Shown here one piece after another: positions 1-64,000 of a stretch of DNA of 64,000 nucleotides (the stretch's first letter is position 1; every line of letters begins with the position of its first letter). A program made the position numbers and the translations under genes. The DNA is from a virus. Where the stretch lies: IMG/VR virus record IMGVR_UViG_3300027759_006101, positions 124,001 to 188,000 of that record; one strand, given 5' to 3'. A model generated the notes under the pieces. The model did no database searches. It was not told the origin of the DNA and was given only the letters and a program-made list of their open reading frames with translations.

Positions 1-55
1 TTCTTGTGATTGGCTTGCCTTCCATTAAAGAATCTAATACTTCAGTGAATTTCAT
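1..55 (-). CDS. Tad2-like small protein, N-terminal fragment
   Basis: The gene starts at an ATG at 53-55 and runs off the left edge, so only 18 residues are visible. They read as an F-x-E-V-L-D-S-L-x-x-G-K-P-I-T-R start, the same opening as the DUF2829 (Tad2-like) proteins downstream of it in this window. It overlaps the stop of the preceding gene by about 14 bases, which suggests translational coupling. Confidence 0.55.
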   Translation of the reverse strand, partial: MKFTEVLDSLMEGKPITR

Positions 56-266
56 CTACTATCTCCCAATCATCTTCAAGAAAATCACCACTATCAAGAG
101 CATCAAAAATACTAACATAGCTCTCAAATTTAGGATCATTTGGAACATATTCTGGGACTTCTTTGACATCAGAAAAATAAGCCCTGCACTTTATATCAGG
201 CTCCCAAGATTTTCGCCTTAATGTAAAGCCATCTTCTAATTTATCTAATGCTTCTTTACCAGTCAT
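42..266 (-). CDS. Tad2-like protein (DUF2829 type)
   Basis: 74 residues. The start EALDKLEDGFTLRRKSW and the end LEDDWEIVDE match the pattern of DUF2829: a helix, a Gly, Arg-x-x-Trp, then a terminal acidic-DWE strand. Known family members (Tad2) bind the signal nucleotide made by ThsB and so inhibit Thoeris defence. Binding here is inferred from family resemblance. The start overlaps the stop of the upstream gene by four bases, so it belongs to a tightly coupled minus-strand operon. Confidence 0.65.
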   Translation of the reverse strand: MTGKEALDKLEDGFTLRRKSWEPDIKCRAYFSDVKEVPEYVPNDPKFESYVSIFDALDSGDFLEDDWEIVDEIH

Positions 267-481
267 TCTTCAATAACTTTCTTAAAAATATATTTTGCTT
301 TCATTGGCAAAATAAGATATTGAACTGTAAGCCATTCTGTGACGCCTGATTTATGTTTTACTTTATTTTGAATTTCGTTATCTTTAACACGCCAAGCTGT
401 AACGTTTGTACCGTCATCAATAGCTAAATAATATCCATCATTTAGTTTTTCAACAACATCAATAGGGATAGGTAGGCTCAT
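263..481 (-). CDS. Small protein, possible distant Tad2-like member
   Basis: 72 residues. The N-terminal DVVEKLNDGYYLAIDDGTN segment resembles the helix-Gly opening of its neighbours, but the terminal DWE motif is absent (it ends FKKVIEE). It may be a diverged DUF2829 relative or unrelated. It overlaps both neighbours (four bases downstream, 23 upstream), so it is surely cotranscribed with them. Confidence 0.55.
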   Translation of the reverse strand: MSLPIPIDVVEKLNDGYYLAIDDGTNVTAWRVKDNEIQNKVKHKSGVTEWLTVQYLILPMKAKYIFKKVIEE

Positions 482-737
482 TTTGTTTCCTGAAAGTTTC
501 TCTTACATTTTTATCCCAAAGTAATTCAGACGCAAAACCAATAGTACCAGAATCAAAATGAACCCAGACAGTTTTACCATCATCAGATAGACTTACTTCA
601 ATAATATCATCTTTATCGTATTGAAATTCTTCACAAAAAATAGATGCTATTTCGTGTAAATATTTTCTGAATCTGACAAAACTATAGATACGACCCTTAA
701 CATATTCTTCACTATAAATTCTTTGATCAGTTTGCAT
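459..737 (-). CDS. Hypothetical protein
   Basis: 92 residues, not recognised. It is a mixed charged soluble protein; the middle (IIEVSLSDDGKTVWVHFDSG) predicts a beta hairpin and there is no signal peptide or membrane segment. It overlaps the gene on each side, so it sits inside the same operon as the Tad2-like genes and may be an accessory of that cluster. Confidence 0.6.
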   Translation of the reverse strand: MQTDQRIYSEEYVKGRIYSFVRFRKYLHEIASIFCEEFQYDKDDIIEVSLSDDGKTVWVHFDSGTIGFASELLWDKNVRETFRKQNEPTYPY

Positions 738-915
738 AAGTGTACCTAACCAGTAAACTAACGATAAATAATAACAAAGATATAATAATTAAGAGCTTAG
801 TATTCATTTCAATAAAAGATTTGTCTTTTTCGAAAATAATTTTCCACACTCCAGCCATAAAGTAACCAACTAAAATAAAACATATAAAAGATAATGCTAA
901 TAAAAGAATAGTCAT
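727..915 (-). CDS. Small two-helix membrane protein
   Basis: 62 residues with two hydrophobic helices (about residues 3-24 and 41-58) joined by a charged loop (FEKDKSFIE). It is the first gene of the leftmost minus-strand operon: a promoter lies 18 bases upstream and the next gene overlaps its end by 11 bases. No family recognised; small size plus two helices fits many phage inner-membrane proteins. Confidence 0.6.
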   Translation of the reverse strand: MTILLLALSFICFILVGYFMAGVWKIIFEKDKSFIEMNTKLLIIISLLLFIVSLLVRYTYAN

Positions 916-933
916 AAAAAAATCCCTATAAAC

Positions 934-961
934 AGTATACTGCCTATAAGGATTTTGTCAA
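934..961 (-). promoter_or_regulatory. Promoter of the leftmost operon
   Basis: Read on the minus strand: TTGACA, 16 bases, TATACT. The initiation codon at 915 lies 18 bases beyond the -10 box, leaving a short leader. Confidence 0.65.
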
Positions 962-972
962 GAAAATATATT

Positions 973-1161
973 TTAGACAAGTTGCCAAGTGTCTACTTTT
1001 ACATCTTCATCATTTAGATTTTTCTGCACCCAATTTGAGTTGCTGTCAAATTTCTTCATAATCTTGTTATCTTCAAACTTTATATAAACAAAATCAGAAT
1101 TTACAGGTCTTTTTGCAACAGAGCCATTCTTCACAGAAACCCACACATCATAAAAAGTCAT
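973..1161 (-). CDS. Tad2-like protein (DUF2829 type)
   Basis: 62 residues. It opens with YDVWVSVKNGSVAKRPV and closes with VDTWQLV, the same helix-Gly-Arg opening and acidic-x-W strand ending as the DUF2829 proteins beside it, although the Arg-x-x-Trp is not conserved. A strong ribosome site (AGAGGTGG) precedes the ATG. It stands alone between two promoter regions. Confidence 0.5.
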   Translation of the reverse strand: MTFYDVWVSVKNGSVAKRPVNSDFVYIKFEDNKIMKKFDSNSNWVQKNLNDEDVKVDTWQLV

Positions 1162-1202
1162 TTGTATCCACCTCTATTAGTATATTTTCAGAACAACACC
1201 TA

Positions 1203-2048
1203 CTAACCTTTCCTGTGTTCTTCTTGTATTTTATTTACTTCAGCTACAACATCCACAACTTCCCAATCATCAGCAATTAAATCTAAATAAATAATTTTAC
1301 CATATCTAGAATATTTACCGACACCCCAATCAGGATGCCAACTTTTACGTCTAATTGTTTTTCCCGCATTTAAATCGTCCAAAACATCTTTGAATGATTT
1401 ACTCTGCACCACCACCCAATCCTCAGCAAAAAGATCTACTGTGGTTATTGTAGATTCAGCATGGTCATATTTTTTAGGAAATAATGTAAGACTAGGATTG
1501 CCTTCTCTTGACATCATTTTGCCGTGCTCCAACATTTTTACAGCCCAATTAATATCTCTTTTAAGTTCTATATTATTTGTCTTAAGAAAACTATCAAAGC
1601 TACTTCCTATATGTTTATTCTCAACAGCATAAGGTAAATAATCTTCACCTAGATCTAAAGTATATGGGAAATTAGTCTTATCCAACTTAGCAGCTTTCCA
1701 AGTTTTGTCTTTATTTTGATGATGTGTAAAGTCTTTAACTTCAGCACCCCATTGTTTGGTTTCATAATAATATTTGTATGTCTTACCATTTACATAAGCA
1801 AAACCATACATTTGCCAGTTTGTACCATTTGAACGAGGATCTTCTTCTGCTAATAAACCATGGTAAATGTAGCATTCATGTTTTTGCATCATATCCATAG
1901 CAGCTGGAGTGTTATATTCACAATTTTCAATATTGCAATCGTAAATTTTACTCACACCCTTGACATTCATACTTTTACCTGTACGCTTCTCAAACTCACG
2001 AATTTTGTTGTGATAATAATCTTTTTGATTTTTAGGCGAGTTATCCAT
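1203..2048 (-). CDS. Protein with tandem Tad2-like domains at its C-terminus
   Basis: 281 residues. Residues 1-155 form an unrecognised domain rich in Tyr, Trp and His. Residues about 165-215 (INWAVKMLEHGKMMSR to LFAEDWVVV) and 217-266 (FKDVLDDLNAGKTIRRKSW to LIADDWEVV) are two successive copies of the DUF2829-type unit. A -10-like TATCAT lies five bases before the ATG, suggesting a leaderless or nearly leaderless mRNA. The fusion of an extra N-terminal domain to a Tad2-like pair is unusual; its role is unknown. Confidence 0.7.
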   Translation of the reverse strand: MDNSPKNQKDYYHNKIREFEKRTGKSMNVKGVSKIYDCNIENCEYNTPAAMDMMQKHECYIYHGLLAEEDPRSNGTNWQMYGFAYVNGKTYKYYYETKQWGAEVKDFTHHQNKDKTWKAAKLDKTNFPYTLDLGEDYLPYAVENKHIGSSFDSFLKTNNIELKRDINWAVKMLEHGKMMSREGNPSLTLFPKKYDHAESTITTVDLFAEDWVVVQSKSFKDVLDDLNAGKTIRRKSWHPDWGVGKYSRYGKIIYLDLIADDWEVVDVVAEVNKIQEEHRKG

Positions 2049-2067
2049 ATCTTATGATACCATAAAA

Positions 2068-2100
2068 AAATGAACTTGTAAGAATTTCTTACAAGTTCAT
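2068..2100 (-). terminator. Intrinsic terminator of the Fn3 protein gene
   Basis: A near-perfect 14-bp stem (ATGAACTTGTAAGA and its complement) followed on the minus strand by seven T. It lies about 20 bases after the stop of the 898-residue protein gene. Confidence 0.8.
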
Positions 2101-2121
2101 TAGGATAAAGAAAACTAATAA

Positions 2122-4818
2122 CTAAAACAATTTTACATTAGGAAAGCTTGTCAATACTTCAAATCCCATATTGTCCCAGTGTCTTTCATCAGCAAAAGGT
2201 CTGAAGTTGATCCAATATGCATTGTCTGGATTCCAAGTTCTTTGTTCACCAATTTCGTTCCATGTATGGTAAATCAAGTGAGTATAGTTGACATTGATTT
2301 CTTCAAATGGGAAATCAACTGGCAATGGAGAATCAGCTACTAAATATCCATCTTCAACAACTACTACTCTATTTTTTGAAACATATAAATCAAATTGAAC
2401 TCTTCTGTCCAATCCCTGCCAAGTTCTATTTAGGGGATAATCTCTTCTTTCAACACTTGGTCTAAAGAATATTTCACCCTCGTATTTACCAGAAATAGCA
2501 TTCATAGTAGATCTGTAAATGATTGCTCCTGAACGATTAGAAGAATAAGCATCCATCAATTTATTCAATGATGCTTTTGATGTTTCTTTAATCCACCAAT
2601 TATTAGGATTAAAATCAATGTCATCAATCATCTTGAATGTTCCTGGTGTCCATTCATATTCAGCAGCACCACCAAATTCAGCAAATCTAATCCAGCCAGA
2701 TTTAGGAGAATAATTTGATTCTAAATTGAAAGCTGGAAATTTATTGCTATCAAAAAACTTAGAAGATAATTTGACATTAACATCATTACCATTTTGAACT
2801 ACAGAGTTAGCAACAAATGTACCAACCTTATATTCAGTGAGATGATTAACACTTCTATAAGGAGCTGGGTAAGAATAAATACTTTCTCTATCAGCAAACT
2901 TCACTGGTACTCTAAATGATTTTCTTGAACCATCTGTATTGTAGCCAGTGTCAACATTCATAGAGTGCCCACCAGCGCCAATCGCCCATCTAAATAATTT
3001 ACCTGATTTTGTATTCTGTCCAATTTTATCTGCTGCTTTTCCAGAATATACAATTTCTCCAGCAGGTAATAAAAGAATATCGCACCATCTTCTGCCACTA
3101 AAATGGGGATCAACTTCAAATGTTAGGTGTAACACTTTGTCTCCAGATATATTTGCAGTTTTCTTTGGGCTCATCAACATTACACCATTGCTTACGTGAG
3201 AAGGTGTAGATGACTGTCCTAAAGTTCCACCATCATATATTGTATCCATGAAGTGAGAACCCATTAAGAATACAGTTGAAGCAGATGTATCAAGATCATC
3301 TAAGAAGAATGACCATTTATCATTTTCATACCATCTTAGAATGACATCACTTTTGTTCCAATATTGCCAATTTCTTCCAAATCTTTGTTCAACCACATCC
3401 ATCTTTTGTGGCATTTGAACAATAGGTTTGAAGTCTCTAAAGTTGTCAAAGAAAACTTGTTCACCAGTTAAGGTTTTTTGTATCGTGATTACTTTGTATG
3501 GTGCTGATTTTGCAAGCACTATTGGATTATTAGATGGATCACCGTGTCCATTAACACCAACATGAACTTCGCCACTTGGACCACTTGCACCAGGTCCAAT
3601 GACACCATCAATTTGTTGATATGGTCCAAACTTATCTAATGCTTCAACAATTAGATTATATGATTGATTACTTACCAAACCATTCATCTCAACCATATTG
3701 TAGCCAGAAGAATATTTGACTGAATTTGGATTGTTTTCTACATAAACTTTGTAGTCAACAGCGCCTGGAACTAAATCAAACTTCACAACAACACTGTCAT
3801 CATTAGGAGTATATCCAGTAATATTGACAGGAGTTGAGATTGGTTCAAGTGGACCAAATCTAGTTATAATGTCTGCTGCTGGACCGAATGTTTCTTGTGT
3901 TGTAAAATGATTTCTATTCACAGAAGCAATAACATATCTATAAGTTTTGCCAGAGATAACATCTTTGTCTATGTAATATTGAGACCATAAATTAGATGCA
4001 ATTAGTTTTCCATCTCTATAAATATTATATGCGCCAGGAGCATCTTGGCCATATACTTGTTGATCTTGCCATTTGATGAAGTTTCTTGGCTTGCCATTAT
4101 TCCATTCTGCAGCAGTGACATATTTTCCAGGAGTTGATGGTGGTCTTGTAGTCCATCCAAAATTATAATTAGGAGCAAAGTCACCTCTTGCTAAACTTAA
4201 AGCAGAAGGAAAAGATTCTAATCCATTTTTGTCAACAGCAGTAACTGTATATGTCCAGCCTTCACCAAATATAAGCTGGCTTACTGTAAATGAATTAGTA
4301 TTGGAAGAACCAATCTTTTGACTATATCTATAAATATTATAAGATACAGCATCAGAATTAGCGTCCCAAACCAATTGATCATAAGCACCATAATTCCATA
4401 ATCCAAATGTTCTTAAGTTAGTGGGAGCTTCGGGATTCTTAAGATCTAATAAAGGAATAATCGCAGTAGATTTATTTGATAATTGTAAATATCCTGATGG
4501 GACTACACCACAAACATAGTAATCCCATTTTTCCTGATACTTTACATTTCTGTCAATAAAAATATTCTCGTTATTTGTAAGTTTGGCATAAGGTTTATTG
4601 TAATCAGGCTTCACACCTTGGCCAACTCTATATACAAAATAGCGAGTACATTTGGGTATTAAATCCCAACGCATCTTGACATGATAATTACTAGGAGTAC
4701 CAACGCAATAGCATAATTCTACTTGCGTTGAAAAGTTTTTTACTTGTGGTGGTTTTTGCCCCAGCGCACAAGAAATAAAGGTGTATAAAAACACAAATAA
4801 AACAATAGCTTTCTTCAT
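2122..4818 (-). CDS. Large secreted fibronectin type III repeat protein
   Basis: 898 residues with a cleavable N-terminal signal (MKKAIVLFVFLYTFISC; the Cys at about residue 17 could be a lipobox). Residues 25-400 hold about four Fn3-like repeats, each with a W-D-x-x-x-x-A-x-x-Y-x-I-Y-R signature (for example SYNIYRYSQ and AYNIYRDGK). Residues 450-898 form an unrecognised beta-rich, Trp/Tyr-rich region. It is therefore predicted to be exported and act outside the cell or on the surface, perhaps in carbohydrate or cell adhesion. The ribosome site GGGAGGT lies in the loop of a long hairpin. It is an unusual cargo for a phage and may be host-derived. Confidence 0.75.
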   Translation of the reverse strand: MKKAIVLFVFLYTFISCALGQKPPQVKNFSTQVELCYCVGTPSNYHVKMRWDLIPKCTRYFVYRVGQGVKPDYNKPYAKLTNNENIFIDRNVKYQEKWDYYVCGVVPSGYLQLSNKSTAIIPLLDLKNPEAPTNLRTFGLWNYGAYDQLVWDANSDAVSYNIYRYSQKIGSSNTNSFTVSQLIFGEGWTYTVTAVDKNGLESFPSALSLARGDFAPNYNFGWTTRPPSTPGKYVTAAEWNNGKPRNFIKWQDQQVYGQDAPGAYNIYRDGKLIASNLWSQYYIDKDVISGKTYRYVIASVNRNHFTTQETFGPAADIITRFGPLEPISTPVNITGYTPNDDSVVVKFDLVPGAVDYKVYVENNPNSVKYSSGYNMVEMNGLVSNQSYNLIVEALDKFGPYQQIDGVIGPGASGPSGEVHVGVNGHGDPSNNPIVLAKSAPYKVITIQKTLTGEQVFFDNFRDFKPIVQMPQKMDVVEQRFGRNWQYWNKSDVILRWYENDKWSFFLDDLDTSASTVFLMGSHFMDTIYDGGTLGQSSTPSHVSNGVMLMSPKKTANISGDKVLHLTFEVDPHFSGRRWCDILLLPAGEIVYSGKAADKIGQNTKSGKLFRWAIGAGGHSMNVDTGYNTDGSRKSFRVPVKFADRESIYSYPAPYRSVNHLTEYKVGTFVANSVVQNGNDVNVKLSSKFFDSNKFPAFNLESNYSPKSGWIRFAEFGGAAEYEWTPGTFKMIDDIDFNPNNWWIKETSKASLNKLMDAYSSNRSGAIIYRSTMNAISGKYEGEIFFRPSVERRDYPLNRTWQGLDRRVQFDLYVSKNRVVVVEDGYLVADSPLPVDFPFEEINVNYTHLIYHTWNEIGEQRTWNPDNAYWINFRPFADERHWDNMGFEVLTSFPNVKLF

Positions 4819-4868
4819 TTTAATACCTCCCCAGGTTTATTTTTTAAGATGAGAGCTATTGTTTTATT
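4796..4868 (-). promoter_or_regulatory. Hairpin enclosing the ribosome site and start codon
   Basis: Two 18-base arms (4796-4813 and 4851-4868) pair at 17 of 18 positions. On the minus-strand mRNA the loop of 37 bases contains the GGGAGGT ribosome site and the AUG of the 898-residue protein; the 3' arm is within codons 3-8. Such a stem could control initiation or mRNA stability. Mechanism is inferred. Confidence 0.6.
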
Positions 4869-4912
4869 CTTTTTTTTACTAACAGCAAACTTGTAGATAT
4901 ATCCTTGATTGA

Positions 4913-5638
4913 CTATCTGTAAGCGATGAATCCAAAGTGTTCAATGTCTTCATACAGATTGTAACCGTGAAATTTAAATTTCTGTGTAAGTTCAGCATAA
5001 TTTTGCTGCATAGATTTGCCATTGATGTGAGCAGTGTGATGACACTCTACCCAGTATCTTCCAACTTTATCCTTGAGTTGTTCTATTAACTCATCAGTAA
5101 AGATGTTGACTTCTTCTCCTTCAATATCCATCTTACAAACGTCTAAGAAATCAATATTGTTTGCTTCAAGGAATGATGGAAGTGTGAATGTTCTAACAAC
5201 TAACTGAATTTTAGTGTTACCTGCTGGAGCTCTGTTGTGAATTGTTGACTGCCCTGTTGCTTCTGGAAAAAAATAAAAATTAGTTGAACCATCTTGTGTT
5301 GAGATAGCACAATTATGAATTTTTACATTGTCAACTTCTTTTGAAAATTCCTTAATTGTTCTGCATAATACTGAACTTGGCTCAATTGCGTGAACAGTTT
5401 TGCATTTAGGGGAACAATAAAGTGAAAAAAGACCACCATTAGAACCAATATCCAAAACTGTAAGATTTTCTGATAAACCATCAAACAGTTGGTCAAAAAT
5501 ATATTTAGATGAACTAATAAATGGTAAATATTTGCTTTCTGGAGAAGCAAATTCATCTAAAATTCTTTTAGTGACATCATTGTATGATAATTCTAAATCA
5601 GAATCATCTATTCTCTTAATTAAATAAAAATCTTCCAT
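4913..5638 (-). CDS. FkbM-family SAM-dependent methyltransferase
   Basis: 241 residues. A Rossmann SAM-binding motif VLDIGSNGGLFSLY (about residues 60-73), the acidic EP motif of strand 2 (HAIEPSSVL) and the family hallmark MDIEGEE at about 165-171 place it in the FkbM class, which usually O-methylates sugars in surface polysaccharides. No membrane segment is visible. A promoter with a -10 box six bases before the ATG predicts a leaderless mRNA. With the sugar-nucleotide enzyme at 11.6 kb and two glycosyltransferase-like genes it suggests glycan modification. Confidence 0.85.
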   Translation of the reverse strand: MEDFYLIKRIDDSDLELSYNDVTKRILDEFASPESKYLPFISSSKYIFDQLFDGLSENLTVLDIGSNGGLFSLYCSPKCKTVHAIEPSSVLCRTIKEFSKEVDNVKIHNCAISTQDGSTNFYFFPEATGQSTIHNRAPAGNTKIQLVVRTFTLPSFLEANNIDFLDVCKMDIEGEEVNIFTDELIEQLKDKVGRYWVECHHTAHINGKSMQQNYAELTQKFKFHGYNLYEDIEHFGFIAYR

Positions 5639-5644
5639 AAATAA

Positions 5645-5672
5645 ATTATACTCACAATTTAGAGATTATCAA
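5645..5672 (-). promoter_or_regulatory. Promoter of the FkbM methyltransferase
   Basis: Minus strand: TTGATA, 16 bases, TATAAT, then six bases to the ATG at 5638. The short gap leaves no room for a ribosome site. Confidence 0.65.
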
Positions 5673-5892
5673 ATTCCACTTCTTCGTAAATTTCCCAAAC
5701 AGGCCCAGCATTATCTAAAATATGTGTATGTAGTTTAATGAAATCTTCCCAGGAATAATAAAACAGATTTCCTAAACTGTCCATAAGTATTTCTTCATCC
5801 CTGTAAATGTAATAAGCTTCAGGCCATCTTTTGTATCTAACTTTTAAATTAAGCGCAATTAATGGACGAGTTATTTCACTAAATAATTTCAT
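5659..5892 (-). CDS. Tad2-like protein, diverged
   Basis: 77 residues. IALNLKVRYKRWPEAYYIYRDEE carries an Arg-x-x-x-Trp turn, and the C-terminus (PVWEIYEEVEF) carries a W-E-I strand like the DUF2829 proteins at the left end. No other family is suggested. It overlaps the end of the exonuclease gene by 14 bases, so the two are cotranscribed. Confidence 0.5.
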   Translation of the reverse strand: MKLFSEITRPLIALNLKVRYKRWPEAYYIYRDEEILMDSLGNLFYYSWEDFIKLHTHILDNAGPVWEIYEEVEFDNL

Positions 5893-6439
5893 TTCTTGTT
5901 TTCTTTATGAGATTTACCAACACTCTTGCTGCATTGTAAGAGTCCCAATATGGATCATGCTTATCTCCATCAAACTTGCAACCCATTTCAGCCAAAGAAC
6001 GATCCAAACCATTGTTGTGAGATTTTCCAGAGAGCACAGAATACAACAATGATATATTTATGTATTCATTTGAGAATGGATATTTACAATCTTTATCCCT
6101 ACATTCATAATGCATGAACTCATTGTCATTTCCCCAAGCTGCACAAGGAAAAGATTTAGTTTTGAACTTATCCGAAATACTCTTGCACATAAATTCAAAT
6201 TCAACACCATTTTCAGCTTGCTCTTTAGTAATACCTGTAATACGTGTGCAATATTCAGAAATTTCACTTCTTACAGGCTTGCACACCATATGAAACTTAT
6301 CAGAAATTGCTAAAGTCTTGAGGTCTAAAATACAGGCCCCAAGACTTATCACCTCTCTCCACTTATAAGCATTGTCTCTTCCCTCCCAACACGTAGCTTC
6401 AAGGTCAAAAACAATGATTTTCTCACAACTAAACATCAA
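5879..6439 (-). CDS. DEDDh 3'-5' exonuclease (ERI-1/KapD-like)
   Basis: 186 residues. Exo I motif VFDLEATCW (residues 10-18) gives the first Asp and Glu, ITGITKEQ with a downstream Asp-containing motif gives Exo II, and HDPYWDSYNAARV near the C-terminus gives the His and last Asp of Exo III. This composition fits single-domain RNA/DNA exonucleases of the ERI-1/KapD group. It probably degrades single-stranded nucleic acid in the cytoplasm. It ends just before the Fic gene starts on the same strand (gap five bases). Confidence 0.8.
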   Translation of the reverse strand: MMFSCEKIIVFDLEATCWEGRDNAYKWREVISLGACILDLKTLAISDKFHMVCKPVRSEISEYCTRITGITKEQAENGVEFEFMCKSISDKFKTKSFPCAAWGNDNEFMHYECRDKDCKYPFSNEYINISLLYSVLSGKSHNNGLDRSLAEMGCKFDGDKHDPYWDSYNAARVLVNLIKKTRNEII

Positions 6440-6444
6440 AAATC

Positions 6445-7041
6445 CTATCTATGATCTAGTAAAACAAGATCATAATCCACACCAGTACCATTCCAATATT
6501 GATCCCTAAAGTTATCAATAGCCTCATAATATTCCGCTCTGTCATCAAACCTTATTATTATAGGCTCAGCTCCAAGATCAGTCAAGATTTTTTGTATTAG
6601 TAATCTTCCAGTTCTTCCATTGCCATCAATAAAAGGATGCACAACCTCAAAATAATGGTGTGAAAGTAAAGCAGCGTCTAAAGGGCTGATTTTATTATCA
6701 TTAGCAGAATCAATTAGTCTTTTGGTAAAGTCATACCAATTATCCATCAAATTAGGAATGACAACAGGATTCGGACATATGTCGTGACCAATCCACACAT
6801 CCACAGTTCTATATTGTCCAGAATTACCATTTTCAAAAAATGGAATATTCTTTGTCAAAAACCTATGCAAATCGAGAGGAGTGTGTTTCGTCAATTCCCA
6901 GCCTGAGGATAGTGCGAAATTTAAAGCACTCATATGATTATTATATAAGGTACAACCAGAATGAGTTCCCACATAACCAGGCTGAGGATCAATCAAATTA
7001 CTCTCATAAACAAATGTATGTTTCCAAGAATTACAAAACAT
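6445..7041 (-). CDS. Fic-domain protein (probable AMPylator)
   Basis: 198 residues. The catalytic loop HPFIDGNGRTGR (about 134-145) matches the Fic consensus HPFx(D/E)GNGRxxR completely, so activity (usually AMP transfer to a protein hydroxyl) is likely. The inhibitory motif (S/T)xxxE(G/N) is only nearly matched by TFVYES at residues 9-14, where Ser replaces Gly/Asn. Family members act as toxins, effectors or regulators. It has a good ribosome site (GAGGT) and probably heads a three-gene unit with the exonuclease and the Tad2-like gene. Confidence 0.85.
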   Translation of the reverse strand: MFCNSWKHTFVYESNLIDPQPGYVGTHSGCTLYNNHMSALNFALSSGWELTKHTPLDLHRFLTKNIPFFENGNSGQYRTVDVWIGHDICPNPVVIPNLMDNWYDFTKRLIDSANDNKISPLDAALLSHHYFEVVHPFIDGNGRTGRLLIQKILTDLGAEPIIIRFDDRAEYYEAIDNFRDQYWNGTGVDYDLVLLDHR

Positions 7042-7135
7042 TTAAATACCTCATTTCTTAATACTTTTCGAAAGCAATTCTTATTATATCGCAGAATATA
7101 ATTAAGTGACACATTAATGTAAAGGAGAAAAATTT

Positions 7136-7330
7136 ATGTCCTTGTTATCAAAATTATTGAAGAAAACTGTAGGCATTCCAGAAGTTAATATCAACAAACT
7201 TCCTTTCGCAAACAAAATTGTCGGCGATTGGGAGAAAAAGTCTATGGAAGACTTAGTAAAACAATTACCAAAAGAAACTATCACTAGGCTAATAGAAGTT
7301 TGTAACTCAGAATTAAAATCTAGATTGTAA
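7136..7330 (+). CDS. Hypothetical protein
   Basis: 64 residues, not recognised. The N-terminus MSLLSKLLKKTVGIPEVNI is an amphipathic helix, and the rest is helical and soluble. It has a good ribosome site (AAAGGAG, eight bases before the ATG). It begins a plus-strand run that continues to the methyltransferase. Confidence 0.6.
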   Translation: MSLLSKLLKKTVGIPEVNINKLPFANKIVGDWEKKSMEDLVKQLPKETITRLIEVCNSELKSRL

Positions 7331-7370
7331 AAAATCAGTCTATCTCATTGAAGTAGTTTGGAGGGAAATT

Positions 7371-7460
7371 ATGGACAATGACAAAAGACGTAAAGATGCT
7401 GTTTTTGTAATACTGTATAGCGTAGTGGGATATTTGCTTATTCTACTAGTAGCAAGATAA
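7371..7460 (+). CDS. Membrane micro-protein
   Basis: 29 residues: a basic start (MDNDKRRKD) followed by one hydrophobic helix (AVFVILYSVVGYLLILLVA). The ribosome site GGAGGG is strong and well placed. One of several single-helix micro-proteins in the 7-15 kb interval. Confidence 0.6.
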   Translation: MDNDKRRKDAVFVILYSVVGYLLILLVAR

Positions 7461-7480
7461 ACTTTAAGTATAAGTAATCT

Positions 7481-8260
7481 ATGCACGAGTACTTAAATGA
7501 AGATTGTTTAACTTATATAAAATCATTAAAAGAAAATTCGATTGATCTTATTCTCACCGATCCGCCTTACTTTATTGGGTTTGATGGTGGTAAAGGATGG
7601 GATAAACAATGGAACTCAGATGATTCTTATTTAGATTGGTGCGAAAAATGGTCAAAAGAATGTGCCAGAGTACTCAAACCTAATAAGATGATGTGTGTAT
7701 TTGGAACCTTAAAATACAATACTTTTTTGCGTTATAGATTAGAAGTTTTAGATAAACTTCCAAACTTCTATCAACAACCAGAAATAATCTGGTCCTACAA
7801 TTGGGGCGGAAGAAGTAAAACAAACTTTGCTAGAAAACACGAATTTATTTGGTGCTACTCTAAAGAAAAAACTTTTACTTTTAATGCAGATAGTGTAAGA
7901 ACAGAAAGAAAACAAAAAGTTAATATCAGAACAGGAAAAGAATACGAACAAGGTACTATTCCAACTTGTGTCTGGGAAAAGAATAATCACACAACAAGCA
8001 AAGAATACTGCAATTGGCATCCTACTCAAAAACCAATAAGCATACTAGAAAGATTTATTCTCGCATATACAAATCCAGGAGAAACAGTACTAGACCTATT
8101 TAATGGCGCTGGATCCACTATGATAGCCTGCGAAAATACTGGAAGAAATTTCAAAGGATGCGAAATAGATACTGAGTATTATGAACTGTCAATTGCAAGA
8201 TATACAGAACTTACTGGCAAACAATATAACAATAACTTAATAAAATTACCAGGCAACTAA
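7481..8260 (+). CDS. DNA adenine methyltransferase, DPPY type
   Basis: 259 residues. Catalytic motif IV is TDPPYFIGFDGG (about 25-36) and the SAM-binding motif I, DLFNGAGSTMIAC, is near the C-terminus. This order is the beta class of N6-adenine/N4-cytosine methyltransferases. It is likely to methylate phage DNA, protecting it from host restriction. No nuclease partner is adjacent, so it looks like an orphan. A clear terminator follows. Confidence 0.88.
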   Translation: MHEYLNEDCLTYIKSLKENSIDLILTDPPYFIGFDGGKGWDKQWNSDDSYLDWCEKWSKECARVLKPNKMMCVFGTLKYNTFLRYRLEVLDKLPNFYQQPEIIWSYNWGGRSKTNFARKHEFIWCYSKEKTFTFNADSVRTERKQKVNIRTGKEYEQGTIPTCVWEKNNHTTSKEYCNWHPTQKPISILERFILAYTNPGETVLDLFNGAGSTMIACENTGRNFKGCEIDTEYYELSIARYTELTGKQYNNNLIKLPGN

Positions 8261-8292
8261 AACCAAAGCAAGGTATTATATATATAGAGCAT

Positions 8293-8331
8293 TGAAGCCC
8301 TATCCATTTTCAGGATAGGGCTTTTTTATTT
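8293..8331 (+). terminator. Intrinsic terminator after the methyltransferase
   Basis: Ten-bp stem AGCCCTATCC with its complement, loop of eight bases, then six T. Confidence 0.9.
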
Positions 8332-8344
8332 AGAGGAGATTATA

Positions 8345-8575
8345 ATGAAACTAAACTTTGAAAAAATATTTTTTTACTTTATGCTTGTAATTGTTAGTGG
8401 TAGTATTGGATATGCAATTAAACCAGAACCAGTGAAAGAAAATTCAAACTCATCTCAAATTAGAGAATGTGTTCAAGCTATGCATATGATGTCTGACGCA
8501 TCAAAGAAAAATTATTACACTTCAACAGCCAAATCAAAAAAACAAGTAGCTATAGAAAGGATGATGAGTAGATGA
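8345..8575 (+). CDS. Small membrane-anchored protein A
   Basis: 76 residues: one N-terminal membrane helix (about 6-24), then a polar tail ending KKQVAIERMMSR. The protein at 8673 ends KKDAAIERMMSK, so the two are paralogues that conserve their C-terminus. Ribosome site AGAGGAG. Its stop overlaps the next start as ATGA. Confidence 0.65.
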   Translation: MKLNFEKIFFYFMLVIVSGSIGYAIKPEPVKENSNSSQIRECVQAMHMMSDASKKNYYTSTAKSKKQVAIERMMSR

Positions 8576-8676
8576 TAAACAATTTTTCTTTATTCTGCTT
8601 CTTATATGCAGAAGAATTTGAACATAATCAATTAAACGAACTTATATCAAGTTTTTTCAGTTTCAAAAACAAATGA
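8572..8676 (+). CDS. 34-residue ORF coupled at both ends
   Basis: Its start overlaps the upstream stop and its stop overlaps the downstream start, each as ATGA, so all three reading frames are linked by translational coupling. The product is aromatic-rich and not recognised. It may serve as a coupling peptide between two paralogues. Confidence 0.45.
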   Translation: MINNFSLFCFLYAEEFEHNQLNELISSFFSFKNK

Positions 8677-8903
8677 AAAATAAACAAGATATGTTAGTAG
8701 GAATAATCACAATCATTGCAACAATAGTAGCAATGATTTTTTCCCTTAACTATACTTCAAAAGTCTTAACCGAAAATGCACACAGAAATACTGTCCCAAT
8801 AATAATAGATAAAAAAGATCCAAAATTCCAAATAAAAAACTGGGGAATGAATAGAACAAGGACAAAAAAAGACGCTGCAATAGAAAGAATGATGAGCAAA
8901 TAA
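8673..8903 (+). CDS. Small membrane-anchored protein B
   Basis: 76 residues: one N-terminal membrane helix (about 7-26) and a polar tail ending in a conserved AIERMMS motif shared with the protein at 8345. The gene pair likely arose by duplication. Function unknown. Confidence 0.65.
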   Translation: MKNKQDMLVGIITIIATIVAMIFSLNYTSKVLTENAHRNTVPIIIDKKDPKFQIKNWGMNRTRTKKDAAIERMMSK

Positions 8904-8928
8904 ATACTTAATATGGTATTATGAGAAT

Positions 8929-9156
8929 ATGAACGCAAATCAATTCAAAAATCTCAGCTTAGTATGTTTAGTACTAGGCTTCGTCTCAATCGCTGGATCA
9001 ATCGCAATCTGGTACCTTACTGGCGGAAAATCAATGGAAGCACAAGCACACGGAGAAAGATTTGGAATCTTTGTCGGACTCTGGGCTCCAACATTTATGA
9101 TCCTCTCCAACCGATTTGATAGATATTCTGAAAGCAAGAATGATACAACAGCGTAA
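8929..9156 (+). CDS. Two-helix membrane protein
   Basis: 75 residues with hydrophobic helices at about 11-29 and 45-59. A TATTAT box lies six bases before the ATG and no ribosome site is present, suggesting a leaderless mRNA. Overlaps the next micro-ORF by 17 bases. Not recognised. Confidence 0.6.
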   Translation: MNANQFKNLSLVCLVLGFVSIAGSIAIWYLTGGKSMEAQAHGERFGIFVGLWAPTFMILSNRFDRYSESKNDTTA

Positions 9157-9229
9157 ACTCGTAGATTTTATATTCGGACTAATCGTAGTAGTATCAACAA
9201 TTATTATCCTAAAAGTTGCTTGCGATTAA
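9140..9229 (+). CDS. Membrane micro-protein
   Basis: 29 residues with a basic start (MIQQRK) and one membrane helix (FIFGLIVVVSTIIILKVA). It lies in a different frame overlapping the end of the previous gene, as expected for a coupled pair. Moderate support, as it is short. Confidence 0.45.
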   Translation: MIQQRKLVDFIFGLIVVVSTIIILKVACD

Positions 9230-9254
9230 TTTTTAGGTATAATAGTTTTGATGG

Positions 9255-9329
9255 TCCTCAGTAGCTCAGTGGTAGTTCAGCATTCGCCTGTTAAGCGAAA
9301 GGTCGTTGGTTCGATCCCAACCTGAGGAG
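9255..9329 (+). tRNA. tRNA-Asn(GTT)
   Basis: Seven-bp acceptor stem TCCTCAG/CTGAGGA, anticodon loop CTGTTAA on stem TTCGC/GCGAA, and T-loop TTCGATC. A TATAAT box precedes it by a few bases. CCA is not encoded. Confidence 0.93.
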
Positions 9330-9332
9330 TTC

Positions 9333-9366
9333 GATCCCTACTTATAAAGTAGGGATTTTCTTTTTA
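9333..9366 (+). terminator. Terminator after tRNA-Asn
   Basis: Nine-bp stem ATCCCTACT with its complement followed by a T-rich tract, immediately downstream of the tRNA. Confidence 0.75.
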
Positions 9367-9400
9367 AAGGAATATATTTTCTTTTTTCAGTATAAACATA

Positions 9401-9427
9401 GTGGTTGAACAAAAATATAACAACCAC
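9401..9427 (+). promoter_or_regulatory. Hairpin just upstream of the HNH ribosome site
   Basis: Seven-bp stem GTGGTTG/CAACCAC with a 13-base AT loop, ending two bases before the AGGA of the HNH gene. Possibly controls its translation. Confidence 0.4.
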
Positions 9428-9440
9428 TAGGAAAATGAAA

Positions 9441-9938
9441 ATGAGAAAATGTTTGAATTGCGAAAAACAAGTCCCAAGATTGGCTTGGATTGATGGGAAA
9501 AAAAGAAATTTAAATAACAGAAAATATTGTTTTGAATGTTCACCATTTGGTCAACATAATACAAGAAAAATACACGATCCAGCTTCAGCTAGTACTCCAA
9601 TTTATGAATGTAGAATTTGCAGCAAAACTTATCAAGGTGGTCATGGTCAATCCAAAGGAGTTTGTTCATCTTGTAGAGTTTCTGCATCTAGAAGAAATAA
9701 AAAAACTGCTTTAATTGAATATAAAGGTGGGAAGTGTATAGTTTGCAATTATAATAATTGCCAACAAGCTTTGCAGTTCCATCACAAAGATCCAAACGAA
9801 AAAGAATTTGCAGTAGCTAACTCTGGTACATTGGATATTGAAAAATTAAAAGCAGAAGTTGATAAGTGTCTTTTAGTTTGTTCAAATTGCCACGTAGAAA
9901 TTCACGCTGGATTAGTTGACATAAGTAAATTTAGTTAG
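9441..9938 (+). CDS. HNH homing-type endonuclease with zinc-binding Cys pairs
   Basis: The start at 9441 was chosen because AGGA lies eight bases before it and because it aligns with the start of its paralogue at 13.3-13.8 kb; 165 residues. It has CLNC and CFEC pairs (residues 4-30), a second CRIC/CSSC pair, and a C-terminal HNH module: CIVCNYNN, FHHKDPNEKEF and CLLVCSNCHVEIH. The family nicks or cuts DNA. It lies between tRNA-Asn and tRNA-Glu, a typical location for free-standing homing endonucleases. Confidence 0.85.
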   Translation: MRKCLNCEKQVPRLAWIDGKKRNLNNRKYCFECSPFGQHNTRKIHDPASASTPIYECRICSKTYQGGHGQSKGVCSSCRVSASRRNKKTALIEYKGGKCIVCNYNNCQQALQFHHKDPNEKEFAVANSGTLDIEKLKAEVDKCLLVCSNCHVEIHAGLVDISKFS

Positions 9939-9953
9939 TATAATCTTTGTAAT

Positions 9954-10026
9954 GGTCTGTTAGTCGAGTGGTTAAGATGCGTCCCTTTCACGGATGAGAT
10001 CAGGGGTTCGATCCCCCTACAGACTA
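9954..10026 (+). tRNA. tRNA-Glu(TTC)
   Basis: Acceptor GGTCTGT/ACAGACT with a G-T first pair, anticodon loop CTTTCAC, T-loop TTCGATC. A TATAAT box lies just upstream. Confidence 0.92.
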
Positions 10027-10048
10027 TTTTAATTTTTCGAGGCTTAAA

Positions 10049-10654
10049 ATGGATCATAAACAAAAATTAATTACAGATGGCTATACAATAATTGATAATA
10101 TTTTGCCATTAGAGCTTGCAAAATCTATTAATGCTGCATATCAAAATAACACTCAATGGGAATATATGGATCAAGTAAGACCAGATCATTACGGCCATGT
10201 ATTTAAGAGTGAGAATCCTAATTTACCACAAGAGGGAGAAGTTTACACAGCAAAATTTAATAGATCAGATATTTTGAGAAATTCTGATATTGTTAAAGAA
10301 GCTTTTGATAATTATTTTGGTCCATTACTTAAAGAATTATCTCCTTTTCCTGTTGACGATTTTGATACCAGGTGTTATAAATTAGAAGCTGGCGATCATT
10401 ACAGGACTCACTATGATGGTTATGCTGGAAAAATTAATATTATTTATTATGTGAATGATAATTGGAGATGGGACTGGGGTGGAATATTAAATATTTTATC
10501 ATCCCAGGACACAGATTATTGTTATCCGATCTTTCCAAAGTTTAATAGAGTAGTGCTTTTAAATAATCAAAGTTTTTCAGCTCCTCATTTTGTTAGCTCT
10601 GTAGAAAAGTTTGCTCTAAACCCAAGATATTCTATTGTATCTTTTAATAAATAG
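10049..10654 (+). CDS. 2-oxoglutarate/Fe(II)-dependent oxygenase
   Basis: 201 residues. The iron-binding H-x-D is in HYRTHYDG (about 116-123), the distal His is in APHFVSSV (about 177-184), and the 2OG-binding Arg is in RYSIVSF at the C-terminus. The layout fits prolyl-4-hydroxylase-like single-domain enzymes, common in large phages. The substrate could be a protein or a nucleotide; it is not predictable. GAGG ribosome site. Confidence 0.8.
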   Translation: MDHKQKLITDGYTIIDNILPLELAKSINAAYQNNTQWEYMDQVRPDHYGHVFKSENPNLPQEGEVYTAKFNRSDILRNSDIVKEAFDNYFGPLLKELSPFPVDDFDTRCYKLEAGDHYRTHYDGYAGKINIIYYVNDNWRWDWGGILNILSSQDTDYCYPIFPKFNRVVLLNNQSFSAPHFVSSVEKFALNPRYSIVSFNK

Positions 10655-10680
10655 AATTTCGAGGTATAATATTTTATAAT

Positions 10681-10749
10681 TTCCGGTCGTTCAATGGTAG
10701 GACAGAGGTTTTTGGTGCCTTTAATTGGAGTTCGAATCTCTACCGGAAA
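10681..10749 (+). tRNA. tRNA-Gln(TTG)
   Basis: Acceptor TTCCGGT/ACCGGAA, anticodon loop TTTTGGT, T-loop TTCGAAT. A TATAAT box lies just upstream. Confidence 0.9.
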
Positions 10750-10756
10750 ATTTACC

Positions 10757-10829
10757 AGCACTATTAGTTTAGGGGTAAAACATCACACTTGTAATGTGAC
10801 TTCAGGCGTTCGATTCGTCTATAGTGCTC
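10757..10829 (+). tRNA. tRNA-Thr(TGT)
   Basis: Acceptor AGCACTA/TAGTGCT, anticodon loop CTTGTAA on stem TCACA/TGTGA, T-loop TTCGATT. Seven bases after tRNA-Gln, so the two are probably one transcript. Confidence 0.92.
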
Positions 10830-10858
10830 CTTCTCCTTTTCTGTGATATAATAAAGAT

Positions 10859-11014
10859 ATGAACGAAACAATTTTAATTTCAATTTTATTTGCTTTAGTG
10901 GCAATAATTTTCGTCTTGATATTTGTCGTAATTTTTCAGATTAAAAAAATCTTGAAGTCTTACAATAATAATTTTGAAACATTGAATAAGAAGACAGCGA
11001 AAATAGTGGAGTAG
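10859..11014 (+). CDS. Single-helix membrane protein
   Basis: 51 residues: a long hydrophobic helix (about 5-30) and a basic, polar C-terminal tail. TATAAT ends six bases before the ATG and there is no ribosome site, so the mRNA is probably leaderless. Followed closely by another membrane micro-protein. Confidence 0.55.
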   Translation: MNETILISILFALVAIIFVLIFVVIFQIKKILKSYNNNFETLNKKTAKIVE

Positions 11015-11016
11015 AT

Positions 11017-11154
11017 ATGAATTTTATAACTGTAACTTGGATTAACTGTTCTGTTATTTTTGTATCTGTTATGGCATTTTCTCTTTATTTTAATTTTCGA
11101 TTAAATAGATTGATAAAGATGCTTGACTCTATGATTACAGATCGACCAGAATGA
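11017..11154 (+). CDS. Single-helix membrane protein
   Basis: 45 residues with one membrane helix (about 8-25) followed by a basic amphipathic tail (RLNRLIKMLDSM). It starts two bases after the previous stop, so it is probably translationally coupled. Function unknown. Confidence 0.5.
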   Translation: MNFITVTWINCSVIFVSVMAFSLYFNFRLNRLIKMLDSMITDRPE

Positions 11155-11160
11155 TTTTTA

Positions 11161-11192
11161 ATCCCATCGAATTCGATGGGATTATTTTTTTA
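11161..11192 (+). terminator. Intrinsic terminator
   Basis: Ten-bp stem ATCCCATCGA with its complement and a seven-T run. Confidence 0.85.
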
Positions 11193-11206
11193 AGGTAAAA
11201 TAAATT

Positions 11207-11527
11207 ATGACTGAACGTGAGTGGGTTGAGAAGATAAAAAAAGAATGTGTCTTGAATGTTGGTAATTTTGACACTAGATATGCGATTCAATTAGTTGGGA
11301 GAAGTGGAAGTAAGTTAGGTATTGTTTCTTTGAATAAGCAGTTTATGAGTGTTGACATAATTGACAAACAAAAGTATGAGCGTTTTTATGATCAATTTTA
11401 CTCTAGAAGAAATAAAGAATCTCGTCCACCATTAGTTATAGATTATCATGTTGAACATAATATAACTAAGAATGGATTTAAGGTACTTTGGGACTTTTAT
11501 TATAAGAAAGTAAAGCTTAAATATTAA
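11207..11527 (+). CDS. Hypothetical protein
   Basis: 106 residues, soluble, basic, mixed alpha/beta; not recognised. A TAAAAT box lies seven bases before the ATG with no ribosome site, so it may be leaderless. It is followed by a strong bidirectional terminator. Confidence 0.6.
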   Translation: MTEREWVEKIKKECVLNVGNFDTRYAIQLVGRSGSKLGIVSLNKQFMSVDIIDKQKYERFYDQFYSRRNKESRPPLVIDYHVEHNITKNGFKVLWDFYYKKVKLKY

Positions 11528-11530
11528 ATA

Positions 11531-11560
11531 AAAAGGGGAGCTCTGCTCCCCTTTTTATTG
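11531..11560. terminator. Bidirectional terminator
   Basis: AAAAAGGGGAGC and its complement around a three-base loop. It ends the plus gene at 11207 and the minus gene at 11555. Confidence 0.9.
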
Positions 11561-12502
11561 ATTTCGATAATAGTCTAGAAGAAGTTGAACACTATCTTCT
11601 ATATTGTATTTAGGTTTCCAGTTTGTTTTTTCGTAAAACTTATCTACGCTTGGAATTTGTAATGTAACATCTACAGGTCTAAGTAAGTTAGGATCTTCTT
11701 TAGATATAATCTTGCAGTTAGCTTGTTTCTTCAATTCTTCTAAGAAATCACCAACTCTGACTGGAACTGTAGAGCCAATGTTGTAAGCTTCTCCAATTTC
11801 ACATTTTTCTGCAGCTACCCAATAAGCATCAACAACATCTCTTACATCTAAAAGAGTGCGAACAGAATCAAGATTACCGTGAAATAAAATATCCTGTTTC
11901 CCTCTTTCAATATCTACAATTTGTTTTGCAAAAGCACTTGAAAAAATGTCAGGTCTTCGTGGGTTAATATATCCAAAAGCACGAGTAATGACACAAGGAA
12001 TATCATAAGATCTTAAATATGATTTAACTAATTTCTCTTGTGTTAATTTACTAATTGCATAAACATTGACGGGGTCGATTGATTGAGTTTCTTTGATTGG
12101 AATCTCGTCTTCTTTAACTTGTCCGTATACTTCAGAAGTTCCGCAAAATTGAATCATTGGTTTCTGATTTAATATTCTCAATGCTTCTAGTAAATTTAAA
12201 GTTCCATTTACATTATTATTGAAAATTGAGCTAGGACTACTAAAAGAAAGTTTTACGTTAGCATTAGAAGCTAAGTGAAATATATAATCTGGCTGTGCAA
12301 CTTCAAGAGTTCTAATGACGCTTCCAAGATCATTCAGATCACATTCAAACATTTGTACTTTAGAAAAAACTCCTGACTTATTTTTTCTATCAGTATGCCA
12401 TCTTGAAATGCCTTGAATTTGTATGTTTAAAATGGTTGAAAGGTGCTCAGCTAAATAAGTTGCGCCACTACCATTAATTCCTGTAATAAGTGCTTTTTTC
12501 AT
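11555..12502 (-). CDS. NAD(P)-dependent sugar-nucleotide SDR enzyme (GDP-mannose 4,6-dehydratase/reductase type)
   Basis: 315 residues from the chosen start. N-terminal dinucleotide motif TGINGSGATYLAEHL (Gly-rich, 6-20), catalytic Y-x-x-x-K in VYAISKLTQEK, and Ser/Thr in CGTSEVYG. The NPRRPD and RTLLDVRDVVDAY segments are typical of GDP-mannose 4,6-dehydratase and GDP-4-keto-6-deoxymannose reductase. The substrate is inferred from resemblance only. The start at 12502 was chosen because TATAAT ends six bases before it. It would feed a glycan pathway with the other sugar genes. Confidence 0.8.
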   Translation of the reverse strand: MKKALITGINGSGATYLAEHLSTILNIQIQGISRWHTDRKNKSGVFSKVQMFECDLNDLGSVIRTLEVAQPDYIFHLASNANVKLSFSSPSSIFNNNVNGTLNLLEALRILNQKPMIQFCGTSEVYGQVKEDEIPIKETQSIDPVNVYAISKLTQEKLVKSYLRSYDIPCVITRAFGYINPRRPDIFSSAFAKQIVDIERGKQDILFHGNLDSVRTLLDVRDVVDAYWVAAEKCEIGEAYNIGSTVPVRVGDFLEELKKQANCKIISKEDPNLLRPVDVTLQIPSVDKFYEKTNWKPKYNIEDSVQLLLDYYRNQ

Positions 12503-12508
12503 AATGTT

Positions 12509-12537
12509 ATTATACTCAATCATCACATTCATTGTAA
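12509..12537 (-). promoter_or_regulatory. Promoter of the SDR gene
   Basis: Minus strand: TTACAA, 17 bases, TATAAT, six bases, ATG. It lies inside the 3' end of the upstream gene. Confidence 0.6.
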
Positions 12538-12923
12538 TATCCGTTATCGTTAGGGCATATTACATTATCTTCTTCATTTGCTGCAAAATGACAATAAGAT
12601 AAATCTGAGTGAGCAATTAATAATTTCATCATTACTTCATACAAAATTGGGTCTGTGCAATATGGCGTATATATTTGCATTACTTTATCGTAATTGACAA
12701 GAATAAATTTCTTATCGTTTAAGCTGATAGTGAAAAATTTATTAAGTTCAGTTTCAACAAAAAATGCTTGTAATCCAGGAACATTTTTCTTTAGTGAAGC
12801 CCAATTTATTCCGATATTATTTTGTGCTGGAAAAATACTCTTGCCCCAATCTTTGAGACGTAAAATAAGTTCAACATCGTATGAAGATTGTCTTGGTAGA
12901 TTATAGATATCAATTATTTTCAT
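12516..12923 (-). CDS. Hypothetical protein
   Basis: 135 residues from the start at 12923 (an in-frame ATG at 12935 overlaps a TATAAT box and is less likely). The sequence is soluble alpha/beta with no recognised motif; the C-terminus is acidic with Cys-Pro and Cys-Asp-Asp. It ends beyond the start of the SDR gene, so the two may be coexpressed. Confidence 0.6.
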   Translation of the reverse strand: MKIIDIYNLPRQSSYDVELILRLKDWGKSIFPAQNNIGINWASLKKNVPGLQAFFVETELNKFFTISLNDKKFILVNYDKVMQIYTPYCTDPILYEVMMKLLIAHSDLSYCHFAANEEDNVICPNDNGYYNECDD

Positions 12924-12963
12924 TTCTATTTGCATTATACCTAATCTATGGTACGCTGTCCGT

Positions 12964-13146
12964 ATGAAGCATACAATTACTATCATTGATGAGAACTTTG
13001 AAGAGAAAAGTCTTGAATTGACTTATGCTCAATTACAAGAACTTAATCGTTGGTTAAATATTTATTTAAACACAGGCAGAACGCTTGAATATAAGTTAGA
13101 CAAAAGGACTAAAAAAGTTATTGATGTAAAGCTTGCACAGATGTAA
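12964..13146 (+). CDS. Hypothetical protein
   Basis: 60 residues, charged and soluble, with the pattern of a beta hairpin plus helix (LTYAQLQELNRWLNIYL). Divergent from the previous gene; not recognised. Followed closely by tRNA-Arg. Confidence 0.55.
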   Translation: MKHTITIIDENFEEKSLELTYAQLQELNRWLNIYLNTGRTLEYKLDKRTKKVIDVKLAQM

Positions 13147-13178
13147 GTTGTGGTATAATTAGAGAGTAAGAGAAATAC

Positions 13179-13250
13179 GGCTCCATAGTTAAATGGATAT
13201 AACACGGACCTTCTAAGTCCATATTTTAAGTTCGATTCTTAATGGAGCTA
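13179..13250 (+). tRNA. tRNA-Arg(TCT)
   Basis: Acceptor GGCTCCA/TGGAGCT with a G-T first pair, anticodon loop CTTCTAA on stem GGAC/GTCC, T-loop TTCGATT. TATAAT lies upstream. Confidence 0.9.
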
Positions 13251-13257
13251 CTATTTA

Positions 13258-13286
13258 TACCCCCTAATTATTTAGGGGGTATTTCT
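13258..13286. terminator. Terminator between tRNA-Arg and the HNH gene
   Basis: Ten-bp stem TACCCCCTAA with its complement and a short loop. It serves the tRNA and overlaps the end of the convergent HNH gene. Confidence 0.75.
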
Positions 13287-13798
13287 ATTAATCTACCGTG
13301 AATTTCTCTATGGCAATTAGCACAAACTAAAAGACATTTATCAAGTTCTGACTTTACTTTTTCAAAAGAATACATTTTTGCGTGTCCCAAAGAAAAATCT
13401 TTTATAGAAGGATCTTTGTGATGAAATTCTAATGCACCATTGTATTTATCATAATTGCAAATTTGACAACACCCACCTTTGTAATCTATTGCCTTTTGCT
13501 TTAAATCTCTTTGCCTTTGAATAGATCTGATATTTTCACAAGATTTACAATTTGAAGAATATTGTTTTCGAGCTTCGTCTCTTTTTTTATAAAATTCATC
13601 TTTGTTTTTTTCTAATTTACAAATTGAACATTTTTTTGTTTTGCCTTCTTCAAGAGAATTTACAAGTAGATTTGTAGTATTGTGCGCTCTAAAAGGTGAA
13701 CACTCTAAACAAAATTTTCTATTACATATATTGTGTCTTTTGCCATCAATAACAATAATGTTTGGCAAATCATTATTACATTTTAAACATTTTTTCAT
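13268..13798 (-). CDS. HNH homing-type endonuclease, paralogue of the gene at 9441
   Basis: 176 residues. CLKC/CLEC and CSIC/CKSC pairs, then the HNH module CQICNYDKY, FHHKDPSIKDF and CLLVCANCHREIH. It shares domain order and motifs with the gene at 9441. AGGAG ribosome site. It flanks tRNA-Arg, as its paralogue flanks tRNA-Asn and tRNA-Glu. Confidence 0.85.
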   Translation of the reverse strand: MKKCLKCNNDLPNIIVIDGKRHNICNRKFCLECSPFRAHNTTNLLVNSLEEGKTKKCSICKLEKNKDEFYKKRDEARKQYSSNCKSCENIRSIQRQRDLKQKAIDYKGGCCQICNYDKYNGALEFHHKDPSIKDFSLGHAKMYSFEKVKSELDKCLLVCANCHREIHGRLIEIPPK

Positions 13799-13893
13799 AA
13801 AACTATCTCCTATTAGCTTTATTATACAAAAATTTATTTTTTACCTTTGAGCTAAATATAAGATTTTTCTTGTTTAAAATGGAATAAAAATAT

Positions 13894-14271
13894 ATGTGGT
13901 ATAGGTATTCAATGGTTAGAAGAGTTAGCCTGGTAATATTGTTTGATGATGATAAGGTTTTGCTCGGTAAAAAACCTAGTGGATTTTGGATACCTGGAGG
14001 TCACGCTAACTCTGGCGAATCTTCAAAAGATGCTGCAATAAGAGAACTCAAAGAAGAGACTAATCTTGATTTATCTAATTTAAAATTATTTTATTCTAAG
14101 ATTACTGAAAATAAAATTGTAGATGTTTATGTGTGCAACGAATTTTCTGGAGAATCAAAGGCGGATGATGATTTAGAGGAAGTCCATTGGTTTAGTGTCA
14201 ACGAACTTCCTGAAATGCGATTAGATGGAAATGAATTAATTCAACAAGCTTACAAAGAAATATGTTTGTAA
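13894..14271 (+). CDS. Nudix hydrolase
   Basis: 125 residues. The Nudix box runs from GGHANSGES to AIRELKEETNL (about 34-57) with the full G-x5-E-x7-REL-x-EE pattern; it hydrolyses a nucleoside diphosphate-linked compound. Start MWYRYS is shared in style with the proteins at 15862 and 28708. It overlaps the convergent gene at 14250 by 22 bases. Confidence 0.85.
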   Translation: MWYRYSMVRRVSLVILFDDDKVLLGKKPSGFWIPGGHANSGESSKDAAIRELKEETNLDLSNLKLFYSKITENKIVDVYVCNEFSGESKADDDLEEVHWFSVNELPEMRLDGNELIQQAYKEICL

Positions 14272-15266
14272 CCAACATATTCATAAAATTCTAAAAGCTC
14301 TTGTGCATTAAATCCTCGCATTCTTCCTTCATTTAGTAAGTTATTCTTTAATTCTTCTTTCCAAGTTTTGTAATTTGGACAATCTTGATCAAACCAATAA
14401 TTTTCCAGCAATTTGTAATTTATAGCAGTTATGTCGTGTGACTGGCCATATGGAAATTTATAAAATCTAAATGTATTTTTATAATTTGTAAAGTCTGTAT
14501 TGAAATATAATTGATTTCCCATTGCAGCTTGCGCAAAATTTATTTTATCTAAAACATAATCATCACAAAATAAATAAAAGAATAAAACTTCTGTCACCCA
14601 CCCCAAATAACCATAATTTCTTCCAGGGATTTGACCTAGCATTTTTTCATACTTTTCTTCAAAAGTAAGATTTTTTAACTCAGGATGAAACTTATTTATT
14701 TGACTTACAAAGAAAGGTGGAAATTTTATTGTTTTTTGAAAATTCATAAAATTTTCTGTATTATCAAGAAACAACATTTTTTTAAAAAAATCTTTGCCCT
14801 TCTCTAAAATTTTTTTTCTTGAAATAAAGAAATGGTCTCCAGGAAAAAAATAAAATATTGATTTAGATACGTTGTGTGTATTTATAAAATTGCATCCAAG
14901 CTCATTTGCAACTTCCACCATAGGCAATATCCTAGCCCAATCAAAAGCGTATTGAGTGTAAATAGCTCTTCCAAAACAAAGACTTCCCCAATCTGAAGTA
15001 AAAGTACTATCCATAGCTAAATGAATCTTGTGTACGTGAGCATCAGGATCGGATTGACAAGTTATCAAGTATTCTGGAAGATTATCCCAATTTTCTAAAA
15101 TCCAAGTTGAAAAAATTCCAGGAAAGCCAAAACTTGAATCCATTTTGATATCATCTTTATGCGGATTGTCACCAACACAAATTACAGTTTTTGGATATTT
15201 TATTTTGTCTATAAATTTACTTCTGTCTTCATCTTTGTAATATACTAAAACGTGTTTATCTTGCAT
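14250..15266 (-). CDS. Glycosyltransferase-like or sugar-related protein, tentative
   Basis: 338 residues from the ATG at 15266, which has GAGG eight bases upstream and TATAAT before it. It has an N-terminal Rossmann-like segment (KTVICVGDNPHKDD), and many aromatic residues. The general layout resembles uncharacterised proteins in polysaccharide loci, and the nearby SDR and Nudix genes fit that, but no catalytic motif was recognised. Treat as hypothetical. Confidence 0.5.
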   Translation of the reverse strand: MQDKHVLVYYKDEDRSKFIDKIKYPKTVICVGDNPHKDDIKMDSSFGFPGIFSTWILENWDNLPEYLITCQSDPDAHVHKIHLAMDSTFTSDWGSLCFGRAIYTQYAFDWARILPMVEVANELGCNFINTHNVSKSIFYFFPGDHFFISRKKILEKGKDFFKKMLFLDNTENFMNFQKTIKFPPFFVSQINKFHPELKNLTFEEKYEKMLGQIPGRNYGYLGWVTEVLFFYLFCDDYVLDKINFAQAAMGNQLYFNTDFTNYKNTFRFYKFPYGQSHDITAINYKLLENYWFDQDCPNYKTWKEELKNNLLNEGRMRGFNAQELLEFYEYVGYKHISL

Positions 15267-15343
15267 TTTTTTCCTCTTGTTCATTATACATTTTACAAAG
15301 ATGTCTGATTGATGATAAAGAACATTACATTTGGAGGGCAGTA

Positions 15344-15451
15344 ATGAAACTTAAATTATCACCAATGGAGTTGATAATTTGCTTAATGGTGATAACAACA
15401 CTATTAGCAATTTTTATTCCAATATTTCTTTTAGCTTGGTCAACATTCTAA
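15344..15451 (+). CDS. Membrane micro-protein
   Basis: 35 residues with a single hydrophobic helix (IICLMVITTLLAIFIPIFLL). The strong ribosome site GGAGGG lies eight bases before the ATG. Its stop overlaps the end of the convergent RusA gene. Confidence 0.55.
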   Translation: MKLKLSPMELIICLMVITTLLAIFIPIFLLAWSTF

Positions 15452-15819
15452 TTATCAACAATAGTATAAGAAATACAAGTTGTAGGAGGACCAAAACCTT
15501 GCAAATATCTTACTTTGACTGATTCAACAAATCTACTTGTGTCATCAGGAATAATTTCAGCTCTAACAAGAAGATCAACAATAGGCTTTACAATATTGTC
15601 TGGGTCGCTTCTCATTTTCCATTGTGTATCAGCAAGAATAAGAATTTCTATTTCTATTGGGTAATTTGTTGCTGGTAATAAATTATCTTTAATGATTAGG
15701 ACATTCTTTTCTATCCAATCATTATATTTTTTGCTTTTCACCATTTTTCCACGAGCAACAGGAGCATACATCTTATTTGCGGAAAATGGTTCTTGGATAG
15801 TACAAGATTTTTTAAGCAT
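15448..15819 (-). CDS. rusA: RusA-family Holliday junction resolvase
   Basis: 123 residues, the usual length. The Asp-rich catalytic motif RSDPDNIVKPIVDLL (about 68-82) is followed by IIPDD (90-94), matching RusA. It is a dimeric endonuclease that resolves four-way junctions during phage recombination and replication. No recombination partner is adjacent in this window. Confidence 0.85.
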   Translation of the reverse strand: MLKKSCTIQEPFSANKMYAPVARGKMVKSKKYNDWIEKNVLIIKDNLLPATNYPIEIEILILADTQWKMRSDPDNIVKPIVDLLVRAEIIPDDTSRFVESVKVRYLQGFGPPTTCISYTIVDN

Positions 15820-15861
15820 ATAAGATTTGTACAGAGATAGTATAGGTAATAAGAAAAAATT

Positions 15862-16947
15862 ATGTGGTATAAATTAGCACAACAATTACAACTTCCTGGG
15901 TTAGATATAGAACAATCCCAGCCAAAAATTAAAGAAAAACCAGAACCAAAAGATAAATCTCCAGAACTTTTAGAAACACAAAAAGAACCTCAAAGTTTAT
16001 TCTTTAGTGATTGGGCTAAAGGTCATTATGTGCCAGAGCAACCTGTCTATCACGGAACAACACACGAATTTGATAGATTCGATATTGACAAAGGTTCAAT
16101 GAGTAATTATTTTGGTCCAGCATTTTATTTTACTAGTGATGAAGAAGATGCTTCAAAAAATTACACTGGTACTGGGCCTGATCAAGAAAGAAACATTGAA
16201 AATCTTCAATATGATTTGCTTGATCAATATGGTGAAGACGAATATTATCTATGGAATTTATATAGCGATGATCCAAGATACAGTAAAGATTTCAATGAAG
16301 ATGGCAAACCATATAACCCAAATTATCTAGCAGAAAAAATTGCCAAAGATACAATTTTAGGACCAAATAAGCCTAGAGTAATTCCTGCTCACGTTAGAAT
16401 GAAAAACCCAATTCATCTGACTAGTTCACAAGATGCAGAACATCCTGAAAAAGTTTTCATTGATGATGTAGAAGGTAGTATGGATTTTTTAGGTAAAAGA
16501 ATCAATCCTTCTGACAACCATAATTTTAGTACAGTTATATCAAAACTTCATAATATTATAGTGGACTATTTGGATTTTGATATTGCTAATGAAATTTGTG
16601 AAGAATTAGTTCAAGAAAATTCTGTTGGGTTTGATGAAGAAATTTCAGCATCTTCAATAATTATGGACTTGATTAAAAAATTAGAGTTTTGGGACCGGGA
16701 TCAAGATACACATTTTAAAGGTGATATTGTCAAAAGATTTGTAAATTCATTAGGATACGATAGCATTGTTATGGATCCTAATGAATTTTTCAGAATGTAC
16801 TCTCAAAAAAGACCAATCAAGCATTTCATCACTTGGAATCCTGAAAACATTAAACACGCCAGAGAAAATATAGAGTTTGACCCAGGGAATCCAGTTATCA
16901 CTGCAATGAGTGGTAAAATTAATTTATGGAAGAATTCTTTGCTGTAG
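15862..16947 (+). CDS. ADP-ribosyltransferase-like protein
   Basis: 361 residues. It starts MWYKLAQ, followed by a Pro/Glu/Lys-rich linker to about residue 50 and then VYHGTTHEF and GPAFYFTSDEEDA, the His-Gly-Thr and Tyr-Phe-Thr strands of ADP-ribosyltransferases. A third catalytic Glu cannot be placed confidently. Phage T4 carries Alt, an ADP-ribosyltransferase packed in the head and injected with DNA; a similar role is possible here but unproven. The MWYKLAQ start ends in the same K-L-A-Q signature as the N-terminal modules of the genes downstream. Confidence 0.6.
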   Translation: MWYKLAQQLQLPGLDIEQSQPKIKEKPEPKDKSPELLETQKEPQSLFFSDWAKGHYVPEQPVYHGTTHEFDRFDIDKGSMSNYFGPAFYFTSDEEDASKNYTGTGPDQERNIENLQYDLLDQYGEDEYYLWNLYSDDPRYSKDFNEDGKPYNPNYLAEKIAKDTILGPNKPRVIPAHVRMKNPIHLTSSQDAEHPEKVFIDDVEGSMDFLGKRINPSDNHNFSTVISKLHNIIVDYLDFDIANEICEELVQENSVGFDEEISASSIIMDLIKKLEFWDRDQDTHFKGDIVKRFVNSLGYDSIVMDPNEFFRMYSQKRPIKHFITWNPENIKHARENIEFDPGNPVITAMSGKINLWKNSLL

Positions 16948-17288
16948 TTTTCATCGAGTGTATGATGGAAAATAATAGATGTTTTTCAGAAAAAGATTTT
17001 TATAATTTACTCAAAACACAAAGGTTGGATTCTTCAAAAATAAATTTCAATGAAGTAATGAAAGAATTTCTTACAGAATTTGAATTAACATCATATGAAA
17101 AAATTGATAATATTTGGCAGCCTAAAGGAAAATTTATTTCTCACAAAGCAATTTCAAATATAATAGATGAATTAGATTTACATTTAGAAGTTGAAAATTC
17201 ATTAGGTGGATTTTACGAAACAAGTTGTGATGTAGTGCAAAAAATCAATAATTATCTTTGGTTGTGTGAAAAAGAAGCTCTCCAATAA
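16926..17288 (+). CDS. Hypothetical protein
   Basis: 120 residues, mostly helical and charged; not recognised. A start at 16962 or 16965 is also possible. It overlaps the end of the ART-like gene by 22 bases, so the two are probably cotranscribed; it could be a partner or immunity protein of that enzyme, but nothing in the sequence shows this. Confidence 0.55.
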   Translation: MEEFFAVVFIECMMENNRCFSEKDFYNLLKTQRLDSSKINFNEVMKEFLTEFELTSYEKIDNIWQPKGKFISHKAISNIIDELDLHLEVENSLGGFYETSCDVVQKINNYLWLCEKEALQ

Positions 17289-17334
17289 AGGGGGGCTTAT
17301 TTTTTTGATAGAAACATAATGTGAGGAACTAAAA

Positions 17335-17688
17335 ATGAAAAATCATTTGAAATTATTCAAACTTTCACAAAGGCTTGATAAAAATAATTTATATTCACTA
17401 GCTGACAAAATTGATAGATTGGCGCAAAACCAAACTAAAAATTTTGAGAATAAACAGCAAGCTACAGATTATATAAAGAATTTAGGTATGCCAAGCTTTT
17501 CTCAAAATATGGATAAAGCTGCTGATGAAGGCGTTACAATTAATGGTATTTCTATCAAGAACGATCCAGAAATGCAGAAATTATACAAAGATAGTTTATC
17601 ATCAGGAGGCGCAGTTGCAATGCCAGCAATGGCACCAATGCCTATGCCTATGCCAGCACCAATGCCTTCAGTTCCGCCCGTAGTTTAA
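17335..17688 (+). CDS. N-terminal-module protein 1, Met/Pro-rich tail
   Basis: 117 residues. Residues 1-32 are a short version of the shared module (FKLSQRLDKNNLYSLADKI then RLAQ). The middle is a helical segment and the end is a low-complexity tail of repeated Met-Pro and Ala-Pro (AMAPMPMPMPAPMP). TGAGGA ribosome site. Ends in a strong terminator. Confidence 0.65.
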   Translation: MKNHLKLFKLSQRLDKNNLYSLADKIDRLAQNQTKNFENKQQATDYIKNLGMPSFSQNMDKAADEGVTINGISIKNDPEMQKLYKDSLSSGGAVAMPAMAPMPMPMPAPMPSVPPVV

Positions 17689-17705
17689 TTCGCATCCCAA
17701 ACCAA

Positions 17706-17748
17706 AAAAAACAGGGGCTACTTTTTCAAAGCCCCTGTTTTTTTTGGT
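17706..17748. terminator. Intrinsic terminator
   Basis: Ten-bp stem AACAGGGGCT with its complement, flanked by A8 and T8 runs, so it can work both ways. Confidence 0.88.
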
Positions 17749-17764
17749 TATTGGTCTGCTTTAA

Positions 17765-18073
17765 TTACTTCGATAGAGGATCGTTTCGACGGCCACCTTC
17801 ACGACGATCATTAGCTGGAAGAGTTGTCTTTGTTACAAGCTTTAACCCGTCAACACTAAATTGATAAAGAGTGTTGCCAGAAAGAACATAAACAAAATTA
17901 CCAGATGCAGCAACAGAAGCAGCACCACCACCTGCTCTCATCCCAACACCCTGACCAAGAGGGAATGGAGTTTGACCTGGGCGTGGAGCTTCTTGAATTC
18001 CACCTGGAACCTGTGCAAATGCTAGCCCGAAAACAGCCAATGAAGCTGCAAGAGAAACCAAAATTTTATTCAT
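17765..18073 (-). CDS. Small secreted protein, host-like
   Basis: 102 residues with a clear signal peptide ending AFAQ (residues 1-21), then a Gly/Pro-rich region and VYVLSGNTLYQFSVDGLK, a beta-propeller-like strand pair. Secreted proteins with a similar N-terminus and strand pair are common in Armatimonadota (recollection, not a search). It is more GC-rich than its neighbours, which suggests transfer from a host. Confidence 0.6.
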   Translation of the reverse strand: MNKILVSLAASLAVFGLAFAQVPGGIQEAPRPGQTPFPLGQGVGMRAGGGAASVAASGNFVYVLSGNTLYQFSVDGLKLVTKTTLPANDRREGGRRNDPLSK

Positions 18074-18150
18074 AATTTTTACCTCTGTTCAATAGACGAA
18101 CAATGTTATTATATGTTCAATAAATGAGTAAAAGATTAAGATAGATCTAT

Positions 18151-18187
18151 AACAAAAAAAAGATCTACTTTCGTAGATCTTTTTTAG
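18151..18187. terminator. Bidirectional terminator
   Basis: Stem AAAGATCTAC with its complement around TTTC, flanked by A7 and T6 runs. It serves the prepilin-like gene. Confidence 0.85.
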
Positions 18188-18189
18188 AA

Positions 18190-19086
18190 TTATCTTACTT
18201 GAAATCCGTTTTGATCAAGTACTGGAAGATTGCCAGCAGTATATACTTGTTTACCCCAGAGGAAATTATTTGGATTTACTGTGGTTTCAAATCTCATAAA
18301 CTTTGAGTGGCCATCTGCAAAAGTATAATTTGCGCCACCTGTATGTCTGTCAGCTTGAATGTATGCAATTTGTAAAGCACCACCAGCATATCCAGATGAT
18401 TTGCAAGTAGCCCAGGCACTTGCAGCCAAAGATGGAGTGACTGCATAAACTGCTGACAGACTTGGCGCAAACTGTGATAAATCTTCACCCTTCCAAGTTC
18501 CGCCACTCACACTAGTCATAAATGCATTAGTACTTCTGTGGCTCTTGTTTACATAACCACCAGAAGAAGTACCAGCATTAGAAGTGTCATTAATACAAGC
18601 TAATGTATTTGTCATCTCTGCTACTACAATTGTATCTGCTGCAAACTCAATAGCTGAAACAGAAGCAACATTAGCAGGATCAATGCTTCTACGCTTTCTT
18701 GGTAATACGGAAGCATTAGCAACATAAGAAATTCTTGGTGCTTGTAAATCTAAACCTGGGTTAGTAGGAACAATTCCCTTATTTGGATCTGATGGACAAA
18801 CAAATACTGACCAATTCTTTACGTATGGATTAATAAGTCCTGACCATTGATTATATCCATTAGTACCGTTGGAATCATTTGTATACCAGTATGCTTGTGG
18901 ATAAGTTTCATCATAGTCTTGAGCATACATAGTAATACCAAGTCCCATTTGCTTGGTGTTTGAAAGGCAGGATGCAGAACGAGCCTTTTCACGAGCTTGG
19001 GCAAAAACAGGGAAGAGAATTGCAGCCAAAATAGCGATGATTGCAATGACAACGAGTAATTCAATAAGAGTAAACGCTTTTTTCAT
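18190..19086 (-). CDS. Type IV prepilin-like protein with DUF1559-type C-terminus
   Basis: 298 residues. The N-terminus has the class III prepilin signal [17 protein letters not shown] with the Glu-5 of the mature protein, continuing [17 protein letters not shown]. The C-terminus has [15 protein letters not shown], an H-x9-DG signature. These proteins form pseudopilin or surface assemblies in Armatimonadota, Planctomycetes and relatives; the [12 protein letters not shown] form is especially typical of Armatimonadota. It is out of place in a phage and suggests host gene capture. GC content is higher than in flanking genes. Confidence 0.85.
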
Positions 19087-19208
19087 ATTAGTTTCCTTTT
19101 AGAAATCTTGTTATTATTATTCCGCTTAATAAAAAGACGTATATTAAGGTTTTAGACAAAATTCTTAACATAAAGGAACAGTCTTCTTTTATTCCCTATA
19201 ATAAAAAT

Positions 19209-19694
19209 ATGAATTACAAAATCAAACTCAAACAAAAAAAATATTTGTTCTTAGATATTGATGGAGTATTGAATTCATTTGATGATTATAATATGACAGG
19301 TAATGAATTCATAAAAAACTTAAAGAATATTTCATTTATTACTAGCAAAAAACAAATGTCTATATTGAATAACATAGTAGAAGAATATAATCCCACAATA
19401 ATATTATCATCATACTGGAGAACAAGATATTCTTTAGAAGAATTGAATAATATATTTAGGGAAAATGGTTTTGTGGGCAAGATATCTGGAATTACTAGCA
19501 AAGAGGGCGAAGAACACAAAGATAGGTGGAATCAAATCAAACTATATATAGATAAAAATAAAGTTAAAGATTATATTATATTAGATGATGAAGAAATAAC
19601 CAGAACAGAGAGAAAAATAAATAACTTTGTAAAAACAAATTCTTATGAAGGTTTGACAGAAAAACATTTAAAAGATATAGGAAAAATCTGGTAG
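19209..19694 (+). CDS. HAD-like phosphatase (RNA-repair-associated type)
   Basis: 161 residues. HAD motif I FLDIDGVLNSFDDY (about 15-28) and later IILSSYWRT and YIILDDEE motifs match the HAD domain found in Swiss-army-knife RNA repair proteins. It could remove a terminal phosphate from RNA or DNA. TATAAT lies six bases before the ATG with no ribosome site, so it is probably leaderless. The ART-like gene follows after six bases. Confidence 0.7.
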   Translation: MNYKIKLKQKKYLFLDIDGVLNSFDDYNMTGNEFIKNLKNISFITSKKQMSILNNIVEEYNPTIILSSYWRTRYSLEELNNIFRENGFVGKISGITSKEGEEHKDRWNQIKLYIDKNKVKDYIILDDEEITRTERKINNFVKTNSYEGLTEKHLKDIGKIW

Positions 19695-19700
19695 GACAAT

Positions 19701-21011
19701 ATGGCAAAATTTATTCGTGCAAGTAAAAAATTTATCAAGATATCTCAGAGTGAAGAAAAATATTATCATGGCACAACTACTGGTGAAAATGATTCAATTC
19801 TTAAAAGTATTATATCTTCAGGCATAGACCCAAAAATTGCACAAGGATTTGGGCAAGGAGCTGGGTTTTATGTTTTCAATAGCATAAATCAAGCTAAAAG
19901 GCAAGCTATGTCACTTAATAGTTTCTTTAGTGGCAGTGAAGTAACATTTGAATATGTGGGAAACCCAGATACTATACCAGGTGGATATCCAATGGTGGTT
20001 TCACTTCCAGTTGATTTAAAATCAGAAACATTTGATTTAGATTATGAGTCATTGCCACGATTTGGATTTTTTATAATAAGAGAAATGTACGACTTGATAA
20101 AAACTTTGCCGCAAGATGCTTTTGCTGAATTGGATCTTTTGGGAAATAGGCCCTCCGCAATACCGGAGCACACTACTATAGATTCTTCTTTATTAGGCGA
20201 TGGTGAAATAATAAGATTGAGGTCAAAACCAAAACCTATTCAAAAACAAAAACGCACACGTAAACAAAAAATAGCATTTTATGTCAAAGACACGCTAAAA
20301 GAATATGAGACTGGAGATGTCGGAACTGGTTATACTTATCATAAAATTTTAGAAGTTCTTAAAAAATATTTTCCAGAGGAATTCAAGAAAGCAGAAGAAA
20401 AAGTTTTTGAAATTTTAAAACCTCTTGAAAATTATGATTATAAATCAGACCATCCCGATGTGGATTGGAAATATGGGACTCAACCTGTAGCTTTTAAATA
20501 TAACGGAAAATACAATATTCATATCGACCCAGCTTTAGACATTATGGTTTACTTTAACAATAATTGGATAAGTGGTCAAGAATATATGCAGCAAAAGGAT
20601 TCTACTAACAATACTGAAAATAGCACATCAGATTCTCAGAACACAAAGACATCAAGGAATAAAAATATGGCAAAATTTATCAAGACAGCATTATTAGAAG
20701 TAAGAGAAAGAACTGAACAGCAAGAAGTTCAATTAGAAGAAGTAAGAACTGGTGAAACATATACTTCTCTTTATGACGCATTACAGAAACAACATAAAAC
20801 TGTAGATGCTCAGACACTTTGTGAACTCTTTACTCCTCTCCATAAAAATACAAACTACAATTCATTAGAAGAAGCTTTAGGTAATAAGGCGGGTTTGTAT
20901 GGTAGAAAAAACGAAGAATTAGCAGAAAAATCATTCTCAGAAATATTAGAAGAAATTGAAAAAGGTTTCCCAGAAGAAATTCTTGAGTTACAATTAAGAA
21001 ATAAGAAATAA
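19701..21011 (+). CDS. ADP-ribosyltransferase-like protein with duplicated start segment
   Basis: 436 residues. It begins MAKFIRASKKFIKISQ, then YYHGTTTGENDSI and GAGFYVFNS, the His-Gly-Thr and aromatic strands of the ART fold. Residues about 170-290 are an unrecognised domain, followed by a Ser/Thr/Asn linker. A second start-like segment MAKFIKTALLEV opens an acidic helical C-terminal region (about 320-436). The repeat suggests that two genes with the same start segment were fused. Confidence 0.6.
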   Translation: MAKFIRASKKFIKISQSEEKYYHGTTTGENDSILKSIISSGIDPKIAQGFGQGAGFYVFNSINQAKRQAMSLNSFFSGSEVTFEYVGNPDTIPGGYPMVVSLPVDLKSETFDLDYESLPRFGFFIIREMYDLIKTLPQDAFAELDLLGNRPSAIPEHTTIDSSLLGDGEIIRLRSKPKPIQKQKRTRKQKIAFYVKDTLKEYETGDVGTGYTYHKILEVLKKYFPEEFKKAEEKVFEILKPLENYDYKSDHPDVDWKYGTQPVAFKYNGKYNIHIDPALDIMVYFNNNWISGQEYMQQKDSTNNTENSTSDSQNTKTSRNKNMAKFIKTALLEVRERTEQQEVQLEEVRTGETYTSLYDALQKQHKTVDAQTLCELFTPLHKNTNYNSLEEALGNKAGLYGRKNEELAEKSFSEILEEIEKGFPEEILELQLRNKK

Positions 21012-21071
21012 TTGGATTTATAGCTAATAGACAAAACTATTAGCTATAATAAATTTAACAGGTGTAATAAG

Positions 21072-21233
21072 ATGAAAAATAAACTTTCAAAAGAACAACT
21101 TGATCTTTTAAATAAATTTAAAAACACAAAAGATAATAAAAGCGCTGCAAACTTAAATGAAAAAACTGAATCAAAAATTAATTCAGTTTCTCATAGACCA
21201 AACTTAAGAAGAAGCGGATCAAGGGGTAAGTGA
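21072..21233 (+). CDS. Small basic protein
   Basis: 53 residues, Lys/Asn/Ser-rich, ending in Arg/Gly (RRSGSRGK). It lacks hydrophobic segments; perhaps a nucleic-acid-binding micro-protein. It overlaps the convergent gene at 21219 by 15 bases. Confidence 0.45.
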   Translation: MKNKLSKEQLDLLNKFKNTKDNKSAANLNEKTESKINSVSHRPNLRRSGSRGK

Positions 21234-21464
21234 CGGACTCCAATCTGGGCCTGCCAATACTTCCAAGAATTCTTCATAAGTGTAATACTGAGTTTTAGTA
21301 GTTAATGATTCAACACAGTTAGGTACAACTTGCCCCTGCCACTTTACAAATGTCTTTAATCCATCAACACTTAAACGCAAAGTGTCAGCAGATGTTTCAA
21401 GTACTTGTGTAAAATCAATCAAGGGTATTTCTGTAACGTGAAAAATAACAAATGTTCTGTCCAT
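21219..21464 (-). CDS. Hypothetical protein
   Basis: 81 residues from the ATG at 21464, chosen because TATAAT lies six bases before it (leaderless type). The sequence is beta-rich (VIFHVTEIPLIDF, TLRLSVDGLKTFVKW) and soluble. Not recognised. Confidence 0.6.
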   Translation of the reverse strand: MDRTFVIFHVTEIPLIDFTQVLETSADTLRLSVDGLKTFVKWQGQVVPNCVESLTTKTQYYTYEEFLEVLAGPDWSPSLTP

Positions 21465-21535
21465 ATTTTTATTATAAAACAAAAGGTAGGGTTAGTTCCT
21501 TCTTTGAATAAAAAAGAATGTTCGGGGACCAAATT

Positions 21536-22588
21536 ATGCATAAAAAAATAGTACTTAATAAATTGCAGAAAATTGCAAACTTATTTGATCAATGTCAACA
21601 TCACAATCAAGCAGACCAAATAACTCAAATAATGCATAAAATAGCGCAAATTGGTAGCGCTGGAATTTACAAGCCAAAAGGAAGCTCATTCCTAAGCTCA
21701 CAACCTGACTTGGCAATTATTGAAAGCAAAAATAATATTCCAAATGATTTATTATATTACGCCGCATCAGTAACACAAAGAACTAAAACCCCAAAATATG
21801 ATCAAGAAAATTTTGAAAAAACATTAGCAAAATTAAATTCTATTAAAAATAATCCTAAAGTAAAAGATAATTTTCCAAATATTTCAAGCAGTGTAGATTC
21901 TGCTATTGATTTGTTGAATTCAAAATCAAATCAATCTGGTGAAACTAAAACTAAAAGCACATATATAGAAAGATTACCTAGTTCAAAATTAGGAGACTAT
22001 GCTTCTCCAGCTGATACAACTTTTAAAACTCAAGATACTCCATTTGATGATTTAGGACAATTTTTAGATCCATATCAAAATCCGCTTTTGCAAATGGGCG
22101 GTGGTTTTGGCGATATTGTAGGCAATGATCCAGAAGATAAAGCAAAAGACTTTATAAAAAATAAATTTAATCAAGCAAGCTCAAAATCTAAAAGACAAGC
22201 CTCAATACTAATGATGGCTATAAAATTAAAAGAAGATTTAGAAGATGGAGTCAAAGCTTTATTTAATTATTATGATGAAAGAACTTTGATGAAATTATTA
22301 AAAGAATCAAATATTATAGAACAAAATGGTGATATTACAGCAAGACCATTTGATTATTCTGAACTTATTCAAAAATTATCACAGTTAGAACCAACTTCTC
22401 CGCCAGATATGCAAACAACTTCTGGAAATAATAGTTATGGCAGTCTGGAAGAAGTCAAACAAAATTTATTATCTACAGTAGAAACTATCGATAAATTTCA
22501 AGTGTCTATATCACACGCACACGATGTTCAAAGAGAACAACAAAGAGAATTAAATGATTTACAGGGTGATACTATTCCCGACGAATGA
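21536..22588 (+). CDS. N-terminal-module protein 2
   Basis: 350 residues from the ATG at 21536, which aligns with the starts of its relatives and has GGGGAC upstream. Residues 1-40 are a diverged module (KLQKIANLFD ... QADQITQIM ... KIAQ). The rest contains a Ser/Thr-rich linker and a helical domain (about 210-290) of unknown function. No membrane segment. Confidence 0.65.
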   Translation: MHKKIVLNKLQKIANLFDQCQHHNQADQITQIMHKIAQIGSAGIYKPKGSSFLSSQPDLAIIESKNNIPNDLLYYAASVTQRTKTPKYDQENFEKTLAKLNSIKNNPKVKDNFPNISSSVDSAIDLLNSKSNQSGETKTKSTYIERLPSSKLGDYASPADTTFKTQDTPFDDLGQFLDPYQNPLLQMGGGFGDIVGNDPEDKAKDFIKNKFNQASSKSKRQASILMMAIKLKEDLEDGVKALFNYYDERTLMKLLKESNIIEQNGDITARPFDYSELIQKLSQLEPTSPPDMQTTSGNNSYGSLEEVKQNLLSTVETIDKFQVSISHAHDVQREQQRELNDLQGDTIPDE

Positions 22589-22801
22589 AACAAATCTACA
22601 ACAACTTATTACTAAGAAAATAAATAAACTGTAAAGAGCTATAGCAATCCTATAGCTCTTTCTTTTTTCCCAATTATATTTGTGTAAATAATATCCACTT
22701 GTCCACATCAACATAGCATACAAAAACCACTGGATTATAGTCTCACTATCAAAAGCCCAAAAAAAATAAAAACATAGTTGAATAAAAAATACAATTCTCA
22801 C
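22559..22801 (-). CDS. Possible three-helix membrane protein
   Basis: 80 residues with a GTG start; a TATAAT box lies a few bases upstream. Hydrophobic helices at about 3-20, 23-40 and 53-68. It reads through the terminator of the convergent gene, so the ORF may be fortuitous. Weakly supported. Confidence 0.35.
   Translation of the reverse strand: MRIVFFIQLCFYFFWAFDSETIIQWFLYAMLMWTSGYYLHKYNWEKRKSYRIAIALYSLFIFLVISCCRFVSFVGNSITL
22631..22668 (+). terminator. Intrinsic terminator after module protein 2
   Basis: Twelve-bp stem AAAGAGCTATAG with its complement, loop of five bases, then a C and six T. Confidence 0.85.
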
Positions 22802-22875
22802 AAGCTTATTATAAAAGGATAATTATCGATATATTTGTAAAAATAAATTAATCACCTTTGATAAGGAAAAAAAAT

Positions 22876-23784
22876 ATGAACAATAAACAAATTGTAGCTT
22901 CACTAAATCAAATTGCTAATGAACTTGATAGCAATGGACTTTATCAAGAAGCTAATGTTGTTACCAATGTTATGGTAAAAATTAGTCAATCTGACTTACA
23001 ATATTCTGGTTCTTCGAAGTATAAGCCGTATGCTAATTTAAGTCCTCAAAGTGTTAATGTCGGCAACGCTGCAGGAAGCACTGCGGGTTCATCAACGACT
23101 GATGAACAAACTTTCAATCAGGCTATTGAACATATAAAAACGCTTTTAAATATGGGCGAAAAAGAAGGAGCAAAAAGTATATTTTTCGATACTCTTGAAA
23201 AACTTACAGAACCTGCTCAACGTGAAAAGTTTAGAAATACGTACTATGAATTAACAGCTCCTTCAGCTTCTCCAAATGCACCAGTCACTAAGCCAAATGC
23301 ACCATCTACTCCAATTGGTACACCTAAGCCATCAGTGCCAGGTAAACCATCCCAGCCAAGTTCCAAACCTGGTATGCCATCCAACCCTGGTAGCTCAAAG
23401 CCTTCAGCACCAAAAAGCGCAGATGGGTTAGACAGATGGGTAAATAAAGCTGAAAATATTTATTCAGCTTGGGTAACAAAAGGGGCAAAGCCAGGTTCAT
23501 CAGCATTTGGATTGATCAAAGATGTTGTAGACTATATGCAAAATGTTAAATCAAGATTGCCATCATCTTTGCATAGCTCTGCAAATGCAAAAATAATCAA
23601 AGTACAAAAAATGATGCAAGATATATTTGATGGAATGCCAGACCCAACTAAGACTGTTGGAGTAATGCCTTATTATGGTGTAAGTGGAGTTAAGGGCAAA
23701 AGTGTTAATCCTTTTGCAGAGGGCGATCGTCTAGAAGGTAAAAAGCTAGATTATCAAGCCGACTACGAAAGTAAAAGATACTAA
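22876..23784 (+). CDS. N-terminal-module protein 3, Pro-rich linker
   Basis: 302 residues from the ATG at 22876 (AAGGA upstream). Residues 1-39 are the shared module (SLNQIANELDSNGLYQEAN ... KISQ). A long Pro/Ser/Lys linker (about 130-185, repeats such as KPSAP and KPSQP) separates a helical domain from a second helical domain (190-265). The architecture is that of a modular, flexible protein. Not recognised. Confidence 0.7.
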   Translation: MNNKQIVASLNQIANELDSNGLYQEANVVTNVMVKISQSDLQYSGSSKYKPYANLSPQSVNVGNAAGSTAGSSTTDEQTFNQAIEHIKTLLNMGEKEGAKSIFFDTLEKLTEPAQREKFRNTYYELTAPSASPNAPVTKPNAPSTPIGTPKPSVPGKPSQPSSKPGMPSNPGSSKPSAPKSADGLDRWVNKAENIYSAWVTKGAKPGSSAFGLIKDVVDYMQNVKSRLPSSLHSSANAKIIKVQKMMQDIFDGMPDPTKTVGVMPYYGVSGVKGKSVNPFAEGDRLEGKKLDYQADYESKRY

Positions 23785-23785
23785 T

Positions 23786-23818
23786 AAAAAAAGAGGAGCA
23801 AAGCTCCTCTTTTTTTAT
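23786..23818. terminator. Bidirectional terminator
   Basis: Stem AAAGAGGAGC with its complement, loop of AAA, flanked by A and T runs. Confidence 0.88.
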
Positions 23819-23829
23819 TTAAAATCAAA

Positions 23830-24243
23830 TTATAATAAAATTAATTTTTCAGCTCTAATTGTAAAGTATCTACTTAATAATTTTCCATTTTTAATTGAAC
23901 GTACAACTACAAAATCTTTTTCATCTGATACAAAATCATCACAAACTACGCCAAACTCTTCCTCGCCTTTTCCATCAATCCATTTTACTTTGGTGCCAAC
24001 AGTAAATTTTTTCTCTTCAACTAAACTCCAAACTTTGCTCAACTCTTCTACCTGCTCATCTGTCAATAATCTTAACTCGTTCAATTTATCCAACAAGTTT
24101 GATTGACTAACTTTGTAATTTGTTATCTGAGTGTCCAAATTATCATTAAGTTTTATTAACATTTTTCTATCATTATTTTGCTTCCATATGATAAAAAATA
24201 AAACCAAATTTATTAACACAGACAATACTAAAAAATAAATCAT
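23830..24243 (-). CDS. Membrane-anchored coiled-coil protein
   Basis: 137 residues: one N-terminal membrane helix (about 3-20), a coiled coil (about 25-75) with a heptad pattern rich in Leu, and a C-terminal beta domain (about 80-137). The layout is reminiscent of phage spanin or Rz-like components, but no such relation was shown. Overlaps the end of the next gene by four bases. Confidence 0.6.
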   Translation of the reverse strand: MIYFLVLSVLINLVLFFIIWKQNNDRKMLIKLNDNLDTQITNYKVSQSNLLDKLNELRLLTDEQVEELSKVWSLVEEKKFTVGTKVKWIDGKGEEEFGVVCDDFVSDEKDFVVVRSIKNGKLLSRYFTIRAEKLILL

Positions 24244-24482
24244 TTTTTTGCACCTTTTGATTGCTTGAAATTTTTAGCAAACTTTATCATTTCATTTACT
24301 TTTTGCTTACTATAAATTTCAGAGCCATAATTCTTCATCATTACATCAACTGTTTTAGAAAAATCTTTTGCCTTTGTTGATGAAGAATAAAAACTTTTTG
24401 CATCGCCGTGACAAGTCTTGCAATAATTATTATAGTCAATCTTAGAATCTAATAATATCAAAAAATAAATAATATTAATCAT
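24240..24482 (-). CDS. Minimal c-type cytochrome-like protein
   Basis: 80 residues. A short hydrophobic N-terminus (MINIIYFLILLDSK) could be an export signal. The haem-attachment motif CKTCHG is at about residues 21-26, followed by a Lys-rich helix with a candidate distal ligand in VDVMMKNYG (about 47-55), as in small class I cytochromes. If exported, it would need host cytochrome maturation. A single motif in a short protein could also be fortuitous. It overlaps both neighbours by four bases, so it is cotranscribed with them. Confidence 0.5.
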   Translation of the reverse strand: MINIIYFLILLDSKIDYNNYCKTCHGDAKSFYSSSTKAKDFSKTVDVMMKNYGSEIYSKQKVNEMIKFAKNFKQSKGAKK

Positions 24483-25069
24483 ATTACTTCTCTCAAAACC
24501 TCATATATCAATTCCCAATTTTCTTTTCTTGTAGAATCACTCTTTGCATTGTTGAATATCTCTATAACCTTTCCATCATATTTTGCAGTTATATAAGTAT
24601 TGTTGTCAAATAAGCCATCTAACAAATTAAACTTTGTTTCATCATTACAGATAAAACCAACATAACCAATTACTTCGTATCTTCCAGAACAAATATCCCT
24701 AAATTCTTCATACAAAAATGGTAATTCCCAATTTGGGTCATAAAGATAATATTTGTTGCTGTTTTCGCAGTTATTCAACCATAAACCAGTAGTCCTAATT
24801 TTCTTCTGATCAGATAATAAATTTTTCCAAGCTTTCTTGCAAAAATTAAATGTCCTAGTATGACCCTCACAACTAGGTAATGTTTTAAAACCATTTTTAT
24901 TTAAGAAATTCACAATCTTGCTTATTGCCGGATCTAATGTTTCATCGAGTTCAGTAAAATTATAGTCAGAAATTACTCTTTCTTTATAATAGTACCAGTA
25001 ATTATGATCTTCACTGTAAAACCAATCATAATTTTTCAATTTATCAACAGTAATAGGATTTATTCTCAT
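24479..25069 (-). CDS. Hypothetical protein with PSCEGH motif
   Basis: 196 residues. The FLNKNGFKTLPSCEGH segment occurs in several uncharacterised bacterial and phage proteins; the Cys and His may bind a metal. The protein is soluble and Tyr/Trp-rich. First gene of a three-gene overlapping operon. Confidence 0.6.
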   Translation of the reverse strand: MRINPITVDKLKNYDWFYSEDHNYWYYYKERVISDYNFTELDETLDPAISKIVNFLNKNGFKTLPSCEGHTRTFNFCKKAWKNLLSDQKKIRTTGLWLNNCENSNKYYLYDPNWELPFLYEEFRDICSGRYEVIGYVGFICNDETKFNLLDGLFDNNTYITAKYDGKVIEIFNNAKSDSTRKENWELIYEVLREVI

Positions 25070-25151
25070 AATATATTTTTACTCATAACAAAACAAGATT
25101 CCTAAAAGGACCTTAAGAGAAATAGATAAAATAATAAATATGGAGTAAATT

Positions 25152-25934
25152 ATGAACAAAAGACAAATAGTAACAGCATTAAGTAATATTGCTAACACTC
25201 TTGACAATAATCGCCTTTATCCAGAAGCTAATATTCTTACCAAAGTAATGAATAAATTAGCACAAGAAGATTCAAAACCAGAATATGATTATACTAAAGA
25301 AAGACTATATAATACTTTATCTGATTTTGGTAAAGAGTATGTAGCAGATAGAAATAGGGAAAATCCTATTACATCTTATAAGGAATTTGATGCTGCTATT
25401 TATCATGCTTTTCAATCACCTAATCCAAGAATAAGTGAAATGATGTTCCTAAGCCCATTTGAACAAAGCCAAAATGTTTTCACACAAATAAATCCAGATG
25501 TCTCAGAACTACTAAGAGGTATGTTTATGATTGACAGAGGGATTGACAATGATAAAACATTCCAAAGCTTCAAAGGTTCTATATATCCTGCACTAAAGAA
25601 AAAAATGCAAGAAAGACCAAGCACTGAAACTCTTGATTTGACCACTGGAATTGTACCTTTTGGAAGAAAAACAACTAATAAAAGTAATGAATATCATAAA
25701 CTTTTGAGAAGAGCAAAATCATTACTCAAAAAAGCTGCTGGTGAATATTGGAATCAATCTGGCGCACAATCTTCTATGGACAATTTACTCCGATACATTA
25801 TAGATGATAGTTATAATTCAGAATATAGAGATGAAGCTTATAGTATCATGGAAGAAGCGCAAAGATTACATGATCAATTAAAATCAGATGAAGCTAATAT
25901 GCCAAAATATACAATAGATGTACCAAAATTTTAA
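25152..25934 (+). CDS. N-terminal-module protein 4
   Basis: 260 residues. The shared module occupies residues 1-37 (ALSNIANTLDNNRLYPEAN ... KLAQ). The remainder is an unrecognised helical domain. TGGAG ribosome site. The next module gene starts before this gene ends if its upstream start is used, but the better start lies ten bases downstream. Confidence 0.7.
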   Translation: MNKRQIVTALSNIANTLDNNRLYPEANILTKVMNKLAQEDSKPEYDYTKERLYNTLSDFGKEYVADRNRENPITSYKEFDAAIYHAFQSPNPRISEMMFLSPFEQSQNVFTQINPDVSELLRGMFMIDRGIDNDKTFQSFKGSIYPALKKKMQERPSTETLDLTTGIVPFGRKTTNKSNEYHKLLRRAKSLLKKAAGEYWNQSGAQSSMDNLLRYIIDDSYNSEYRDEAYSIMEEAQRLHDQLKSDEANMPKYTIDVPKF

Positions 25935-25944
25935 GGAAAAAATA

Positions 25945-26415
25945 ATGAATAAAAGACAAATTATAGCGTCCCTCAACAAGATTGCTAATGAACTCGACAC
26001 AGCAAAGCTTTACACAGAAGCAAACACAGTAACCAAAGTTATGTCCAAGATCGCTATGGACGGAAACGATGAATATGGCAGTATGGAAGATATGGGTTAT
26101 TGCCCAGAATGCGAAGAATTCACTCTAATAGACGGAAAATGTGAACAATGCGGTCATGGCGAAGATGAAGATTATCCAAACCGTAATCTTACAAATAGAT
26201 TAGATGAAATTAGCAGTATGATGGATATGCATGGAAATCATCCTGCTGACAAACTTCGTGAAGATTACTCCAAAGATTATAATAACCCAACATTTTCAGA
26301 AATGAAAGATGTGTTCAGAGATTTAGATGAATTAGTTGTAGAAAATATGACGATGAATAGAGAACAAAGAAAAAGATACGAAGAAATTAAAAAGCAAATA
26401 ATGAATGCTTTTTGA
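25945..26415 (+). CDS. N-terminal-module protein 5 with zinc ribbon
   Basis: 156 residues from the ATG at 25945 (AAGGA upstream). Module at 1-38 (SLNKIANELDTAKLYTEAN ... KIAM). A CPECEEFTLIDGKCEQCG zinc ribbon (about 50-67) follows, then an acidic helical tail. The ribbon could bind nucleic acid or act structurally. Confidence 0.7.
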   Translation: MNKRQIIASLNKIANELDTAKLYTEANTVTKVMSKIAMDGNDEYGSMEDMGYCPECEEFTLIDGKCEQCGHGEDEDYPNRNLTNRLDEISSMMDMHGNHPADKLREDYSKDYNNPTFSEMKDVFRDLDELVVENMTMNREQRKRYEEIKKQIMNAF

Positions 26416-26479
26416 TAATTTGAACTACTAAAATAAGTGGCAATAACATTTTGTCACTTATTTTTTTAAGGAAAATAAA

Positions 26480-26956
26480 ATGAATAAAAAATACATACTT
26501 ACATCACTATATAAAATAGCTAATACACTTGACAATGATGGTCTCTACAAAGAAGCTAACACAGTAACTAAAATTATGTCCAGATTAGCCATCGATGAAA
26601 ATGATGAATATAATACAGAAGATTATTTTCCATATGGCGATCCAGACGAAGATCCAGACGAATTCTTAAACGAAGACGAAGATGAAAGAGACGATTGCTG
26701 TCCAAAATGTGGTAATTGCGACGAAAGAGAAGGCAGCACAATAGTTATGGAAAGATTTAGCAATGGAGAAATTCATTATTGTTCTAAAGGATCCTGTGAC
26801 TATAATTATTGGAGTGATGCAGAAGAAGGCGTAAAACCTCCAATTTGCCCTATCTGCAAAGGAAGAGACTTCTTATTTGACGATTACTCCAACCCTCTCG
26901 CTCAATTTGAATGCGAATCTTGCTCAACAGTATTTGTTGACGGATCTGAGGCTTAG
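26480..26956 (+). CDS. N-terminal-module protein 6 with double zinc ribbon
   Basis: 158 residues. Module at 1-38 (SLYKIANTLDNDGLYKEAN ... RLAI), an acidic stretch (about 41-72), then two Cys-rich units: CCPKCGNC ... CSKGSC and CPICKGRDF ... CESC. AAGGA ribosome site. The next gene begins two bases after its stop. Confidence 0.7.
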   Translation: MNKKYILTSLYKIANTLDNDGLYKEANTVTKIMSRLAIDENDEYNTEDYFPYGDPDEDPDEFLNEDEDERDDCCPKCGNCDEREGSTIVMERFSNGEIHYCSKGSCDYNYWSDAEEGVKPPICPICKGRDFLFDDYSNPLAQFECESCSTVFVDGSEA

Positions 26957-26958
26957 AA

Positions 26959-27291
26959 ATGAACAAGAAACAAATTGTTGCATCATTGAACAATATTGCT
27001 AACGTTTTAGATAATACAGGATTATATAAAGAAGCTAACACAATAACTGAAATTATGTCCAGGTTAGCTATGGACAAAAACGATGAATACAATACAGAAG
27101 ATTATGGTTATTGTCCTGATTGCGGCGATTGGATTGGAGATTATGATTATTGCATAGAATGCGATTGGAACGTTGAAAAAGATGACGATGGACCAGATTT
27201 TGGTGATATAGATTTTTATGATTTTATAGACGAAGATTTTGGTGAAGAAGAAACGCCAACAAAATATACACCTGAAAAACCTGGAAAATAA
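26959..27291 (+). CDS. N-terminal-module protein 7 with zinc ribbon
   Basis: 110 residues. Module at 1-38 (SLNNIANVLDNTGLYKEAN ... RLAM), then YCPDCGDWIGDYDYCIECDW (about 48-67) with two Cys pairs, then a strongly acidic tail. The arrangement matches its neighbour at 25945 and suggests duplication. Confidence 0.7.
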   Translation: MNKKQIVASLNNIANVLDNTGLYKEANTITEIMSRLAMDKNDEYNTEDYGYCPDCGDWIGDYDYCIECDWNVEKDDDGPDFGDIDFYDFIDEDFGEEETPTKYTPEKPGK

Positions 27292-27293
27292 AA

Positions 27294-27650
27294 ATGAATA
27301 AAAGACAAATTATCGCATCCTTAAATGAAATTGCTAACCAATTAGATATTTCGAATTTGCACTCTGAAGCTAATACTATAACCAAAGTTATGGTAAAATT
27401 AGCCGAAGAGGAAAAAATGAAAACCAAACACTCAGAAGAAGAACTCCAAGAAGCAATGTCCGAACAAGGCATTGAAAAAGCATTCGAAACTTATAAAGAA
27501 AAAGGTGGAAGCGCAAGCAAAGAATCATACTCATCACAATGGAAATCACTCATAGGAAGAATGATTGATGGATTCACAAACAATATGGGCGTTTCAATTG
27601 CTGAAGAAAAATATAAAAGAAAAAATCCATTCTGGGATCCAAGAGACTAA
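27294..27650 (+). CDS. N-terminal-module protein 8
   Basis: 118 residues. Module at 1-38 (SLNEIANQLDISNLHSEAN ... KLAE), followed by an acidic helix and a basic C-terminal region. Two bases after the preceding stop; last gene of the run before the terminator. Confidence 0.7.
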   Translation: MNKRQIIASLNEIANQLDISNLHSEANTITKVMVKLAEEEKMKTKHSEEELQEAMSEQGIEKAFETYKEKGGSASKESYSSQWKSLIGRMIDGFTNNMGVSIAEEKYKRKNPFWDPRD

Positions 27651-27654
27651 TTAA

Positions 27655-27682
27655 AAAGAGGAGCTTTGCTCCTCTTTTTTTA
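27655..27682. terminator. Bidirectional terminator
   Basis: Stem AAAGAGGAGC with its complement and T7. Nearly identical to the terminator at 23786. Confidence 0.85.
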
Positions 27683-28708
27683 TCCCAATTTTTTCCTAGT
27701 TTGATCACTAGCTACCTTTATGTGAGCAAGCCAATCTAACATATGACCTAAAGCTACAGATGCTTTTAAACAATTCATTTGCAAAGTTCCTGAATTACTC
27801 ATCAAATGGTTAAAACTATCATAAAATGTTTTACTTATTCTTCTGCCACGTAATACACCAGAAACATCGTGGGGATCTTCATATACTAAATCAACTAACT
27901 CAACAATATCTTGAGGCTTTATACGCTCTCTATAATACTTAAGAGCATTATCCCTGATTTGTTCATGAGTTAAATCTTCATTCTTTCTCATCAATTCAAT
28001 TACATATTTATGTAAATCTCTAATCTTAGGATTCTTTTCAAATAAGAATTCTAAAGATGGATTTATAACTCTTTTCTTAATAACTTTCAACCCAGACTTA
28101 TCTTCTTCGTCTCCAGATTCCTCAAATAAATACTTGGCAATCGGCGCACCATAAAAATATGCCATAAAAGTCCACTTATTATCTATATCTAAACCTGCAA
28201 ACTCTTTCAATCCCTTTGCTAGAGTATTGAAAATCATTACAGAATTTGCAATAAAACCATACAACCCATCAATTTTTCTAATACCACTAATAAACTCTTC
28301 AACACGCTCACGAGGATCTTCTATAACCTTTACTTTATTGCACAAACTTATAAAATTTTTAGTGTCCTCAATTACCCAATTAGCACTAGTAAAACGCAAT
28401 AAAATAAAATTAATCCACTTCAACGTATGACCCTGCTCAATTGTTCCCAAAATACCCTCAAGAGCAGGTACAACTTCCCCAATAATTAATAACAACTTTT
28501 CAGCATAATCTACTATAAATGGAGAATCAGGATCTAAACCACCAAATTGCAAAACATTATCAATCTCATCTCTATCTTCGTGAAATTTTGTAACCGATTT
28601 ATGAAGAGGGCGATCAGTGAGAGGTTTTGAATCAACGCCCTCCACAGATGTTTCTACCGGACTAAAACCTTTCAAATTAGATAAATCAATAGCTTCTCTA
28701 TACCACAT
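27680..28708 (-). CDS. Hypothetical protein, MWY start
   Basis: 342 residues, helical, no recognised domain. Its start MWYREAIDLSN resembles the starts at 13894 and 15862. TATTAT lies six bases before the ATG with no ribosome site, a leaderless arrangement. Confidence 0.6.
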   Translation of the reverse strand: MWYREAIDLSNLKGFSPVETSVEGVDSKPLTDRPLHKSVTKFHEDRDEIDNVLQFGGLDPDSPFIVDYAEKLLLIIGEVVPALEGILGTIEQGHTLKWINFILLRFTSANWVIEDTKNFISLCNKVKVIEDPRERVEEFISGIRKIDGLYGFIANSVMIFNTLAKGLKEFAGLDIDNKWTFMAYFYGAPIAKYLFEESGDEEDKSGLKVIKKRVINPSLEFLFEKNPKIRDLHKYVIELMRKNEDLTHEQIRDNALKYYRERIKPQDIVELVDLVYEDPHDVSGVLRGRRISKTFYDSFNHLMSNSGTLQMNCLKASVALGHMLDWLAHIKVASDQTRKKLG

Positions 28709-29245
28709 ACATATATAATACTAGAAAACAATCAGTCTCCCCTAAACTCTGATAAAAGTCTGACAAACATAAAAGTAACAGAGATTATAAAACCTTTGTC
28801 AGAAACTTTATCAGAAATAAGGCCCAAAAACTATATACTAATTACAGGGCAAAAAGGATGGTTATTCTCAGGGGAAAACGGAAAAAATTAACCACCCCCC
28901 CCTACTCTTCTGGGCCAAATTTAGGGGAGAAAAATAAATATATATAATAGGGCAAAAAGGATGTCTAATATTTTGGGCAAAGGGATTTCTTTTACCACCC
29001 CCCCCCACACTCCCACCAAAAATTAGGGGTAAGAATATTCCTACAAAAATTTATATATATAATAGGGCAAAAAGGATGGTTATATCTGGGGGAAAACTGT
29101 TTTTCTTACCACCCCCCCTATGTTTCCCAAAATATAGCCCACGATTTGTTCGCATATGGCCTTTTTTTTGACGGGGGGAGCGGGAACCCAACGATTATTC
29201 TAACATACCCCCCCCACCAGCTAAATAGTAAAGGAGAGAGTAGTC
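28709..29245. repeat. Gene-free stretch with three ~110-bp repeats
   Basis: Copies begin at 28846, 28949 and 29064 with AGGGCAAAAAGGATG, each preceded by a TATACT or TATAAT box and followed 45-50 bases later by a run of seven to nine C (28895-28902, 28998-29006, 29112-29118). A fourth C run is at 29208-29215 and a G6 run at 29173-29178. No ORF is supported. It lies where the genome changes style, so an origin, a terminus or packaging site, or tandem promoters are candidates. Confidence 0.75.
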
Positions 29246-29605
29246 TTATAAACAATAACGAACAAGTGCTTCACTCATACATACTAAACTCAAAGCAGCA
29301 AGACTAGTATACTTATCATCTCTAACTATAGGATGGTCTAAGTAACAGACATCTTCTCTATACTTGGTCTTCCATATGAACAAGGCTACTTCTCTCTCAA
29401 CAATGATAATAGTACCTAATTGTCTATCAGGTAATTCTATTACACTATCATAGCGTATAGGGTTAAACTGTATACCATCTTTGACCACAGGTTCTGATTT
29501 AGTAGCTTTTAGCTTACACGATAAACCATAGGGCATAATAGTTTCCCATTTGCCATCTATCATCAACGCTACAACATGATCCGTCTTATTTATTATCTTT
29601 GCCAT
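29246..29605 (-). CDS. Phage-associated small protein
   Basis: 119 residues from MAKIINKTDH at 29605 (GGAAG upstream). The layout (N-terminal INKTDHVVALMIDG, middle TIIIVEREVALFIW, then HPIVRDD) resembles a widespread phage family of unknown function; this is recollection only. It is the first gene of the right half. Confidence 0.6.
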   Translation of the reverse strand: MAKIINKTDHVVALMIDGKWETIMPYGLSCKLKATKSEPVVKDGIQFNPIRYDSVIELPDRQLGTIIIVEREVALFIWKTKYREDVCYLDHPIVRDDKYTSLAALSLVCMSEALVRYCL

Positions 29606-29664
29606 TCTTCCAAGCCATATACCAAAATACAAACAGCCACATAATCAAACATACAAATAATACG

Positions 29665-29943
29665 TTAGTTACAATGATTAGTAAAGAGTTCATAGGATCC
29701 ACCTGTTTGCTTGTTCGCTATATCAATCATTTCATCCCAACTGGCTGTATATCCTATCATTCCCGACAACGCTGTAGACACTGTTTCATAACTACGTCCG
29801 ATCTTTTCACTTACAAAAACAGCTAACCGTCCATTATTAGTTGTTTTAGCATGTTTACCAGTTAATGGATTAACATATAACCATACGTCAGAGATCATAT
29901 TATCATAATCTACAGGGTACAATTCTGGATCTGCATTGTTCAT
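29665..29943 (-). CDS. Hypothetical protein
   Basis: 92 residues from the ATG at 29943; TTTATA lies six bases upstream (leaderless type). The sequence contains a helical bundle-like middle (SYETVSTALSGMIGYTASW). Divergent from the gene at 29997, with a shared promoter region. Confidence 0.55.
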   Translation of the reverse strand: MNNADPELYPVDYDNMISDVWLYVNPLTGKHAKTTNNGRLAVFVSEKIGRSYETVSTALSGMIGYTASWDEMIDIANKQTGGSYELFTNHCN

Positions 29944-29962
29944 ATATCTTTTATAAAATATC

Positions 29963-29990
29963 TTGACATGTATATACAATATGATATAAT
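29963..29990 (+). promoter_or_regulatory. Promoter, leaderless type
   Basis: TTGACA, 16 bases, TATAAT, then six bases to the ATG at 29997. Confidence 0.75.
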
Positions 29991-29996
29991 ACTTGT

Positions 29997-30197
29997 ATGG
30001 AAAACACTACAATCTCCCAATTCGTAAGCGACAACGTAGAAGGCGATCCAGCATTCAAAGGATACGTTGTCAGTGAGTTGAAGGATCTGGTAAAACAGAA
30101 TCCTACAATGTCACTTTCAGAGTTGCTTCAGGATGCAACGGAATCTGCCCTAGAACAATGGGATACAGACCAATATACAGACTACTACCAAGAGTAG
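29997..30197 (+). CDS. Hypothetical acidic protein, MENTT start
   Basis: 66 residues, acidic and helical. The first 14 bases of the gene (ATGGAAAACACTAC) recur at the starts of the genes at 31044 and 40824, although the proteins differ afterwards. Leaderless promoter. Ends in a CCTTGACA-stem terminator. Confidence 0.65.
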   Translation: MENTTISQFVSDNVEGDPAFKGYVVSELKDLVKQNPTMSLSELLQDATESALEQWDTDQYTDYYQE

Positions 30198-30203
30198 TCT
30201 GTA

Positions 30204-30232
30204 CACAGCCCTTGACATTTGTCAAGGGCTTT
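30204..30232 (+). terminator. Terminator, CCTTGACA type
   Basis: Stem AGCCCTTGACA with its complement around TTT, then a T-rich tract. The same CTTGAC/GTCAAG core recurs at 30842, 31523, 35087 and 41203. Confidence 0.75.
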
Positions 30233-30262
30233 ATTATTTATTTTTTTATGCAAAGTGTTTAT

Positions 30263-30284
30263 AGGAATGGTAAATACCATTCCT
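30263..30284 (+). repeat. Transcription-unit-end hairpin
   Basis: Left arm AGGAATGGTA. TTTGTCAAAT follows about ten bases later, on the plus strand, so it belongs to the gene at 29997. Confidence 0.75.
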
Positions 30285-30342
30285 GAAAAAATTTGTCAAA
30301 TAAATTTTTTTACTTGACAAGATATTGGATATGTGGTAAGAC

Positions 30343-30531
30343 CTACATCTCCATTGCTTTTGCTTTTGCTCTTTCTTTGGCAGTTTGTGATTCTGCAAGT
30401 ATACGGTCTGCTTCAGCAAGGGTAAACTGATTCTTGACGCTGTTTTTAAGCATCCTATGCAGAATCTCCACATATGCTTTCTGCATTCCAACTTCCATGG
30501 CGAGTTCTGTGATGTGTTTCATTTCGTTCAT
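30343..30531 (-). CDS. Hypothetical helical protein
   Basis: 62 residues, one long charged helix pattern rich in Ala/Glu/Lys (AEADRILAESQTAKERAKAKA). The start at 30531 was chosen because TATATT ends six bases before it. Not recognised. Confidence 0.55.
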   Translation of the reverse strand: MNEMKHITELAMEVGMQKAYVEILHRMLKNSVKNQFTLAEADRILAESQTAKERAKAKAMEM

Positions 30532-30537
30532 GTACAT

Positions 30538-30566
30538 AATATATCACTTTGTATATATTATTGCAA
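30538..30566 (-). promoter_or_regulatory. Promoter, leaderless type
   Basis: Minus strand TTGCAA, 17 bases, TATATT, six bases, ATG at 30531. Confidence 0.6.
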
Positions 30567-30602
30567 GGCTTATTTAGTTAATAGATCATACATAAATAAG
30601 TA

Positions 30603-30631
30603 TTGCAAAAGTGCATATTGTGCTGTAATAT
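30603..30631 (+). promoter_or_regulatory. Promoter, leaderless type
   Basis: TTGCAA, 17 bases, TAATAT, six bases, ATG at 30638. The same -10 and six-base gap (ATAGAC) occur before 31044. Confidence 0.7.
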
Positions 30632-30637
30632 ATAGAC

Positions 30638-30832
30638 ATGAACAAAGATACAAAAGTAGAACTAGAGTTTTCCACCAATCGTTTCTGGGAACTCTCCATG
30701 TCCGACCTTGGTTATACCGAAGGTATGACAGAAGAAGAATTCAATGCAAAGATTGCAGACTTCATCAACTCTGACGACTTTGAAACCAGGTACATACCTG
30801 AAACCAATGAACTGAAAGTCTACGCAGAGTAG
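30638..30832 (+). CDS. Hypothetical protein
   Basis: 64 residues, acidic, alpha/beta. Not recognised. Its own promoter and terminator make it a single-gene unit. Confidence 0.6.
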   Translation: MNKDTKVELEFSTNRFWELSMSDLGYTEGMTEEEFNAKIADFINSDDFETRYIPETNELKVYAE

Positions 30833-30841
30833 ACTTATCAT

Positions 30842-30872
30842 ATCTCTTGACGAAAGTCAAGAGATATTTATT
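30842..30872 (+). terminator. Terminator, CTTGAC type
   Basis: Stem TATCTCTTGAC with its complement around GAAA, then a T-rich tract. Confidence 0.7.
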
Positions 30873-30898
30873 TAATTTATTTTTTGTTGTTTATCTTT

Positions 30899-30920
30899 AG
30901 GCACGGTAAATACCGTGCCT
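30899..30920 (+). repeat. Transcription-unit-end hairpin
   Basis: Left arm AGGCACGGTA. TTTTGTCAAATTTATTT follows on the plus strand, so it belongs to the gene at 30638. Confidence 0.75.
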
Positions 30921-31008
30921 ATAAAATTTTGTCAAATTTATTTTTACTACCACAGTCCAGACCCGTTGTCAAGAAAATAATTGTTTTTAGTTAATAACTA
31001 AATAAGTA

Positions 31009-31037
31009 TTGCAATGTGATATAACTTGCTGTAATAT
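31009..31037 (+). promoter_or_regulatory. Promoter, leaderless type
   Basis: TTGCAA, 17 bases, TAATAT, six bases (ATAGAC), ATG at 31044. Confidence 0.7.
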
Positions 31038-31043
31038 ATAGAC

Positions 31044-31511
31044 ATGGAAAACACTACTATGCAACTCTGGGAAGTCAAGGGCTTCGAGTCTTCTGCTGTC
31101 AAGGCTCTGCTCATCGGTAAGACCGCCAACGGTCAGGATTGTATTGGATGCGCTTGGGACGCAAACACTCTCTACGTTTACGCCTATGAAGGTATCGTAG
31201 ACACCTTCATGTACTACATGGAAAGATTCAATTCTGTAGGCAAGGCTATGGCATTCACCAAGTTGAAGGATGGTATGGAAGAAGGATTGTACTTTTCCCC
31301 TTACGCTTCCGGTAGAAAACTGCAAAACCATAACCAACTGTATGTCTTGCGCCGTTATGAGATGAAAAGTGCTATGACGGCTCACATTGTAGTACATCAA
31401 AACGTGTGCTTTGATACACCTGAGAATGCTATCAAAAACCTCATCTCATCTGGTGACCTTGAGGCAGAGCGTAGTTACTTTGTAGACTGTATGGCAAGAC
31501 GGGTAGTCTAA
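31044..31511 (+). CDS. Hypothetical protein, MENTT start
   Basis: 155 residues, alpha/beta, no recognised motif. Shares only its first five codons with the genes at 29997 and 40824. Less AT-rich than its neighbours. Confidence 0.65.
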   Translation: MENTTMQLWEVKGFESSAVKALLIGKTANGQDCIGCAWDANTLYVYAYEGIVDTFMYYMERFNSVGKAMAFTKLKDGMEEGLYFSPYASGRKLQNHNQLYVLRRYEMKSAMTAHIVVHQNVCFDTPENAIKNLISSGDLEAERSYFVDCMARRVV

Positions 31512-31518
31512 CCACTAC

Positions 31519-31551
31519 CATATCCCTTGGCAAATGTCAAGGGATATTTAT
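31519..31551 (+). terminator. Terminator, CTTGGC/CTTGAC type
   Basis: Stem ATATCCCTTG with its complement around GCAAATGT, then T-rich. Confidence 0.65.
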
Positions 31552-31579
31552 TTAAATATTTTTTTTGCAATCTATCTTA

Positions 31580-31601
31580 AGGTACGGTATTTACCGTACC
31601 T
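31580..31601 (+). repeat. Transcription-unit-end hairpin
   Basis: Left arm AGGTACGGTA; TTGTCAAATAAATTT follows. It belongs to the gene at 31044. Confidence 0.75.
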
Positions 31602-31630
31602 GAAAAATCTTGTCAAATAAATTTATTTTC

Positions 31631-31658
31631 TTGCATAGTATATACAATATGATATACT
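31631..31658 (+). promoter_or_regulatory. Promoter, leaderless type
   Basis: TTGCAT, 16 bases, TATACT, six bases, ATG at 31665. Confidence 0.7.
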
Positions 31659-31664
31659 AACCCT

Positions 31665-31919
31665 ATGAGCAAAGTATACAGAATGATTCTTGGTCAAGAC
31701 CCTAACAGCACTAGACCTATTGGCACTGAGAAAACGCTTAAGGAAGCCAAAGAATATATCCTATCAAGGGCTTATAATAATGACTATTGTGCTATTTACG
31801 TAGCAGACAATGAGAATCCGGCTGGTGAATTGGTAGGACGTTGGATTATAAAGAATAAGAAACTTACATCGTTTGAAAAAAAATCAAAGCCAATTGATTA
31901 TAAAAAACAAATCTTTTGA
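31665..31919 (+). CDS. Hypothetical protein
   Basis: 84 residues, basic at the C-terminus (KKNKKLTSFEKKSK-like, Lys-rich). Not recognised. Confidence 0.6.
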   Translation: MSKVYRMILGQDPNSTRPIGTEKTLKEAKEYILSRAYNNDYCAIYVADNENPAGELVGRWIIKNKKLTSFEKKSKPIDYKKQIF

Positions 31920-31943
31920 CAGTTATATAAAAGGTGATATAAT
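31916..31943 (+). promoter_or_regulatory. Promoter, leaderless type
   Basis: TTGACA overlaps the previous stop; 16 bases, TATAAT, six bases, ATG at 31950. Confidence 0.7.
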
Positions 31944-31949
31944 AACAGT

Positions 31950-32210
31950 ATGAACGATTACAACGGTTGGAAAAATGAAACTACTTGGACTGTCAATATC
32001 TTATTTATGGAAACTATTGAACAGCTGATAAAAGATGGATACGAGCTTGATGAAGTAGCCACACATATTTATCGTAAACTTGGCGCAGATGAAATGAATT
32101 GGTACGGTAGTCAGATTTTTGCAAGTGCGTGGAAGCAAATTGACTGGTGGACGCTTGTTGCCAGAGCAAAAGAAAATGTAGAAAAAGATGCTGTAAGTAT
32201 TGCAGAGTGA
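31950..32210 (+). CDS. NGW-NETTW family phage protein
   Basis: 86 residues. The start YNGWKNETTWTVNILF matches a common phage protein family that opens NGWxNYETWxVxLW; function unknown. It is soluble, with conserved Trp residues that suggest a compact fold. Confidence 0.65.
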   Translation: MNDYNGWKNETTWTVNILFMETIEQLIKDGYELDEVATHIYRKLGADEMNWYGSQIFASAWKQIDWWTLVARAKENVEKDAVSIAE

Positions 32211-32234
32211 TATAAATAAGGATACTATATAGAC

Positions 32235-32333
32235 ATGAACAATTTAGTACATTCTCTTCTCGTAGGTGCTGGTCTTTTGGTTCTTATGCTGGGTTTGCTT
32301 TCAACCCTAACATTGAACAAGCCAGCTGAATAA
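32235..32333 (+). CDS. Membrane micro-protein
   Basis: 32 residues with one hydrophobic helix (about 5-26). TACTAT ends six bases before the ATG, a leaderless arrangement. Shares its transcription unit with the gene at 31950. Confidence 0.5.
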   Translation: MNNLVHSLLVGAGLLVLMLGLLSTLTLNKPAE

Positions 32334-32335
32334 AT

Positions 32336-32364
32336 AAATCCCAAGAATTTTTCTTGGGATTTAT
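32336..32364 (+). terminator. Terminator, CCCAAGAA type
   Basis: Stem AAATCCCAAGAA with its complement, then TTTATCTTTA. This ATCCCAAGA form recurs at many unit ends in this half. Confidence 0.75.
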
Positions 32365-32368
32365 CTTT

Positions 32369-32390
32369 AGGTCTGGTAGAGACCAGACCT
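32369..32390 (+). repeat. Transcription-unit-end hairpin
   Basis: Left arm AGGTCTGGT with loop AGAG; TTGTCAAATTTATTT follows. It belongs to the unit ending at 32333. Confidence 0.75.
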
Positions 32391-32419
32391 TTAAAATATT
32401 GTCAAATTTATTTATTTTC

Positions 32420-32447
32420 TTGACAGGTATATACTTTATGATATACT
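32420..32447 (+). promoter_or_regulatory. Promoter with leader and ribosome site
   Basis: TTGACA, 16 bases, TATACT; then 20 bases containing AAGGA before the ATG at 32468. Confidence 0.75.
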
Positions 32448-32467
32448 GACTGAGTAAGGAAAAAGAT

Positions 32468-32758
32468 ATGGAAATTAAAACTACTGACTACGGTGTTTGC
32501 AAAGTGTCTAAAGGTTATTACCCTAGCAATGGTAATATGTGGTTAATTCTCACTGATGCTGATGGACAGCAAGTGACAGTTATTACCTCTAACATCATTC
32601 CTATGGCAGATGGTGAATTCTGTGGAAACATTACCAACATTGGCAAAATTCTGTGGAATGATATTCTTGCTTCTGGTCTTATCGAAGAGACTGGTGAGTT
32701 GGTTCAGTCAGGATTTGTCCAATTTCCTGTATGCAAGCTGGTCAAAGAACTAGCATAA
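32468..32758 (+). CDS. Hypothetical protein
   Basis: 96 residues, soluble, with a beta-rich N-terminal half. Not recognised. AAGGA ribosome site. Confidence 0.6.
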   Translation: MEIKTTDYGVCKVSKGYYPSNGNMWLILTDADGQQVTVITSNIIPMADGEFCGNITNIGKILWNDILASGLIEETGELVQSGFVQFPVCKLVKELA

Positions 32759-32807
32759 CTTCTACAACAAAGATAAATCTCAAGAAAAATTCTTGAGATT
32801 TATCTTT

Positions 32808-32829
32808 AGGTCTGGTATTTACCAGACCT
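32808..32829 (+). repeat. Transcription-unit-end hairpin
   Basis: Left arm AGGTCTGGTA, T7 then GTCAAATTTATTT follow. It lies after a CTCAAGAA-type terminator of the gene at 32468. Confidence 0.8.
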
Positions 32830-32858
32830 TTATTTTTTTGTCAAATTTATTTATTTTC

Positions 32859-32886
32859 TTGACAGGTATATACAGTGTGATATACT
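32859..32886 (+). promoter_or_regulatory. Promoter of the first duplicated cassette
   Basis: TTGACA, 16 bases, TATACT, followed by TTCTTGTAAGGGAGTTAG. Almost identical to the promoter at 33484. Confidence 0.8.
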
Positions 32887-32909
32887 ATTCTTGTAAGGGA
32901 GTTAGACAG

Positions 32910-33131
32910 ATGACATATTCAGAATACATTGCGAAGTGTGAAGTCGCAAAGACAGCGTTTCAGTGCAATGTTACATCTTCACTTATAGTTGATAATGCAA
33001 CACCAGAAAAACGGTTGGAGTGGATTGCCGAAGACCTTGCAAAACTTAATGCAGAGTTGGAAGTGATTGGTAAGGCGTTTGATGAACAGGATGAGGTTGG
33101 TGACCCGTTTGTAGGCTTGGAGGCAAAGTAA
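32910..33131 (+). CDS. Duplicated cassette, gene A1
   Basis: 73 residues from the ATG at 32910 (AAGGGAG upstream). Helical; C-terminus DPFVGLEAK. It is a paralogue of the gene at 33533 (both share EYVxK/DYDKV-type starts, a LEWIAED/LHWIADD core, and a DPFV end). Its stop overlaps the next start. Confidence 0.65.
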   Translation: MTYSEYIAKCEVAKTAFQCNVTSSLIVDNATPEKRLEWIAEDLAKLNAELEVIGKAFDEQDEVGDPFVGLEAK

Positions 33132-33391
33132 TGGCTGTTGAGACTATTGGTTATTGGAACGCTTCTTACATCTTTGAAAGTATTGAGTTGAAAGATGATG
33201 AGCAGGAGCAGTTTTTGGAAAAGTTCACTACAGGTGATGATCACACTTCATTGACATTGGTAAGCAGATACAAGTTTTTTACAATGTTGAAAGACTTTGT
33301 GAAGAATCTTGATGATCAGGAGCCACAAGAAGCAGTACTGGCAGTTCAACACTGGTATCCTGAAGCCAAGTATGTTAACGTAGAAGCATAA
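33131..33391 (+). CDS. Duplicated cassette, gene B1
   Basis: 86 residues; ends KYVNVEA. Paralogue of the gene at 33745 (shared FLEKFTTGDD/FLSKFTYGDI and LTLVSR). Translation coupled to A1 through TAATG. Function unknown. Confidence 0.65.
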   Translation: MAVETIGYWNASYIFESIELKDDEQEQFLEKFTTGDDHTSLTLVSRYKFFTMLKDFVKNLDDQEPQEAVLAVQHWYPEAKYVNVEA

Positions 33392-33433
33392 AAAGAAGAT
33401 AAATCCCAAGAAAAAATCTTGGGATTTATCTTT

Positions 33434-33454
33434 AGGTATGTGAATTACATACCT
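33434..33454 (+). repeat. Transcription-unit-end hairpin
   Basis: Left arm AGGTATGTGA variant: both arms changed together, keeping pairing. TTTTTTGTCAAAT follows. Confidence 0.75.
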
Positions 33455-33483
33455 AAATTTTTTTGTCAAATATATTTATTTTC

Positions 33484-33511
33484 TTGACAGGTATATACAA
33501 TGTGATATACT
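33484..33511 (+). promoter_or_regulatory. Promoter of the second duplicated cassette
   Basis: TTGACA, 16 bases, TATACT, followed by TTCTTGTAAGGGAGTTAG. Confidence 0.8.
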
Positions 33512-33532
33512 ATTCTTGTAAGGGAGTTAGAT

Positions 33533-33745
33533 ATGAACATTCAAGATTACGACAAAGTGAGAGCCACAGTTCTCAACGCATTGTACTGTAGCGTACAGTC
33601 TGCATTGGAGATGAACTATGTATCGGAAACCTGCAAGTTACACTGGATTGCAGATGACTTCAAAGTTGCAAAAGACAAGTTGCAAAAGATTGAAGAAGAG
33701 ATGCGAGTTTTGCTTGGAGACCCGTTTGTAGAAGAGGTAAAGTAA
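33533..33745 (+). CDS. Duplicated cassette, gene A2
   Basis: 70 residues, helical; paralogue of the gene at 32910. Its stop overlaps the next start as TAATG, as in the first cassette. Confidence 0.65.
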   Translation: MNIQDYDKVRATVLNALYCSVQSALEMNYVSETCKLHWIADDFKVAKDKLQKIEEEMRVLLGDPFVEEVK

Positions 33746-34014
33746 TGGAAACAGTAGACTTTGTAAACGCAACGGAATTTTTTGATGGAATGGAACTTGG
33801 TCATGGTGAATCAGACGAGTTCCTTAGCAAGTTCACATATGGTGATATCCGCACTACATTCACCTTGGTAAGCCGTGGAACATTCCTTTCATATCTTAAG
33901 ACCTTCATTACTGATTGTGAAGACATCTATGAGAAAGATGTTGTGATGGAAGCATTGAGAGATTACAATCTTTCAGTTGATGTTCGCATTAAGTATGTAA
34001 ACATCGAAGCGTAA
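33745..34014 (+). CDS. Duplicated cassette, gene B2
   Basis: 89 residues; ends KYVNIEA. Paralogue of the gene at 33131. Promoter, gene order, coupling and following hairpin are all duplicated. Confidence 0.65.
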   Translation: METVDFVNATEFFDGMELGHGESDEFLSKFTYGDIRTTFTLVSRGTFLSYLKTFITDCEDIYEKDVVMEALRDYNLSVDVRIKYVNIEA

Positions 34015-34052
34015 TAAATAAATCCCAAGAAAAATTCTTGGGATTTATCTTT

Positions 34053-34073
34053 AGTTATGGTATAACCATAACT
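34053..34073 (+). repeat. Transcription-unit-end hairpin
   Basis: Left arm AGTTATGGTA. It follows the CCCAAGAA-type terminator (34020-34048) of gene B2; the TTTGTCAAA half is reduced to TTTGCAAG. Confidence 0.65.
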
Positions 34074-34080
34074 GAAAAAA

Positions 34081-34105
34081 TTTGCAAGAAAAAAATCTTG
34101 CAATC
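34081..34105 (-). terminator. Terminator of the minus operon 34109-34763
   Basis: Minus strand stem TTGCAAGA with its complement and T6. It ends the three overlapping minus genes. Confidence 0.65.
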
Positions 34106-34108
34106 TTT

Positions 34109-34327
34109 TCAGAAAGTTAATGGTCTTGTTTTAATAACCAATTCCATATCTTCAATATCACCTTGAGGAACGAATGTGCAAAAATTCTCAAAACACTCGC
34201 AATAAGGTGCCCAACCATTCCACCCTTTACATGATGGTTTACAATTGGTGCTTTCAAACTTATGCCATCTCTCTTCAGCCAGCAAAGCCGACCAAAGAGA
34301 GAGAGCCTTTTGCCTGTAATTGTTCAT
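34109..34327 (-). CDS. Hypothetical Cys/Trp-rich protein
   Basis: 72 residues with several Cys (CKPSCKGWNGWAPYCECF) that could bind zinc or form a compact fold. Overlaps the upstream gene as ATGA. Confidence 0.55.
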   Translation of the reverse strand: MNNYRQKALSLWSALLAEERWHKFESTNCKPSCKGWNGWAPYCECFENFCTFVPQGDIEDMELVIKTRPLTF

Positions 34328-34563
34328 TTAAGTCTGTAACTCTTGTCTAGTCTTAATTCTATCACACCATTGTTGTCTTCGGTAGCACCACGGTAAACAT
34401 TATCGCCAACACGAACATAACAACGTACAAAGTTTCCAAATTGTTCCCAGAATAATGGTTTGCGCATCTTGCTGTATCGTTTACCATTATGAATTCCAAC
34501 GACTTGAATCTTGCTGTCAGTTACCCAACGTGTACCACCATTGTTCAAGTAATAATGCGCCAT
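34324..34563 (-). CDS. Hypothetical protein
   Basis: 79 residues, basic and beta-rich; not recognised. Middle gene of a three-gene operon joined by overlapping start and stop codons. Confidence 0.6.
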   Translation of the reverse strand: MAHYYLNNGGTRWVTDSKIQVVGIHNGKRYSKMRKPLFWEQFGNFVRCYVRVGDNVYRGATEDNNGVIELRLDKSYRLK

Positions 34564-34763
34564 TACTTATTAACTCCTCTTTGCGTGTAAAAGTTATTGC
34601 CATCGCACAGAATCCATTCTGTGCAGTACTTGGATGCATAGTACTCGCCCAAGTCGATTGGGTCACGTCCTGATGCAAGAAGGATTCCATTGTAGTGTGC
34701 AGTGTAGAGCATCTTTGGCACACGGCTCTTGAATTTTACGATTACCTTGTCTGTAGTGTTCAT
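34563..34763 (-). CDS. Hypothetical protein
   Basis: 66 residues, alpha/beta. First gene of the operon; TATACT lies six bases before the ATG (TTGCAT, 16 bases, TATACT at 34770-34797), so it is probably leaderless. Confidence 0.6.
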   Translation of the reverse strand: MNTTDKVIVKFKSRVPKMLYTAHYNGILLASGRDPIDLGEYYASKYCTEWILCDGNNFYTQRGVNK

Positions 34764-34769
34764 AGCAAT

Positions 34770-34797
34770 AGTATATCATCTTGTGTATAGGATGCAA
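34770..34797 (-). promoter_or_regulatory. Promoter, leaderless type
   Basis: Minus strand TTGCAT, 16 bases, TATACT, six bases, ATG at 34763. Confidence 0.7.
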
Positions 34798-34871
34798 GAT
34801 ATATCTTTTAAAAATAGTTCTTGACACCCTATATAATAAGTGTTATACTTAAGCAGTAAGGAGTTAGAACA

Positions 34872-35075
34872 ATGGATTATATTGAAGCGGAGTTGGAAGC
34901 AAGAATTTTTCCTAGCGTTGATGTTGACCCAATGGATTATATGACGGATGAGGAACTGGATGAACAGTTCGACAATGAACCAGATTGTGATGACCAATGG
35001 GCTGATGCAAACGCTTTGGCATCAGCAGGCTGGGGAACTGATGAAGACTACGGTGGAGGCGATATCGAATGGTGA
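34872..35075 (+). CDS. Highly acidic protein
   Basis: 67 residues with about 21 Asp/Glu and almost no Lys/Arg; it could mimic DNA, as several anti-restriction proteins do, but nothing beyond the charge shows this. AAGGAG ribosome site and a TTGACA promoter upstream. Confidence 0.65.
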   Translation: MDYIEAELEARIFPSVDVDPMDYMTDEELDEQFDNEPDCDDQWADANALASAGWGTDEDYGGGDIEW

Positions 35076-35086
35076 TATCATATCCC

Positions 35087-35112
35087 TTGACAAAAGTCAA
35101 GGGATATTTTTA
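35087..35112 (+). terminator. Terminator, CTTGAC type
   Basis: Stem ATCCCTTGAC with its complement around AAAA, then T-rich. Confidence 0.75.
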
Positions 35113-35128
35113 TTTAACAATATTCGTA

Positions 35129-35150
35129 AGGAATGGTATTTACCATTCCT
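35129..35150 (-). repeat. Transcription-unit-end hairpin
   Basis: Left arm AGGAATGGTA. The TTGTTAAAT that follows it lies on the minus strand, so it belongs to the convergent gene at 35220. Confidence 0.7.
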
Positions 35151-35154
35151 ATAA

Positions 35155-35189
35155 AAAAACCTCAAGAAAAATTCCTGAGGTTTTTTTTG
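35155..35189. terminator. Bidirectional terminator
   Basis: Stem AAAAACCTCA with its complement, flanked by A7 and T8 runs. Confidence 0.8.
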
Positions 35190-35219
35190 GAAGTAATGCA
35201 AGCCCAAGTTTATTATACG

Positions 35220-35597
35220 TTAATAAACCCTTGATGTATGGCAAATTACAACATCACCAAACAAATGCACATTATCTCTCTTACAAAGTTTTTGGTAAAT
35301 TGCACTTGCTATCATGTTATAGTTACCAATCTCTACATCATCCTTGAACTTTGTTTTAAGCTGTCCTTCTTCATCACAAATGAAAATCACGGATTCATCA
35401 CCTGTGTATGCGATTTCAAAGTAATCGTAGTTAGCATCTGACTTGATTTTGTCAATATCAAAGTACTGGTTGCCATCTATAACTTTGTCAAATTCACGTT
35501 CCTTGATATCACCCTCTATAGAAATATAAAAGCCTCTGATGTTGTTGCGTACTTCTTCAAGAATACGCTCAATGTTTACCAATGCTACAATGTTCAT
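35220..35597 (-). CDS. Hypothetical protein
   Basis: 125 residues, acidic, alpha/beta; not recognised. AAGGAG ribosome site and a TTGCAC, 16 bases, TATAAT promoter. Confidence 0.6.
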   Translation of the reverse strand: MNIVALVNIERILEEVRNNIRGFYISIEGDIKEREFDKVIDGNQYFDIDKIKSDANYDYFEIAYTGDESVIFICDEEGQLKTKFKDDVEIGNYNMIASAIYQKLCKRDNVHLFGDVVICHTSRVY

Positions 35598-35674
35598 AAC
35601 TAACTCCTTACACTATGATTATATCAGGCTGTATATATTGTGCAATATATTTTAAATATTTGACAAAATTTTAT

Positions 35675-35696
35675 AGGTACGGTATTTACCGTACCT
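35675..35696 (-). repeat. Transcription-unit-end hairpin
   Basis: Left arm AGGTACGGTA; on the minus strand TTTTGTCAAATATTT follows. It lies between the terminator of the gene at 35744 and the promoter of 35220. Confidence 0.75.
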
Positions 35697-35711
35697 TAAG
35701 ATAGTTCACAA

Positions 35712-35741
35712 TAAAAAAATTCCCCATTTCTGGGGAACTTT
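35712..35741 (-). terminator. Terminator of the 35744-36613 operon
   Basis: Minus strand stem TTCCCCA with its complement, then T7. Confidence 0.75.
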
Positions 35742-35743
35742 TT

Positions 35744-36088
35744 TTACTTTGCGTAGTCAGTGCTTTGTCTGGTAGTGCTTCGGAACATTTCAGCTACTTT
35801 GAACGCTTCAGACAAGTATGCATGAATTGCACTAGTCAAAGCCAAAGATGATATGTTATTATCAGTGAGGGTTTTGATTGGCATAGAATATTTCAATTCT
35901 GTGTCATCATTGAGAAAATGGTATACATCTGCTTCTATAGCATCCATTGTTGGACTTATGACTATATCAATAACACCATTGCCATGTGCTACACTTAAGA
36001 CTATGTCTTTTTGACCAAATTCTATCGCTTGCTTTACAAACTCTTCGGTAGTGTCAACGCTCTTAAAACCGTTCTTAGAGAACAACAT
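35744..36088 (-). CDS. Hypothetical protein
   Basis: 114 residues from the ATG at 36088. Alpha/beta, soluble, no recognised motif. Overlaps the end of the membrane-protein gene by 14 bases. Confidence 0.55.
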   Translation of the reverse strand: MLFSKNGFKSVDTTEEFVKQAIEFGQKDIVLSVAHGNGVIDIVISPTMDAIEADVYHFLNDDTELKYSMPIKTLTDNNISSLALTSAIHAYLSEAFKVAEMFRSTTRQSTDYAK

Positions 36089-36395
36089 ATTTGTATTGCT
36101 TCTTTCCTTGTAACTCTCTTGATGATTGTACCATAACCATCCACATAGTAGACAACAAACTAACTGTAGCAAGACCTGCTACAAACATCATTGTGGTGTC
36201 AATGTTGCCACCCAAGATGTATTCAATAATCATAGAAAATGGCGTGAGCAACAAAACGCTACACGTCATAACTGTTATACACTCAAGCAATGTATATAGT
36301 GCTTTAGGCATATGCTTTGTAATCTGCCAAAAAGCAACAATGCCACCAGTGTAAAGAAAAACCTGTATTGTTCTATTAATAATCTCTTCTGTCAT
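36075..36395 (-). CDS. Multi-helix membrane protein
   Basis: 106 residues from the ATG at 36395 (GGGAGGT upstream). At least three hydrophobic helices (about 8-27, 35-57 and 65-90). Overlaps its neighbours at both ends. Not recognised. Confidence 0.6.
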   Translation of the reverse strand: MTEEIINRTIQVFLYTGGIVAFWQITKHMPKALYTLLECITVMTCSVLLLTPFSMIIEYILGGNIDTTMMFVAGLATVSLLSTMWMVMVQSSRELQGKKQYKYVVL

Positions 36396-36613
36396 CCTGC
36401 TACCTCCCAATCTTCTGCCAATACATCTTCAGTCTTTAAAGTATAACAAGCCCAAAAACTCATTTCTTCACCAGTAGACCAAACACATTTAAATTTAAGT
36501 TCTGATTCTTCTAGTTTTACCAAGATAACATTAGTAGAATTAGGATTCCACTTTTTGCTTCTTGTGATAGTCTTACCATCACGGAGCATTGGCAATACCT
36601 GTTCAAGTTTCAT
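36392..36613 (-). CDS. Tad2-like protein (DUF2829 type)
   Basis: 73 residues. Opening KLEQVLPMLRDGKTITRSKKW and ending VLAEDWEVAG match the DUF2829 pattern very well. As in known Tad2, it may sequester the Thoeris signal nucleotide. It heads a short operon with the membrane protein at 36075. Confidence 0.7.
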   Translation of the reverse strand: MKLEQVLPMLRDGKTITRSKKWNPNSTNVILVKLEESELKFKCVWSTGEEMSFWACYTLKTEDVLAEDWEVAG

Positions 36614-36656
36614 AGAGTAAGTATATCATCTATCATATACTTGTCAATAAGAATTT

Positions 36657-36680
36657 TTGCCCCATTTTTACTGGGGCATT
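36657..36680 (-). terminator. Terminator of the HTH regulator
   Basis: Minus strand stem GCCCCAGT with its complement, then A/T-rich. Confidence 0.65.
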
Positions 36681-36682
36681 AT

Positions 36683-36964
36683 TCAAAAATTATTCTCTTG
36701 CTTAATAACTTCTAATTTATTTAATAATTCTTCAGGGTATTCTTCTAATATATCTGCTAACTTAACTAAATTAGATGCTGTAGGAATTCTCTTACCATTA
36801 AGCCAGTTACTTACTTGTGGCTGTTTGACTCCCATCATCTCTGCAATTTCTACCTGTGTAAATTTAGTCATTATAACACTTTTTTTCTTCAATGTGTCTT
36901 GAATAATATTTACCTCTTCATTGGTATAGTTGGTATAGTTGGTGTTAAAAAGAATTTTTTTCAT
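36683..36964 (-). CDS. Cro/CI-type helix-turn-helix regulator
   Basis: 93 residues. The DNA-binding motif TQVEIAEMMGVKQPQVSNWL (about 36-55) is a good HTH_3 match, followed by GKRIPTASNLVKLADILEE. It likely represses promoters in this half. It has a promoter with a TATACT box and a tandem-repeat at its own 5' end. Confidence 0.8.
   Translation of the reverse strand: MKKILFNTNYTNYTNEEVNIIQDTLKKKSVIMTKFTQVEIAEMMGVKQPQVSNWLNGKRIPTASNLVKLADILEEYPEELLNKLEVIKQENNF
36923..36946 (-). promoter_or_regulatory. Tandem 9-bp repeat at the regulator start
   Basis: Two perfect copies of GGTATAGTT and a third partial copy (GGTGTT) in plus orientation, within codons 7-14 of the HTH gene (encoding N-Y-T). A repressor site for autoregulation is possible; no matching copy was found elsewhere. 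Confidence 0.4.
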
Positions 36965-37057
36965 AGAGAAACCTTTCTGTTGTTGTTACATCCTGTAGTA
37001 TATCACATCGTACATATGATTAATTTTGAGTAAAAATTTTTTTTGATAAAATTTTGA

Positions 37058-37078
37058 AGTTATGGTAATACCATAACT
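37058..37078 (-). repeat. Transcription-unit-end hairpin
   Basis: Left arm AGTTATGGTA. It follows the ATCCCAAGA-type terminator (37083-37112) of the gene at 37118. Confidence 0.65.
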
Positions 37079-37117
37079 AAAGATAAATCCCAAGATTTTT
37101 CTTGGGATTCTTTTAGT

Positions 37118-37450
37118 TTATTCGCCAGCAGTTACATATTCAGCTGACCAGTCAATTTTTGCATCGTCACTCCAATGTGCTGGTAAGTTTGATTCTACAA
37201 AGAATGCAAACGTTTGGGAATCAGTGTCTTCAGTATCCCAATAAACAGCCGCTTCAAAGTAAGTACCGAAGTCATGGCTTTCACGCTTGATACCAAAATA
37301 AGCGTTTTCAGGGATGTTAACAAACCGTTCTTTTAAAAGGTTGACAAACTTGAAAACTTCATTACGCATTTCAGTGTAGTCAACTTCTGGGCTAACTTGG
37401 ATGCATTCTTCTTCAAATGGAACTGGTCCAAGGGTCATAAAATCTCTCAT
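37118..37450 (-). CDS. Hypothetical protein
   Basis: 110 residues from the ATG at 37450 (AAGGAG ribosome site). Alpha/beta with an aromatic core, not recognised. Confidence 0.6.
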   Translation of the reverse strand: MRDFMTLGPVPFEEECIQVSPEVDYTEMRNEVFKFVNLLKERFVNIPENAYFGIKRESHDFGTYFEAAVYWDTEDTDSQTFAFFVESNLPAHWSDDAKIDWSAEYVTAGE

Positions 37451-37528
37451 ATCAAACTCCTTACACCAATAGTATAACACAAATTATATAAGATGCAAAT
37501 TTAAAAAATATATTTGACAAAAATTTAT

Positions 37529-37550
37529 AGGCACGGTAAATACCGTGCCT
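37529..37550 (-). repeat. Transcription-unit-end hairpin
   Basis: Left arm AGGCACGGTA; minus strand TTTTGTCAAATATATTT follows. Belongs to the gene at 37579. Confidence 0.75.
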
Positions 37551-37578
37551 TAAGTAAAATGTCAAAAAAATAGGAGGC

Positions 37579-37728
37579 CTAAGCCTCCTTGTCTTCATCT
37601 TTGAACTTATCATCCAAACAACTCTGGCATCCAACCCACCATTTATCATTGTAGCTCCAGCACTTACCTTGACCTGGCTGAACCACTACTTTGCACCAAC
37701 AGCACTTCTTAGCATACAAGTTCTTCAT
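37579..37728 (-). CDS. Small zinc-binding protein
   Basis: 49 residues from the ATG at 37728 (GAGG ribosome site). Two Cys pairs, CCWC and CQSC, in the order of a zinc ribbon, with an acidic tail (DEDKEA). The stop overlaps a GC-rich terminator stem (AGGAGGC). Confidence 0.6.
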   Translation of the reverse strand: MKNLYAKKCCWCKVVVQPGQGKCWSYNDKWWVGCQSCLDDKFKDEDKEA

Positions 37729-37802
37729 AACAACCTCCACAGTAAATATACCAGATTGTATATATAATGTCAAGAAAAATACCCCATCTCTGGGGTATTT
37801 AT

Positions 37803-38075
37803 TTAATCCATGATGTTGGCTAATCGGTCTTCTTTGGTTTTGAAGTGACCAGAAAGCCAACCTTCACGCTTTGGCTCTACATTCTCTGCCTGTGTGACAA
37901 GCGATAGTTGGTGCTTGTAAACTTCCTCAAGAGCAGATATTTGTGTTGCGATTTGATTTGCCACTTTACTGTCGATACGCATCATATCCATCTGAATGTC
38001 CTTGAGAGAAACAATCTGATTGCGTGTACAAAACAAAATCTCACGAAGCCTATCCGAATTCCTTGTAGTTCTCAT
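37803..38075 (-). CDS. Hypothetical helical protein
   Basis: 90 residues, helical with charged heptads (about 20-60). GGAGGT ribosome site. A palindromic terminator (ATACCCCA) follows the stop. Confidence 0.6.
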   Translation of the reverse strand: MRTTRNSDRLREILFCTRNQIVSLKDIQMDMMRIDSKVANQIATQISALEEVYKHQLSLVTQAENVEPKREGWLSGHFKTKEDRLANIMD

Positions 38076-38196
38076 AACTACCTCCTTACTTACAAAGAGA
38101 GTATATCAAGTAGTATATGACGTGTCAAGTATTATTTAATTTGAATACTCAGGTGTCACACGATATAATACCTTATCAATTGAAGGGTATAGGACG

Positions 38197-38574
38197 ATGG
38201 TTTGCTACAACACAGAATGGGAAAACCCACTTTATTGGTTTGACAAGTTACTAACTTACACGGAACACGCTGAATTACGTACGATTGAAAGAGATTTGCC
38301 TTTAGTAGATTTTCTTCCACTAGAATCAAAGTTTCTGTATCGCACCCTTAAGAGGGATGTCTATTCAATGACATTTGAGACTGTAGTGAATCACAAAAGA
38401 ATGGAAATTGCAATCAATTCGTTAGGTTACGTTATGACTGTGTATCCTGTGCTAATCACCAAAGCTGACAAGTTTCAATATAAGTATAAGCAATATCTTG
38501 GTGCATTCAAGCAACCTGATGATTATTGCCCGCCAGTCATCAGCGATTTCAATTTCTTGGAAGGAACAATATGA
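38197..38574 (+). CDS. Hypothetical protein
   Basis: 125 residues, alpha/beta. It starts with an ATG after AAGGG. Not recognised. Its stop overlaps the next start as ATGA. Confidence 0.6.
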   Translation: MVCYNTEWENPLYWFDKLLTYTEHAELRTIERDLPLVDFLPLESKFLYRTLKRDVYSMTFETVVNHKRMEIAINSLGYVMTVYPVLITKADKFQYKYKQYLGAFKQPDDYCPPVISDFNFLEGTI

Positions 38575-38714
38575 TAGGTATAATTAAGTTAGAGTTTGGT
38601 ATGTTCAATCTTTATATAAGAGATGTTTGTGTAGTTTCAACAACTACTATGGCAGGCATCAAACACGCAATCAAAAAACACGGATTGCAAGGATATACAT
38701 ATGCAACAGGGTGA
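38571..38714 (+). CDS. Small protein
   Basis: 47 residues, beta then helix; coupled to the previous gene through an ATGA overlap. Its stop lies in the first arm of the terminator. Confidence 0.5.
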   Translation: MIGIIKLEFGMFNLYIRDVCVVSTTTMAGIKHAIKKHGLQGYTYATG

Positions 38715-38731
38715 AAACCCTGTTTTTTTAT
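38704..38731 (+). terminator. Intrinsic terminator
   Basis: Stem AACAGGG with its complement, loop of six bases, T7. Confidence 0.8.
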
Positions 38732-38746
38732 TTGACAAATTTTTTA

Positions 38747-38768
38747 AGGTATGGCATTTACCATACCT
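38747..38768 (-). repeat. Transcription-unit-end hairpin
   Basis: Left arm AGGTATGGTA read on the minus strand, with TTTGTCAAAT following on that strand, so it belongs to the minus operon ending at 38817. Confidence 0.75.
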
Positions 38769-38816
38769 TAAATTTTATGCAAGAAAAATCCCAAGAATTC
38801 TCTTGGGATTTATTAT

Positions 38817-39125
38817 TTATTCAGATTCCTCTAGCAACTTTCTCTCTTTTGCTTTGTGTCTGAAGAATGTAGACCTTGATACATTTAATTTTTTCATTGC
38901 TTCACCAGAGGTAGAACCATTATAGATGCATTCTTTGATATCAGATTTTTCAGCTCTATTAGGTGATTTTTTTGCAAGGGGAATTTTTTTTGCGATGTTA
39001 AATTCTCTTTCAATTAAGAATTTAACTGTTTCCTCAGATGTTAAATCTTTGTTTAATTGAAAAGATAACTTTCGTCTTACAACATCAAGTTCTTCTACAT
39101 TTACTTGCACTTCAATACTACTCAT
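38817..39125 (-). CDS. Helix-turn-helix protein
   Basis: 102 residues. The C-terminal segment GEAMKKLNVSRSTFFRHKA (about 75-93) is a typical HTH, preceded by a basic central region (KKIPLAKKSPNRAEK). Likely a small DNA-binding regulator. Start overlaps the upstream gene by eight bases. Confidence 0.7.
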   Translation of the reverse strand: MSSIEVQVNVEELDVVRRKLSFQLNKDLTSEETVKFLIEREFNIAKKIPLAKKSPNRAEKSDIKECIYNGSTSGEAMKKLNVSRSTFFRHKAKERKLLEESE

Positions 39126-39270
39126 TTTCGGAACCTTTCTTGTGCTTCTGCTTTCTGGAGTACTTTGACTTGTCCTTGAAAGTACTTGGACGCATCTGAC
39201 TTGCTCGCATCATTTCTGTGCCTGATGCGATAGCCAGTTCTTCAATAAACTTCTTGAATTTTTTCATCAT
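39118..39270 (-). CDS. Small basic protein
   Basis: 50 residues, very Lys/Arg/Ser-rich at the C-terminus (STFKDKSKYSRKQKHKK). GAGGT ribosome site. It overlaps both neighbours as ATGA-type junctions, so it belongs to the same operon; perhaps a nucleic-acid-binding peptide. Confidence 0.5.
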   Translation of the reverse strand: MMKKFKKFIEELAIASGTEMMRASQMRPSTFKDKSKYSRKQKHKKGSENE

Positions 39271-39527
39271 GCTACCTCTATCTTTCCGTTATTGTCTGCT
39301 TGATTGTTGAATTTTTCAACAAGTGCATTGTATTCATTTTCGTAAATGGTATACAATGTCTTAAACCGTCTTTGATATTTAGTCTCTGATAATCTTTTTG
39401 CCATATACTTGACAGATTGTTCACACAGGCTTTTCTTCAGGTCAAAACCAGTGACATCCTCTATCAATAGTTCATAATGGTGATGATTGAACCATCGCTC
39501 TGTATTGTTCCAAAGTACTGTTCTCAT
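39267..39527 (-). CDS. VEDVTG-family protein, short form
   Basis: 86 residues. IEDVTGFDLKKSLCEQ and YMAKRLSET recur in the gene at 46203 (VEDVTGVCL, MATDLEET), so the two are related. Leaderless promoter: TTGCAC, 17 bases, TATATT, six bases, ATG. Confidence 0.6.
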   Translation of the reverse strand: MRTVLWNNTERWFNHHHYELLIEDVTGFDLKKSLCEQSVKYMAKRLSETKYQRRFKTLYTIYENEYNALVEKFNNQADNNGKIEVA

Positions 39528-39533
39528 AGCACT

Positions 39534-39562
39534 AATATACCAAAGATTATATACGTGTGCAA
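39534..39562 (-). promoter_or_regulatory. Promoter overlapping a divergent promoter
   Basis: Minus strand TTGCAC, 17 bases, TATATT. The plus-strand -10 TATAAT for the gene at 39590 is at 39578-39583, so the two promoters share the -35 region. Confidence 0.65.
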
Positions 39563-39589
39563 GTATTATTTTTCTGATATAATAACGGC

Positions 39590-39832
39590 ATGGGAATATT
39601 TAGCATACTCGGTTTGATGGAAGAGACAAAGAATACAGTCCTTTCTCGTGGGCATAATGTGAAAAATTGGCTTATTCTGGGAAATGATTGTTATGCCTTG
39701 GAATGTGCTGATTGTAAGAAATCTGTGATGATTAAAGAAAATCCACTACCAAACGAAATCAAAGTAGGTGGAGAAGCTGCAACAGTAAATTGTGTCAAGC
39801 CAGTGAAAGAAAAAAAGTTGAGGAAAAAATAA
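39590..39832 (+). CDS. Hypothetical Cys-containing protein
   Basis: 80 residues with CYALECADCKK (a single Cys cluster) and a basic C-terminus (KEKKLRKK). TATAAT lies six bases before the ATG, so it is probably leaderless. Followed by two hairpins, one of each family. Confidence 0.6.
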   Translation: MGIFSILGLMEETKNTVLSRGHNVKNWLILGNDCYALECADCKKSVMIKENPLPNEIKVGGEAATVNCVKPVKEKKLRKK

Positions 39833-39854
39833 AGGGATGGTAAGTACCATCCCT
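39833..39854 (+). repeat. Transcription-unit-end hairpin
   Basis: Left arm AGGGATGGTA. It overlaps the stop region of the gene at 39590, and a CCCAAGAA-type terminator (39858-39890) follows; the order is reversed relative to other units. Confidence 0.65.
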
Positions 39855-39892
39855 GAAAATAAATCCCAAGAAAATTCTTGGGATTTATTTAT

Positions 39893-40009
39893 TTAAGAAT
39901 GTTTTTGTCTTACGTACTTTTCAATAGTACAAGCGATTGTAAAGAAGCCACAAGCCATAAAAGCAAAAGGCAAAATAAATAGAGTTAGCATTAGATATAT
40001 CCACTTCAT
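39893..40009 (-). CDS. Membrane micro-protein
   Basis: 38 residues: one hydrophobic helix (about 4-27) with a basic tail. The AGGTAA ribosome site lies upstream. No ORF of this size is otherwise visible between 39.9 and 40.05 kb. Confidence 0.5.
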   Translation of the reverse strand: MKWIYLMLTLFILPFAFMACGFFTIACTIEKYVRQKHS

Positions 40010-40073
40010 TGTCGTTACCTAATTATACCATTATAATATAAATAATCAAGCCCCTTTTTACAGGGGCTTTGCT

Positions 40074-40328
40074 TTAGTTTACTTCCAGCAGTTCATTGCC
40101 AACAGGAATGATATGCTTTACACCATTACGGTCTAATTCAGCCTTGTATAGAGTGTCATAAAGAGGAGTATTTTCCTTACGAGCATTACGATACGCAACT
40201 TGATAAGCGGCTTGTTTGCAAGTGCCATTCCAAATGATGCTTGAAGAATTCTTGCTCTTCTCAAGAACATAGTAAGTGCTTGTGCCATCTACTGTAAGAT
40301 GGCGGGTGATTTCGATATGCTTGTTCAT
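40074..40328 (-). CDS. Hypothetical protein
   Basis: 84 residues, basic, alpha/beta. Leaderless promoter: TTGCAT, 17 bases, TAATAT, six bases, ATG. Not recognised. Confidence 0.6.
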   Translation of the reverse strand: MNKHIEITRHLTVDGTSTYYVLEKSKNSSSIIWNGTCKQAAYQVAYRNARKENTPLYDTLYKAELDRNGVKHIIPVGNELLEVN

Positions 40329-40392
40329 AGCAATATATTACCTCAGTTATAAAGACAATGCAAGAAAATAAATTTATTTGCGAAATAACTTT

Positions 40393-40413
40393 AGTTATGG
40401 TATTACCATAACT
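40393..40413 (-). repeat. Transcription-unit-end hairpin
   Basis: Left arm AGTTATGGTA. It follows the terminator of the candidate RNA. Confidence 0.65.
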
Positions 40414-40424
40414 AGAATAAACCC

Positions 40425-40718
40425 TCAAGAAAATTCTTAGAGGATTTATTTGGATTTGTGGCTAGCTGGATTTCAACCAGTACGTAACACAAGGGCAGTT
40501 CTTTCGATGGTCTCTGCCTACGATGATGCCCGTGTCCTAAAAGGAGCATAGCACCCAACCACAAATCATTACACTTGGATAGATTGTTTGCGTCAACCAT
40601 CTCCAAGGTTTCAGTAAAAGATTGTGGACTTAACCACTCCAAGGTTGCTACCCTTATTTGAATCTCGCAATAGATTCTAGCCGTTCTGGTCTTTTACTGT
40701 AATGCGGATACTGACCCA
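40425..40718 (-). ncRNA. Candidate structured RNA with a tRNA-like 3' domain
   Basis: A promoter (TTGTGC, 17 bases, TATTAT at 40726-40754) and a terminator (CCTCAAGAA type, 40423-40444) bracket about 300 nt. Long pairings: a 10-bp helix 40612-40621/40690-40699 enclosing a 6-bp hairpin at 40660-40677, and an 11-bp helix 40455-40465/40555-40565. Two of its pairs are G-U only if the RNA comes from the minus strand. The 4-bp arm with a seven-base loop (40466-40480, RNA loop UUGAAAU) looks like a tRNA T-arm beside an acceptor stem. A 15-nt near-repeat (ACCTTGGAG with TGGTT) occurs twice. An ORF starting TTG at 40642 exists, but it runs through the terminator and lacks a clear ribosome site. Confidence 0.6.
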
Positions 40719-40725
40719 CACCAAT

Positions 40726-40754
40726 ATAATACACTATCTATGGGTAAAGCACAA
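40726..40754 (-). promoter_or_regulatory. Promoter of the candidate RNA
   Basis: Minus strand TTGTGC, 17 bases, TATTAT. Confidence 0.55.
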
Positions 40755-40788
40755 GAACTATTTAAACTATTTTTAGATGAGAATTTTC

Positions 40789-40817
40789 TTGCAATCATAT
40801 AATACAGATGATATATT
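40789..40817 (+). promoter_or_regulatory. Promoter, leaderless type
   Basis: TTGCAA, 17 bases, TATATT, six bases (ACAGGT), ATG at 40824. Confidence 0.7.
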
Positions 40818-40823
40818 ACAGGT

Positions 40824-41189
40824 ATGGAAAACACTACTGCAAAACGAATGGTAATGAGAGTTCGACTTGAGGATGTTAGCGATAGGTCATCCTGTATTGC
40901 ATATGTAGGTCAAGGTACTTGGTTTGATGGCAAGCACTTTATCGTAACACAATACAAAGCAAACCCATCAGTCTATTATTTCTTTGTTTACAATGACCAG
41001 ATTCCTTATAATTACTTTGGAGATTTCAAAGGCTCCTATGGTAAAGAAATCTGGACTGCAAATCCTGACAATGGTGAAATGGCTGGAACCACTTATATTT
41101 ACAGCCCAAGTTTAGACCGCTTGTATAAGCCTTTTAGCCCAAATCCAAATTGGGATAATTCACCAGCATTCATTTTTGAAATGAAGTAG
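40824..41189 (+). CDS. Hypothetical protein, MENTT start
   Basis: 121 residues, Tyr/Phe/Pro-rich, beta type. It shares only its first codons (ATGGAAAACACTAC) with the genes at 29997 and 31044. Not recognised. Confidence 0.6.
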   Translation: MENTTAKRMVMRVRLEDVSDRSSCIAYVGQGTWFDGKHFIVTQYKANPSVYYFFVYNDQIPYNYFGDFKGSYGKEIWTANPDNGEMAGTTYIYSPSLDRLYKPFSPNPNWDNSPAFIFEMK

Positions 41190-41202
41190 CCTATATCATA
41201 TC

Positions 41203-41228
41203 CCTTGACGAAAGTCAAGGGATATATT
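41203..41228 (+). terminator. Terminator, CTTGAC type
   Basis: Stem ATCCCTTGAC with its complement around GAAA, then T-rich. Confidence 0.75.
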
Positions 41229-41248
41229 TTTATTTGACAAATTTTTAC

Positions 41249-41269
41249 AGGTGTGTGATTTACACACCT
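41249..41269 (-). repeat. Transcription-unit-end hairpin
   Basis: Left arm AGGTGTGTAA on the minus strand with TTTGTCAAAT following. Belongs to the gene at 41305. Confidence 0.7.
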
Positions 41270-41304
41270 AAAGATAAATCCCAAGATTTTTCTTGGGATT
41301 TATT

Positions 41305-41475
41305 TTAAAACTCTTCTTGAACTTCTATACCATTATCATCACAATATTGGTATATTTCTTTCTTTCTTTTTTCATCTCTTCTCATTACGAGCTGATTTGC
41401 AGAGTCAAATAATAAGTAACTGTTTCTACTTTTGCGTACAAACCAGATGACAATAGGGTAATCATCTAATAACAT
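41305..41475 (-). CDS. Hypothetical protein
   Basis: 56 residues: beta-rich N-terminus (YPIVIWFVR), then a basic helix (RRDEKRKKEIYQY). No ribosome site is clear and a palindrome (GGAGGGA) separates it from the gene upstream. Moderate support. Confidence 0.45.
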   Translation of the reverse strand: MLLDDYPIVIWFVRKSRNSYLLFDSANQLVMRRDEKRKKEIYQYCDDNGIEVQEEF

Positions 41476-41513
41476 AATCAAGCTTGGAGGGACATAGTCC
41501 CTCCATTCCTTTC

Positions 41514-41825
41514 CTACAAAATTTCTACAGAACCTGTCTTACGGTTTTCTTCATAGTAAACAGTGGTCATCTGGTCACTGTCATCAATAGTCAAAGTATC
41601 AGCATAAACTGTACTTTCTTCGTGGATTTCATTGTAGTCAATATCTGCTTCGTTGTCAATCACAGCCTGAACAAAATGAGGATTGAGTTCATCCCACTGG
41701 GCTTTGGTGAACTTCTTAAAGTTTGCTGGGTCAAGACCAGCCTCTTCACAGCACTCATTGAACACGTCTTCGTCAATCACCAAATGATAATTAACTTCGA
41801 AAGAACCTTCGATTGAAATTTCCAT
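41514..41825 (-). CDS. Hypothetical acidic protein
   Basis: 103 residues, very acidic (about 24 Asp/Glu). AAGGAG ribosome site and a TATACT promoter. Not recognised. Confidence 0.6.
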   Translation of the reverse strand: MEISIEGSFEVNYHLVIDEDVFNECCEEAGLDPANFKKFTKAQWDELNPHFVQAVIDNEADIDYNEIHEESTVYADTLTIDDSDQMTTVYYEENRKTGSVEIL

Positions 41826-41903
41826 ATCCTAACTCCTTACACGAATAGTATAACACATATTGTATAGATGTCAAGAAAATAAATATATTTGACAAGTTTT
41901 TTA

Positions 41904-41925
41904 AGGAATGGTATTTACCATTCCT
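41904..41925 (-). repeat. Transcription-unit-end hairpin
   Basis: Left arm AGGAATGGTA, with CTTGTCAAATATATTT following on the minus strand. Belongs to the gene at 41978. Confidence 0.75.
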
Positions 41926-41943
41926 TAAGTTTATTTTCAACAA

Positions 41944-41975
41944 AAAAAAGAGGGCTTTTTAGCCCTCTTTTGCAC
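41944..41975 (-). terminator. Terminator of the coiled-coil gene
   Basis: Minus strand stem AAAGAGGGCT with its complement, then T7. Confidence 0.8.
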
Positions 41976-41977
41976 AA

Positions 41978-42319
41978 TTATGCTTCTTCTTTCGCTTCCA
42001 AAGCACGAATGATATACTTCATCTGGTCTACTTCTGCTTTGATACGAGATTCATTGGCACGAGCTGTCTCTAATAGATATTCTGCTTCACGCTTTGCAAC
42101 AATCAGGTCTTGGGTCTTTTCAGAAACCTTAGCATTTCGTGCTTCTGCATTGCTTCCAAGTTCTTTTGCATCAACATTACGATAGATGAGATTTACTGCA
42201 TCTTCAAGAGCATAAACGCTCTTCTTAAACTGAATGTTCGATTCTGCTGTCTTGTCGATTGCAGAGGTGTATTGACCAACAGCACTCATGAATAGATTGA
42301 TAACTTCTTTTTTCGTCAT
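41978..42319 (-). CDS. Coiled-coil protein
   Basis: 113 residues from the ATG at 42319 (AAGGAG upstream). An almost continuous charged helix with a heptad pattern (TQDLIVAKREAEYLLETARAN and beyond); probably an oligomeric coiled coil. No known family. Confidence 0.6.
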   Translation of the reverse strand: MTKKEVINLFMSAVGQYTSAIDKTAESNIQFKKSVYALEDAVNLIYRNVDAKELGSNAEARNAKVSEKTQDLIVAKREAEYLLETARANESRIKAEVDQMKYIIRALEAKEEA

Positions 42320-42402
42320 TTCAGACTCCTTGGTTTGATGACTTATTATATCATCATGTATATGGTGTGCAAGTAAAATAAAAATATTTGACAAAAAAAA
42401 TT

Positions 42403-42424
42403 AGGGATGATATTTATCATCCCT
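42403..42424 (-). repeat. Transcription-unit-end hairpin acting as sole terminator
   Basis: Left arm AGGGATGATA. It overlaps the stop codon of the gene at 42423 and is followed on the minus strand by T8 then GTCAAAT; no other terminator is present here. Confidence 0.75.
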
Positions 42425-42692
42425 AGAATGGTTTGTAAGAATAATTTCCTTCATAGTATGTTTTAAATCTATCCCAAATGTCATCACCTATGTTACGTGG
42501 AATATTAATAGTGAAGACTGTTCCAAACGCTTCGCAAACTGCATAGTATTTCTTCCCGTTAGTCCATAAGATACATCCAGCGCCTTCGGGAAACTTCATT
42601 CTAATTCCAATTCTATCTGTCAAATGAGGTTTTAAGATATTATTATCTGTAAACTCTCCATTTTGATAAATTGCTGTTACTATTTCTTTCAT
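42423..42692 (-). CDS. Hypothetical protein
   Basis: 89 residues from the ATG at 42692; an upstream start (TTG at 42776) is possible. Alpha/beta, with a Cys pair. Not recognised. Last gene of a four-gene operon. Confidence 0.5.
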   Translation of the reverse strand: MKEIVTAIYQNGEFTDNNILKPHLTDRIGIRMKFPEGAGCILWTNGKKYYAVCEAFGTVFTINIPRNIGDDIWDRFKTYYEGNYSYKPF

Positions 42693-42794
42693 TGTATGGG
42701 AGGGCTCAAAAATGGCATTTTTCAGTATCATAGGTACTCTAGTTTGTTTTGGCCTATCAATTCTATTTATACTCAAAAAAGAAGATGACCAAGC

Positions 42795-43307
42795 CTAAAG
42801 CTTGGTCAATACTTCCAATTTACTTTTAGTGTAAGGGTCATTGGGGAAACGTGCAAGAGTCATTTTGCAATATCCAATGGCTCTTATTTTATCACCAGAT
42901 TTTTCACACACACTAATAAGAGAATGATGAGTGCTTTTCGGAGCATCTTTCCATCTAATTGCAGATTCATAATATCTAATTGCCAACTTCAAATCTACAT
43001 ACATAATACGATAGAACTGACCAAGGTATTCATAAGCACGATAACCATTTGGATTAAGAGAAAGATAGCGTTTTGCGAACTTTTCTGCTTGGAATAGCCA
43101 CACTGTATCTTGCTTGTTGATTGCCATACTCCACATAAGCCAAATCATATTTTCCCAAGAATCAGCATCGTGGTAATCATGCATCAACACTTCTTTATAA
43201 AGTGAAATTATACGTGGGTAATCGCCTTCCTTAGTTTCAGAAACACCATGCCATAATGTTTCAATTGTCTTTTTCAGATACTTTATTTTCTGTTCAAGAG
43301 TTTGCAT
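42795..43307 (-). CDS. TPR-like helical repeat protein
   Basis: 170 residues with at least three TPR-like helical pairs (NPNGYRAYEYLGQFYRIMYV and AIRYYESAIRWKDAPKSTHH are typical). Such repeats bind other proteins. Overlaps the upstream gene by 14 bases. Confidence 0.65.
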   Translation of the reverse strand: MQTLEQKIKYLKKTIETLWHGVSETKEGDYPRIISLYKEVLMHDYHDADSWENMIWLMWSMAINKQDTVWLFQAEKFAKRYLSLNPNGYRAYEYLGQFYRIMYVDLKLAIRYYESAIRWKDAPKSTHHSLISVCEKSGDKIRAIGYCKMTLARFPNDPYTKSKLEVLTKL

Positions 43308-43635
43308 TTTTCTCTAACTCCAATTCTTCATTATCCATCAGGTATTCTTTGTAAATTGCTTGTCTAACTAAATGACATATATCAACATTCTTTGCAAAGT
43401 TCACCAAAATATTTTCTCTCTGGTATCCTTCAAAAATTGTTCTGCGCTTCTTCTGTGAATTGTCCCACTCATATATAAAGAAGTGCATCGAATTCTTCAT
43501 ATCAGAGAAGGCATACTCTACCATATAAGTGCCATCAACATTAATAAATGCATCAAAGCCTGAAATTACATCAGAACCTTTAAGTTCGTATCCTGTACCT
43601 GTTTTTGAAAAGTAAATCCACACTGTAGGTTCCAT
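43294..43635 (-). CDS. Hypothetical protein
   Basis: 113 residues, alpha/beta; no recognised motif. Middle gene of the operon that starts at 44085. Confidence 0.55.
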   Translation of the reverse strand: MEPTVWIYFSKTGTGYELKGSDVISGFDAFINVDGTYMVEYAFSDMKNSMHFFIYEWDNSQKKRRTIFEGYQRENILVNFAKNVDICHLVRQAIYKEYLMDNEELELEKNANS

Positions 43636-43638
43636 AGT

Positions 43639-44085
43639 TTAGTTTACCATGTTTTCTTGGTGCTTGATAAATTGATTTTGAATAGTGTCGATAAAACGTA
43701 CATCAAAATTTAATGATTGAAATTCTACTGGCTTTGTTCCATCTAAATTTTCGTGATGCCCAGTAAAGTAAAAGTAATCTTTGTCTATGTGTAATTTAGC
43801 ATACTTAAATTTCTTTGCTGTTCCTGATTTAAAATTGTGCTTAAATACATAAGTGAATTTTTGCTGTTCAATATCTGGGACGCAGATGATTCTACGGATA
43901 GTGTGAAATGCGCCTTGTAGTAATTTCACATTATCAGTATCAAGTTTAAAGGCAAGTGGTTTGTTTTTGGGTATATCTGTGAGGTTCTCTTTAATATCAG
44001 AGAAGAATTCTGGGTCATACTCCATAGAGAAATAGCCAAATAAAGTTGTGTCTTCACTTGCTGACGCTTCGAAGGAAATAATCAT
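43639..44085 (-). CDS. Hypothetical protein
   Basis: 148 residues from the ATG at 44085 (nine bases after TATAAT; an ATG at 44094 directly abuts the box). Beta-rich with no known motif. First gene of a four-gene operon. Confidence 0.55.
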   Translation of the reverse strand: MIISFEASASEDTTLFGYFSMEYDPEFFSDIKENLTDIPKNKPLAFKLDTDNVKLLQGAFHTIRRIICVPDIEQQKFTYVFKHNFKSGTAKKFKYAKLHIDKDYFYFTGHHENLDGTKPVEFQSLNFDVRFIDTIQNQFIKHQENMVN

Positions 44086-44094
44086 AACAGACAT

Positions 44095-44123
44095 ATTATA
44101 TCTGTTATATGATGAAATTTCAA
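44095..44123 (-). promoter_or_regulatory. Promoter of the 42.4-44.1 kb operon
   Basis: Minus strand TTGAAA, 17 bases, TATAAT. Confidence 0.65.
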
Positions 44124-44150
44124 GAGAAAAAAATATTGCAAAGATTTTAC

Positions 44151-44172
44151 AGGTATGGTGGTCACCATACCT
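44151..44172 (-). repeat. Transcription-unit-end hairpin
   Basis: Left arm AGGTATGGTG. It lies between the terminator of the GHKL gene and the promoter at 44095. Confidence 0.7.
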
Positions 44173-44217
44173 TCGATAAAGTTGCAAAAATAATTTGACA
44201 GCTTGACTTGACAAAAA

Positions 44218-44245
44218 AAAAGCCCCCTCCCGAAGGAGGGGGCTT
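44218..44245 (-). terminator. Terminator of the GHKL ATPase gene
   Basis: Minus strand stem AGCCCCCTCC with its complement around TTCG, then T9. Confidence 0.92.
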
Positions 44246-44251
44246 GGTGGT

Positions 44252-45664
44252 CTATTCGACCACCTCGCCGAGGCTCTCAGTGAACTTGCTCAGTACCAGT
44301 TTGGCAATTTTCAACTCTTCAGGTCGAAAGGTTGCAAGAACGTGCTTCCTTGCCTTGAGGACATCACTGCGGTATCCCTTTGTAAGGCTACGCCATTTGT
44401 CCACATAGGTGTACGATGCATTCTTATTGCGATACTGGTCGTATTCCTTGGGCATCTGGTAACACCATAGTGCGATGTCGGCAACTGAATCATTGGTCAA
44501 GTCTATCTCTGTCTTGATTTGGTTTACATTGAAATCCTTGTCAAGGTTAGAGGAAACCTCAATGGTGATTCGCACTCTTGAAGCACGACCATGGCTGTCG
44601 GCAAACACTACCCAAGAACGGCTCTCTCTCGAAATAGTGGTCTTTCGCTTGCCAATTGTACCGTTGGCATAACCATCAATGTACGCTTCGATTGCCTTGT
44701 TACCAATTGCAGGGTGCATAGGACGGCACTTGCTGTCTAGGTGCAATCGACCATCACGGTAGAAATACACACCAGAGTTTTGGTTATTCACAGGGCGATT
44801 GTACACATCCTTGGGCAATAGTTTGCACTCGGAACGCTCTGGCAAAAGGAACACAGACACCTTCACATCCTCATTGCCAACGTGGAACACCTTGGATTGA
44901 ACAGGAGTTTGTCGTAGCATTGGGTCTAAAGGCTTGACTACCTGAAGAGTTGCATAAGTCAGACCGACCTTAAGAGATGCACCCTTTTCGATACGCTTTT
45001 GGTATACCTCACCAAGTTGCGCCCCGATGCTAGTAAGGTTCTTTAAACCATTCGGGTTAAAGTTCAGTCCATTCTTAAGGAATGAGGAGGCTTCGTCTTT
45101 CAGGTTATGAACCACAACGATAGTACCGTGGTTCATAAAGTTGCCATTCTCATCTGTGACCTCTTTCCAAATTGAAAGGGCTGGGTCATCAGGATTGATG
45201 CGAGAGTGGCACTTGCGTACGGACACGTTCCAATCGTCCATTGCTTTCATATTGCTCTGGTTGTATTCCATTGCGTGAATGCACTCATCTTCGCATTTCA
45301 TGATGACGGTAGAATGACCAGTGGTTGAGAACTTGGATACAAAGTTCTTCCATCCCGAACCATTCTTGCCAAGGTTAGGTGATACAATGGTGCTTACCTT
45401 TTTGGTAGTCCAGCCTTCGCTTGCCATCATATGCATAATGGATGGTGTCAAAGCCTTCTTGCCATTGTCTGCAACAACGAGAACCTTCTTGCCATTATAG
45501 GTTGAAAGATATACACTGATTTGTGTAGCACCGCTATCGAATGAGTTGTCGATAGGCTCTAGAAGAGCGGAATTAAGTGTGTGACCAGAGTTCTGGTTAC
45601 GGGTGAATGAAACGGTTGGTTCCACTGAACGAATCTCGTTCAAGGGTGTAAGGTCTTCAAACAT
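44252..45664 (-). CDS. MORC-like GHKL ATPase
   Basis: 470 residues from the ATG at 45664 (GGAGA upstream). The Bergerat-fold ATPase motifs are EPIDNSFDSGAT (about 37-48, with Glu and Asn), VVADNGKKALTP and NLGKNGSGWKNF. This arrangement resembles MORC/Hsp90-type ATPases. The C-terminal half is not recognised. Together with the rIIA-like protein it makes two GHKL ATPases in this half. A clamp on DNA or a host-takeover role is inferred from that resemblance only. Confidence 0.75.
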   Translation of the reverse strand: MFEDLTPLNEIRSVEPTVSFTRNQNSGHTLNSALLEPIDNSFDSGATQISVYLSTYNGKKVLVVADNGKKALTPSIMHMMASEGWTTKKVSTIVSPNLGKNGSGWKNFVSKFSTTGHSTVIMKCEDECIHAMEYNQSNMKAMDDWNVSVRKCHSRINPDDPALSIWKEVTDENGNFMNHGTIVVVHNLKDEASSFLKNGLNFNPNGLKNLTSIGAQLGEVYQKRIEKGASLKVGLTYATLQVVKPLDPMLRQTPVQSKVFHVGNEDVKVSVFLLPERSECKLLPKDVYNRPVNNQNSGVYFYRDGRLHLDSKCRPMHPAIGNKAIEAYIDGYANGTIGKRKTTISRESRSWVVFADSHGRASRVRITIEVSSNLDKDFNVNQIKTEIDLTNDSVADIALWCYQMPKEYDQYRNKNASYTYVDKWRSLTKGYRSDVLKARKHVLATFRPEELKIAKLVLSKFTESLGEVVE

Positions 45665-45813
45665 TGTCTTCTCCAAACAACAGTTAAGGGCTTTTCCTTA
45701 CTGACAAAGATAGTATAAGGCATACTTTAAAAGTGTGCAATAGAAATCGGGAGATATGTAACAAAAAAAGTTACCTATTTTAGAGCTGAAAAAAATATTT
45801 TGACAAATTTATA

Positions 45814-45835
45814 AAGGTGTGGTCTTTACCACACC
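45814..45835 (-). repeat. Transcription-unit-end hairpin
   Basis: Left arm AGGTGTGGTA (minus strand); TTTGTCAAAATATTT follows. Belongs to the genes ending at 45949. Confidence 0.75.
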
Positions 45836-45857
45836 TTAAGATAATTGTTAAATAAAA

Positions 45858-45893
45858 AACAGGCAAGTGGAGGGGTCTTGCCTGTTTTTTATT
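45858..45893 (-). terminator. Terminator of the 45.9-46.5 kb genes
   Basis: Stem AAAACAGGCAAG with its complement, AT-flanked on both sides. Confidence 0.75.
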
Positions 45894-45948
45894 GCCTTAT
45901 TTGACTAAGGTCTGATAATATTATACATAATATTCAACGCAGATGCAC

Positions 45949-46203
45949 TTAGATTAAGAACTCTGTATTTGTTTTTTCTGAAATAATTTTGAATGTTTCA
46001 ATAAATCCATGATATTCAGGATTGCAGCAATAAAATTCCCTATTATTAGAATTACTAAATTTCAATAGATTCACTACCAGCTCCTGAAATTCATTTTCAG
46101 TTAGGTCTAGTTCTTTGAGAATTTTTGCACGGCTTTCTACATTTGTTGTTTGGTCAATAATGTAGATAAACCGTGCTATGTTTTTACGTAGATTGATAGT
46201 CAT
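45949..46203 (-). CDS. Hypothetical protein
   Basis: 84 residues, helical with a C-terminal Cys-Cys; not recognised. Its start touches the stop of the gene at 46203. Confidence 0.55.
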   Translation of the reverse strand: MTINLRKNIARFIYIIDQTTNVESRAKILKELDLTENEFQELVVNLLKFSNSNNREFYCCNPEYHGFIETFKIISEKTNTEFLI

Positions 46204-46550
46204 TAATAAAAAGCAACCAAGTAATGACCAGCATCAGCGTGAAGTCTAAACATCCTAGCAAGGTCTTTAAACTCTTGCTCTTCAATATCATAGTTTTGGA
46301 TGTAAGAATCTCGCCATTCAGTTTCTTCCAAGTCAGTTGCCATCTGCTTTACAGTTTCGTTTGAAATTTTGGAAGTTTTTGGGTCGCCATACAAACAAAC
46401 ACCAGTGACATCTTCTACAAAACGAGCATAAACTTTACCACGAAATGAAGAGTTTCCATTGTCAGAACATAGACCGCCACAGATGCAAAAATCGCCTTCT
46501 ACCATAGCGTCTTCGTTGTCATTTTTTTTCCAAAGGTTATCAAGTCCCAT
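46203..46550 (-). CDS. MGLDNLWKK / VEDVTG-family protein
   Basis: 115 residues. The start MGLDNLWKK is a recurrent phage protein opening; the CICGGLC cluster may bind metal. VEDVTGVCL and MATDLEET relate it to the gene at 39267. AAGGAG ribosome site. Confidence 0.65.
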   Translation of the reverse strand: MGLDNLWKKNDNEDAMVEGDFCICGGLCSDNGNSSFRGKVYARFVEDVTGVCLYGDPKTSKISNETVKQMATDLEETEWRDSYIQNYDIEEQEFKDLARMFRLHADAGHYLVAFY

Positions 46551-46604
46551 ATCGCTCTCCTTATGTGTATATAATAACGCATATATTGGGAGTTGTCAAA
46601 TAAA

Positions 46605-46636
46605 AATATCCCTCTTACTGAAAAGAGGGATATTTG
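46605..46636 (-). terminator. Hairpin terminator
   Basis: Stem AATATCCCTCTT with its complement. The 46.64-46.77 kb stretch downstream holds no supported gene. Confidence 0.6.
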
Positions 46637-46771
46637 TTGGCCTGCTAGATTATTGACTTAAGGGCAATATACCTATCAACATCTGGATGGTAAAAACAGA
46701 AATTTTTCTTTTTTTACTCCGTGAGAACCAAACTAGTTTCTTATTACTAAAAATGTTAAGAGTAAACCTTT

Positions 46772-46972
46772 TTAATTAAGAATTGCAAAATCATAACCAT
46801 CAGACCACTTGACAAAATTCTTCTTAATGACTGGGTCTGTAATACTATCAATAATCTTATTGATATTGATTTCATTAGCTAAAAAAGCATTCTTACCAAT
46901 AGCATCCTTGACAGCCTGGTAAGACTTGTCATCAAACTTCTTACGGAAATTAGAGAGGTGAATTTTCTTCAA
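46772..46972 (-). CDS. Hypothetical protein
   Basis: 66 residues, charged, helical; not recognised. Ribosome site weak. Confidence 0.5.
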   Translation of the reverse strand: MKKIHLSNFRKKFDDKSYQAVKDAIGKNAFLANEININKIIDSITDPVIKKNFVKWSDGYDFAILN

Positions 46973-47045
46973 TTCATTTACCTTGAAACTTTATTTTGCA
47001 TTTTCATGCATAAGTATTTTATGAAAAAATTTGACAATTGTCAAT

Positions 47046-47066
47046 AGGCATTGTACTACAATGCCT
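47046..47066 (-). repeat. Transcription-unit-end hairpin
   Basis: Left arm AGGCATTGTA with loop change; TTGACAATTGTCAAAT-like follows. It lies after the terminator of 47122. Confidence 0.65.
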
Positions 47067-47084
47067 TAAGTATTTTGTCAAGAT

Positions 47085-47115
47085 TATTCTCCCCTCCACT
47101 TCTGGAGGGGAGATA
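47085..47115 (-). terminator. Terminator of the gene at 47122
   Basis: Stem CTCCCCTCC with its complement around ACTT. Confidence 0.75.
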
Positions 47116-47121
47116 GTCAGG

Positions 47122-47607
47122 TTAGACTGTGACTGCGGATGGAAGGCTTTGCTTCAACAAGTCAATCAAAACCGCAACAGCATACTCACTGTTGACCTTG
47201 TGCGTCTTGATAAAGTCCGCAATGTATTCACTGCTTGCATTAGACTTTACTAGAATGTCAACAACCTCTTCAGGTGTAAAAGCCTTCAACTGGCTAGGCT
47301 TTGGCAAAGGTAGTTGACCAGCCGTTTCTTGACGTGATACCCGGTTCTTTGCCCAAGTTGCCCTAATCTTAGCATTGACCGCAGATTGGTTTCGGTTAGA
47401 CACCATTACGGAACACTTGACTTTGGTGTATTCCTCTTTGGTGTAACCCAAGAACTCATGGGCTGAGGTATACTCGGAGTAACGCTTAGGGTCAGCGTGA
47501 AAACTGAGACCTTCTGCCTTGACAGCATCGGAGTACTGTTTAATCGTCTTGAACTTACTGCCCATTGCATAGGACTTTGCATAACTGTACGGGTAAATAT
47601 CTTCCAT
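47122..47607 (-). CDS. Protein with possible phage-integrase repeat unit
   Basis: 161 residues. FKTIKQYSDAVKAEGLSFH and EFLGYTKEEY match the general form of the INT_rpt (phage-integrase repeat) module also seen in the gene at 47809; the match is weaker. The C-terminal part is helical. Ribosome context GAGAGAAGCCAA. Confidence 0.5.
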   Translation of the reverse strand: MEDIYPYSYAKSYAMGSKFKTIKQYSDAVKAEGLSFHADPKRYSEYTSAHEFLGYTKEEYTKVKCSVMVSNRNQSAVNAKIRATWAKNRVSRQETAGQLPLPKPSQLKAFTPEEVVDILVKSNASSEYIADFIKTHKVNSEYAVAVLIDLLKQSLPSAVTV

Positions 47608-47733
47608 TTGGCTTCTCTCAACTAAGAACTAACTATGTTGTTCTTACACCAGTAGTATAACCTAACTACTATATGTTGTCAACAAACTATGCTATATATT
47701 TTAGAATATATTTTTTATTTGCATAAAAATTTC

Positions 47734-47755
47734 AGGAATGGTAATTACCATTCCT
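47734..47755 (-). repeat. Transcription-unit-end hairpin
   Basis: Left arm AGGAATGGTA, minus strand TTTTTATGCAAATAAAAA follows rather than TTTGTCAAA. Confidence 0.65.
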
Positions 47756-47778
47756 AGAGCTTATTGACAAAAAATTTT

Positions 47779-47802
47779 AGGATACACTTCATTGTGTATC
47801 CT
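47779..47802 (-). terminator. Hairpin after the INT_rpt-like gene
   Basis: Stem AGGATACACT with its complement followed on the minus strand by TTTTTTGTCAA, the same tail as the hairpin family, with longer arms. Confidence 0.7.
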
Positions 47803-47808
47803 AATTGT

Positions 47809-48141
47809 TTATTGACCAAGACCGAATATCTGTTTGATTATGTTACTAATCTTCCAGAATTTAACGGGCTTTTCTTCGTGGACGTTCTGGTCTTCTTGGA
47901 CAATTGAATCAATTTTACCAAGATAGTGAGCAGTACCAACCCACTCACCACGACGAGTATATACTTGATATGGATTGGTAGATAAACCATATGGCTTCTC
48001 TTCTCTCACCCATTCAGTATATTCTCTCATTGATTTGAATTTATACTTTTTGACAATAAGTCTGGCTTCATTATATGGAAGAACAAAATTCCATTCAGGA
48101 TTGCCAACCTTACGCTTATCCGAATCAACTGTTACACTCAT
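47809..48141 (-). CDS. Phage-integrase repeat-unit protein
   Basis: 110 residues from the ATG at 48141 (GGAAGCCATAC upstream). The segments YNEARLIVKKYKFKSMREY, STNPYQVY and WVGTAHYLG follow the INT_rpt pattern found in some phage integrases; no recombinase catalytic domain is attached. Role unknown. Confidence 0.6.
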   Translation of the reverse strand: MSVTVDSDKRKVGNPEWNFVLPYNEARLIVKKYKFKSMREYTEWVREEKPYGLSTNPYQVYTRRGEWVGTAHYLGKIDSIVQEDQNVHEEKPVKFWKISNIIKQIFGLGQ

Positions 48142-48235
48142 TGTATGGCTTCCTTTCATTGATAGTATACTCGGATAATATATACATTGTCAACGTATTG
48201 GGAACACCAAAACAAATATTTTTAATAATAAAATC

Positions 48236-48257
48236 AGGCATTGTATACTCAATGCCT
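48236..48257 (-). repeat. Transcription-unit-end hairpin
   Basis: Left arm AGGCATTGTA variant with GTATAC in the loop. It lies downstream of the terminator-like stem (48285-48318, TCCCTTCCAG) of the gene at 48343. Confidence 0.6.
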
Positions 48258-48342
48258 GAAAATAAAATGCAAATAAAAAATCCCTTCCAGAAAACACTAC
48301 TAAACTGGAAGGGATGAGACTCAATCTGTTTTATTATTTATC

Positions 48343-48633
48343 CTACCCCAAAGGCAAGTCAGATTGAGAAAACTTTAAATTGCCATACTCTTCTTGATAT
48401 GCTTGTATTGCTTCCAAGGCAAACTGATATCCATTAAGCTTATCCATAACTTGAGCATAAATATGATTGATACCGTAAAATTCCATCCACTCATTTTCAG
48501 TGTAATTAAAAGTGATGGTGACAGCAAAATTATTAAGACTTGTGCAAATCATCTGGTAACGCAGTTTGATTGGATATAATTTATTTAATTCATCCACTCT
48601 GTCTCTAATTTTATTTGCTTGTTCTAGTGTCAT
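48343..48633 (-). CDS. Hypothetical protein
   Basis: 96 residues, alpha/beta; not recognised. An inverted repeat (CTCAATCTG) spans its 3' end (48311-48366). Confidence 0.55.
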   Translation of the reverse strand: MTLEQANKIRDRVDELNKLYPIKLRYQMICTSLNNFAVTITFNYTENEWMEFYGINHIYAQVMDKLNGYQFALEAIQAYQEEYGNLKFSQSDLPLG

Positions 48634-48658
48634 AGTGTTTTATTTATTTATGGAATAA

Positions 48659-48744
48659 GGAAGAGACAGGATTCGAACCCGCACACCCCGTCAAGGGTGA
48701 GACCGCTTTCAAGGCGGTTGCAATACCATTCTGCTCACTCTTCC
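48659..48744 (-). tRNA. tRNA-Ser(TGA)
   Basis: Acceptor GGAAGAG/CTCTTCC, anticodon loop CTTGAAA on stem ACCGC/GCGGT, long variable arm (CTCACCCTTGACGGGGTG), T-loop TTCGAAT. 86 nt. Confidence 0.92.
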
Positions 48745-48754
48745 AATAGGTAAA

Positions 48755-48946
48755 TTATACCTCGTCTGCCATAAACTTGCTAATATCTTCACGGATTTCA
48801 ACAAGAACATCGTCAGATATATCTAACTTTTCAGCAAGCATATCAAATAATTCTGCATCAGCCAAGAGTAGTTTAAATCCCTCAAGAATGACCAGCAAAT
48901 CGTGTTCTGATTTGTCTGATAAATAGTTTAATGTATCGTTTGGCAT
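48755..48946 (-). CDS. Hypothetical acidic helical protein
   Basis: 63 residues, Leu/Asp/Glu-rich, probably all helix. Not recognised. Starts with MPND. Confidence 0.55.
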   Translation of the reverse strand: MPNDTLNYLSDKSEHDLLVILEGFKLLLADAELFDMLAEKLDISDDVLVEIREDISKFMADEV

Positions 48947-49062
48947 AATATTTCTCTACAAACAATATATCATAAAGTTATAGCAGTGTCAAAAAAAATC
49001 CCCTCATATATTTCAATGAGGGGAGGAGTAGGACATGCAAAACACCAACCAACCAGAAACAA

Positions 49063-49135
49063 TGGGCGATGAGGGACTCGAACCCCCACTCAAGGGATTA
49101 TGAGTCCCCTGCTTTAACCATTAAGCTAATCGCCC
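49063..49135 (-). tRNA. tRNA with CAT anticodon (Met or Ile)
   Basis: Acceptor GGGCGAT/ATCGCCC, anticodon loop CTCATAA on stem GGGGA/TCCCT, T-loop TTCGAGT. CAT could be elongator Met or Ile after C34 modification. Confidence 0.88.
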
Positions 49136-49138
49136 CAA

Positions 49139-49204
49139 AAGGTGGAATGGGACTTACACCCATATCAAAGGTTTATTCCTCTGCTTTATTTAAGCTATCC
49201 ACCA
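49139..49204 (-). tRNA. Degenerate tRNA-like element
   Basis: A seven-bp acceptor (AGGTGGA/TCCACCT) and a T-arm (ATGGG/CCCAT, seven-base loop) are present, with U8 in place and a D-stem of four pairs, but the D-loop is five bases, the anticodon stem is mostly G-U, and the position expected to be U33 is not U. TAA would be the anticodon. It overlaps the end of the gene at 49195. Probably a decayed tRNA or a tRNA mimic. Confidence 0.4.
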
Positions 49205-49452
49205 TCAATAATTTCAAACCATTCGCCCTCAAAGAATCTTGATTTACATTTTTCGGTTTCTATTTCATAATGGTACTGAAAACCTGGATGCCATATAGAA
49301 GTATAACTGAAATAACCTTCGGAGCATTTATAAGTTCTAATGACATTCACTCCTTCTAAAAATTCATCTTTAATAACCTTATATTTACCCTTATATAGAT
49401 AAAGGGTTTGTGGTTTTACTGGAAAATCTACTTTTAGAAGAATGTCGTTCAT
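49195..49452 (-). CDS. Hypothetical protein
   Basis: 85 residues from the ATG at 49452. Basic, beta-rich, with a Lys/Tyr-rich middle. Not recognised. Its 3' end overlaps the degenerate tRNA-like element. Confidence 0.55.
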   Translation of the reverse strand: MNDILLKVDFPVKPQTLYLYKGKYKVIKDEFLEGVNVIRTYKCSEGYFSYTSIWHPGFQYHYEIETEKCKSRFFEGEWFEIIDGG

Positions 49453-49468
49453 AATATTACCCAAGATG

Positions 49469-49522
49469 TGAGAAGAATGTAACGGGCATACGAACCATGT
49501 TATTTCCACTCTTCTCACATTT
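49469..49522 (-). repeat. Long inverted repeat, possible tRNA remnant
   Basis: Nine-bp arms GTGAGAAGA / TCTTCTCAC close a 36-base loop that contains GGTTCGTATGCC, a T-loop-like stretch. Much shorter than a tRNA; may be a remnant or a regulatory hairpin. Confidence 0.35.
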
Positions 49523-49590
49523 TTCCAGAATCACCACATTCTGAGTTTGTTCTTGATGCTGTAATCACCTTGAACAAATATAGCATATCA

Positions 49591-49821
49591 TTAATCTATG
49601 TAGTCCACAACAAGTTTTTTGGAAACTTCTTTGGTTCCATTATATGTTCTAATGAAATCAATATCACCCTCATCATTAATTTCAAGAACTAGAAATTTTG
49701 GCTCATACTTTTTTTCTTTAGTATGTTGTTCGATAAAGGCATTGAGATAACTGTAATTTTCAAAAGTCAATTTGATGATAATGTCAAAATCATCTGTGAC
49801 TTCATATAATACGTGTTTCAT
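49591..49821 (-). CDS. Hypothetical protein
   Basis: 76 residues from the ATG at 49821. Beta-rich with alternating charge. Promoter TTGACA, 17 bases, TACACT lies five bases upstream, so it is probably leaderless. Confidence 0.55.
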   Translation of the reverse strand: MKHVLYEVTDDFDIIIKLTFENYSYLNAFIEQHTKEKKYEPKFLVLEINDEGDIDFIRTYNGTKEVSKKLVVDYID

Positions 49822-49826
49822 ATACA

Positions 49827-49855
49827 AGTGTACATTAAGAAAACACTATTGTCAA
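49827..49855 (-). promoter_or_regulatory. Promoter, leaderless type
   Basis: Minus strand TTGACA, 17 bases, TACACT, five bases, ATG. Confidence 0.65.
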
Positions 49856-50448
49856 GGTTTATAATCTTTGGAGATTACTTTATTAAATTGCCTAGGGTCA
49901 TACCAATAGCATCCAACACAAGTGCCTGCATAATTAGACTCTCCAACAATCCATCCAAATGAATAACCAAGCCTTTTTGCATCGTATCTTTCATTTGTTT
50001 CCTCACACGTCTTACAATGAGTTCTCTTTGATAAATTTACGTTCCTCAATAATGGCTGAAAATCATCTTCATTTTGATTTTCTACGCTATTATAAGTATC
50101 AGAACTATATCGTCCGTCTTTATGGTCACACTCGATATTTTCTCCACCAACATCAACAACACGGCATCTTTGTTTTCTTATTGATTTGAAAATATCAGTT
50201 CGTATACGTTTTTCAATTGATGTTTCTCTATAACCATCAAGACGAATTCCTATAGTGCGATTTTTATCTTTTTCTCTATGAACAATGAAATCTTTTAATT
50301 GTCCATCAGAGCGGTTCCAATCTCCACCATTTTTAGTTTGGAATTCTACGCCGGGATATAAAGTTTCCAATTCACTATATAGCCAAAGACGAGTTTTACC
50401 ATCACTATCTGGTTGTGACGCTTGAAGAAACATTTGTACTTTTGTCAT
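49852..50448 (-). CDS. Candidate restriction endonuclease (HNH-like)
   Basis: 198 residues. KQRCRVVDVGGENIECDHKDG (about 91-111), NVNLSKRTHCKTCEETN and CVGCYWYDPRQF have the look of HNH-type type II restriction enzymes: an ECDHKDGR-type motif, then Cys pairs. It overlaps the methyltransferase gene by 44 bases, the classical arrangement of a restriction-modification pair. The function is inferred from motif and neighbour. Confidence 0.65.
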   Translation of the reverse strand: MTKVQMFLQASQPDSDGKTRLWLYSELETLYPGVEFQTKNGGDWNRSDGQLKDFIVHREKDKNRTIGIRLDGYRETSIEKRIRTDIFKSIRKQRCRVVDVGGENIECDHKDGRYSSDTYNSVENQNEDDFQPLLRNVNLSKRTHCKTCEETNERYDAKRLGYSFGWIVGESNYAGTCVGCYWYDPRQFNKVISKDYKP

Positions 50449-51139
50449 TTAATTTAGCGATTCTCTCTGTTGCTTTTGTGTAATAAGTTTCATCCAATTC
50501 ACAACCCATAAAGTTTCGTCCAGTGTTATAGCAAGCCACTGCACAAGAAGCAGAGCCAGCAAAACAATCCAAAACAGTATCGCCTTCATTGGAGTGTTTG
50601 GTAATTAAAGCTTGCAGTAAATTGAGAGGCTTTTGAGTAGGATGGAAACGGTCTCTCTCATGACAGATTGCAAACTCATAAATTCCCTTATCATATTGAG
50701 AATGAAATGTTGGTTTACTTCCTTTGATAGCAGTAAGGGCTATCTCTCTTGAATTGGTGAGATAATTAATCTTCGAATTGATAGGAACAGGATTTGTCTT
50801 TACCCATTCAATAAACCGGAGTTGCTTAAACTTGGCACTCTCAATCCAATTCTTAAGAGTCTCGATTTTCCACAAGTCATAGAAACAAATTAATGTTCCA
50901 CCTGGCTTGAGGATACGATAAGATTCTTCCATAACCTTATCAAGAACAAAGATTTCATTATCCCACTCTCCAAATTCATAGGACATCTTAAATCTTTCAA
51001 CACCCTTCTCTCCACAACTCTCGAATCCTGTTGCTCGTGAAATTGTATATGGTGGGTCAATCAAAACAAGATTTACTGATTTATCTGCAACACGAGGCAA
51101 AAAATCAAGACAAGATTCATTATTTAAAACGATAGACAT
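50405..51139 (-). CDS. DNA adenine methyltransferase, DPPY type
   Basis: 244 residues. Catalytic LIDPPYTISRATG (about 27-39) and SAM-binding LDCFAGSASCAVAC (about 193-206) motifs, beta-class order. It would modify the site cut by the overlapping gene at 49852. Ribosome context AGAGGAAGCCAA. Confidence 0.85.
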   Translation of the reverse strand: MSIVLNNESCLDFLPRVADKSVNLVLIDPPYTISRATGFESCGEKGVERFKMSYEFGEWDNEIFVLDKVMEESYRILKPGGTLICFYDLWKIETLKNWIESAKFKQLRFIEWVKTNPVPINSKINYLTNSREIALTAIKGSKPTFHSQYDKGIYEFAICHERDRFHPTQKPLNLLQALITKHSNEGDTVLDCFAGSASCAVACYNTGRNFMGCELDETYYTKATERIAKLNDKSTNVSSSVTTR

Positions 51140-51214
51140 TTGGCTTCCTCTTATTCATAATACGATATATCTTTAGGGTATGCAAGTTTAAAAAATTATT
51201 TGATCAATATTTTT

Positions 51215-51236
51215 AGGAATGGTATTTACCATTCCT
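51215..51236 (-). repeat. Transcription-unit-end hairpin
   Basis: Left arm AGGAATGGTA; minus strand TTGATCAAATAATTTTT follows, a diverged version of the tail. Confidence 0.7.
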
Positions 51237-51254
51237 TAAGAATAATTGCAAAAA

Positions 51255-51318
51255 AATCCCTCTTCCTATGAGCGAAGAAGAGGGATAGAACACAGAATTA
51301 TGAGCGGATTCTGTGTAC
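51255..51318 (-). terminator. Two successive hairpins ending the gene at 51320
   Basis: Stems TCCCTCTTC (51258-51289) and ACACAGAAT (51289-51315) have loops that share TATGAGCG. Only the first has a T run on the minus strand. Confidence 0.55.
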
Positions 51319-51319
51319 T

Positions 51320-51814
51320 CTATTCTATCACAAGAAATTCAGTTGACAAGTCTTCTTTTTGGACAGGCTTTTCAGTGACAAAATAACTTTCTCGATTTAC
51401 CCAATGGCATCCAGAGATTACAACAAAGCAATCATCAGAATCAACCATTGTCCAAATGTTTTCTGGATTCTGCTTCTTTACAAATTCCCATTGGTCATCT
51501 TCAGAGTAATCGAAAGAACATCCCTCGAAACTAGTTTCCTCGAATTGATTCTTTAATGGTTTGTATTTCTCAACCCATTCATCATAGGTAAATACTCTCC
51601 TAAGAGAAAGAATATTCATCTCTGTCACTTCACAAATACCAACCTCATAATTGCCAATAAATGAATTAATATATTCTTCAGCAATCAATTTATCTTCGGT
51701 ATTGGTTGTTTGGATATACCCTTGCTTTTCAACATTTATAATTGGCTTACCGGGATATTTCCAACTAAACTTAACATTGACTTCGTAGGTTGGGGTAATA
51801 ATAGTGTTTTCCAT
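51320..51814 (-). CDS. Hypothetical protein, MENT start
   Basis: 164 residues. It starts ATGGAAAACACTAT, one base different from the MENTT genes at 29997, 31044 and 40824. Leaderless promoter (TTGCAG, 16 bases, TATAAT, six bases). Alpha/beta with two Cys near the middle; not recognised. Confidence 0.65.
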   Translation of the reverse strand: MENTIITPTYEVNVKFSWKYPGKPIINVEKQGYIQTTNTEDKLIAEEYINSFIGNYEVGICEVTEMNILSLRRVFTYDEWVEKYKPLKNQFEETSFEGCSFDYSEDDQWEFVKKQNPENIWTMVDSDDCFVVISGCHWVNRESYFVTEKPVQKEDLSTEFLVIE

Positions 51815-51820
51815 ACCTGT

Positions 51821-51848
51821 ATTATATCATATGTTGTATGTACTGCAA
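51821..51848 (-). promoter_or_regulatory. Promoter, leaderless type
   Basis: Minus strand TTGCAG, 16 bases, TATAAT, then ACAGGT and ATG, the same six bases as before the gene at 40824. Confidence 0.7.
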
Positions 51849-51850
51849 TA

Positions 51851-51910
51851 GGAAATCCCCTTCTTGTCGGAGAAGGGGATTGGTTTCACTTGTGGAGATA
51901 AGACAAGTGA
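51851..51910 (-). terminator. Two hairpins after tRNA-Lys
   Basis: Stems CACTTGT (51887-51910) and AATCCCCTTCT (51852-51882) lie 3' of tRNA-Lys on the minus strand. Confidence 0.6.
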
Positions 51911-51914
51911 AAAG

Positions 51915-51986
51915 TGGCTCCAGCAGAAGTCGAATCTGCACTCAAAATCTTAAAAGGATTCTGCTTTACCGTTAAGCTATGGAACC
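51915..51986 (-). tRNA. tRNA-Lys(TTT)
   Basis: Acceptor GGTTCCA/TGGAGCC with a G-U pair, anticodon loop CTTTTAA, T-loop TTCGACT. The 52.0-52.1 kb stretch to the next tRNA has only an inverted repeat AGAGGTTA/TAACCTCT and no supported gene. Confidence 0.9.
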
Positions 51987-52116
51987 AAACTAAAAGAAAG
52001 AGGTTATGTGTTGCCTGTGATGGAGACTAGTTATCCAGAGCACAATTCCCACTTCACATTAAAAATTTCTTTCACGACAAGACTCAGATTACTCTTTTGT
52101 CTAACCTCTCTCAAAA

Positions 52117-52198
52117 TCCTCCAGACGAGATTCGAACTCGTAAGGCTTGCGCCAACGGATTTTAAGTCCGTCGTGTATACCGTTCCACCACCGGAGGA
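52117..52198 (-). tRNA. tRNA-Leu(TAA)
   Basis: Acceptor TCCTCCG/TGGAGGA, anticodon loop CTTAAAA on stem ACGGA/TCCGT, long variable arm, T-loop TTCGAAT. Confidence 0.9.
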
Positions 52199-52275
52199 TA
52201 CGCTAATATTATACCATTAGGGTTAGCCGATTCAAGAACTATCTATACATTTATTTTTCTTTGACAAAAAAATAA

Positions 52276-52297
52276 AGGGATGGTATTCACCATCCCT
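52276..52297 (-). repeat. Transcription-unit-end hairpin
   Basis: Left arm AGGGATGGTG (minus strand), followed by TTATTTTTTTGTCAAAG. It is the first hairpin after the gene at 52318. Confidence 0.75.
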
Positions 52298-52317
52298 TTT
52301 AAAATATACTAAATATT

Positions 52318-53067
52318 TTATCTAGTCCAAACCTCGAAACTGGCTCCAGAACCAGACATTCCAGTTATAGCAACACCTGAAACATATAAGTATCGTCTGT
52401 CAAGTGTTGTTAATTTTGCAGCATTTGTGTATGTGACAAGAATACCAGCAGTGTATGATAAAACAATAGCATCACTTCCGCCATCATTTGCTCTAACACA
52501 ACTTAAGCTAATTGTTCCAGTACTATTTGCTGCCCCGTATTTTCTTACTTCTAAAAGAGCACCAGCATTATCATATGTACCTGATGTTCCTGAAAATGTT
52601 CCAGCAGTATTTCTCTCGTGCAGCTTGTAAATCAATTCGTTATTGTAAGTTCTTCTATATATGTCTCTAAAGCTTGATAAGCCAGTGCCAGTTGATGTTG
52701 GTGTAGTTTGTACGAAATTTACTGTTCTACTAGTTGTTTTTGAATTAAAGTAATCTCTGAATGATTCTCCGACTACAGCATTGAAATATGAATTCAAAGC
52801 TCCTAAAGTCCCAGAATATACAGGATCAATGGTTGATGGCAAAGAAATTTCAGCACTTCTTAAAGCTTGTGAAAGTGTTAATGTAGAATCAGTATTTGCG
52901 TCAGTGCTGCTATTATCCCAAGAATCAATAATTAAGTCACGAGTTGTCTTGGTATATGAAGCAGCAGTCCCAGCTAAAAGCAACAATTCATCTTGAAATT
53001 GCTTATCAGCTAATCCCAAATTAATTGCAATACTTGTAAACACACCAGCTTGATAAACATACGGCAT
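52318..53067 (-). CDS. Hypothetical protein, possibly structural
   Basis: 249 residues, Ser/Thr/Ala/Gly-rich with few Lys and Cys, and beta-rich, like surface or virion proteins. No signal peptide or domain is recognised. It is the only gene of this composition in the right half. Confidence 0.5.
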   Translation of the reverse strand: MPYVYQAGVFTSIAINLGLADKQFQDELLLLAGTAASYTKTTRDLIIDSWDNSSTDANTDSTLTLSQALRSAEISLPSTIDPVYSGTLGALNSYFNAVVGESFRDYFNSKTTSRTVNFVQTTPTSTGTGLSSFRDIYRRTYNNELIYKLHERNTAGTFSGTSGTYDNAGALLEVRKYGAANSTGTISLSCVRANDGGSDAIVLSYTAGILVTYTNAAKLTTLDRRYLYVSGVAITGMSGSGASFEVWTR

Positions 53068-53143
53068 AAGTTTTTCCTCTATATGGATTTTCTTTTTTCT
53101 CTACCTCTAATCCTGTTTAAAAATATTTCTGATAAGTTTTTTT

Positions 53144-53165
53144 AGGAATGGTAAAGACCATTCCT
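53144..53165 (-). repeat. Transcription-unit-end hairpin
   Basis: Left arm AGGAATGGTC (minus strand) with loop TTTA. It lies after the terminator (53188-53220, AATCCCCC stem) of the rIIB-like gene. Confidence 0.7.
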
Positions 53166-53229
53166 CCAATAAAATGACAAAAAAATATCCCCCAAATTTC
53201 TTCGGGGGATTTTCTTGACAAAACCGAAA

Positions 53230-54375
53230 CTATGGGTTCAGTTCGTTGTAGATGCGCTTGACATCATCTTGGGTAGTATGATGAAGGAGTGTCTCAAAGG
53301 CAATCCGGGTCTGGTCATCATAGAAATCAAACTCACGTCTGATTGACATAGCCAAAGCCGGACGACGAGATGAGAACAGATGACCAACCAATTGGATAAG
53401 ATTGACCGTTTGCTTCGTCCAATCTACACTCTGAATCTTGTTGTCAAGAGGAAGAGTCAATTGGATTTCAGTCTTAGATTCCTCATCCTCATTCTCACAG
53501 TCGCAACAGTTTCCGCACTGTTCACACTCACAACACCAAGAATTGTATTCTGAATCGCAACCAGAGCAGAGGTCTTCTTCATCATCATCGTTCCAGATAT
53601 CAACATCATCATCTTGGTCAGTCTGGAAGCGTGAAGCATACAATGGGTCAGTGAGGTCGATTTCATACTCCCCAACTACCTTATACTTACAGGTGCGGAG
53701 TTTCTGGAATTCACAGTCGGTTGGAATGGATACAACGTCAGATGGATTGATTTCCACCAACATAATGTGACCATACCCACCTGAAAATTGCTTTGCATAT
53801 TCAATGGTTCCAGCGTGAAAGCCATATGAACATCCAATATTCTTATCATCGTCCACCTTGTTGCGTGGCATCTCAAGAACTGCATCTACAGTGTTGAGGA
53901 ACTTGCCAGAGTGCTTGTCGGTGTAATCTTCACGGACTGCTTTGTAAGCACAGAAATTGCCATTATCTGTGATAGGCAATGCACGATGCTCAAGGAAGGT
54001 GTACAATTCATCGACTGCACGTTTTGATGGATTGAGGTTTAACTTCAAGATAAACTTGAAGAGGTGTACACAATCCAACCCTGCCTCAAGGAACGAAAGC
54101 ACACGGGTTGCAAGAGTGGAGTGAACTGGCTCATCAAAGACGTAGAGGTTGCCATCCTTAACTTCAATGCCCTCATACTTGGCATAGAGGCTCTTAAGGC
54201 GCAATTCTGGATTGACAAAAGAGATGAATGCATCCCAGTCATTTACCTTATATGCTTCTAAAGCATTCGTGAACAATTTGTTTCCTGCGTTGATTGAATG
54301 GGACTTGCCATCCAATACTACAGTAATGAAACCTGATTGAGGGTCAGGATTTACAATACGGGCTGTAACGGTCAT
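53230..54375 (-). CDS. rIIB-like protein
   Basis: 381 residues from the ATG at 54375. The N-terminal half (residues 1-170) has the feature of phage rIIB: a short beta domain, then FLEHRALPITDNGNFCAYKAV and YGFHAGTIEYAKQFSGGYGH. An acidic segment with a Cys-rich cluster (SWCCECEQCGNCCDCEN, about 285-305) follows. In T4, rIIB acts with rIIA in host takeover and exclusion. Next gene upstream is rIIA-like, and both have similar promoters. Confidence 0.8.
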   Translation of the reverse strand: MTVTARIVNPDPQSGFITVVLDGKSHSINAGNKLFTNALEAYKVNDWDAFISFVNPELRLKSLYAKYEGIEVKDGNLYVFDEPVHSTLATRVLSFLEAGLDCVHLFKFILKLNLNPSKRAVDELYTFLEHRALPITDNGNFCAYKAVREDYTDKHSGKFLNTVDAVLEMPRNKVDDDKNIGCSYGFHAGTIEYAKQFSGGYGHIMLVEINPSDVVSIPTDCEFQKLRTCKYKVVGEYEIDLTDPLYASRFQTDQDDDVDIWNDDDEEDLCSGCDSEYNSWCCECEQCGNCCDCENEDEESKTEIQLTLPLDNKIQSVDWTKQTVNLIQLVGHLFSSRRPALAMSIRREFDFYDDQTRIAFETLLHHTTQDDVKRIYNELNP

Positions 54376-54413
54376 AGTGTTTCTTTTTACCTTTATAACT
54401 GGAACGATATACC

Positions 54414-54441
54414 AGTTTACCATATCTACAATCATCTGCAA
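54414..54441 (-). promoter_or_regulatory. Promoter of the rIIB-like gene
   Basis: Minus strand TTGCAG, 16 bases, TAAACT. Confidence 0.55.
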
Positions 54442-54502
54442 GCCAAACTCGAAAAATAAATAGTGCAAGCTCGAAAAAAATATTTTCTTGCATATATTTT
54501 TT

Positions 54503-54524
54503 AGGGATGGTAATTACCATCCCT
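54503..54524 (-). repeat. Transcription-unit-end hairpin
   Basis: Left arm AGGGATGGTA. It follows a terminator (54543-54570, AAGGAGGCTT type) of the rIIA-like gene. Confidence 0.7.
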
Positions 54525-54542
54525 TCGAAATTCTATCAAAAA

Positions 54543-54570
54543 AAAAGGAGGCTCGAAAGCCTCCTTTTCC
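54543..54570 (-). terminator. Terminator of the rIIA-like gene
   Basis: Stem AAAGGAGGCT with its complement around CGA, A/T-flanked. Confidence 0.85.
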
Positions 54571-54599
54571 TATTGGACTATTTGTTTTGAGGAAACCTA

Positions 54600-56708
54600 T
54601 TAGTCCAATAAGCCCTCACTTTTCAGATAATCTTGCGACTTAAGGTACTCATTGACAATATACCAGTACTTTTCGGTCGGAGATTCACTATAATGTGATG
54701 ATTTTTGTGAATATCCGAACAAATTACGCAAAATTGGGTATTTAATTAGGGTTTTATCTACTAATTCTATGCATTCATTGTAAATGTCAAGATACAAACC
54801 ATAACCTTGCTTCTTAAGGAATGAAACTCTTTCACCTTGGTTTGAAATGGACAAACCAGAACTGTAATACTCTGATATGATTTCCTTTAGACGGGTTAAG
54901 TCTCTGTCAGTGTCTACCATATTTTTTCTGAAGGCATATTGCCATTCATCAGACACATCAAGCGATATCAGATACTGATTGAATTTCATAATTTCTTCAT
55001 CGGTTTGATTGTAAAGCGACTGCTGGATGTAATCAGTTATCTCAATCCATCCAGAACCCAATTTTTCAATGTCGCAATACTTGACACCGTAAATGTTGTC
55101 ACATCTGATTCCTAATGTATGAGCATTGGACAGCAATTCTTTGAATGCTTCCATTGTCTTAATATTTGTACCATTAGGGTGTTTGGCTACAGGGAGGAAT
55201 CGCTTAATCTCAACATAGATTCCTTCGGATTGTTGGAGAGAAAGCGTGGTCGATTTCCAAGTGTTTCGCAAGGTGCTTTGATGGGGACAATAACTGTAGA
55301 CTTCGCTTGTGGCAAACGACCCAGCAGATTTGCCTGTGACCTTGCTGTATTGCAATGTTGATACATCGACAAAATTTGCACCCTGCCATTCTGGGTGGTT
55401 AACAATTGAATCGCAATCAGCCTTTGACGCAAAACGCAAAAGGAATCCCGACAACTTTGAATAACCAGAATTCATAATTCTCTGGCGAATCGAATTTTGA
55501 GGGACATTGCCATAGTAGGCAAATAAGGTTTGTCCCTCTACTATGTTCAGAGATGATGAATTTTTGAATGACGAACGTGCATCATTTCGGATTTCTTCTA
55601 TCTCCTTAATGGCAGGGTAATCTTTCCTGTAAAGAAGCATATTGGAATTTGTTCTATATGCTTTGCCACCATAGATTGAAATGAGATTAAAAACATCTCT
55701 TATCTGATTAGTGTTTTCAAATTCAAGAGCAAATTGATAGAAACTCTTGCATTCAGATAGTCTCTCATCAATTTGACCCTTGACTGTGGAATGAATTCCT
55801 TTCAGTGCCTCAAAGATATATTGTTTGGTCTTTGTATTCATTTCCAAAGATTCACGGGAGGCAGATGGAACAACACTACCTATCGGGGCATAGAGCTTAA
55901 CCTTTAGATTGCGGAAGCACTCTACAGTCTTGAATTCATCACTCGTCAAACCCAAATCATCAATGTGAAATGGATAGTTAACATTCCCCATTCTGACACA
56001 AGACTTTTGATTGAATCCCCAAGTGTGAATAGCATAGTCTTCAGTACTGACAACGAAAGATTTTTCGACCTGACGTTGCAACAAATTTACAACCCGGTCA
56101 TCATTCTTAACTATTGGCTGTGGGTTGAATTCTGCAAGGAACGAACCTGCTACCTCACGGAATTGGGACAGGTCGATTGTCTTAACAACGATATCAATTG
56201 CCAATCCAGTTTCAGATGTTGCTTCCTCAGATATCTTGGAAATCTTACCGATGTTGGTTTCATCAATATATGCGAGGTAAACTGACTTTACACCATTGTG
56301 ATATGACGTGATGGTGAAATCGTTTACATAACAGAATGCAGACTTGCTACCAAGACCCAACATTCCAACCTGCTCATTTGTTCCACGTTTGGTTGATTCG
56401 CCATACGAAACAAAGATATTGTAAACTTCAGACTCTGACAGACCCTTGCCAAAATCACGGATAGTCAAAGAATTCTTGAATGCTGTTGGGAATGATACCT
56501 CAATCGGTCGGCTTGGAATACCTGCATCAATGTGTGCGTCAAATGCATTTGTGCAGTATTCACGAATGATGGCAAGAGGCTTGTTGCTATACAACTGGTT
56601 GCGGAGAATGCCAAAGATATGACCAATGTTAGACTGCTTGACAGTAAAGAATGCTTCGGACTGGATGCCAGATGACTGGACTTGAATTGTCGATTCAGCG
56701 ATTTTCAT
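54600..56708 (-). CDS. rIIA-like protein
   Basis: 702 residues from the ATG at 56708 (GAGGAAACC upstream). The GHKL ATPase motifs are REYCTNAFDAH (about 46-56), IRDFGKGLSESEV and GMLGLGSKSAF, typical of phage rIIA. The C-terminal 400 residues are less distinctive. T4 rIIA works with rIIB at the membrane in lysis inhibition and exclusion; a similar role is inferred. It has its own promoter and a unit-end hairpin. Confidence 0.85.
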   Translation of the reverse strand: MKIAESTIQVQSSGIQSEAFFTVKQSNIGHIFGILRNQLYSNKPLAIIREYCTNAFDAHIDAGIPSRPIEVSFPTAFKNSLTIRDFGKGLSESEVYNIFVSYGESTKRGTNEQVGMLGLGSKSAFCYVNDFTITSYHNGVKSVYLAYIDETNIGKISKISEEATSETGLAIDIVVKTIDLSQFREVAGSFLAEFNPQPIVKNDDRVVNLLQRQVEKSFVVSTEDYAIHTWGFNQKSCVRMGNVNYPFHIDDLGLTSDEFKTVECFRNLKVKLYAPIGSVVPSASRESLEMNTKTKQYIFEALKGIHSTVKGQIDERLSECKSFYQFALEFENTNQIRDVFNLISIYGGKAYRTNSNMLLYRKDYPAIKEIEEIRNDARSSFKNSSSLNIVEGQTLFAYYGNVPQNSIRQRIMNSGYSKLSGFLLRFASKADCDSIVNHPEWQGANFVDVSTLQYSKVTGKSAGSFATSEVYSYCPHQSTLRNTWKSTTLSLQQSEGIYVEIKRFLPVAKHPNGTNIKTMEAFKELLSNAHTLGIRCDNIYGVKYCDIEKLGSGWIEITDYIQQSLYNQTDEEIMKFNQYLISLDVSDEWQYAFRKNMVDTDRDLTRLKEIISEYYSSGLSISNQGERVSFLKKQGYGLYLDIYNECIELVDKTLIKYPILRNLFGYSQKSSHYSESPTEKYWYIVNEYLKSQDYLKSEGLLD

Positions 56709-56727
56709 AATAGGTTTCCTCACTAGA

Positions 56728-56756
56728 ATATTACCATCTGTGTATATGGTGTGCAA
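56728..56756 (-). promoter_or_regulatory. Promoter of the rIIA-like gene
   Basis: Minus strand TTGCAC, 17 bases, TAATAT. The last part of its spacer plus -10 is repeated in the DUF932 promoter (ACACAGATGGTAATATTC). Confidence 0.65.
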
Positions 56757-56795
56757 GTACTATATTTGAAATAAAAAAAATTGACAAATTTTTTT

Positions 56796-56817
56796 AGGTC
56801 TGGTGTCTACCAGACCT
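56796..56817 (-). repeat. Transcription-unit-end hairpin
   Basis: Left arm AGGTCTGGTA (minus strand), then TTTGTCAAT. It lies between the DUF932 gene and the rIIA promoter. Confidence 0.75.
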
Positions 56818-56870
56818 GTCATAGAATGTCAAATTATTTTTTTAGCTGCATTTAAGCACAAATAAGGACG

Positions 56871-56912
56871 CTATAAGAGCATTTAGTGCAATTATAACGT
56901 CCTTATTGGAAG
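56871..56912 (-). terminator. Long hairpin after DUF932
   Basis: Arms AATAAGGACG and CGTCCTTATT close a 28-base loop. Atypical for an intrinsic terminator (no T run). Confidence 0.45.
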
Positions 56913-56921
56913 ATTTGTGGG

Positions 56922-58238
56922 CTAAACGCCCACAAACTGGTATTGTCGTGAGACCTTTTCTTCCATTTGGTTTGCTCTAGCGTCAATTAGACCCCATCGC
57001 TTGGAAATCTCTTCCAATGAAGAATCAATGGATGGTGCAAGTATCTTGCTTGCTAAGGTTTCCATCTCTTCACGGGTTGCCCCGGTGTAATCTTGGGCAG
57101 AGCGGGTCAAGCCATTGATGATACCAAAGGCAGACTTTTCGTGAACATCGCCGTGGCGTTCGTGCAAGGAATCCAAGTAGCCCTTGTGCCAGAGTTTACC
57201 CTGTTCGATGGTCATCTTTTCATCCCTAGCCAACTGAGCAATTACAGCAACAGGGTTCTTAACCTTGACTTGCTTTGCATATCCTAACAAGGTCAACATA
57301 TCATTGCCTTGTGTCAATGCAACCTTGATTGCTTGGGTAACTTGCAATTGAAGGTCTCCAAGGTCAATCTTACCCATATGGCGTTGGTTGACGTTGATTT
57401 CTGAATTCATACGTCCCCATATCATACCATTGAGGCAGATTGCTCTAAACAGGAAAGGCGAAATCTTGAATGTTGAATTACGAATCTCACTGTTCTTGAA
57501 TGCAATGCCCACGCCATAGTCAGAGTCTGGTTCACTCTTCATATAGTCTGGCAAGAGGATGTTCCCATAGATATCATCACCATCATTGAAGAGGTGTGAA
57601 GCAAGAGCATCATTCAAAGATGGCAGAGCATTGGCTACCATTTCCATTGCTTCGTGATTGTCAATCACGCCGTATCGTTCTGATACAATAGCCCGGATAA
57701 CATCGTTACCATCATCATCGTGACGGATGCGGACATTAAAGGAACGCTTTTCCTTACCCTTGTTATTCCAGTCAGTTTCACGGCGGTCTAAGTCTGCATT
57801 GACAAACTTGACCAAGTCATCGTTGTATTCCCTTTCCTTGAGAAAGTTAACCATTGACGATGGAATGTCTGTGAACATACGTAAGGAATTGATACCTGAA
57901 TCGGTAAGAGGTGTACCGTCAATCAAGGTTTCAACATCCTTGAGGCGAATTTCTGATTCTGGCTTGATTACATCTACCTTGTTGGTCGATTGTGACTTAA
58001 TTGTTTCGATGAAATCGGCAAGCGGTGTACATTTAGCCTGCCATTGCTTGGCAACGTGGCGGTGTGATGCAGAGGACTGAAGCCCAATGGCATTCACCCA
58101 ATTACCACTAGCATCTTGCTTGGCTACAGCACCTTCACGGGGTTGAAGGGACTGGGCATTGGTGAAAACAGAGGTGTTTGGTGTGACCTTGACTGGTGCA
58201 TCGTCCAGTTCAAGGAACGATTTAGGTGTATTCGACAT
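56922..58238 (-). CDS. DUF932 family protein
   Basis: 438 residues. The N-terminal SHRHVAKQW region, a central IRHDDDGNDVIRAIVSERYG segment and the C-terminal helical part agree with DUF932, a phage- and plasmid-associated family with unknown biochemical function. Ribosome context AAGGAAGCCAA. It lies just upstream of rIIA. Confidence 0.8.
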   Translation of the reverse strand: MSNTPKSFLELDDAPVKVTPNTSVFTNAQSLQPREGAVAKQDASGNWVNAIGLQSSASHRHVAKQWQAKCTPLADFIETIKSQSTNKVDVIKPESEIRLKDVETLIDGTPLTDSGINSLRMFTDIPSSMVNFLKEREYNDDLVKFVNADLDRRETDWNNKGKEKRSFNVRIRHDDDGNDVIRAIVSERYGVIDNHEAMEMVANALPSLNDALASHLFNDGDDIYGNILLPDYMKSEPDSDYGVGIAFKNSEIRNSTFKISPFLFRAICLNGMIWGRMNSEINVNQRHMGKIDLGDLQLQVTQAIKVALTQGNDMLTLLGYAKQVKVKNPVAVIAQLARDEKMTIEQGKLWHKGYLDSLHERHGDVHEKSAFGIINGLTRSAQDYTGATREEMETLASKILAPSIDSSLEEISKRWGLIDARANQMEEKVSRQYQFVGV

Positions 58239-58275
58239 AACGGGTTGGCTTCCTTATCAAACAATGTGATACTGA

Positions 58276-58304
58276 ATATTACCATCTGTGTATACTAGTT
58301 GCCA
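58276..58304 (-). promoter_or_regulatory. Promoter of the DUF932 gene
   Basis: Minus strand TGGCAA, 17 bases, TAATAT. Shares a near-identical spacer and -10 with the rIIA promoter. Confidence 0.6.
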
Positions 58305-58383
58305 CAAGTATTTTAAATATATTTTTGAATGCCAGGACTATCACAAAAGCTTGTTTTTGTCAAGAAAATAAAAAACTTGACAA

Positions 58384-58419
58384 CTTTCTTAAGCCGGGGA
58401 AATCCCCGGCTTAAGAAAG
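58384..58419 (-). repeat. Extended transcription-unit-end hairpin, GC-rich variant
   Basis: Arms CTTTCTTAAGCCGGGG and complement, longer and GC-rich, followed on the minus strand by TTGTCAAGTTTTTT. The core CCGGGG replaces the usual GGT. Confidence 0.75.
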
Positions 58420-58435
58420 TTCTTATATTTTAAAT

Positions 58436-59092
58436 TTACCATCCATCTGGAAAGTCTTCTACTTTGCAATAATAGTTTTGATACATATTGACGGGAGTAA
58501 CACCTGATAGCGGATATACTTTATCTGTCTGTGAAAGAATCCAAAATTCTCCCCTATTATAATTTTCAATATTATCTGGTGTAAGTTTTGGAAGATTCTT
58601 TATGTAATCTGAATTAGCCCACCAGAAATTTCCTTGGAAGTGTTTTGGTTCTTCCACGTAAAATCCGCCAGCTGAATCATTATCTTTTAAAGACTCTACG
58701 CATTCTTTCCATTTATTAATTACATATAAATCTAAATATCTAACCCAGGCCTCTACATTCTTTTTTACATCAGGGTTTGTGTAAGATAAACCTTTAGTGT
58801 GCAGATAGAGCATAGGAGTATTAGATTCATATTCATTTGCTTTTTTTAACATTAAGTTGAGAGTATCAGGTTCATTATTAAAAACAGCATTAGAGACAAT
58901 TCCGTATTCTATTTTTGAATACATATCTTTTAATTCATTTAAGAATTCAGAGTTAAATTCAATGTCTCCATATAATGTAAGATAAATCTTATTAGCACTA
59001 TCATAGAGGCCAGAAGATTTGAACTTTTTAAATTTATCAATAAGGATACGAGAATATCCAGATTTTAAATATACGTGAAAGAAAATGTCCAT
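58436..59092 (-). CDS. Glycosyltransferase-like protein
   Basis: 218 residues. LYLHTKGLSY and HFQGNFWWANSDYIKNLP are typical of small putative glycosyltransferases found in glycan clusters; the DxD motif is not obvious. Together with the FkbM methyltransferase and SDR enzyme it fits modification of a surface glycan. Start is an ATG 14 bases after the previous gene. Confidence 0.65.
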   Translation of the reverse strand: MDIFFHVYLKSGYSRILIDKFKKFKSSGLYDSANKIYLTLYGDIEFNSEFLNELKDMYSKIEYGIVSNAVFNNEPDTLNLMLKKANEYESNTPMLYLHTKGLSYTNPDVKKNVEAWVRYLDLYVINKWKECVESLKDNDSAGGFYVEEPKHFQGNFWWANSDYIKNLPKLTPDNIENYNRGEFWILSQTDKVYPLSGVTPVNMYQNYYCKVEDFPDGW

Positions 59093-59106
59093 ATATTTTT
59101 TTTACA

Positions 59107-59406
59107 TTATTCGGTGGAGATTATCATAGGAGTTCTAATTCCAAGATATCCACCTGCAATATTAAAATCTACCCATTCGAAAGCGTCCTCTTCTGCTTCG
59201 TCTTCAGAGATTGGATTTTCAGAGTCAGAGAGATATTCGTTTTTAAAATGTTCAACAAGTCTTTCATATGAGTAGATTGCAATTTCCACCCATTGTTCTT
59301 CTCTAATTACTTTAGCAGTACCGACGAGAGCTGAATCACAACCATCGTATGTAATTGCTCCATCAAGTGTTTCAATATATTCCCGGATAGTTTGTGTTTC
59401 AGTCAT
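59107..59406 (-). CDS. Hypothetical protein
   Basis: 99 residues from the ATG at 59406. Acidic with a middle DSENPISEDEAEED stretch. Overlaps the end of the next gene by eight bases. Confidence 0.55.
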   Translation of the reverse strand: MTETQTIREYIETLDGAITYDGCDSALVGTAKVIREEQWVEIAIYSYERLVEHFKNEYLSDSENPISEDEAEEDAFEWVDFNIAGGYLGIRTPMIISTE

Positions 59407-59959
59407 TGTATTCTTCCAAGTCTTTCGTATCAATAGCGATGGGCTCAAAGCCTAGTTTCTTTGCCTGATGTGCCTTGAGTGGTTTTCCGTCAACATACAC
59501 TGTAGGATATATCTTGATTTGTTTGCCATCTTTAGTCTCAAAGATACCATCTCTAACGTGTTTGATGCTGTCTGTTTTTGAGAAGATGCATTGGAAGGAT
59601 AATGTCCAATCGCTTTTGAATCCATCAAATTGTTCGCCAGTCCAAGAGTAATCGTCGTGATTTATCATATTATCAAAACGATATTGTGGTAATGAGAAAT
59701 CTTCTTCTAATATAACATTGATGCCGTCTACTCTATGTCGCTTTAAGAATAGTCTCAAATCACCGTCTTCTTCAATGAATACTTTATTGCGGTCTCTACG
59801 GGAAAACTTGCTGATGAGTTTTGAAATCTTTAGTTTACGCAGATAGGGCAATGTAGTTTGAACATAACCGTGACGTTCTGTAATGAAGTAAGTAAATTTC
59901 TTTTCTCCCTTAGGCACGTCATTATCAAGTATTAAGGTTGGGGTATTCTCTTCGGACAT
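59399..59959 (-). CDS. Hypothetical protein
   Basis: 186 residues, alpha/beta, mostly basic in the N-terminal half. Leaderless promoter (TTGCAC, 16 bases, TATAAT, five bases). It heads the operon that ends with the glycosyltransferase-like gene. Confidence 0.6.
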   Translation of the reverse strand: MSEENTPTLILDNDVPKGEKKFTYFITERHGYVQTTLPYLRKLKISKLISKFSRRDRNKVFIEEDGDLRLFLKRHRVDGINVILEEDFSLPQYRFDNMINHDDYSWTGEQFDGFKSDWTLSFQCIFSKTDSIKHVRDGIFETKDGKQIKIYPTVYVDGKPLKAHQAKKLGFEPIAIDTKDLEEYND

Positions 59960-59964
59960 AACGT

Positions 59965-59992
59965 ATTATATCATATTGTCATAAAGGTGCAA
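59965..59992 (-). promoter_or_regulatory. Promoter, leaderless type
   Basis: Minus strand TTGCAC, 16 bases, TATAAT, five bases, ATG at 59959. Confidence 0.7.
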
Positions 59993-60017
59993 AATATATT
60001 TTTTGTTTTTTAAATGA

Positions 60018-60038
60018 GTAATATCAAAGATATTACTA
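60018..60038 (-). repeat. Transcription-unit-end hairpin, last recognised copy
   Basis: Left arm AGTAATATCT (minus strand). It follows the terminator (60043-60071, ATATCCCAAAGAA) of the gene at 60076. Core differs from GGT, so it is a weak member. Confidence 0.55.
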
Positions 60039-60042
60039 AAAA

Positions 60043-60071
60043 ATATCCCAAAGAAAATTCTTTGGGATATT
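60043..60071 (-). terminator. Terminator of the 60.1-61.4 kb operon
   Basis: Stem AATATCCCAAAGAA with its complement, A/T-flanked. Confidence 0.75.
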
Positions 60072-60075
60072 AGGT

Positions 60076-60387
60076 TCAATCAAGATTATCAGACCAGACA
60101 AAAGTGTGATAGATTTTAATACTAAATTCTTCACCCTCTTTATATTTCTTCTTGTCTCTTAGGTAAACAACAAACCAACCAGCAGTTCCAACAGAGAAGT
60201 AAGTTGACTTGCATTGTTTGCGGTTCTCTAGTACTGACTTATAAAGACTTTCAATTGTCTCTACTTCATTGAGAAATGTTTTATGTGGATGAATTCCAGT
60301 GTATTCTCTGATTGCCTTAACTCGGTCTTGGTAATCGCAAAGATATTGGAGTTCTTTATCCAATATCTTTCTTTCTTTATTTGTCAT
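60076..60387 (-). CDS. Hypothetical protein
   Basis: 103 residues, basic and helical. Ribosome context CAGGAAGCCAAA. Overlaps the next gene's stop by four bases. Confidence 0.6.
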   Translation of the reverse strand: MTNKERKILDKELQYLCDYQDRVKAIREYTGIHPHKTFLNEVETIESLYKSVLENRKQCKSTYFSVGTAGWFVVYLRDKKKYKEGEEFSIKIYHTFVWSDNLD

Positions 60388-60638
60388 TTTGGCTTCCTGT
60401 TAAAGAAATAGTAACTTCCTACTTTAGAATGTTCTATGCCTATTGTATCAAGATATGCGAAGAAATCAAATTTATTTTTCTCAATTATATTAACTCTTGG
60501 AAAGTCTGGGATATCTTCATTAATAAAATAAACATAACAGTGAGCTTTTGCATTCTCTGATATGTAAGTTTTTAAAGATACAAAATTCTTTATTGGGTCC
60601 AGTGCGGTTAAGAGAAAAATACTAATTAGAGCTATCAT
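60384..60638 (-). CDS. Membrane or exported small protein
   Basis: 84 residues with a hydrophobic N-terminal segment (about 1-16), then a soluble domain. Could be a signal anchor. Overlaps both neighbours by four bases. Confidence 0.5.
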   Translation of the reverse strand: MIALISIFLLTALDPIKNFVSLKTYISENAKAHCYVYFINEDIPDFPRVNIIEKNKFDFFAYLDTIGIEHSKVGSYYFFNRKPK

Positions 60639-60904
60639 AAAATTCCCTGTGCCTTTAGTGTATTAATATTTTCTAGAATCATCTGGTTGCGTCGGTTTCT
60701 TTCTTCTGCTAATTTTATTTGACAGAAGCTTGTGCAGAGATGTTGATGTTTTGTTCTATAAACTTCAACACTATCTAATTCAGCCACATAAGAATCATCT
60801 ATTTGATATATCTTATACGGCTCTACTTTGATTCTTGTCTTGATTAATCTTTTCAATTGCGTATCTTTCTGCTGCACGTCTTGTTTGTAATTGGAGCTGG
60901 ACAT
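60635..60904 (-). CDS. Hypothetical protein, paralogue of the next gene
   Basis: 89 residues as read; true start uncertain because the first ~30 codons overlap the gene upstream. The YKIYQIDDSYVAELDSVEVY and CTSFCQIKLAEERNRR segments match the pattern of the upstream gene (YVYKMEEGYAV, CENYVQLQLQTRRAAERY), so the two are duplicates. Confidence 0.45.
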   Translation of the reverse strand: MSSSNYKQDVQQKDTQLKRLIKTRIKVEPYKIYQIDDSYVAELDSVEVYRTKHQHLCTSFCQIKLAEERNRRNQMILENINTLKAQGIL

Positions 60905-61043
60905 AGTTTTCGCAAGTCTTAACTGTCTTAGCTGTTTTTAAAGTATATCCAAATTGGTCTTTGACAGCATATCCCTCTTCCATTTTGTAAACATAGAATC
61001 CATCAGCCATATAGATAAATTTTTCAATCTTCAAAGTAGGCAT
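60813..61043 (-). CDS. Hypothetical protein, paralogue of the previous gene
   Basis: 76 residues from the ATG at 61043, which has GAGG next to it. Alpha/beta with an acidic loop. It overlaps the genes on both sides, which is unusual even for this compact operon. Confidence 0.5.
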   Translation of the reverse strand: MPTLKIEKFIYMADGFYVYKMEEGYAVKDQFGYTLKTAKTVKTCENYVQLQLQTRRAAERYAIEKINQDKNQSRAV

Positions 61044-61251
61044 CCTCATACTCGAAAATTCCAAGCTCATGAGATTTAAAATTTTCATCTGTTACAATTA
61101 TTTCTTTATCATCTGCTTCTAAACCAGCGATTAAGGAATATGTCTTATCATTGATTTTAAAAGAGTAGATTTGATTCTCGAAATCGTACTCATACTCTAC
61201 ATTGTCAGGAACAAAGATAGTGCCTGTGATTGAAAATTTAAATTCTTTCAT
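61024..61251 (-). CDS. ITGTxxxPDxV-family protein
   Basis: 75 residues. FSITGTIFVPDNVEYEYDF and the end YEDAYFED match the genes at 62551 and 62787. A small beta-rich phage family; function unknown. Confidence 0.6.
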   Translation of the reverse strand: MKEFKFSITGTIFVPDNVEYEYDFENQIYSFKINDKTYSLIAGLEADDKEIIVTDENFKSHELGIFEYEDAYFED

Positions 61252-61442
61252 TACTCTGCATCCTCAAAATAATCAGATTCAATAAGAGAGCTCGATTTTA
61301 GTTCTTCTACTATAGATGGGTCTTGATATAACCCTCGCATAAAAGCTCGAATAATTAAATCTTTTGTTTCATCATCATACTCGCTCGAAAGTTCATCTCT
61401 CAAACGGTCACTCATTGCTCGAATCCACTTAATGTTTTCCAT
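61251..61442 (-). CDS. Hypothetical protein, MEN start
   Basis: 63 residues, helical and acidic, ends SDYFEDAE. TATAAT lies six bases before the ATG, so it is probably leaderless; it heads a seven-gene operon. Confidence 0.55.
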   Translation of the reverse strand: MENIKWIRAMSDRLRDELSSEYDDETKDLIIRAFMRGLYQDPSIVEELKSSSLIESDYFEDAE

Positions 61443-61472
61443 AGCTGTATTATATCATCTCTAACATATAAG

Positions 61473-61497
61473 AAAGGGGAGACTCGAAAATCTCCCC
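61473..61497 (-). terminator. Hairpin terminator
   Basis: Stem GGGGAG with its complement, ending the 61.5-63.0 kb operon. Confidence 0.55.
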
Positions 61498-61507
61498 TCG
61501 AAATAGT

Positions 61508-61729
61508 TTAGTCTTCTCCCTCGATTTCTCCACATAAGACAATCCGGCAAATATAACCAGAGAATGTATCTAGAGCGGGATGTACTACTTCATCAATATA
61601 ATCTAAAGATACTTCTGGGTTGAATTCATTTTTAGAATGTACAGCAATTACAACTTCAGTGTCTTGGCTATACTGTTCATATTTCTTTTCTAATTCTTGA
61701 AGTTTTAAAATTAGTTCTCTGAGTGTCAT
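61508..61729 (-). CDS. Hypothetical protein
   Basis: 73 residues, acidic, alpha/beta. It begins with a long helix (TLRELILKLQELEKKYEQYS). Its start touches the stop of the Api92-like gene. Confidence 0.55.
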   Translation of the reverse strand: MTLRELILKLQELEKKYEQYSQDTEVVIAVHSKNEFNPEVSLDYIDEVVHPALDTFSGYICRIVLCGEIEGED

Positions 61730-62361
61730 TATATGCTTTCCTCAAACATATCAGACCATTCATCCCATCCGCCCCATTTACCATCTGCTACTGCTTCCTT
61801 AAATGTTTCATAGGAGCAGGTTTCCTCGAATTTACCATCTTCACAGGTAAACTCGTAATGGGTATCGTTTTCAATGGAGCCAGAAACCATCTCAAATGTA
61901 GCGTTAGGGTACAGTTTAGACAACTCTCTGACAAAGTGTTCAGGACAACCCCAAGGAGAGTCAAAACTAAAGGTAATTGTAAGAAGGTCATACTTAGCAG
62001 TTGGTCTTACAGCATCCCACTTAACACCCCAATTATTAAGGTTCCAAGAATACCAGTCATGATAACCTGTTTCCTCGAACGCTTTGATGTTTTGAATAAT
62101 CTCTTTAGCACGATGAACAACCCACTCATCATCACAAGTAGCAACTTCCTCTAATGTAAGAAAATTAGTATTCTTGTGCTTATTCACTTCATTGATATAA
62201 TCACCTGGAGCAAGATGAGGAGATGATGTTCCCTTTAAAACTTCAGGCATAGGGATGAAGGAGTTGAACAATCCTTCAAGATTGACTTTCTCTTTAAAAA
62301 CATTATACTCTTCCTGTGTTTGGAAAATACAGGTGAGTTCGTTCATTACCCAGTTAGGCAT
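61729..62361 (-). CDS. Api92-like protein (DUF1281/ferredoxin-like domain)
   Basis: 210 residues. MPNWVMNELTC and WYSWNLNNWGVKWDA are typical of the Api92-like family, which has a ferredoxin-like fold and is common in phages; the function is unknown. Ribosome context AAGAAGCCAAAAG. It lies in a five-gene operon. Confidence 0.75.
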   Translation of the reverse strand: MPNWVMNELTCIFQTQEEYNVFKEKVNLEGLFNSFIPMPEVLKGTSSPHLAPGDYINEVNKHKNTNFLTLEEVATCDDEWVVHRAKEIIQNIKAFEETGYHDWYSWNLNNWGVKWDAVRPTAKYDLLTITFSFDSPWGCPEHFVRELSKLYPNATFEMVSGSIENDTHYEFTCEDGKFEETCSYETFKEAVADGKWGGWDEWSDMFEESI

Positions 62362-62588
62362 CTTTTGGCTTCTTTCTCGTACATCATAAATGTACAGGAT
62401 GTTATATCATCTACAACAGTGTATTGCCAGTAATTAAGGGATATATTTCTCTTGTAGAAATTATATCCCTTAAAGCTCTTATGATAGAAATTAAATGTTA
62501 CTTGGTCCCACTCTAAGTATTTAATTTCTGCAGCAAGTTGTTTTGCTGCACTAGTCTTCAAAAAATTCTGCATCATCATAGCGCACAT
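62346..62588 (-). CDS. Hypothetical protein
   Basis: 80 residues, Tyr/Phe/Lys-rich; start uncertain (several Met in a row, MCAMMM). Overlaps both neighbours. Not recognised. Confidence 0.45.
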   Translation of the reverse strand: MCAMMMQNFLKTSAAKQLAAEIKYLEWDQVTFNFYHKSFKGYNFYKRNISLNYWQYTVVDDITSCTFMMYEKEAKRCLTG

Positions 62589-62790
62589 TAGTTATGCTAT
62601 GATTTTCCATTTCCTCGAATTGATGAACAATATCATATCCACCAGCACCAGCTTCAGCAACAATACACATTTGCAGCATATACATTATGTCATTGAATTC
62701 TAATGCATATAATTTACCAGCAACATCATAGTGCTTTATTACGTCATCAGGTATTTCCATTGTACCTGTAATTTTAAAATTGATTTTCAT
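62551..62790 (-). CDS. ITGTxxxPDxV-family protein
   Basis: 79 residues. FKITGTMEIPDDVIKHYD and the end YDDAEFFED relate it to the gene at 61024 and, less clearly, to 62787. Ribosome context GAGGAAGCCAA. Confidence 0.6.
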   Translation of the reverse strand: MKINFKITGTMEIPDDVIKHYDVAGKLYALEFNDIMYMLQMCIVAEAGAGGYDIVHQFEEMENHSITNVRYDDAEFFED

Positions 62791-63041
62791 TTGGCTTCCT
62801 CAAAATCAATATACTCTACATTTGATTCCATACTAATATTTTTTATCTCGAATTCCTCAATGCTAGAAATATCATTAGGAAATCTTAATAAGTCTTCTGG
62901 AAAGGATGGGTCAATTTCTATGCAATCAAAAGAAATTTCTGGATGAAAGAATACACCCTCTGCCTCGAAAACTGTATCGTGCAAAATAACACCATCAGGA
63001 ACAGTGAATTCTGCGACAACTGTAACACGCATCTTTTTCAT
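62787..63041 (-). CDS. ITGTxxxPDxV-family protein, diverged
   Basis: 84 residues. VTVVAEFTVPDGVILHDT and the acidic end resemble the gene at 62551. First gene of the five-gene operon; start overlaps nothing. Confidence 0.5.
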   Translation of the reverse strand: MKKMRVTVVAEFTVPDGVILHDTVFEAEGVFFHPEISFDCIEIDPSFPEDLLRFPNDISSIEEFEIKNISMESNVEYIDFEEAK

Positions 63042-63110
63042 ATTGGCTCTCTCTAATGTAATATATCATAAGAGACATAATAACGCAAACAATAAAAGCT
63101 TCTTTATTGG

Positions 63111-63178
63111 GAGGGAGAACGACATTGTTCTCCCTCTAATCGCTACAGGACAAGAAGCCAAAATCATCCTGTAGCAAT
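63111..63178 (-). terminator. Two hairpins ending the glycosylase-like gene
   Basis: Stems AGGGAGAAC (63111-63137) and GCTACAGGA (63143-63176). Confidence 0.6.
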
Positions 63179-63182
63179 CTTT

Positions 63183-63857
63183 TTAAAAATCAAAGTGCAA
63201 TTGATTCTCTAAACAAGAAGACCAATACCTCGAATTTTTATAACCTTGTTTGACATCCCAATAAATACATCTGGCTATATAATTGGGTGCTTTCATTTTC
63301 TCTGCTCGATAATGCCATTTTCTTTCGCCTTGTTCATACTCGGCAACATCTTTAGAGTTATCTTTCTTATATCCCTGTTCATTCATTCCAAGTAAACGGA
63401 GCATATGAACATCAAGACATACCGCTTGACATTTTTCTGGATAACATAATTCAAGAGCAAAACTTGTTTTTGCTAATCCAATTCCCCACAATTCAAGAGA
63501 GAGACGATTGCGAAACTTAAACCAGTTCTCTCTATTAGTCTTTTTAAACTTTTCTGGATTCGCCCAAAACTTACTCGAAAAGTCCCAAATATACTTTGTG
63601 CGCTGATTATGACAACCTGCTCTACCTATATATAATAAATGAGCAAGTTGGTCTTTATCACTAATCCAAGACTCGAAATTCTTGATATGATTGTATGCAC
63701 GAACATTACTTTCCCACGTAGTATGAATTGATGTATATGCGAACAACCATCTTTGGAAAAATTCTCCATCTGTCTGTGGAGCAATGTTATTCCAATACTC
63801 TTTATATCCATTCACCTTATGGCTATCAACACTCTCTAAAACACTCTGGAAGGTCAT
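63183..63857 (-). CDS. HhH-GPD-like DNA glycosylase-like protein
   Basis: 224 residues. LWGIGLAKTSFALELCYPE and VCLDVHMLRLLG (about 121-155) match the helix-hairpin-helix-GPD core, with the catalytic Asp in LDVHML. No Fe-S cluster motif is seen. It could remove a damaged or modified base from DNA, or act as an exclusion factor. Ribosome context GAAGCCAAA. Confidence 0.7.
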   Translation of the reverse strand: MTFQSVLESVDSHKVNGYKEYWNNIAPQTDGEFFQRWLFAYTSIHTTWESNVRAYNHIKNFESWISDKDQLAHLLYIGRAGCHNQRTKYIWDFSSKFWANPEKFKKTNRENWFKFRNRLSLELWGIGLAKTSFALELCYPEKCQAVCLDVHMLRLLGMNEQGYKKDNSKDVAEYEQGERKWHYRAEKMKAPNYIARCIYWDVKQGYKNSRYWSSCLENQLHFDF

Positions 63858-64000
63858 TTTGGCTTCGACCCTTTCGTTTGATGTCTTATAGTATCAGATG
63901 TTTAAGGGTGTGTCAAAAGATTTTTTTCTTAATCTCGAAATAATGGTCATGAATTTTATTATATAATCGTTTTGAGATTGTTCTTGCATCGATACAAGAT

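Follow-up and report, generated by a model that had tools for sequence, protein, structure and literature searches.

Two Candidate Capsid-Targeting Tags on Unrelated Proteins of Large Phages Related to Phage G

Proteins with unrelated bodies in a large phage genome share tags of two kinds, a module of about 38 residues and a peptide of about seven, and both kinds end in the motif [KR]-x-[AS]. The genome is a virus record of 358,269 bases, called G000 here, and the window, i.e., the whole stretch of DNA that was analysed, comprises its bases 124001-188000 (64,000 nucleotides); coordinates given below with a strand are positions in the window. At least 37 G000 proteins carry one of the two tags, counted among proteins of 110 amino acids or longer. 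Judging from their distribution and from the motif at their ends, both tags are quite probably capsid-targeting tags, such that the proteins that bear them would be packaged and then cleaved by the prohead protease.

Little is known of the proteins that a jumbo phage injects when infection begins, and to find them a purified virion is normally needed. If the proposed targeting is true, a list of candidate injected proteins could be read from sequence alone for jumbo phages that have not been cultured. In the present case this list of at least 37 proteins would include ADP-ribosyltransferases and many unassigned families likely aimed at host transcription, translation or defence, and its packaging tags and protease motif would be distinct from those of T4.

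Results

The module family

A sequence-only reading of the window had proposed that eight genes between 17335 and 27650 open with a common N-terminal module in front of unrelated C-terminal parts. When the genes are translated, the module is present in all eight, with the qualification that the copy at 17335 is a divergent, shorter variant of the proposed pattern, and the bodies behind it differ, Pfam and PHROGs giving no accepted match for any of them. The eight genes lie inside the interval, but the family reaches well beyond it. An iterated profile search of phage proteins, a check proposed by the same reading, was run over the whole G000 record and then over five related jumbo-phage records. 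It finds the module in 23 G000 proteins, at the N-terminus in 21 of them and with 8 of the 23 inside the window, and the count over the six phages is 81 modules, which are not independent across genomes since the phages are related by descent. Reversed proteins searched at the same threshold give 0 modules. Ten of the modules are C-terminal, and these belong to only three protein families. A search of the INPHARED phage collection gave no match to the module. Armatimonadota were considered as a possible origin of the module outside virions, and rejected: 11 of 12 genomes are without it, and in the twelfth it is found in a phage-like head operon.

All eight window genes are on the plus strand. 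The module ends with [KR]-[IL]-[AS]-x, which occupies codons 35-38 in seven genes and codons 28-31 in the short variant (17335..17688), which has the candidate site RLAQ at 17416-17427 and a Pro/Met-rich C-terminus. Candidate sites are also seen in a protein of 350 amino acids (21536..22588; KIAQ, 21638-21649), in one of 302 amino acids with a Pro-rich linker (22876..23784; KISQ, 22978-22989) and in one of 260 amino acids with a helical body (25152..25934; KLAQ, 25254-25265). Zinc-ribbon-like patterns occur in the next three proteins, i.e., those of 156 amino acids (25945..26415; CxxC; module end KIAM, 26047-26058), which is 72% identical to its orthologue in phage G005, of 158 amino acids (26480..26956; CxxC; RLAI, 26582-26593) and of 110 amino acids (26959..27291; RLAM, 27061-27072), the last with a hairpin model of high confidence. 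The eighth, of 118 amino acids (27294..27650), has KLAE at 27396-27407. As open reading frames were assigned simply by taking the longest ORF, a few starts may be wrong; three of the module genes start slightly downstream of the longest frame, at 21536 (not 21518), 22876 (not 22858) and 25945 (not 25918).

Among six of the window modules the identity at codon positions 1, 2 and 3 is 0.68, 0.81 and 0.48, respectively, and the DNA upstream of the module genes is unrelated. From the fact that third positions differ most and that no upstream likeness exists, it follows that the likeness of the modules sits at the protein level.

AlphaFold2, applied to an alignment of 32 sequences, confidently predicts a two-helix hairpin for the module, with helices at residues 3-20 and 23-42, a mean pLDDT of 89 and 98 in the core. 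The pLDDT drops to 55 in the last block, and in the model the conserved [KR]-[LI]-[AS]-x is placed at the end of helix 2, right before the flexible tail. Foldseek with the hairpin returned only generic hairpins, none at E <= 0.001, a search that is uninformative for so small a fold. The predicted fold resembles a single TPR-like helical hairpin in its two antiparallel helices and its G-x-Y-x-x-A turn, but the module is a single repeat at a terminus and the similarity is below significance (TPR_10 0.035 as best Pfam hit, a kinesin light chain TPR at 0.012 in the PDB), so that it does not qualify as a TPR protein.

The short tag and its lineage variants

About 14 further G000 proteins start with MWY[RKS]. 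Twelve of these fit MWY[KR]x[AS], with 0.0 expected from shuffled N-termini, and the related phages have 10, 10, 7, 4 and 2 such starts. In the window the short tag is found on a NUDIX protein (13894..14271, plus strand; MWYRYSM, 13894-13914; PF00293, 1.5e-17), on an ADP-ribosyltransferase-like protein described below, and on a 342-amino-acid protein of no assigned function (27680..28708, minus strand; MWYREAI, 28688-28708), which has a tagged homologue in G006. A shared promoter or RBS cassette behind the similar starts was considered as well, and is ruled out by the variation of the K/R and Tyr codons and by unrelated upstream DNA; by the same sequence comparison the MWY start appears to be a peptide signal and not a copied expression cassette.

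The short tag seems to be spelled differently by lineage. In Bacillus phage G about 16 proteins open with MKRLI[KR]K[AS]-like sequences, ADP-ribosyltransferases (ARTs) among them, and G008, which is more distant, has 13 starts of the form MK[ILF][IVM][KR]x[AS], with 0.3 expected. Such starts are rich in lysine, which makes this extension more tentative. For the MKRLIKK[AS] starts of phage G, composition could partly account for the count. For the broad pattern M.{0,5}[KR]x[AS][SQ] no clear enrichment is seen in phage G, G008, G003 or G001, and therefore only the more specific short-tag patterns count as evidence in those phages.

Tagged bodies and exchange of tags

Most tagged bodies have no accepted match in Pfam or PHROGs. 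Those that can be recognised are ART-PolyVal, NUDIX, NUDIX with HAD_SAK_2, LysM, PcfJ, GH108, DnaJ and PolyA_pol-HD, and some of them, e.g., PolyA_pol-HD, are not obvious injected effectors. Of two ART-like proteins noted in the sequence-only reading, the one at 15862..16947 (plus strand; short tag MWYKLAQ, 15862-15882) is an ART-PolyVal protein (PF18760, 2.7e-10; 41.6 bits against the curated Pfam cut-off of 31.2). The other, at 19701..21011 (plus strand; start MAKFIRASKKFIKISQ), is ART-like by its YYHGTT motif only and has no Pfam match. A second in-frame copy of MAKFIKTA at 20667 suggests that this gene is a fusion of two tagged proteins.

When ART-like proteins are collected by the motif [YF]H[GT][TS], three are found in G000, two in G003 and one in G006, and all of them have MWY or another start that ends in [KR]x[AS]. 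Of the five effector-like ARTs in phage G, four open with a start ending in KxA or KxS; an ART-like ORF of this phage, 402412, is untagged. Phage G also has a KptA-like protein, a type of enzyme that modifies tRNA, and it is untagged.

Homologous bodies may bear different tags or none. Members of the 77485 family carry the module at the C-terminus in G000 and G005 and an MWY start in G004, and 229228, with a module, has a homologue in G005 with MWY. The GH108 lysozyme has the module in G003 and G004 and is untagged in G005; bodies of the 221840 type are untagged in G000 and G005 and carry the module in G003. On this comparison of sequences, the tags fit the behaviour of interchangeable labels.

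Head operon, protease and candidate cleavage site

A prohead protease gene, for which the sequence-only reading had proposed to search, is encoded by G000 as a head maturation protease (phrog_18299, 3.7e-20), together with TerL, portal and major capsid protein (MCP; phrog_2522, 4.8e-68), and the gene order portal-protease-MCP agrees with the profile match. The gene for the protease continues into a long fused extension (1,379 amino acids). All 43 aligned homologues keep the likely catalytic His, and 40 of the 43 have the Ser of an SMG motif; when the sequence of the protease domain was searched against the PDB, no match was returned.

A candidate cleavage motif was sought independently of the tags, by a de novo search for four-residue patterns in head-operon proteins from which the first 50 residues had been removed. 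RxAS ranks first and RxAQ third among the head-operon patterns, with KxAS and KxAQ within the top 18. The top patterns of the rest of the proteome include none of these four, and no motif ending in Glu is among the top head-operon patterns. Genome by genome, the head operon has an excess of [KR]xA[SQ] over the rest, with p values from 9e-5 to 3e-14; the head-motif counts over six genomes include homologous copies, a concern lessened by these per-genome tests and by 56 divergent proteases. The latter are distinct homologues, mostly from IMG/VR and mostly fusions, in which 548 [KR]xA[SQ] sites are found and 111 are expected. In 30 of 43 homologues such a site lies within 80 residues before the protease domain, with 3.8 expected. 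This is what one would expect of self-processing and digestion of scaffold.

The strict site, [KR]xA[SQ], follows 34 of 70 N-terminal modules, compared with 1.8% of control windows from the same proteins. About half of the N-terminal modules are without it; among the eight in the window, four have the endings KIAM, RLAI, RLAM or KLAE, for which a looser P1' is needed. For C-terminal modules, xxAS is present within about 22 residues upstream in 7 of 10, with 10% expected. In these C-terminal sites AS is mostly preceded by Met or another residue, with no K/R at P3. The candidate site thus tends to sit between tag and body in either orientation.

Tagged genes also recur among the head genes themselves. 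A gene near the terminase bears the module in G000 (56369), G003, G004, G005 and G006, and in G001 a module protein is likewise found beside head genes. The gene directly before portal starts with MWY[KR] in 15 of 15 distinct resolved loci, its body being strongly diverged.

Discussion

That the module could be a capsid-targeting tag was proposed in the sequence-only reading, and the proposal has been strengthened: a protease is encoded, the motif at the end of the tags is independently enriched in the head operon and in the protease fusion, tagged genes recur in the head operon, and nearly all effector-like ARTs of four phages are tagged. To outline how such a system might work, the tag would dock a protein onto the inner core of the prohead during assembly, probably by binding to the long scaffold-like extension of the protease or to an adjacent acidic scaffold-like protein. 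The activated His/Ser protease would cut at [KR]-x-A-(S/Q/x), presumably just after the A, so that the tag is removed. The tagless bodies (ARTs, NUDIX, LysM, PcfJ-like and zinc-ribbon proteins, and many without assignment) would stay behind in the mature head and pass into the host together with the DNA, there to start its takeover or to act in counter-defence. A broader reading, somewhat more likely than not, is that a large, mostly uncultured clade related to phage G uses an exchangeable cargo-loading code with two non-homologous detachable tags and tens of effectors per genome. In such a code the hairpin would be usable at either end, the peptide of about seven residues would have its lineage spellings, and both would end in the motif of the protease.

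Targeting to the prohead may be true and the cargo may still consist mainly of structural core or internal proteins that shape or fill a large head, an outcome with a real though minor chance. Tagged genes do occur inside the head operon, some very large tagged proteins have no enzymatic match, and the cited passages on SPN3US describe a head that holds many internal proteins of unassigned function (PMC10052503). ART, NUDIX, DnaJ and GH108 bodies, with a variable, strain-specific gene content, are better suited to effectors, however, and in T4 Alt there is an earlier case of an ART that is packaged (PMC9958956). It is improbable that the hairpin is instead a TPR-like docking or oligomerisation module of non-virion proteins in the infected cell, with an incidental likeness to [KR]xA. 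The weak TPR similarity given above, and the location of many of the window proteins in a region of short non-structural genes, would be accounted for in this way, but not the occurrence of the end motif in both the protease fusion and the unrelated MWY tag, nor the module genes of the head operon, nor the site on the body side of N- and C-terminal modules.

Contractile injection systems load effectors, and one tagged protein has LysM domains, so the tags might serve to load the tail or another virion compartment, with cleavage unrelated to them. This is very improbable, given the enrichment of the motif in head operon and protease fusion and the conserved tagged genes beside portal and near the terminase. 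Least probable is ordinary paralogy, by which a small gene was duplicated in tandem and its C-termini diverged. Four of the window genes are indeed nearly contiguous and their modules 55-76% identical, but 81 copies are scattered over six genomes, on unrelated bodies, at both termini and swapped with a non-homologous tag.

Relation to known systems

The capsid targeting proposed here can be compared with head maturation in SPN3US and phiKZ, which are also jumbo phages with extensive proteolytic processing of the head. According to the cited passages, their propeptides have several sites each (PMC10052503), are cut at A-x-E or other Glu motifs and are mostly 111-254 residues long, with nine substrates in SPN3US; gp53 and gp54, which are diverged paralogues, have identical N-termini (PMC5694885). 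An interchangeable module on many unrelated bodies is not reported in those passages. Processing at Glu (AxE) also sets these propeptides apart from the present system, with its RxAS, RxAQ, KxAS and KxAQ.

The nearest cultured relative is Bacillus phage G (Donellivirus), with an MCP 47.5% identical to that of G000, a protease that ends with KxAS sites and has KTAA/KIAP ahead of the domain, and short-tag starts on proteins that include ARTs. It differs in that the short-tag sequence is another one, the protease lacks the long fused extension and the hairpin module is not found. For this phage, the targeting proposal makes a concrete prediction that can quickly be tested.

The closest functional parallel is the capsid-targeting sequence (CTS) of T4, which in the cited passages is a tag of 10-20 residues on IPI, IPII, IPIII and Alt that is removed by gp21 (PMC9958956, PMC5694885). 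There, too, a common N-terminal tag is borne by unrelated internal proteins, an ADP-ribosyltransferase among them. Here a shared terminal peptide is likewise found on several unrelated proteins, and the phage encodes a prohead protease with likely catalytic His and Ser that would remove the tag. The T4-type (L/I)-x-E site, which the sequence-only reading had named as precedent, is not used: the tags end in [KR]-x-[AS] and the motif of the head operon is [KR]xA[SQ], whereas the proteases of T4, phiKZ and SPN3US all cut after Glu in the cited passages (PMC9958956, PMC5694885, PMC10052503). The lengths also differ, the MWY tag being about 7 residues and the module about 38 and sometimes C-terminal. 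Given another site, and given that one of the tags is a predicted hairpin fold that can stand at either terminus, the tags are strictly not a T4 CTS, and by analogy they would work like one; no sequence relationship to the T4 tags is claimed. With a site of the form [KR]xA, a predicted folded hairpin that also has C-terminal copies, and at least 37 tagged proteins, the system, on the best reading, would depart from the T4 CTS in its site, in the folding of one tag and in a far larger number of substrates.

Putative Host and Tagged Genes

On the minus strand of the window, 18190-19086 and 17765-18073 hold a pseudopilin-like gene and, adjoining it, the gene of a second small secreted-looking protein. 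By sequence comparison, the best cellular relatives of the pseudopilin-like gene are found in Armatimonadota (46-51% identity), which suggests that the phage has an Armatimonadota host and, perhaps, that it carries a pilin. In the related jumbo-phage record G004, a similar gene adjoins that of the major capsid protein (147447-148430). A related jumbo-phage head operon, with hairpin modules and one MWY-tagged gene, lies on a 1.36-Mb contig of the Armatimonadetes MAG SZAS-3 (locus L322, G030:C5:143001-163000), and is possibly an integrated jumbo prophage, or else an assembly chimera.

Two ORFs contain two in-frame tag copies each, MAKFI[RK] at 19701-21011 in the window and M[DN]K[FL]QKL[SA]Q at G000:C1:88921-90456 in the whole phage record, and look, from their sequences, as if they were fusions of two tagged proteins, the products of which might be separated by cleavage with the head maturation protease.

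Sugar-nucleotide/epimerase-like and thiamine-enzyme-like genes, read by eye, cluster at G000:C1:23000-38000 and suggest a role in surface glycan metabolism. Two small proteins with N-terminal membrane-like stretches (window 8345-8575 and 8673-8903) have similar C-terminal ends, K-K-x-x-A-I-E-R-M-M-S.

In Bacillus phage G (JN638751.1), the ART-like genes gp233 (163172-163849) and gp251 (178671-179204), annotated without function, are encoded on the minus strand, whereas the genes around them are on the plus strand, and both have KxAS near their starts.
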